Shown here piece by piece: positions 1-14,790 of a stretch of 14,790 nt of DNA. Both the position numbers and the translations under genes were made by a program. Each line of letters begins with the position of its first letter. Position 1 is the first letter of the stretch. The stretch comes from Candidatus Latescibacterota bacterium (GTDB taxonomy: Bacteria > JAAXHH01 > JACQVL01), in assembly GCA_016209865.1 (NCBI GenBank), contig JACQVL010000150.1:1-14790 (forward strand). The letters are read 5' to 3'. The notes under the pieces were generated by a model. The model did not search any database. It was not told the DNA's origin and saw only the letters and a program-made list of their open reading frames with translations.

Positions 1-1101
1 GGGGCAGAGGGCCTGGTCGCCCTGCGCCGCCAGGACTTCGACATCGTGCTGACCGACCTCCGGATGCCTGAGATGGACGGCATCGACCTTCTCGCCGCCA
101 TCCACGAGGCCGGGATGGAAGCCGTGCCCGTCGTGATGACCGCCTTCAGCGACGTGTCCAGCGCGGTCGAGACGATGAAATTGGGCGCGTTCGAATTCCT
201 GTCCAAGCCGGTCGATTTCTCGACCCTGCAGCGGGTGCTGGCCACCGTGGTGGAATATGCGCGCGTGCGCCGGCACAGCCGGGCGATGGAGTGGAAACTC
301 CAGTCGATGGGTCAACTGGCCGCGGGCATCGCCCACGAGATCAACACCCCGATCCAGTACGTCGGGGACAACCTGCGCTTCCTCCAGGATGCGTTCAACG
401 GCCTGAGCGTCCTGCTCACGCAGCACCAGCGCCTGCTCGCGGCGAGCCGGGCGGGAGCCGTTCCCGACACGCTCGTCCGGCAGGTCGAATCGGCCGTGGA
501 GACGGCGGAGATCGAGTACCTCTCCGCCGAGATTCCAAAAGCCATCCAGCAATCCTTAGAGGGGATCGAACGGGTGGTGGACATCGTGCGGGCGATGCGG
601 GAGTTCGTCCATCCCGACACCGGGGAGAAGGCGATGGTCGACCTGAACAACGCCATCGCCAGCACGATGTCGGTCGCTCGCAATGAATGGAAATACGTCG
701 CCGACCTGGTCACGCGCTTCGATCCGGACCTGCCGCTCGTGCCCTGCCTGCCGGGGGATTTCAATCAGGTCGTCCTCAACCTCACCGTCAACGCCGCCCA
801 GGCGATCGCGGAGGTCGTCGGGGACGGGACGAACGGGAAAGGCACGATCATCGTCAGCACCCGGCGCGACGGCGACTGGGCTGAAGTGTGCCTCAACGAT
901 ACCGGACCCGGCATTCCTGAGGACATCCGGTCGAAAATCTTCGACCCCTTCTTCACCACGAAAGCCGTCGGCAAGGGCACTGGACAGGGACTGGCGATCT
1001 CACGCGCGATCGTCGAGGAGAAACACGGCGGAACGCTGACGTTCGAGACGGAGATGGGCGCCGGGACGACGTTCATCATCCGGCTGCCGATGAGAGCCTA
1101 A
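1..1101 (+). CDS. Receiver-histidine kinase (5' end outside window)
   Basis: The reading frame is open from base 1, so the gene starts upstream. The visible part begins inside a receiver domain: the phosphoacceptor Asp is at 55-57 in LTDLRMPEMDG, followed by the conserved Thr of VMTAFSD and Lys of SKPVDF. A HisKA dimerisation domain follows, with the phosphorylated His at 334-336 in AAGIAHEINTPIQ. A long helical stretch then leads to a HATPase domain with an N box (NQVVLNLTVNAAQ), G1 box (NDTGPGIPE), F box (IFDPFFTTK) and G2 box (GKGTGQGLAIS). All residues needed for autophosphorylation and ATP binding seem present. No membrane segment is visible, so a soluble cytoplasmic kinase taking its signal through the N-terminal receiver is likely. 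A response regulator follows 154 bp downstream on the same strand and is a plausible partner. The class is clear; the stimulus is unknown. Confidence 0.9.
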   Translation, partial: GAEGLVALRRQDFDIVLTDLRMPEMDGIDLLAAIHEAGMEAVPVVMTAFSDVSSAVETMKLGAFEFLSKPVDFSTLQRVLATVVEYARVRRHSRAMEWKLQSMGQLAAGIAHEINTPIQYVGDNLRFLQDAFNGLSVLLTQHQRLLAASRAGAVPDTLVRQVESAVETAEIEYLSAEIPKAIQQSLEGIERVVDIVRAMREFVHPDTGEKAMVDLNNAIASTMSVARNEWKYVADLVTRFDPDLPLVPCLPGDFNQVVLNLTVNAAQAIAEVVGDGTNGKGTIIVSTRRDGDWAEVCLNDTGPGIPEDIRSKIFDPFFTTKAVGKGTGQGLAISRAIVEEKHGGTLTFETEMGAGTTFIIRLPMRA

Positions 1102-1125
1102 CCTCCGGCCTCCCATCCCCACCAG

Positions 1126-1227
1126 GGCAGTAGGCAGATGGGCAGTGGGCAGTAGACGGGGGAACGGCTTCGACTGCCCATCTGCCGGGTGGGGTGGGGT
1201 GGCCGTATGGGAACTGCCCACCTGCCT
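1126..1227. repeat. GGGCAGT-type heptamer repeat with inverted copies and G-tract
   Basis: The 154-bp gap between the kinase and the response regulator contains degenerate 7-bp units on the + strand (GGCAGTA, GGCAGAT, GGGCAGT, GGGCAGT) at about 1126-1150. Inverted copies lie at 1173-1186 and 1213-1227. Bases 1133-1146 and 1173-1186 form a perfect 14-bp inverted repeat around a 26-nt loop. The arm at 1213-1227 matches the same upstream segment with one mismatch, so the two downstream arms would compete for it in RNA. Between them lies GGGTGGGGTGGGGTGG (1187-1202). The SD GAGGAGGAGAG for the next gene follows at 1245-1255. No convincing promoter was found here. Confidence 0.75.
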
Positions 1228-1255
1228 GGCGGGGAAGGGAAGATGAGGAGGAGAG

Positions 1256-2398
1256 ATGGCCGAGACAGTGCTCTGCGTGGATGACGACCCGAGTATCCTG
1301 GATGCCTACCAGCGCCAGTTGCGGAAACACTTTCAGATCGAGACGGCGTCGAGCGGGGCGCAAGGGTTAGACATGATCGCCCAGCACGGCCCGTACGCGG
1401 TCATCGTGGCGGATATGCGCATGCCCGGGATGGACGGCATCCAGTTCCTGACGAAGGTGCGGGACGTCGCCCCCGACAGCGTCCGGATGATGCTGACGGG
1501 CAACGCAGACCAGCACACCGCCATCAAAGCCATCAACGAAGGACGCATCTTCCGGTTTCTGACGAAGCCGTGCCCGCCCGACGACCTGGCAAGAGCGCTG
1601 ACGGCGGGCATCGAGCAGTACCGGCTGATCACGGCGGAGAAGGAGCTCTTAGAGAAGACGCTGAGCGGGACGATCAAAGTGCTGACCGACATCCTGTCGG
1701 TCGTCAACCCGACCGCGTTCGGCCGGGCGGCGCGGGTGCGGCGGCTCGCCGTCCAACTGGCCGAGGAACTGCACGTCGAGCACGTCTGGGAGGTCGAGGT
1801 GGCCGCGATGCTCTCCCAGGTGGGGTGTGTGACCGTGCCTGAGGACATCCTCATGAAAGTCTACCGGGGCATGAACCTCTCTCCGGACGAGTCGCAGAAA
1901 TTCCACACCCATCCACAGGTCGGGTACAACCTCATCGCCGCCATCCCCCGACTGGAGGGGGTGGCCGCCATCTTAGCCTACCAGGAGAAGCGGTTCGACG
2001 GGTCGGGGGTGCCGGACGACGACGTGCGCGAGGAGGCGATTCCGTTCGGAGCCCGCATCCTCAAGCTCGCCCTCGATTTCGACACGCAGGTCGCCTCAGG
2101 CATCACGAACGCGGTGACTCTCTCGGAAATCCGCCGGCGTGAAGGCTGGTACGACCCGGCCGCCATCGAGGCGCTCAAACGCGTCCTGGCGAGGGAATTC
2201 CGGTACGAGCACCAATCCGTCCCAGTGGATGCCCTCGTCCCCGGCATGGTGTTAGCCGATGACGTGCAGACGGCGACCGGCGTCCTCCTGCTCACCAGAG
2301 GCCAGGAAATCACCCCGGCCCTCCGGATGCGCCTTCAGACGATCGCCCAAACGCAGGGCCTCCACGAGCCCATCCCCGTCCTGGTGCCCATCCGGTAG
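1256..2398 (+). CDS. Response regulator with degenerate HD-GYP-like output domain
   Basis: This 380-residue protein has an N-terminal receiver (about residues 3-120) with acidic pocket DDD 9-11, phosphoacceptor Asp53 in VADMRMPGMDG, Thr81 and Lys104. A coiled linker (about 120-145) leads to an RpfG-like domain (about 145-310) and a C-terminal segment (321-378) of a type common after such domains. The order matches receiver/HD-GYP proteins, whose intact members hydrolyse cyclic di-GMP. Here the metal-site HD pair reads Ser187-Gln188, the HH pair reads Tyr242-Gln243, and GYP reads GVP (251-253). The HP of HTHPQVG (His219) survives. Catalysis is therefore unlikely; a binding or scaffold role is inferred. 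The ATG is supported by a strong SD a few bases upstream. The gene lies downstream of a receiver-kinase and probably belongs to the same signalling unit. Confidence 0.88.
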   Translation: MAETVLCVDDDPSILDAYQRQLRKHFQIETASSGAQGLDMIAQHGPYAVIVADMRMPGMDGIQFLTKVRDVAPDSVRMMLTGNADQHTAIKAINEGRIFRFLTKPCPPDDLARALTAGIEQYRLITAEKELLEKTLSGTIKVLTDILSVVNPTAFGRAARVRRLAVQLAEELHVEHVWEVEVAAMLSQVGCVTVPEDILMKVYRGMNLSPDESQKFHTHPQVGYNLIAAIPRLEGVAAILAYQEKRFDGSGVPDDDVREEAIPFGARILKLALDFDTQVASGITNAVTLSEIRRREGWYDPAAIEALKRVLAREFRYEHQSVPVDALVPGMVLADDVQTATGVLLLTRGQEITPALRMRLQTIAQTQGLHEPIPVLVPIR

Positions 2399-2423
2399 TC
2401 ACCTCCACCCCGCCGGTGTCGTC

Positions 2424-4406
2424 TCAGTAGACAATTTGCGAGATCGCCTTTGAGATGAGGGCGATGGCGATGGCGATCATGCCGATCAAGCCGAGCCCGG
2501 CTCCATAGCCCGCGGCCACGATGGGGACGTAGGACATCCACTTCTCCTGCCCGAACCGCTTGGCGAAATAATACCGGCCCAGGAGCGCGCCCGCAAAGGT
2601 CGGGAAGGAGTCGGTAAAACCAGCTCCCATACCGGCGACAAGGCCGTAGAACAGGATCGTCGGGGCACCGAGGAGGCTAATAAGGGCGTAGGCGCCTCCC
2701 GCGATCCCCAGACCGGCGATCACATATTTCACCTTGATCACCTCGAGCAGGAAATTACTCGCGCCGGGCATCGTGGATTTGTACCAGATGGAATTCATCG
2801 TCGCCTGGAACGGCCACATCTTCTGGATGAACGGGAATGCCGCCGATGGGATCGGACCCAGCTTCCAGATGAGGGAGTAGAAGAGGAAACTGCAGATGAA
2901 CATCAGACCCAGCGTCAGCGCGTTGAGCTTGACGTAGCTACCGAACGTCGTCTTCGTCAGTTCCAGTTGTTTAAAGGTGGAGGCCGTACCGCCCTGATCG
3001 AACATCGGGATAGGAGCGAACCAGACCGCCACCCCCTTGTACCCGGACAGATAGAACGACGCTTCCCTGACATACGGGAATGCAGCCGTCCCCGGGCCAC
3101 CCGTTATCCCGATCATCCGGGCGCTGATGTACGAGAAGATCGGTGTCCAAATGAACCCAAAGATGGCGGTGATCCAGACCGGGAACTCCGGCACGAGCAT
3201 TCGGACGAGGATGACGTAGCCGGCGGTGCTGACCCCCCAGATGAGGAGAGCGGTCCCAACCCTGATATCCCCCCGTCCCGGCGGGGGCGGCGGCATCGCG
3301 CTTTGCTCGCCGGACAGGCGTCGCTCGCGGATGCTGTGGATGAGAGCCCGGATCGTCGCGCCGATTCCGATGAGCGCAACAACGACCGAGGTCCCGATCG
3401 TGAAACTCAGCCAGAAATCGATATTGTTCGCGATCCCCGTTGGGATCATCGACATCCCCGGCGACCAGGTGTGCAGGATCCCGGCGTGGTAGAGCACCGG
3501 GTTGACGACGATGGCCGAGGCGGCAGCCGACGCGAACATCCCGACCACCACCCAGAAGGGGAGCACAAACCCGGTGAGGAGCAACCCCAGGTTCGTCCCG
3601 AGACCGACCGTGGTGGCGGGCAGGAAGGACTTCACGCTGACCGTGAAGTCGATGAAGGGGATAGGGAGGATCTGAACGGTCGTGACGAGGAAGGTGCTGG
3701 ACAGGATGGGGATGACGACGTAGACGAGTCCCCAGACGACGCCGATGACCGACCCGATGCTGAACGCCCGCCATCGCCACCCTTCTCGCTTGTTCGAAGT
3801 CTCCGCCAATGCCGTTGCGCCGCCCGCCGCGACCGGAGCCAGGGGGAACGGGAGCCGTTCCACATCGTTGGTCACCCGGAAGAGGGCATATCCCAGTGAT
3901 AGTCCATTGACGCTGCTCAGGATGGTGGTTAACGACAGCACCACAATCGACTTCAGCCAGTCCAGGTGCAGGAACGACCGCAGGGCAAGCGCCTCCGATC
4001 CTCGTTGCGGGACCACCCAGGTCGGGATGTACTCGGCGATGCCAGTCGCCGCGGGAGACTGGACAAAGTACTGGTTCCAGATCAGGGCGGCGAACGGACC
4101 GCCGGAGACGCCTGCGGCGGCAAGACCGGCCGCCGCCCAGTACAGGATCATGATCTCCTGCCGGGACATCCTGATGAATGACCGTTTGGCGATCTCCAGG
4201 AATAGGATCACCGTGACCCAGTCCGCCGCGCCCGTACTCCCCCCGGTGACCAGGCTGAGGTAGATCGAGCCGGGAAGCATCACAAACCCGACGAACAGAC
4301 ACGCCCAGACGGTCTTCATGTTGAAGCCCGGCTGGTACGCCTCTTCTTCAAGGACGACCTCCGTCGCGGCGAGATCGTCGGTCAGGCGTTCCTCTGGAAC
4401 GGCCAA
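2424..4406 (-). CDS. OPT/YSL-like oligopeptide transporter
   Basis: This 660-residue, very hydrophobic protein has many membrane segments spread along its length. The N-terminus (1-28) is acidic and probably cytoplasmic. A hydrophilic, proline-rich loop near residues 355-380 (MPPPPPGRGD) divides it into two membrane halves, as in OPT-family carriers. Recognisable family-like stretches are LWSR-type conserved loops such as MSRQEIMILYW (80-90), FRVTNDVERLPFPLAP (176-191) and ITGGPGTAAFPYV (434-446). OPT proteins import peptides or metal chelates with protons; the substrate here cannot be told. The start is TTG (4406-4404), chosen because AGGAGGTG lies 5 nt before it and no ATG occurs before residue 30. 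A TTGACA promoter sits upstream. The gene converges on the response regulator, with 25 bp between their ends and no clear terminator. The OPT assignment rests on remembered family resemblance and is less certain than the transporter call. Confidence 0.72.
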   Translation of the reverse strand: MAVPEERLTDDLAATEVVLEEEAYQPGFNMKTVWACLFVGFVMLPGSIYLSLVTGGSTGAADWVTVILFLEIAKRSFIRMSRQEIMILYWAAAGLAAAGVSGGPFAALIWNQYFVQSPAATGIAEYIPTWVVPQRGSEALALRSFLHLDWLKSIVVLSLTTILSSVNGLSLGYALFRVTNDVERLPFPLAPVAAGGATALAETSNKREGWRWRAFSIGSVIGVVWGLVYVVIPILSSTFLVTTVQILPIPFIDFTVSVKSFLPATTVGLGTNLGLLLTGFVLPFWVVVGMFASAAASAIVVNPVLYHAGILHTWSPGMSMIPTGIANNIDFWLSFTIGTSVVVALIGIGATIRALIHSIRERRLSGEQSAMPPPPPGRGDIRVGTALLIWGVSTAGYVILVRMLVPEFPVWITAIFGFIWTPIFSYISARMIGITGGPGTAAFPYVREASFYLSGYKGVAVWFAPIPMFDQGGTASTFKQLELTKTTFGSYVKLNALTLGLMFICSFLFYSLIWKLGPIPSAAFPFIQKMWPFQATMNSIWYKSTMPGASNFLLEVIKVKYVIAGLGIAGGAYALISLLGAPTILFYGLVAGMGAGFTDSFPTFAGALLGRYYFAKRFGQEKWMSYVPIVAAGYGAGLGLIGMIAIAIALISKAISQIVY

Positions 4407-4430
4407 TCGGACACCTCCTGGTGGTAAAGC

Positions 4431-4463
4431 GATTTTGGATTTTAGATTTTGGATTTTGGATTA
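4431..4463 (+). repeat. GATTTTG heptamer array, left arm
   Basis: Four consecutive 7-bp units (GATTTTG, GATTTTA, GATTTTG, GATTTTG) plus a partial unit. The array is AT-rich in a GC-rich genome. It lies between the -10 box and the SD of the OPT-like gene, so it would form part of that gene's 5' leader, transcribed as the complement. Bases 4431-4455 are perfectly repeated in inverted orientation at 4572-4596. Confidence 0.9.
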
Positions 4464-4474
4464 GTGATCGAGTA

Positions 4475-4502
4475 ATTATGCCAGATCAGATGGGCTTGTC
4501 AA
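4475..4502 (-). promoter_or_regulatory. Sigma70-type promoter for the OPT-like gene
   Basis: Read on the minus strand, TTGACA (4502-4497) is followed by a 16-bp spacer and CATAAT (4480-4475), five of six matches to TATAAT. The predicted start of transcription is near 4468, giving a leader of about 60 nt that contains the GATTTTG array. The perfect -35 and placement before the gene's SD make it convincing. Confidence 0.7.
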
Positions 4503-4570
4503 GGAGAATCACAGATGACACTGGTCCACCAAACCTTTCCATAATTTTCTACCGTTGTCATGCTCGCTTT

Positions 4571-4598
4571 CAATCCAAAATCTAAAATCCAAAATCCA
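4571..4598 (-). repeat. GATTTTG heptamer array, right arm, overlapping the recD2 3' end
   Basis: On the minus strand this reads GATTTTG GATTTTA GATTTTG GATTG. It is the inverted partner of the array at 4431-4463; 25 bases match perfectly (4572-4596 against 4431-4455) across a 116-bp interior. The array encodes the last four residues (DFGF) and the TAG stop of RecD2. Confidence 0.9.
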
Positions 4599-6777
4599 TC
4601 TCCTCTACCTTCTGTAACCCTTCCCGCAGTCCCGTATACCGGGCGGTCACGTCATTATTCTTGACCGCGATGGCGACGGCTTTCTTCGTCCCGACGAGGA
4701 CGACGAGCGATTTCGCCCGTGTGATGGCGGTGTACAGCAGGTTCCGCTGGAGCATCAGGTAGTGCGACGTGAACAGCGGGAGGACGATGGCCGGGTACTC
4801 CGACCCCTGGCTCTTGTGGACGCTGATCGCGTACGCCAGGACGACCTCGTCTAATTCGCTGAAGTCATACCCGACCGGCTCGTTGAACGTCACCTCCACC
4901 GTCTGGGATTCCAGGTCGATCCGGGTCACCCGGCCGATGTCTCCGTTGAACACCATCTTGTCGTAATTGTTCCGGGTCTGCATCACCTTATCCCCAACGC
5001 GCAGCTCCCGGTCGCCCCGCTTCAGGCTGGCGCCGTCCGGGTTGAGCGTCTCCTGCAGCACCCGGTTGAGCTGGTCGACCCCGATCTCCCCTCGGTACAT
5101 CGGGGTGAGCACCTGGATGTCATCGATCGGGTCGTAGCCGTACCGGCCGGGAAGCCGGCGGGCGCACAGCTCCTGGATCGTCTCCGCCGCGCTCGCCGGG
5201 TCGTCCTCGCCGATGAAGAAGAAATCCCCCTCTTTCCGGTTGTGGAGCCGGGGGAATTCCCCTTGGTTCACCCGGTGGGCGTTCATCACGATGTCGCTCT
5301 CCTGCGCCTGCCGGAAAATCTCGTGCAGATGGACGACCGGGACCGCGCCGGAGGCGATCACGTCCCGCAGGACGTTCCCCGCCCCGACCGACGGCAACTG
5401 GTCGGCGTCCCCGACCATGACCAGGCGGGCGGATGACGGAACCGCCCGGAGCAGGGCGTTCATCAGCACTGTGTCGACCATCGACACCTCGTCGAGGATG
5501 ACCGCGTCCGCGTCGAGCGGGTCTTCCGTCCCCTTCTTGAACTGGGTCGCGCCGGGGTTGAATTCGAGGAGCCGGTGGATGGTCTTCGCCTCCGCCCCGG
5601 TGACCTCCGACAGCCGCTTCGCCGCCCGTCCGGTCGGGGCGGCTAAGACGACCCGCTGGCTGAGTTGCTGGAAGAGGGCTAACATCCCGCGCACGCACGT
5701 CGTCTTCCCGGTGCCCGGCCCGCCGGTCAGGACGAGGATGCCGTCCGTGAAGACGGTCAGGATGGCTAAGCGTTGCTGGTCGTTGAACTGGATACCGTGC
5801 GTCTGCTGAACCCGGTCGATCATCCGTGTCACGGCATCCGGGACGAACGCCTGCCTCGGGCTGCGCAGCAGCCGGGCGAGATGCCGGGCGATGCCCACCT
5901 CGGCGTAGTAGAACGGGGCGAGGTACACCCGGTCGCCGTCGACGATCGCCTCGCCCGTCCCGACTAACGTCTGGACGGCCGGCGGGATGATCGATGCTTC
6001 GACGTGCAAGAACTTCGCGCTCTCGGCGGCGAGCATCTCCTGCGGGACGAACACATGCCCGTCGTCGGCGCACTGGTTGAGCACGTACTGGATGCCGGCC
6101 GCGATCCGGGACGGGGCAGCCGGGTCGACGCCGAGGTTCTGCGCGATCTTGTCGGCGGTGATGAACCCGATCCCCCAGATGTCCGACGCTAAGCGGTACG
6201 GGTTCTCCGTCACCTTCTGGATAGCCTCATTCCCATACATCTTGTAGATCTTGACCGCGTACGTCGTGCTCACGTTGTGGGCGAGGAGGAACTGCATGAC
6301 CTCCTGGATGTGTTTCTGATCCTCCCAGCCTTTCTTGATGAGGTTGACCGTCTTCTGTGCAATGCCCTTGATCTCTAAGAGTCGCTCCGGCTCGGCGTCG
6401 ATCACCTCGAACGTGCGCTCCCCGAACCGGTCGACGATCAGCCCGGCTTTGACCGGGCCGATCCCCTTGATCAGGCCAGAGCCTAAGTACTTGCGGATGC
6501 CCTCGACGGTCGCGGGGAACAGGGTCTTGTACTCGATGATCTTGAACTGCTTCCCGTACTGGGAGTGGGTCACCCAGTAGCCATGGACCTCCACCCGCTC
6601 GCCCGGGACGAGGGCGGCCAGGTTCCCGACGACCACCCACAGTCCGTCGGCCAGGGTCGACGGCGGGCGTTCGGTCGTCTGGCAGTGCCGGAGTTCCGGC
6701 CGGAGCCTGGCGACGGTGTACCCGGTGTCCTCGTTTTGATAGGTCACCCGTTCGATCGTGCCGATGAGAGTGTCCAT
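4582..6777 (-). CDS. recD2: RecD2-type ATP-dependent DNA helicase
   Basis: This 731-residue superfamily 1B helicase is expected to unwind DNA 5' to 3' in repair or recombination without RecB and RecC, as known for the RecD2 family. Visible parts in order are an N-terminal OB-like region (1-90), helix-hairpin-helix segments near 99-119, 133-151 and 191-216 (GSGLIKGIGPVKAG, LLEIKGIAQKTV, DIWGIGFITADKIA), Walker A GGPGTGKTT (352-360), Walker B ILDEVSMVD (427-435), motif III VGDADQLPSVGAG (455-467), motif V YAISVHKSQGSE (649-660) and motif VI YTAITRAK (682-689). All core motifs look intact and the length is normal. The ATG abuts the ndk stop codon with only a weak GAGGG nearby, suggesting translational coupling with ndk. 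The last residues and stop come from a GATTTTG heptamer repeat. Confidence 0.96.
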   Translation of the reverse strand: MDTLIGTIERVTYQNEDTGYTVARLRPELRHCQTTERPPSTLADGLWVVVGNLAALVPGERVEVHGYWVTHSQYGKQFKIIEYKTLFPATVEGIRKYLGSGLIKGIGPVKAGLIVDRFGERTFEVIDAEPERLLEIKGIAQKTVNLIKKGWEDQKHIQEVMQFLLAHNVSTTYAVKIYKMYGNEAIQKVTENPYRLASDIWGIGFITADKIAQNLGVDPAAPSRIAAGIQYVLNQCADDGHVFVPQEMLAAESAKFLHVEASIIPPAVQTLVGTGEAIVDGDRVYLAPFYYAEVGIARHLARLLRSPRQAFVPDAVTRMIDRVQQTHGIQFNDQQRLAILTVFTDGILVLTGGPGTGKTTCVRGMLALFQQLSQRVVLAAPTGRAAKRLSEVTGAEAKTIHRLLEFNPGATQFKKGTEDPLDADAVILDEVSMVDTVLMNALLRAVPSSARLVMVGDADQLPSVGAGNVLRDVIASGAVPVVHLHEIFRQAQESDIVMNAHRVNQGEFPRLHNRKEGDFFFIGEDDPASAAETIQELCARRLPGRYGYDPIDDIQVLTPMYRGEIGVDQLNRVLQETLNPDGASLKRGDRELRVGDKVMQTRNNYDKMVFNGDIGRVTRIDLESQTVEVTFNEPVGYDFSELDEVVLAYAISVHKSQGSEYPAIVLPLFTSHYLMLQRNLLYTAITRAKSLVVLVGTKKAVAIAVKNNDVTARYTGLREGLQKVEEMDFGF

Positions 6778-7242
6778 TTACCCTCGTTCGTCACTCGAAT
6801 AGATCACCGCATCCGTCACGCTCTCATAGGAAAATAGCTCGTCAGGCCGGAAGAAGCGGGTGATTTCTTCCTGGGCGGTCTGGGAGGAGTCGGAGGCATG
6901 GACGAGGTTGCACTGGACGCTCATCCCCAGGTCGCCGCGAACCGTTCCCGGGTCGGCTTTCCGGGAATTGGTCGTCCCGCAGAGCGTCCGGACGGTCTCC
7001 ACGCACTCCAGCCCTTCCCAGCACAGGGCCAGGACGGGAGCGCTGCGCATGAACTGTTTGATGCGGGGAAAGAACGGCCGGTCGAGCAGGTGACGGTAAT
7101 GGTCGTCCAGCGTTGCTTCATCCAGGTTCATCATTTTCATCCCGATGAGTTTCAACCCTTTGCGTTCGAGCCGGGTGATGATGTCGCCGATCAGGCCGCG
7201 CTGAATCGCATCCGGTTTAATGAGCACGAGCGTTCGTTCCAA
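6778..7242 (-). CDS. ndk: Nucleoside diphosphate kinase
   Basis: This 154-residue enzyme transfers the gamma phosphate between nucleoside triphosphates and diphosphates through a phosphohistidine. The family signature is clear: RTLVLIKPDAIQRGLIG at the N-terminus, the FMRSAPVLALCWEG region, GTTNSRKADPGTVRGD (nucleotide binding) and the active-site His in NLVHASDS. Length is at the upper end of the bacterial range. The start is a TTG at 7242-7240, chosen because AAGGAGGG lies a few bases before it and the family begins with MERTL. A longer in-frame ATG start at 7323 would add 27 residues translated from the heptamer repeat, which is implausible. The TAA stop directly abuts the recD2 ATG, so the two genes form an operon. 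A TTGACA promoter and a G-rich leader lie upstream. Confidence 0.96.
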   Translation of the reverse strand: MERTLVLIKPDAIQRGLIGDIITRLERKGLKLIGMKMMNLDEATLDDHYRHLLDRPFFPRIKQFMRSAPVLALCWEGLECVETVRTLCGTTNSRKADPGTVRGDLGMSVQCNLVHASDSSQTAQEEITRFFRPDELFSYESVTDAVIYSSDERG

Positions 7243-7272
7243 CGGCGTCTCCCTCCTTGCGTTAGAATATTT

Positions 7273-7309
7273 CTGACCCCTGACCCCTGACCCCTGACCC
7301 CTGACCCCT
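7273..7309 (-). repeat. CTGACCC heptamer array in the ndk leader; G-quadruplex candidate
   Basis: Five perfect tandem copies of CTGACCC plus two bases on the + strand. On the minus strand, which is the ndk sense strand, this gives five GGGG tracts separated by TCA. It begins two bases after the -10 hexamer of the ndk promoter and ends about 30 bases before the TTG start. It therefore lies at the start of the ndk transcript, upstream of the SD. Confidence 0.92.
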
Positions 7310-7310
7310 A

Positions 7311-7339
7311 AATGTAGCCTCACGGACGCGGGCTGTCAA
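7311..7339 (-). promoter_or_regulatory. Sigma70-type promoter for ndk-recD2
   Basis: On the minus strand, TTGACA (7339-7334), a 17-bp spacer and TACATT (7316-7311, four of six matches). Transcription would begin near 7304, inside the CTGACCC array. The perfect -35 and ideal spacing support the call; the -10 is mediocre. Confidence 0.68.
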
Positions 7340-7380
7340 TCTTTTCTCACCTGAAGCAGCCTTCTTCTGTAAAAATGGGG

Positions 7381-7409
7381 TAGACAAATTGAAGGGAATG
7401 TAGTATTAT
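7381..7409 (+). promoter_or_regulatory. Sigma70-type promoter for the purF operon
   Basis: TAGACA (7381-7386), a 17-bp spacer and TATTAT (7404-7409), each five of six matches to consensus. The predicted transcript start is near 7416, leaving about 73 nt of leader before purF. It is divergent from the ndk promoter, with about 40 bp between the two -35 boxes. No PurR-like box or known riboswitch was recognised in the leader. Confidence 0.7.
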
Positions 7410-7488
7410 ACAACAAAATCCGTTCTCATGACCGACCACCGACCCCCGTTACCACTCCATAGCGAGACATCGCACGGGAGAGACGCCT

Positions 7489-8901
7489 ATGTGGGAGGAT
7501 GACCAGGTCCACGAGGAGTGTGGGTTATTCGGCATCTTTCGTCACCCGCAGGCGGTGGAGAAGACGTTCCTCGGTCTGTACACCCTGCAGCATCGAGGAC
7601 AGGAGAGTTCCGGGATCGCCGTCTCCGACGGGCAGATGATCGCCGTCCATAAAGCCATGGGGCTGGTTGCTGAGGCGTACCAGAACGGGCTGAAGCTCTC
7701 CGACCTGCGCGGGCATCTGGCGATCGGCCACAACCGGTACTCGACGACCGGTTCTTCCTCCTTGCAGAACGCCCAGCCGATCCTGATCAAGTACAAGAAA
7801 GGGCAACTGGCCGCCGCGCACAACGGCAACCTCATCAACGCCGCCACCCTGCGCGAGGCGATGGAGGAGGACGGGTCGATCTTCCAGTCGACGACCGACA
7901 GTGAGATCGTCGTACACCTCGTGGCGAAATCCTCCGAGCCGACGATTCCTGACATGATCGCGGACGCCCTGCGCCGGGTGGAAGGGGCGTACTGTTTCCT
8001 GTTCATGACCGAGCAGGAACTCATCGGCGTCCGCGACCCGCACGGGTTCCGGCCGCTCTGCATCGGCCGGCTGGGCGACAGTTATATCCTGGCGTCCGAG
8101 ACCTGCGCGCTCGATATCGTCGATGCTACGTACGTCCGGGATGTTGAACCGGGCGAGATCGTGGTGATCGATGACGACGGGTTAACGTCCTACCGGCCGT
8201 TTCCCCCTGCTCCCCCTGCCTTCTGTATCTTCGAGTACATCTACTTTGCCCGGCCGGACAGCAAAGTCTTCGGGGAGAACGTCGATAAGCCGCGTCGGCG
8301 GTTTGGCCGGCAGCTCGCCCGCGAGCATCCGTGCGACGCGGATATCGTCATCTCCGTCCCGGACTCCGCGAACACCGCGGCCCTCGGCTACGCTGAAGAA
8401 TCGGGCATCCGGTTTGAGATCGGCCTCATCCGGAATCATTACATCGGACGGACGTTCATCGACCCGAGCCAGACGATGCGGGATTTCAAAGTGCGAGTGA
8501 AGTACAACCCGGTCAAGGGCGTCCTGAAGGGACGGCGGGTCGTGATGGTGGAGGATTCGATCGTCCGGGGGACGACCTTGAAGCAGCTCGTCCGGATGGT
8601 GCGACAGAGCGGCGCGAAGGAAGTTCATGTGCGCGTGAGTTGTCCCCCGATCCGGCACCCGTGCTACTACGGGATCGACATGCAGACGCGGGCGGAGTTG
8701 ATCGCCTCCCGGCCGGCGACCGAGCAGGTCCGCGAGTTCTTAGGGGCGGACAGCCTCGGCTACCTCTCCATCGAGGGCATGCTGAGCGTCGCTCCGTCGC
8801 CGGGCGATCAGTACTGTACCGCGTGCTTCAGCGGCTGGTACCCGATCGAACCGAAGGAGCCGGTCAACAAGCTGCTCCTGGAGTTGAAGTGCAGCGGGTA
8901 A
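7489..8901 (+). CDS. purF: Amidophosphoribosyltransferase, Fe-S/propeptide type
   Basis: This 470-residue enzyme catalyses the first committed step of purine synthesis, PRPP plus glutamine to phosphoribosylamine. A ten-residue propeptide (MWEDDQVHEE) precedes the glutaminase nucleophile Cys11 in ECGLFGIF and must be removed to free it, as in the Bacillus subtilis enzyme. Further signatures are LQHRGQESSGIA (33-44), GHNRYSTTG (80-88), HNGNL (111-115) and the PRPP loop VVMVEDSIVRGTT (351-363). Cys246 (AFCIFEY), Cys392 (HPCYYG), Cys443 and Cys446 (YCTACF) fit the four ligands of the B. subtilis-type [4Fe-4S] cluster. The ATG is preceded by GGGAGAG at moderate distance. It heads a tight + strand run, and the next gene overlaps its end. 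A small repeat-encoded PPAPPA segment lies just before Cys246. Confidence 0.97.
   Translation: MWEDDQVHEECGLFGIFRHPQAVEKTFLGLYTLQHRGQESSGIAVSDGQMIAVHKAMGLVAEAYQNGLKLSDLRGHLAIGHNRYSTTGSSSLQNAQPILIKYKKGQLAAAHNGNLINAATLREAMEEDGSIFQSTTDSEIVVHLVAKSSEPTIPDMIADALRRVEGAYCFLFMTEQELIGVRDPHGFRPLCIGRLGDSYILASETCALDIVDATYVRDVEPGEIVVIDDDGLTSYRPFPPAPPAFCIFEYIYFARPDSKVFGENVDKPRRRFGRQLAREHPCDADIVISVPDSANTAALGYAEESGIRFEIGLIRNHYIGRTFIDPSQTMRDFKVRVKYNPVKGVLKGRRVVMVEDSIVRGTTLKQLVRMVRQSGAKEVHVRVSCPPIRHPCYYGIDMQTRAELIASRPATEQVREFLGADSLGYLSIEGMLSVAPSPGDQYCTACFSGWYPIEPKEPVNKLLLELKCSG
8202..8219 (+). repeat. Two tandem copies of a 9-bp unit inside purF
   Basis: TCCCCCTGC occurs twice in succession, in frame, encoding Pro-Pro-Ala twice just before the Cys246 cluster ligand of PurF. 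It resembles a small repeat expansion tolerated in a surface linker. Confidence 0.7.
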
Positions 8902-9827
8902 GGACGGGGGCGTTCCTCACGGCGCTCGACCATCTGTTCCTCCTCCGCCCGATGCTCTTGCCGCCGGTCTGGACGATCGGGCTGTTGGGGTACGAGCAGG
9001 GCCGTCGATGGACCGGCGGGGGCGCCGGCGAGAGTCCCCTCATCCCGATCGCGCTGTTCAGCCTGCTGACGGGCGGGGTGTACGTCCATAACCAGATCAC
9101 CGATATCGAAGGGGACCGGGCCAACCAGAAGCTGTTCCTGCTGGCGGACGGGTACATCTCGGAACGGGCGGCCACGGTGCAGATGCTGCTCTGCTATGGC
9201 GGGGCGATCGGGCTGTCGTTCCTCCATTCGGCCAGGCTCGGCGGCCTGATGGTCGTCGGGGGTCTCCTCGGTCTTCTGTACAACTCGCCGCGCTTCAGGT
9301 GGAAAGACCGCCCGGTGCGCGGCCTGGTGTACAACCTGCTCGCCCACGGGGGGCTGGCGTTCGCGGTCGGCTGGCTGGCGGTCGCCCCCCCGGTTGGATG
9401 GCTGATCGTACACGCCCTCCCGTACTGTCTGGGGGTGGGGGCGATCTATCTCAACACCACCCTCCCGGACATCCCGGGGGACCGGCTGGCGGGCAAGATC
9501 ACGATCGGCGTCCGGCAGGGGTTTCAGGCGACCTGCATCCTGGCCTGTCTGTTCCTGGCCGGGGCGGTCCTGGCCGGCTTCCTGCTCGGTGACGGGTTCA
9601 TCGCCATCCCATCCCTCGTCTGCCTGCCGCTCTTCGTGTGGATGGCGGTCAACGGGCGGGTGGCGGACGTGGCACGGGCGACGAAGATCGGCGTCTTAGC
9701 GTTGTCGATGGCCGCCGTGGTCGTGTCGCCCCCGTATCTGCTGGTGTTGACCGTGCTCTTCTTCGGGGCGAAACCCTATTACAGGCTCCGGTTTGGGCTG
9801 AATTATCCGACGTTCAGGAACAGATAG
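8889..9827 (+). CDS. UbiA-family membrane prenyltransferase
   Basis: A 312-residue integral membrane protein of the UbiA superfamily, which attaches a polyprenyl chain from its diphosphate to an acceptor. The first Asp-rich motif is N68-QIT-D72-IEG-D76-RANQK and the second is D194-IPG-D198-RLAGKITIGVR; both carry the Mg-diphosphate aspartates. Hydrophobic segments are spread along the whole length. The start is taken as GTG at 8889, since GGAG lies five bases upstream; it overlaps the purF end by 13 bp, suggesting coupling. An ATG at 8952 would cut into the conserved N-terminal DHLFLLRP helix and is less likely. Acceptor (quinone ring, chlorin-like, glycerol-based lipid or other) cannot be told from this sequence. 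A ferredoxin gene follows after three bases. Confidence 0.86.
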   Translation: MQRVRTGAFLTALDHLFLLRPMLLPPVWTIGLLGYEQGRRWTGGGAGESPLIPIALFSLLTGGVYVHNQITDIEGDRANQKLFLLADGYISERAATVQMLLCYGGAIGLSFLHSARLGGLMVVGGLLGLLYNSPRFRWKDRPVRGLVYNLLAHGGLAFAVGWLAVAPPVGWLIVHALPYCLGVGAIYLNTTLPDIPGDRLAGKITIGVRQGFQATCILACLFLAGAVLAGFLLGDGFIAIPSLVCLPLFVWMAVNGRVADVARATKIGVLALSMAAVVVSPPYLLVLTVLFFGAKPYYRLRFGLNYPTFRNR

Positions 9828-9830
9828 CGA

Positions 9831-10019
9831 ATGATTTCTATTAAGCCTGATACCTGCGATTTTTGTGGGACTTGCGTCGCCGTCTGCCACGTCGATGCGA
9901 TCGAACTCCTGGAGTCCTCCATCACCATCGACCAGGAGACGTGTGATGACTGCTGCAAATGCGTGTACGTCTGCCCGTTGCTCGTCCTGTCGTCGGATCT
10001 ACGAAGTCCGTCCCACTAA
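9831..10019 (+). CDS. Small 2[4Fe-4S] ferredoxin
   Basis: A 62-residue protein with two CxxCxxCxxxC motifs: Cys9, 12, 15, 19 and Cys38, 41, 44, 48. An extra Cys42 lies in the second motif. The last cysteine of the second motif is followed by Pro as usual, but that of the first is followed by His. Bacterial-type ferredoxins of this size carry low-potential electrons in the cytoplasm. It starts three bases after the prenyltransferase stop and ends 24 bases before the peptidase gene, so it is almost surely co-transcribed with both. Its redox partner is not in the window; an electron supply to prenyl-lipid reduction is a guess from the neighbour. Confidence 0.9.
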   Translation: MISIKPDTCDFCGTCVAVCHVDAIELLESSITIDQETCDDCCKCVYVCPLLVLSSDLRSPSH

Positions 10020-10043
10020 GGGGTCAACGAAGGAGGGAACGCT

Positions 10044-11402
10044 GTGGCGGTGCAACCCAAGCAGTGGTCGGTGTTCGTATACATGGCTGGGGAGAACGAC
10101 CTGAGCGAGAATGGGGAACTCGATCTCAGAGAAATGAAGAAGGTCGGCTCGACTGATCATGTGAATATCATCGTCCAATTCGATCGGGCCGGGTTGGGGG
10201 CGAAGAAGTCGACCAGGCGGTTGTTCATCATGAGGGGGAACATCCGGACGATCAAGAGCCTGGGGCCGACGGAGTGCGGGGATCCCCAGGTCCTCCAGGA
10301 GTTCCTGTCCTGGGGGATGCAGGCGTATCCCGCCCAGCACTACGCGGTCATCCTCTGGAATCACGGCAACGGGTGGGGCGCCGAGAATATCTACCGCGCG
10401 GCTCGAAAAGCCAGGCTGAAAGTCCGGGCCGAACGCAAAGTCAAGGAGACCCCGGCGATCCTCCCGGAACACCGGGTGAGCATCATCCCGGAGCGCCACT
10501 TGCTGAAACTCCTGCACGGGCCGCTGCGCCGGTCGTTGTTCCGGAACACCGTGGCCGCAGCCGTCAAGGCCAAAGCGATCAGCACCGATGACGATGCACG
10601 CGATTTTCTGGACAGCGTCGAGTTGAAACGGGTGTTCAGCCGGGTCGTCCAGCGAGCCGGCCGCCCGTTTGACATCCTGGGGATGGACGCGTGTCTGATG
10701 AACATGATCGAGACCGCCTACCAACTCCGGGGAACGGTGCAGTGGTGCATCGGGTCGGAGCAGACCGAGCCGTCAGACGGCTGGCCGTACGGCCAGATCC
10801 TCAGCGGCCTGATCCGGAATCCGTCGATGACCCCGCCGGACGTCGCCTCCCTCATCGTCGACACGTACCTGACGGCGTATGCCGACAGCGAACCGGTCAC
10901 CCTCTCGGCGCTTAATTTCGGCCCGAACGATCAGAGGCTCCTCGAGCTGAAGGACCGGATCGACCGGCTGTCGATGACCCTCGTCGATGCCTGCCGGACG
11001 ACGAGCGCCTGTCAGCTCGTCATGGCCGCCCGTCACCGGGCTCAATGGTATGAAAACCCTGCCTACGTCGATCTCTACCACCTGTGCCGGCTCTTAGCAG
11101 ACTCTCCGCCCGGCCGCCGGGTGAATGAGGCCGCTCTGGGCATCCTCGAAATCTTGAACGTCCCCGGACCTGAGGGGTTCATCCTCCGAGAGGGACATAA
11201 AGGCTGGGAGATGACGGGGTCGCATGGGGTGTCGGTCTATTTCCCGGAAGACTATCTCTCGCCGCTGTACGCCACCCTCGATTTTGCGGCGGACACGCAC
11301 TGGGAAACCTTCTTAGCGACCATCCTCAAGGGCATCGGCCGTCCCGTCGTCCGGCATCCGGAGCATGAGACGCTGAAAACCACCGCCCAGGCCCTGCTGT
11401 AG
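10044..11402 (+). CDS. Clostripain-like (family C11) cysteine peptidase
   Basis: A 452-residue protein with the C11 plan: the N-terminal strand WSVFVYMAGENDL (8-20), catalytic His107 in ILWNHGNGW, catalytic Cys217 in GMDACLMNMIE, and the following SEQTEPSDGWPYG segment (238-250). Family members cut after basic residues, often Arg, and many mature by cleaving their own linker. Here the stretch between His and Cys (about 118-178) is rich in Arg and Lys, a likely self-processing linker by inference. No signal peptide is visible, unlike many secreted relatives, so a cytoplasmic role is suggested. The GTG start is set by AGGAGGG (10031-10037) six bases upstream. It is the last gene of the purF run and converges on accD with 17 bp between the coding ends. 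Confidence 0.9.
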   Translation: MAVQPKQWSVFVYMAGENDLSENGELDLREMKKVGSTDHVNIIVQFDRAGLGAKKSTRRLFIMRGNIRTIKSLGPTECGDPQVLQEFLSWGMQAYPAQHYAVILWNHGNGWGAENIYRAARKARLKVRAERKVKETPAILPEHRVSIIPERHLLKLLHGPLRRSLFRNTVAAAVKAKAISTDDDARDFLDSVELKRVFSRVVQRAGRPFDILGMDACLMNMIETAYQLRGTVQWCIGSEQTEPSDGWPYGQILSGLIRNPSMTPPDVASLIVDTYLTAYADSEPVTLSALNFGPNDQRLLELKDRIDRLSMTLVDACRTTSACQLVMAARHRAQWYENPAYVDLYHLCRLLADSPPGRRVNEAALGILEILNVPGPEGFILREGHKGWEMTGSHGVSVYFPEDYLSPLYATLDFAADTHWETFLATILKGIGRPVVRHPEHETLKTTAQALL

Positions 11403-11419
11403 GAACAGGGAAACGGTTG

Positions 11420-12271
11420 TCATTCCCGCTCGGGGAAGAAGCCGAGAATCTTCATCAGTGCGGCACGGAGTTCGTACCGGGGAATGACCTGATCGACGAA
11501 GCCATGTTCGAGGAAGAATTCTGAGGTCTGGAACCCGGACGGGAGCTCGGTTCCGAGGGCTTGCTGGATGACACGCGGACCGGCGAACCCCATCATCGCC
11601 CCCGGTTCCGCGATCGTGATGTCGCCCAACGACGCAAAACTCGCCATCACTCCCGCCATCGTCGGGTTCGTCAGGATCGAGATGTAGGGCACCCGCGCCT
11701 CCGCCAGCCGGGTCAGCCAGAGGGATGTCTTCGCCATCTGCATCAGGGAGAGGATGCCCTCTTGCATCCGGGCTCCTCCGGAGGTGGAGACGATGATCAG
11801 CGGCCAGTGCGTCTTGATCGACCGCTGAATCGACCGGGCCACCTTCTCCCCGACGACGGAGCCCATACTGCCGGCGAGGAATGCGCCGTCGAGGAGAGCC
11901 AGGCAGACCGGCCGGTTCCCGACCCGGCCAGTGCCGGACACCGCCGCCTCGAGCAGGCCGGTCCGCTCCTGATACTGCTTGAGATACTCCGGGTACCGCT
12001 GCTTCTCCCTGAACTGGAGCGGGTCGCCCGACACGAGGGTCGCGTCACATTCTTCAAAGCTGTCCGGGTCGAGCAGAAGCTGGATGTATTCCTTGTGACC
12101 GATCTTAAAATGGTACCGGCACTTCGGGTTCGAGCACACCCCGAGATTGCGTTCAAGCTCCAGCCGGTTCAAGATCGCGTCGCATTGTTCGCACTTGAGC
12201 CACAGCCCGTGCGGAGTCTCCCGCTTCTTCTGCGGCTTGGGGCCTTGGTTGGGTTTTTTGAACCAATCCAT
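11420..12271 (-). CDS. accD: Acetyl-CoA carboxylase carboxyltransferase subunit beta
   Basis: This 283-residue subunit pairs with AccA to transfer the carboxyl group from biotin to acetyl-CoA, giving malonyl-CoA for fatty acids. The N-terminus has the FKKP start and a zinc ribbon with Cys27, Cys30, Cys46 and Cys51. The second knuckle is C-x4-C (CSNPKC) instead of the usual C-x2-C. The carboxyltransferase core shows GRPVCLALLDGAFLAGSMG, STSGGARMQEG and LTNPTMAGVMASFASLGD. The ATG is preceded by GAGGG at acceptable distance; an in-frame extension to 12625 runs through the preceding gene and is rejected. No accA or biotin carrier gene is in the window. The gene has its own promoter, and its upstream neighbour on the strand is a purine nucleoside phosphorylase. 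Confidence 0.96.
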   Translation of the reverse strand: MDWFKKPNQGPKPQKKRETPHGLWLKCEQCDAILNRLELERNLGVCSNPKCRYHFKIGHKEYIQLLLDPDSFEECDATLVSGDPLQFREKQRYPEYLKQYQERTGLLEAAVSGTGRVGNRPVCLALLDGAFLAGSMGSVVGEKVARSIQRSIKTHWPLIIVSTSGGARMQEGILSLMQMAKTSLWLTRLAEARVPYISILTNPTMAGVMASFASLGDITIAEPGAMMGFAGPRVIQQALGTELPSGFQTSEFFLEHGFVDQVIPRYELRAALMKILGFFPERE

Positions 12272-12296
12272 CGGATGAGCCCTCTTTTCGGTCTCG

Positions 12297-12325
12297 ATAG
12301 TACACCCGGACGGTCTGGTTGTCAA
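12297..12325 (-). promoter_or_regulatory. Sigma70-type promoter for accD
   Basis: On the minus strand, TTGACA (12325-12320), a 17-bp spacer and TACTAT (12302-12297, four of six matches). The -35 box contains the TGA stop codon of the upstream phosphorylase gene. The leader to the accD ATG would be about 20 nt. Confidence 0.68.
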
Positions 12326-13161
12326 CCCGAAAATCGATCCCCCTTCTGGGGGGGCTGACCACACACCATCGGGAGCATCCGGCGCATCAGGTCGGAGAAG
12401 CGGTCGACCGCCCGGCCAACCGTCGCCATGACGTCCTCGTGCGTCACCGGGGGACGATCCGCTCCCACGCACATGTTGGCGATGCAGGAGATACCCATAA
12501 CCTGCATCCCCAGGGCGCTCGCCATCGCGACCTCCGGGATGGTCGACATCGTGACCGCATCCGCCCCGGCCCGGCCGAGCATGGCGATCTCCGCGGGCGT
12601 CTCGAACGCGGGGCCTAACATCCACGCCAGGACTCCACGCCGCAGGGGCATCCGGTCGGCGGCAGCGAGGGCGAAGGCCATGTCATTCAAGCGGCGGGAA
12701 TAGGACGGAATGCTCCGGGGCACCTCGTCCTCCAGCCCGGTCAGGGCGCTCCCGCCCATCAGGACGAGATGGTCATCGACGACCATCAGGTCACCAGGGA
12801 CAAAACCGGGGTTCAGCCCGCCCGCCGCGTTCGTCACGATCAGGGTGGTGATCCCAAGCCGGTGCATCACGCCGACAGGGAACGTGACAGCCGACGGGGG
12901 ATACCCCTCGTACCGGTGGAACCGCCCTTGCATGATGAGGAGTCGCAGTCCCTGGAGCCGGCCGCAGACGAGGTTCCCGGCATGGTCGGGGACGGTGGAC
13001 ACGGGAAAATGCGGAATCTGGGGGTAGGGCAGGAGGGCATCGACCGTGAGATGATCGACAAACCGTCCGAACCCGGTGCCCAGGATCAGCCCGGCTGTCG
13101 CCCGGTCAAACCCGCGCTGCCGGAGAAACTGGGCTGTCTCGTCGTACCTGGGATTGAGCAT
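12322..13161 (-). CDS. Purine nucleoside phosphorylase, trimeric class I
   Basis: This enzyme of about 279 residues splits purine nucleosides with phosphate into base and pentose-1-phosphate, a salvage reaction. Family motifs are LILGTGFGRF (25-34), QGRFHRYEGY (78-87, phosphate site), TNAAGGLNPGFVPGDLMVVD (110-129), GPAFETPAE (183-191, base-binding Glu187), GADAVTMSTIPE (199-210) and GISCIANMCVG (223-233, Asn229). The purine-type Glu and Asn favour a nucleoside phosphorylase over methylthioadenosine phosphorylase. Two adjacent ATGs exist, at 13164 and 13161. The second has better spacing (6 nt) from AGGA and is chosen, though either may serve. The gene is divergent from a kinase gene only 37 bp away. 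A longer ORF reaching 13416 is antisense to that kinase and is rejected. Confidence 0.92.
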   Translation of the reverse strand: MLNPRYDETAQFLRQRGFDRATAGLILGTGFGRFVDHLTVDALLPYPQIPHFPVSTVPDHAGNLVCGRLQGLRLLIMQGRFHRYEGYPPSAVTFPVGVMHRLGITTLIVTNAAGGLNPGFVPGDLMVVDDHLVLMGGSALTGLEDEVPRSIPSYSRRLNDMAFALAAADRMPLRRGVLAWMLGPAFETPAEIAMLGRAGADAVTMSTIPEVAMASALGMQVMGISCIANMCVGADRPPVTHEDVMATVGRAVDRFSDLMRRMLPMVCGQPPQKGDRFSG

Positions 13162-13190
13162 CATTAGTCCTGCTTCATAGAGAAAGGGGG

Positions 13191-13208
13191 TGACGCTCAT
13201 GAGCGTCA
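13191..13208. promoter_or_regulatory. Perfect 18-bp palindrome over the kinase start codon
   Basis: TGACGCTCATGAGCGTCA is its own reverse complement. It lies in and beside the 37-bp gap between two divergent genes. Its centre is the ATG at 13199 of the cytidylate kinase-like gene, directly after the GGGGG of its SD. As RNA it could fold as a 7-bp stem with a CATG loop holding the start codon; as DNA it has the form of a dimer-binding operator. The function is inferred. Confidence 0.6.
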
Positions 13209-13882
13209 TTACGATCGCACGCGAATTTGGCAGCGGGGGGAAAGAAGTGGCCACCCTCGTCGCCGACCGCGTAGGATACGGGTGCGTGGACAAAGAACTG
13301 ATCGTCGAGATCGCGCACGCCGCCGGCGTATCGGAGGAGACGGTTGAACAGTTCGATGAGGTCAGCGAAAGCCCCATCCGCCGGTTTCTCAAGGAGTTGT
13401 TCACCCCGTCGAACATCTATTCCCTCTCCCCGGAATACCCCCCGCTCGTCTGGCCGTACATCCCGGGCGCCGAGATCTCGGCCGATAAAACCGACCCGAT
13501 GCGGGGCACGATCCTGGACCGGAAGGAATACCTCACCCTCCTCCGGGAGACGATCCTGCGGCTGTGGCAGCGGGACAACATCGTCATCGTCGGACGGGGG
13601 AGCCAGTGTATCCTGGCGGGCAAACCGCATACCCTGCACGTCCGGCTGGTCGCTCCCATCGAGCATCGCTGCGTCCGGGTGATGGACCGGATGGGCCTGA
13701 GCCGCGACGAGGCCCTCCGGGCCATGCGCGAGAAGGATAAACAACGCGCCCTCTACCTGCTCCACAACTACCACACGGAATGGCAGAACCCGCTCCTCTA
13801 CCACTCGGTCATCAACACCGGTCTGCTCTCGACCCAGCAGACGGCCGACCTGATCGTGCAGGCGATGCAGATGGTGGAGTGA
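13199..13882 (+). CDS. Cytidylate kinase-like family protein
   Basis: A 227-residue P-loop protein resembling the cytidylate kinase-like family. The N-terminal strand ITIAREFGSGGKEVA (4-18) holds the phosphate loop, with Lys15 followed by Glu where canonical kinases have Ser or Thr, a common trait of this family as I recall it. IVIVGRGSQCIL (128-139) matches the second conserved core strand, and MREKDKQRALYLLHNY (176-191) looks like an Arg/Lys-rich lid. The substrate is uncertain, since these proteins often lack proof of CMP kinase activity. Start: ATG 13199, with AAAGGGGG eight bases upstream; a GTG at 13190 overlaps that SD and is less likely. A perfect palindrome spans the start codon. The gene converges on the antiporter gene with 30 bp between the coding ends. 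Confidence 0.85.
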   Translation: MSVITIAREFGSGGKEVATLVADRVGYGCVDKELIVEIAHAAGVSEETVEQFDEVSESPIRRFLKELFTPSNIYSLSPEYPPLVWPYIPGAEISADKTDPMRGTILDRKEYLTLLRETILRLWQRDNIVIVGRGSQCILAGKPHTLHVRLVAPIEHRCVRVMDRMGLSRDEALRAMREKDKQRALYLLHNYHTEWQNPLLYHSVINTGLLSTQQTADLIVQAMQMVE

Positions 13883-13888
13883 AGCGCC

Positions 13889-13906
13889 GGGATTCGGGGT
13901 TCGGGA
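13889..13906 (+). repeat. Short GGGRTTC heptamer pair
   Basis: GGGATTC and GGGGTTC follow each other, then GGGA, in the 30-bp gap between the convergent kinase-like and antiporter genes. Two imperfect copies of a 7-bp unit are weak evidence alone, but the period matches the other intergenic arrays of the window. Confidence 0.4.
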
Positions 13907-13912
13907 ACATAA

Positions 13913-14790
13913 TTACTCACTCCGCCTCAAGCTCCACGTCAACAACGGGGGCGTAACGAGCGTCGTCATGATGACCATGATGACCATGGCGGAGAAAAGC
14001 GCATCGTCCATCACCCCCAACCCCCGCCCGATCGTGGCGAAGATCAGCCCGACCTCCCCGCGCGGGACCATCCCCAGGCTGATGACCAGCCGGTGGTACG
14101 TCCGCCGCACCGCTAACCCGCAGACGAGTTTTCCGGCGAACGCCGCCAGCGTCAGGGTGAGCGCCAGACCGATGACGGACGGGTCGAGGAACGTCTCCAG
14201 CCGGACACGAATCCCCATGAGGACGAAAAAAATCGGGACGAGGAACGCGGACAGCGGGGCAAGGAGGGCACCGATCGTGATCATCCGGTGTCCGGTCTCC
14301 TCAGGGGCGGAGTCTATCAGCGCCAGGCCCTCCACCATCTCGGCCTGCTGGGGTCGCCGCATCTGAAAATGATGATCCTCTAAGATCAGTCCGGCCGCGA
14401 ATGCGCCCACGATCGTTGCTAAGCCGATCCAGTCGGCCAGGACGGAGAGCAGGAAGCAGAAGACGAGGGCGGCCACTAACACCGCGCCGCTGACGCGCAT
14501 CCGCTGAGCGAGCCGGCCCAGCCAGGGCGCCGCGAACTTCGCGCCGATCAGCAGGGCGAGAGCGAGAAAGACGATGGCCTTCAAAGAGATGAGCGCCACC
14601 GAGGCGACGCTCACCGCGCCCATCGTGACCATCCCGCTGACGACCGCTAAGATAATCAGCCCCAAGACATCATCGATGACCGCCGCGCCGAGGATGATCT
14701 GCGCTTCGGGGAGATGAATCCGGTCCAGGTCCTTCAACACGCGCGCGGTGATCCCGACCGACGTGGCGGTGAGCGTCGCGCCGACAAAGA
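13913..14790 (-). CDS. CPA2-type Na+/H+ (Kef/NapA-like) antiporter, N-terminus outside window
   Basis: The frame is open to the window edge; about 291 C-terminal residues are visible. The segment ATLTATSVGITARVLKDL, followed by GAAVIDDVLGLIILAVVSG with its Asp-Asp pair, is the signature of the ion-binding core of CPA2 cation/proton antiporters. The DD pair suggests an electrogenic Na+/H+ type. Further membrane segments follow, including VGAFAAGLILEDHHF and LVPIFFVLMGIRV, and the C-terminal RGEVGLIFATIGRGLG stretch is also typical of the family. The protein ends shortly after the last membrane segment (LTWSLRRSE), so there is no C-terminal TrkA-N/RCK domain as in many Kef potassium channels. 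It would sit in the inner membrane and help control sodium or pH. An internal GTG at 14740 is not the start, since conserved sequence continues upstream. Confidence 0.92.
   Translation of the reverse strand, partial: FVGATLTATSVGITARVLKDLDRIHLPEAQIILGAAVIDDVLGLIILAVVSGMVTMGAVSVASVALISLKAIVFLALALLIGAKFAAPWLGRLAQRMRVSGAVLVAALVFCFLLSVLADWIGLATIVGAFAAGLILEDHHFQMRRPQQAEMVEGLALIDSAPEETGHRMITIGALLAPLSAFLVPIFFVLMGIRVRLETFLDPSVIGLALTLTLAAFAGKLVCGLAVRRTYHRLVISLGMVPRGEVGLIFATIGRGLGVMDDALFSAMVIMVIMTTLVTPPLLTWSLRRSE

Follow-up and report, generated by a model that had tools for sequence, protein, structure and literature searches.

The window, the whole 14,790-nt stretch of DNA analysed here, carries purF (7489-8901, plus strand; assigned from Pfam and synteny) as the divergent neighbour of ndk (6778-7242, minus strand), a nucleoside diphosphate kinase gene (PF00334, the Pfam NDK family, E = 2e-50) with a TTG start at 7242. 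The recD2 helicase gene (4582-6777, minus strand; PF14490, HHH_RecD2, and other domains) lies directly behind ndk. The ndk stop ends at 6778 and the recD2 ATG is at 6777, which supports the operon arrangement that an earlier, sequence-only reading had proposed, and the synteny of purF with ndk-recD2 is kept in relatives across the order. Upstream of ndk, on the minus strand, are a -35 hexamer TTGACA (7334-7339), a 17-nt spacer, a -10 hexamer TACATT (7311-7316), a heptamer array (7273-7309) and a Shine-Dalgarno (SD) sequence, AAGGAGGG (7251-7258), with AAGGAG-type counterparts in relatives. Facing purF on the plus strand are a promoter-like site, TAGACA-17-TATTAT (7381-7409), for which a similar site was recognized by eye in relatives, and, in the purF leader, a degenerate heptamer array of ACCGACC type (about 7430-7447), also read by eye, whose type belongs to a family found elsewhere in the genome.

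The ndk array is a period-7 repeat of 5.3 copies with a 100% match (Tandem Repeats Finder), its unit AGGGGTC/GGGGTCA running without a mismatch; read on the minus strand it is AGGGGTCAGGGGTCAGGGGTCAGGGGTCAGGGGTCAG, and a genome-wide search marked it as the longest of its family. The geometry described in the sequence-only reading is borne out: five GGGG tracts with 3-nt TCA loops can be read directly on the ndk sense strand, the first tract starts two bases past the -10 box (7316-7311), and 14 nt separate the end of the array from the SD. The last G tract lies 18 nt upstream of the SD and 35 nt upstream of the start codon. A G4Hunter score of 2.05 and a ViennaRNA energy of -32.2 kcal/mol with quadruplex energies, versus -4.8 kcal/mol without, suggest that the array can fold as a quadruplex in RNA or in the displaced non-template strand, with a predicted stability well above that of any hairpin.

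The predicted ndk promoter is real, given that its hexamers and exact 17-nt spacer recur in 16/16 genomes of the order (TTGACA in 15 and TTGACT in one; TACATT in 14, with TAAATT and TTCCTT in the others; spacer of 17 nt in all), a conservation that supports it far better than a consensus match alone. This places the array at the start of the ndk transcript. Specifically, transcription is predicted from the -10 box to begin near 7305-7302, so that four of the GGGG tracts would be transcribed in full; the predicted transcript would have at least four G tracts between promoter and ribosome-binding site (RBS), as expected of a regulatory 5'-UTR RNA quadruplex. A search for a second promoter downstream of the array found no promoter-like site, and Rfam covariance models run against 7200-7520 gave no match at E values up to 1. 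An N-terminal ndk extension from a GTG at 7323 through the array (GVRGQGSGVRGQ) was rejected, both because this GTG lies inside or before the -10 region's transcript start and because homology starts at the TTG and all frames of the G strand are open.

The comparison set comprised 16 genomes (our own and 15 others, the closest of which belong to other families), with ndk leaders of 49-100 nt. Conservation of GGGG tracts in relatives, which the sequence-only reading had named as a check on quadruplex function, did not emerge: the tracts are absent from the ndk leaders of all 15 other genomes, and no GGGGTCA array sought there reaches even 2.6 copies. Other repeats occupy the same place in some of them. 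The ndk leader of genome G011 (L249) holds ATTTTGG heptamers, and those of four genomes of genus g3 (L254, L255, L256, and L260) hold at least two copies, varying in number, of a 12-mer of GCACGAGGCTTT type that begins at the first base past the -10 box. Nine ndk leaders have no repeat, with leaders as short as 49-53 nt. The arrays of the window and of G011 occupy the leaders and spare the promoter hexamers; G011 also carries arrays of different units in both leaders of its divergent spacer, CACCCTT type for purF and ATTTTGG for ndk. In leader comparisons that, like the polarity count below, were made after the data had been seen, the tandem-repeat score was positive for 6/16 ndk leaders versus 6/58, 3/67, and 3/28 sampled leaders of three relatives. 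Because the g3 relatives are not independent, this excess is only suggestive of a repeat-prone ndk leader stretch across the order. In our own genome, 89 of 371 leaders score as tandem repeats.

Within this genome, the ndk array is one of hundreds of heptamer arrays at gene edges. Contigs totalling 1.01 Mb that were selected without regard to arrays yielded 135 period-7 arrays of at least 17 nt, versus 10 in sequence simulated under a 4th-order Markov model, and period 7 alone stands out, with periods 6 and 8 contributing only 23 and 9 arrays in the same 1.01 Mb. These period-7 arrays comprise at least 12 dispersed units, most of them unable to form a quadruplex. The largest families, counted over 1.21 Mb, are ACGAGTG (36), GGGGTCA (28), GGATTTT (24), ACCACCG (21), AAGGACG (12), and AAGTGAC (8), where deliberate selection of its contigs inflates the GGGGTCA count; in unselected contigs, GGGGTCA falls to 10, compared with 27, 21, 18, 9, and 6 for the other five families. 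Genome-wide equal-length searches, in which counts were derived from overlapping matches, yielded 17 GGGGTCA, 18 GGATTTT, and 57 ACGAGTG arrays, of which 10, 10, and 14, respectively, reach at least 25 nt; the ndk array is the sole GGGGTCA array with three overlapping matches and is hence the longest. As GGATTTT, despite being AT-rich, shows the profile seen for GGGGTCA, the preference for about 4.5 units need not reflect quadruplex formation here. Array lengths in this 356-contig assembly may be biased because a contig end is no more than 200 nt away from 4/17 GGGGTCA arrays, versus 0.65 expected, and assembly breaks may hide long arrays.

Several further repeats accompany these families. The repeat finder placed a GATTTTG array, not quadruplex-like, at the edge of the gene at 2424-4406 (4431-4462, plus strand) and an inverted array of AATCCAA type at the recD2 stop edge (4572-4598, minus strand), so that the two arrays stand inverted at the two edges of a single spacer. 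Elsewhere in the window are a GGGCAGT array (1125-1153), whose spacer also holds inverted ACTGCCC pieces, and a CGGGATT/CGGGGTT array (13888-13906). Palindromic dispersed repeats of ATTCCCGCGAAAGCGGGAAT type adjoin heptamer arrays at L031, L017, L082, and other loci, and a G-rich motif, GGGGAAGGGGGCTGGGGGCGTAGGGG, common to L029, L039, L096, and L102 near contig ends, may mark one end of a further dispersed element. In a spacer where the gene caller made no call lies a 62-aa open reading frame (9831-10019, plus strand) with two CxxCxxC-like clusters, probably of ferredoxin type.

The arrays share a marked strand polarity, which we examined at 121 loci of our own genome (L011-L130 and the window) using gene calls from a custom hexamer-based caller with the arrays masked beforehand. 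The nearer gene edge lies on the 5' side of the G-rich strand for 135 arrays versus 24 with the opposite arrangement (p about 6e-20), such that the G-rich strand reads outward from the nearer edge, for stop edges and start edges alike. The lean persists when GGGGTCA is excluded (115:22) and when both distances are above zero (96:17), appears in the few cases in convergent spacers (6:1), and is common to quadruplex and non-quadruplex families, including all the large ones. Adjacent arrays form 14 inward-facing pairs and no outward-facing pair, and half of the inward-facing pairs have different units at their two ends. Only 11/159 arrays fall in divergent spacers, although these account for 15% of all spacers and 27% of all bases in spacers. 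The ndk array is thus atypical twice: it lies in a divergent spacer, 179 nt from purF and 30 nt from ndk, and it is one of the two exceptions among the 22 members of a family with a polarity of 20:2. Avoidance of SD-like repeats near starts was considered as a source of the polarity; it could fit the start edges, but not obviously the stop edges.

GGGGTCA arrays are also widespread among bacteria: named genomes of many phyla contain at least 116 stretches with arrays of at least 3.6 copies (taxa include Acidobacteriota, Planctomycetota, Chloroflexota, Thiobacillus, Gemmatimonadota, Verrucomicrobiota, and Actinomycetota, among others). The loci around them contain 108 other period-7 arrays versus at most 28 of any other period, and the same polarity recurs there under gene calling that is cruder for these phyla (53:20 for GGGGTCA and 60:26 for other heptamers).

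Taken together, we think it probable that the ndk array is a dispersed heptanucleotide tandem repeat that underwent a lineage-specific expansion in a permissive leader and that, although quadruplex-capable, has at most a modest effect. In the proposed scheme, the repeat would have expanded in this lineage between the conserved -10 box and the SD, in a stretch that tolerates repeats, and would have arisen and continued to vary by slippage or unequal exchange. It would be transcribed from about 7305-7302 and could then fold in the RNA or the non-template strand. At 35 nt from the start codon, its 3' edge lies outside the expected footprint of the initiating 30S subunit, so any effect on ndk-recD2 is probably modest, as likely a mild boost as a repression, and probably not under selection. 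The conservation evidence behind this reading comes from genomes of other families of the order. A special regulatory role for ndk is unlikely, because the array is one of hundreds that mostly cannot fold and because its G runs are not conserved. More broadly, the case shows that a genome-wide heptamer expansion can, as a side effect, place a textbook quadruplex motif at a conserved promoter. The non-G families constitute a built-in control within the same genome and, because they match the G-rich family in number, length, and position, these features are no evidence for quadruplex function.

The main competitor is the regulatory quadruplex proposed by the sequence-only reading: folding of the array in the nascent RNA or in the non-template strand would adjust ndk-recD2 expression through promoter escape or ribosome access. 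Its attractions are the five GGGG tracts, their strong predicted stability, and their sense-strand placement after a conserved promoter and before the SD, along with E. coli reporters in which translation rose with a 5'-UTR quadruplex encoded in the non-template strand (Lee 2024, PMC11087576). Further, several observations sit poorly with a neutral repeat, in that the ndk copy is the family's longest, lies in transcript sense at a promoter, and departs from the family's positional habit; an individually selected copy could have just these traits. However, the proposal did not gain support: the ndk leaders of the 15 relatives contain no GGGG tracts of this kind, like arrays stand at unrelated genes, non-quadruplex families are alike in number, length, and position, and no regulatory role was found for a comparable G-rich heptamer repeat (Rehm 2015, PMC4692102). 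We therefore judge a regulatory quadruplex unlikely, while still the most credible of the alternatives. That eukaryotic nucleoside diphosphate kinases can bind quadruplexes (PMC6572678) makes ndk autoregulation conceivable, and nothing in this analysis backs it.

A leader spacer, in which repeats of any sequence downstream of the -10 box and upstream of the SD would do no more than add length to the leader (e.g., as a standby site), would accommodate the different repeats at the same place in our genome, G011, and the four g3 genomes, but the nine repeat-free leaders, some of only 49-53 nt, indicate that extra length is not needed, and we hold this explanation to be improbable. The polarity itself has no explanation from quadruplexes and could be examined in other genomes. 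One strand-specific process might make all heptamer arrays, extending them away from gene edges in the 3' direction of the G-rich strand, like the telomeric capping of broken ends. The 135:24 polarity, the 14:0 excess of inward pairs, and the cases in which the two ends of one spacer carry different units agree with such a process, under which quadruplex ability would be incidental and the ndk array would either depart from the rule or have changed later; we nonetheless give it a very small probability. Inward pairs, together with two GGATTTT spacers (L046 and L063) that have related inner sequence, also recall a small mobile element with heptamer arrays as its inverted terminal parts. Given that half of the inward pairs have unlike end units, that the flanks of GGGGTCA arrays are not alike, and that the ndk array has no partner of its own unit, the mobile-element reading is largely refuted for the ndk array and is slightly less plausible again. 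The least credible possibility, to which we attach almost no weight, is an assembly or binning artefact, whether a misjoin or a wrong copy number. The excess of GGGGTCA arrays near contig ends would be in keeping with it, but the ndk array lies mid-contig, synteny and promoter are conserved across it, and its 37 nt are shorter than ordinary reads.

Among known systems, the closest to the ndk array's family are the GGGAATC and GGGGA(C/T)T repeats of Xanthomonas and Nostoc (Rehm 2015, PMC4692102), which are likewise G-rich, dispersed, mostly intergenic heptamers capable of forming quadruplexes. The 17 GGGGTCA arrays lie at gene edges or in spacers, and both systems have the nearer gene on the 5' side of the G-rich strand and are rare between divergent genes. 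Beside the preference for four units that was tied to quadruplex formation in the Rehm-type repeats can be set the 10/17 GGGGTCA arrays and the 10/18 GGATTTT arrays that reach 25 nt here. The ndk copy, by contrast, lies in a divergent spacer in another phylum, nearer to its 3'-side gene, and its unit GGGGTCA does not match the consensus GGGNATC or GGGGA(C/T)T. While that strand habit was reported for one G-rich repeat in three genomes, here the same positional habits extend to units unable to form quadruplexes. The perfect or near-perfect tandem 7-mers, their dispersal, and the marked period-7 excess also resemble the cyanobacterial short tandemly repeated repetitive (STRR) sequences and the long simple-sequence repeats (LSSR) of Mrazek 2007 (the latter via PMC4679880), with their dominant heptamer period and several dispersed units, albeit in different organisms and as a likeness in form. 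The TAACTGA direct repeats of Beggiatoaceae, Cyanobacteria, and Bacteroidetes (MacGregor 2015, PMC4679880) similarly lie between genes as heptamer arrays in scattered phyla, frequently immediately upstream of a start codon, where a translation role was suggested, but they involve one AT-richer unit whose related heptamers are rarely repeated, whereas our genome has many units. The GGGACCG elements of Geobacter metallireducens (49 sites; PMC2700814) are tandem heptamers dispersed in and between genes as here, and differ in their unit, in being also intragenic, and in having a regulatory role that is only proposed. Finally, the Lee 2024 constructs (PMC11087576) resemble the ndk leader in that G tracts lie downstream of the promoter and upstream of the RBS on the non-template strand; they are engineered, with the quadruplex 44 nt past the promoter and 43 nt before the RBS, versus 2 and 18 nt for the ndk array. 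That paper also cites inhibition when a quadruplex is close to the SD; the geometry of the ndk array is nearer to the translation-raising case than to the SD-proximal one.
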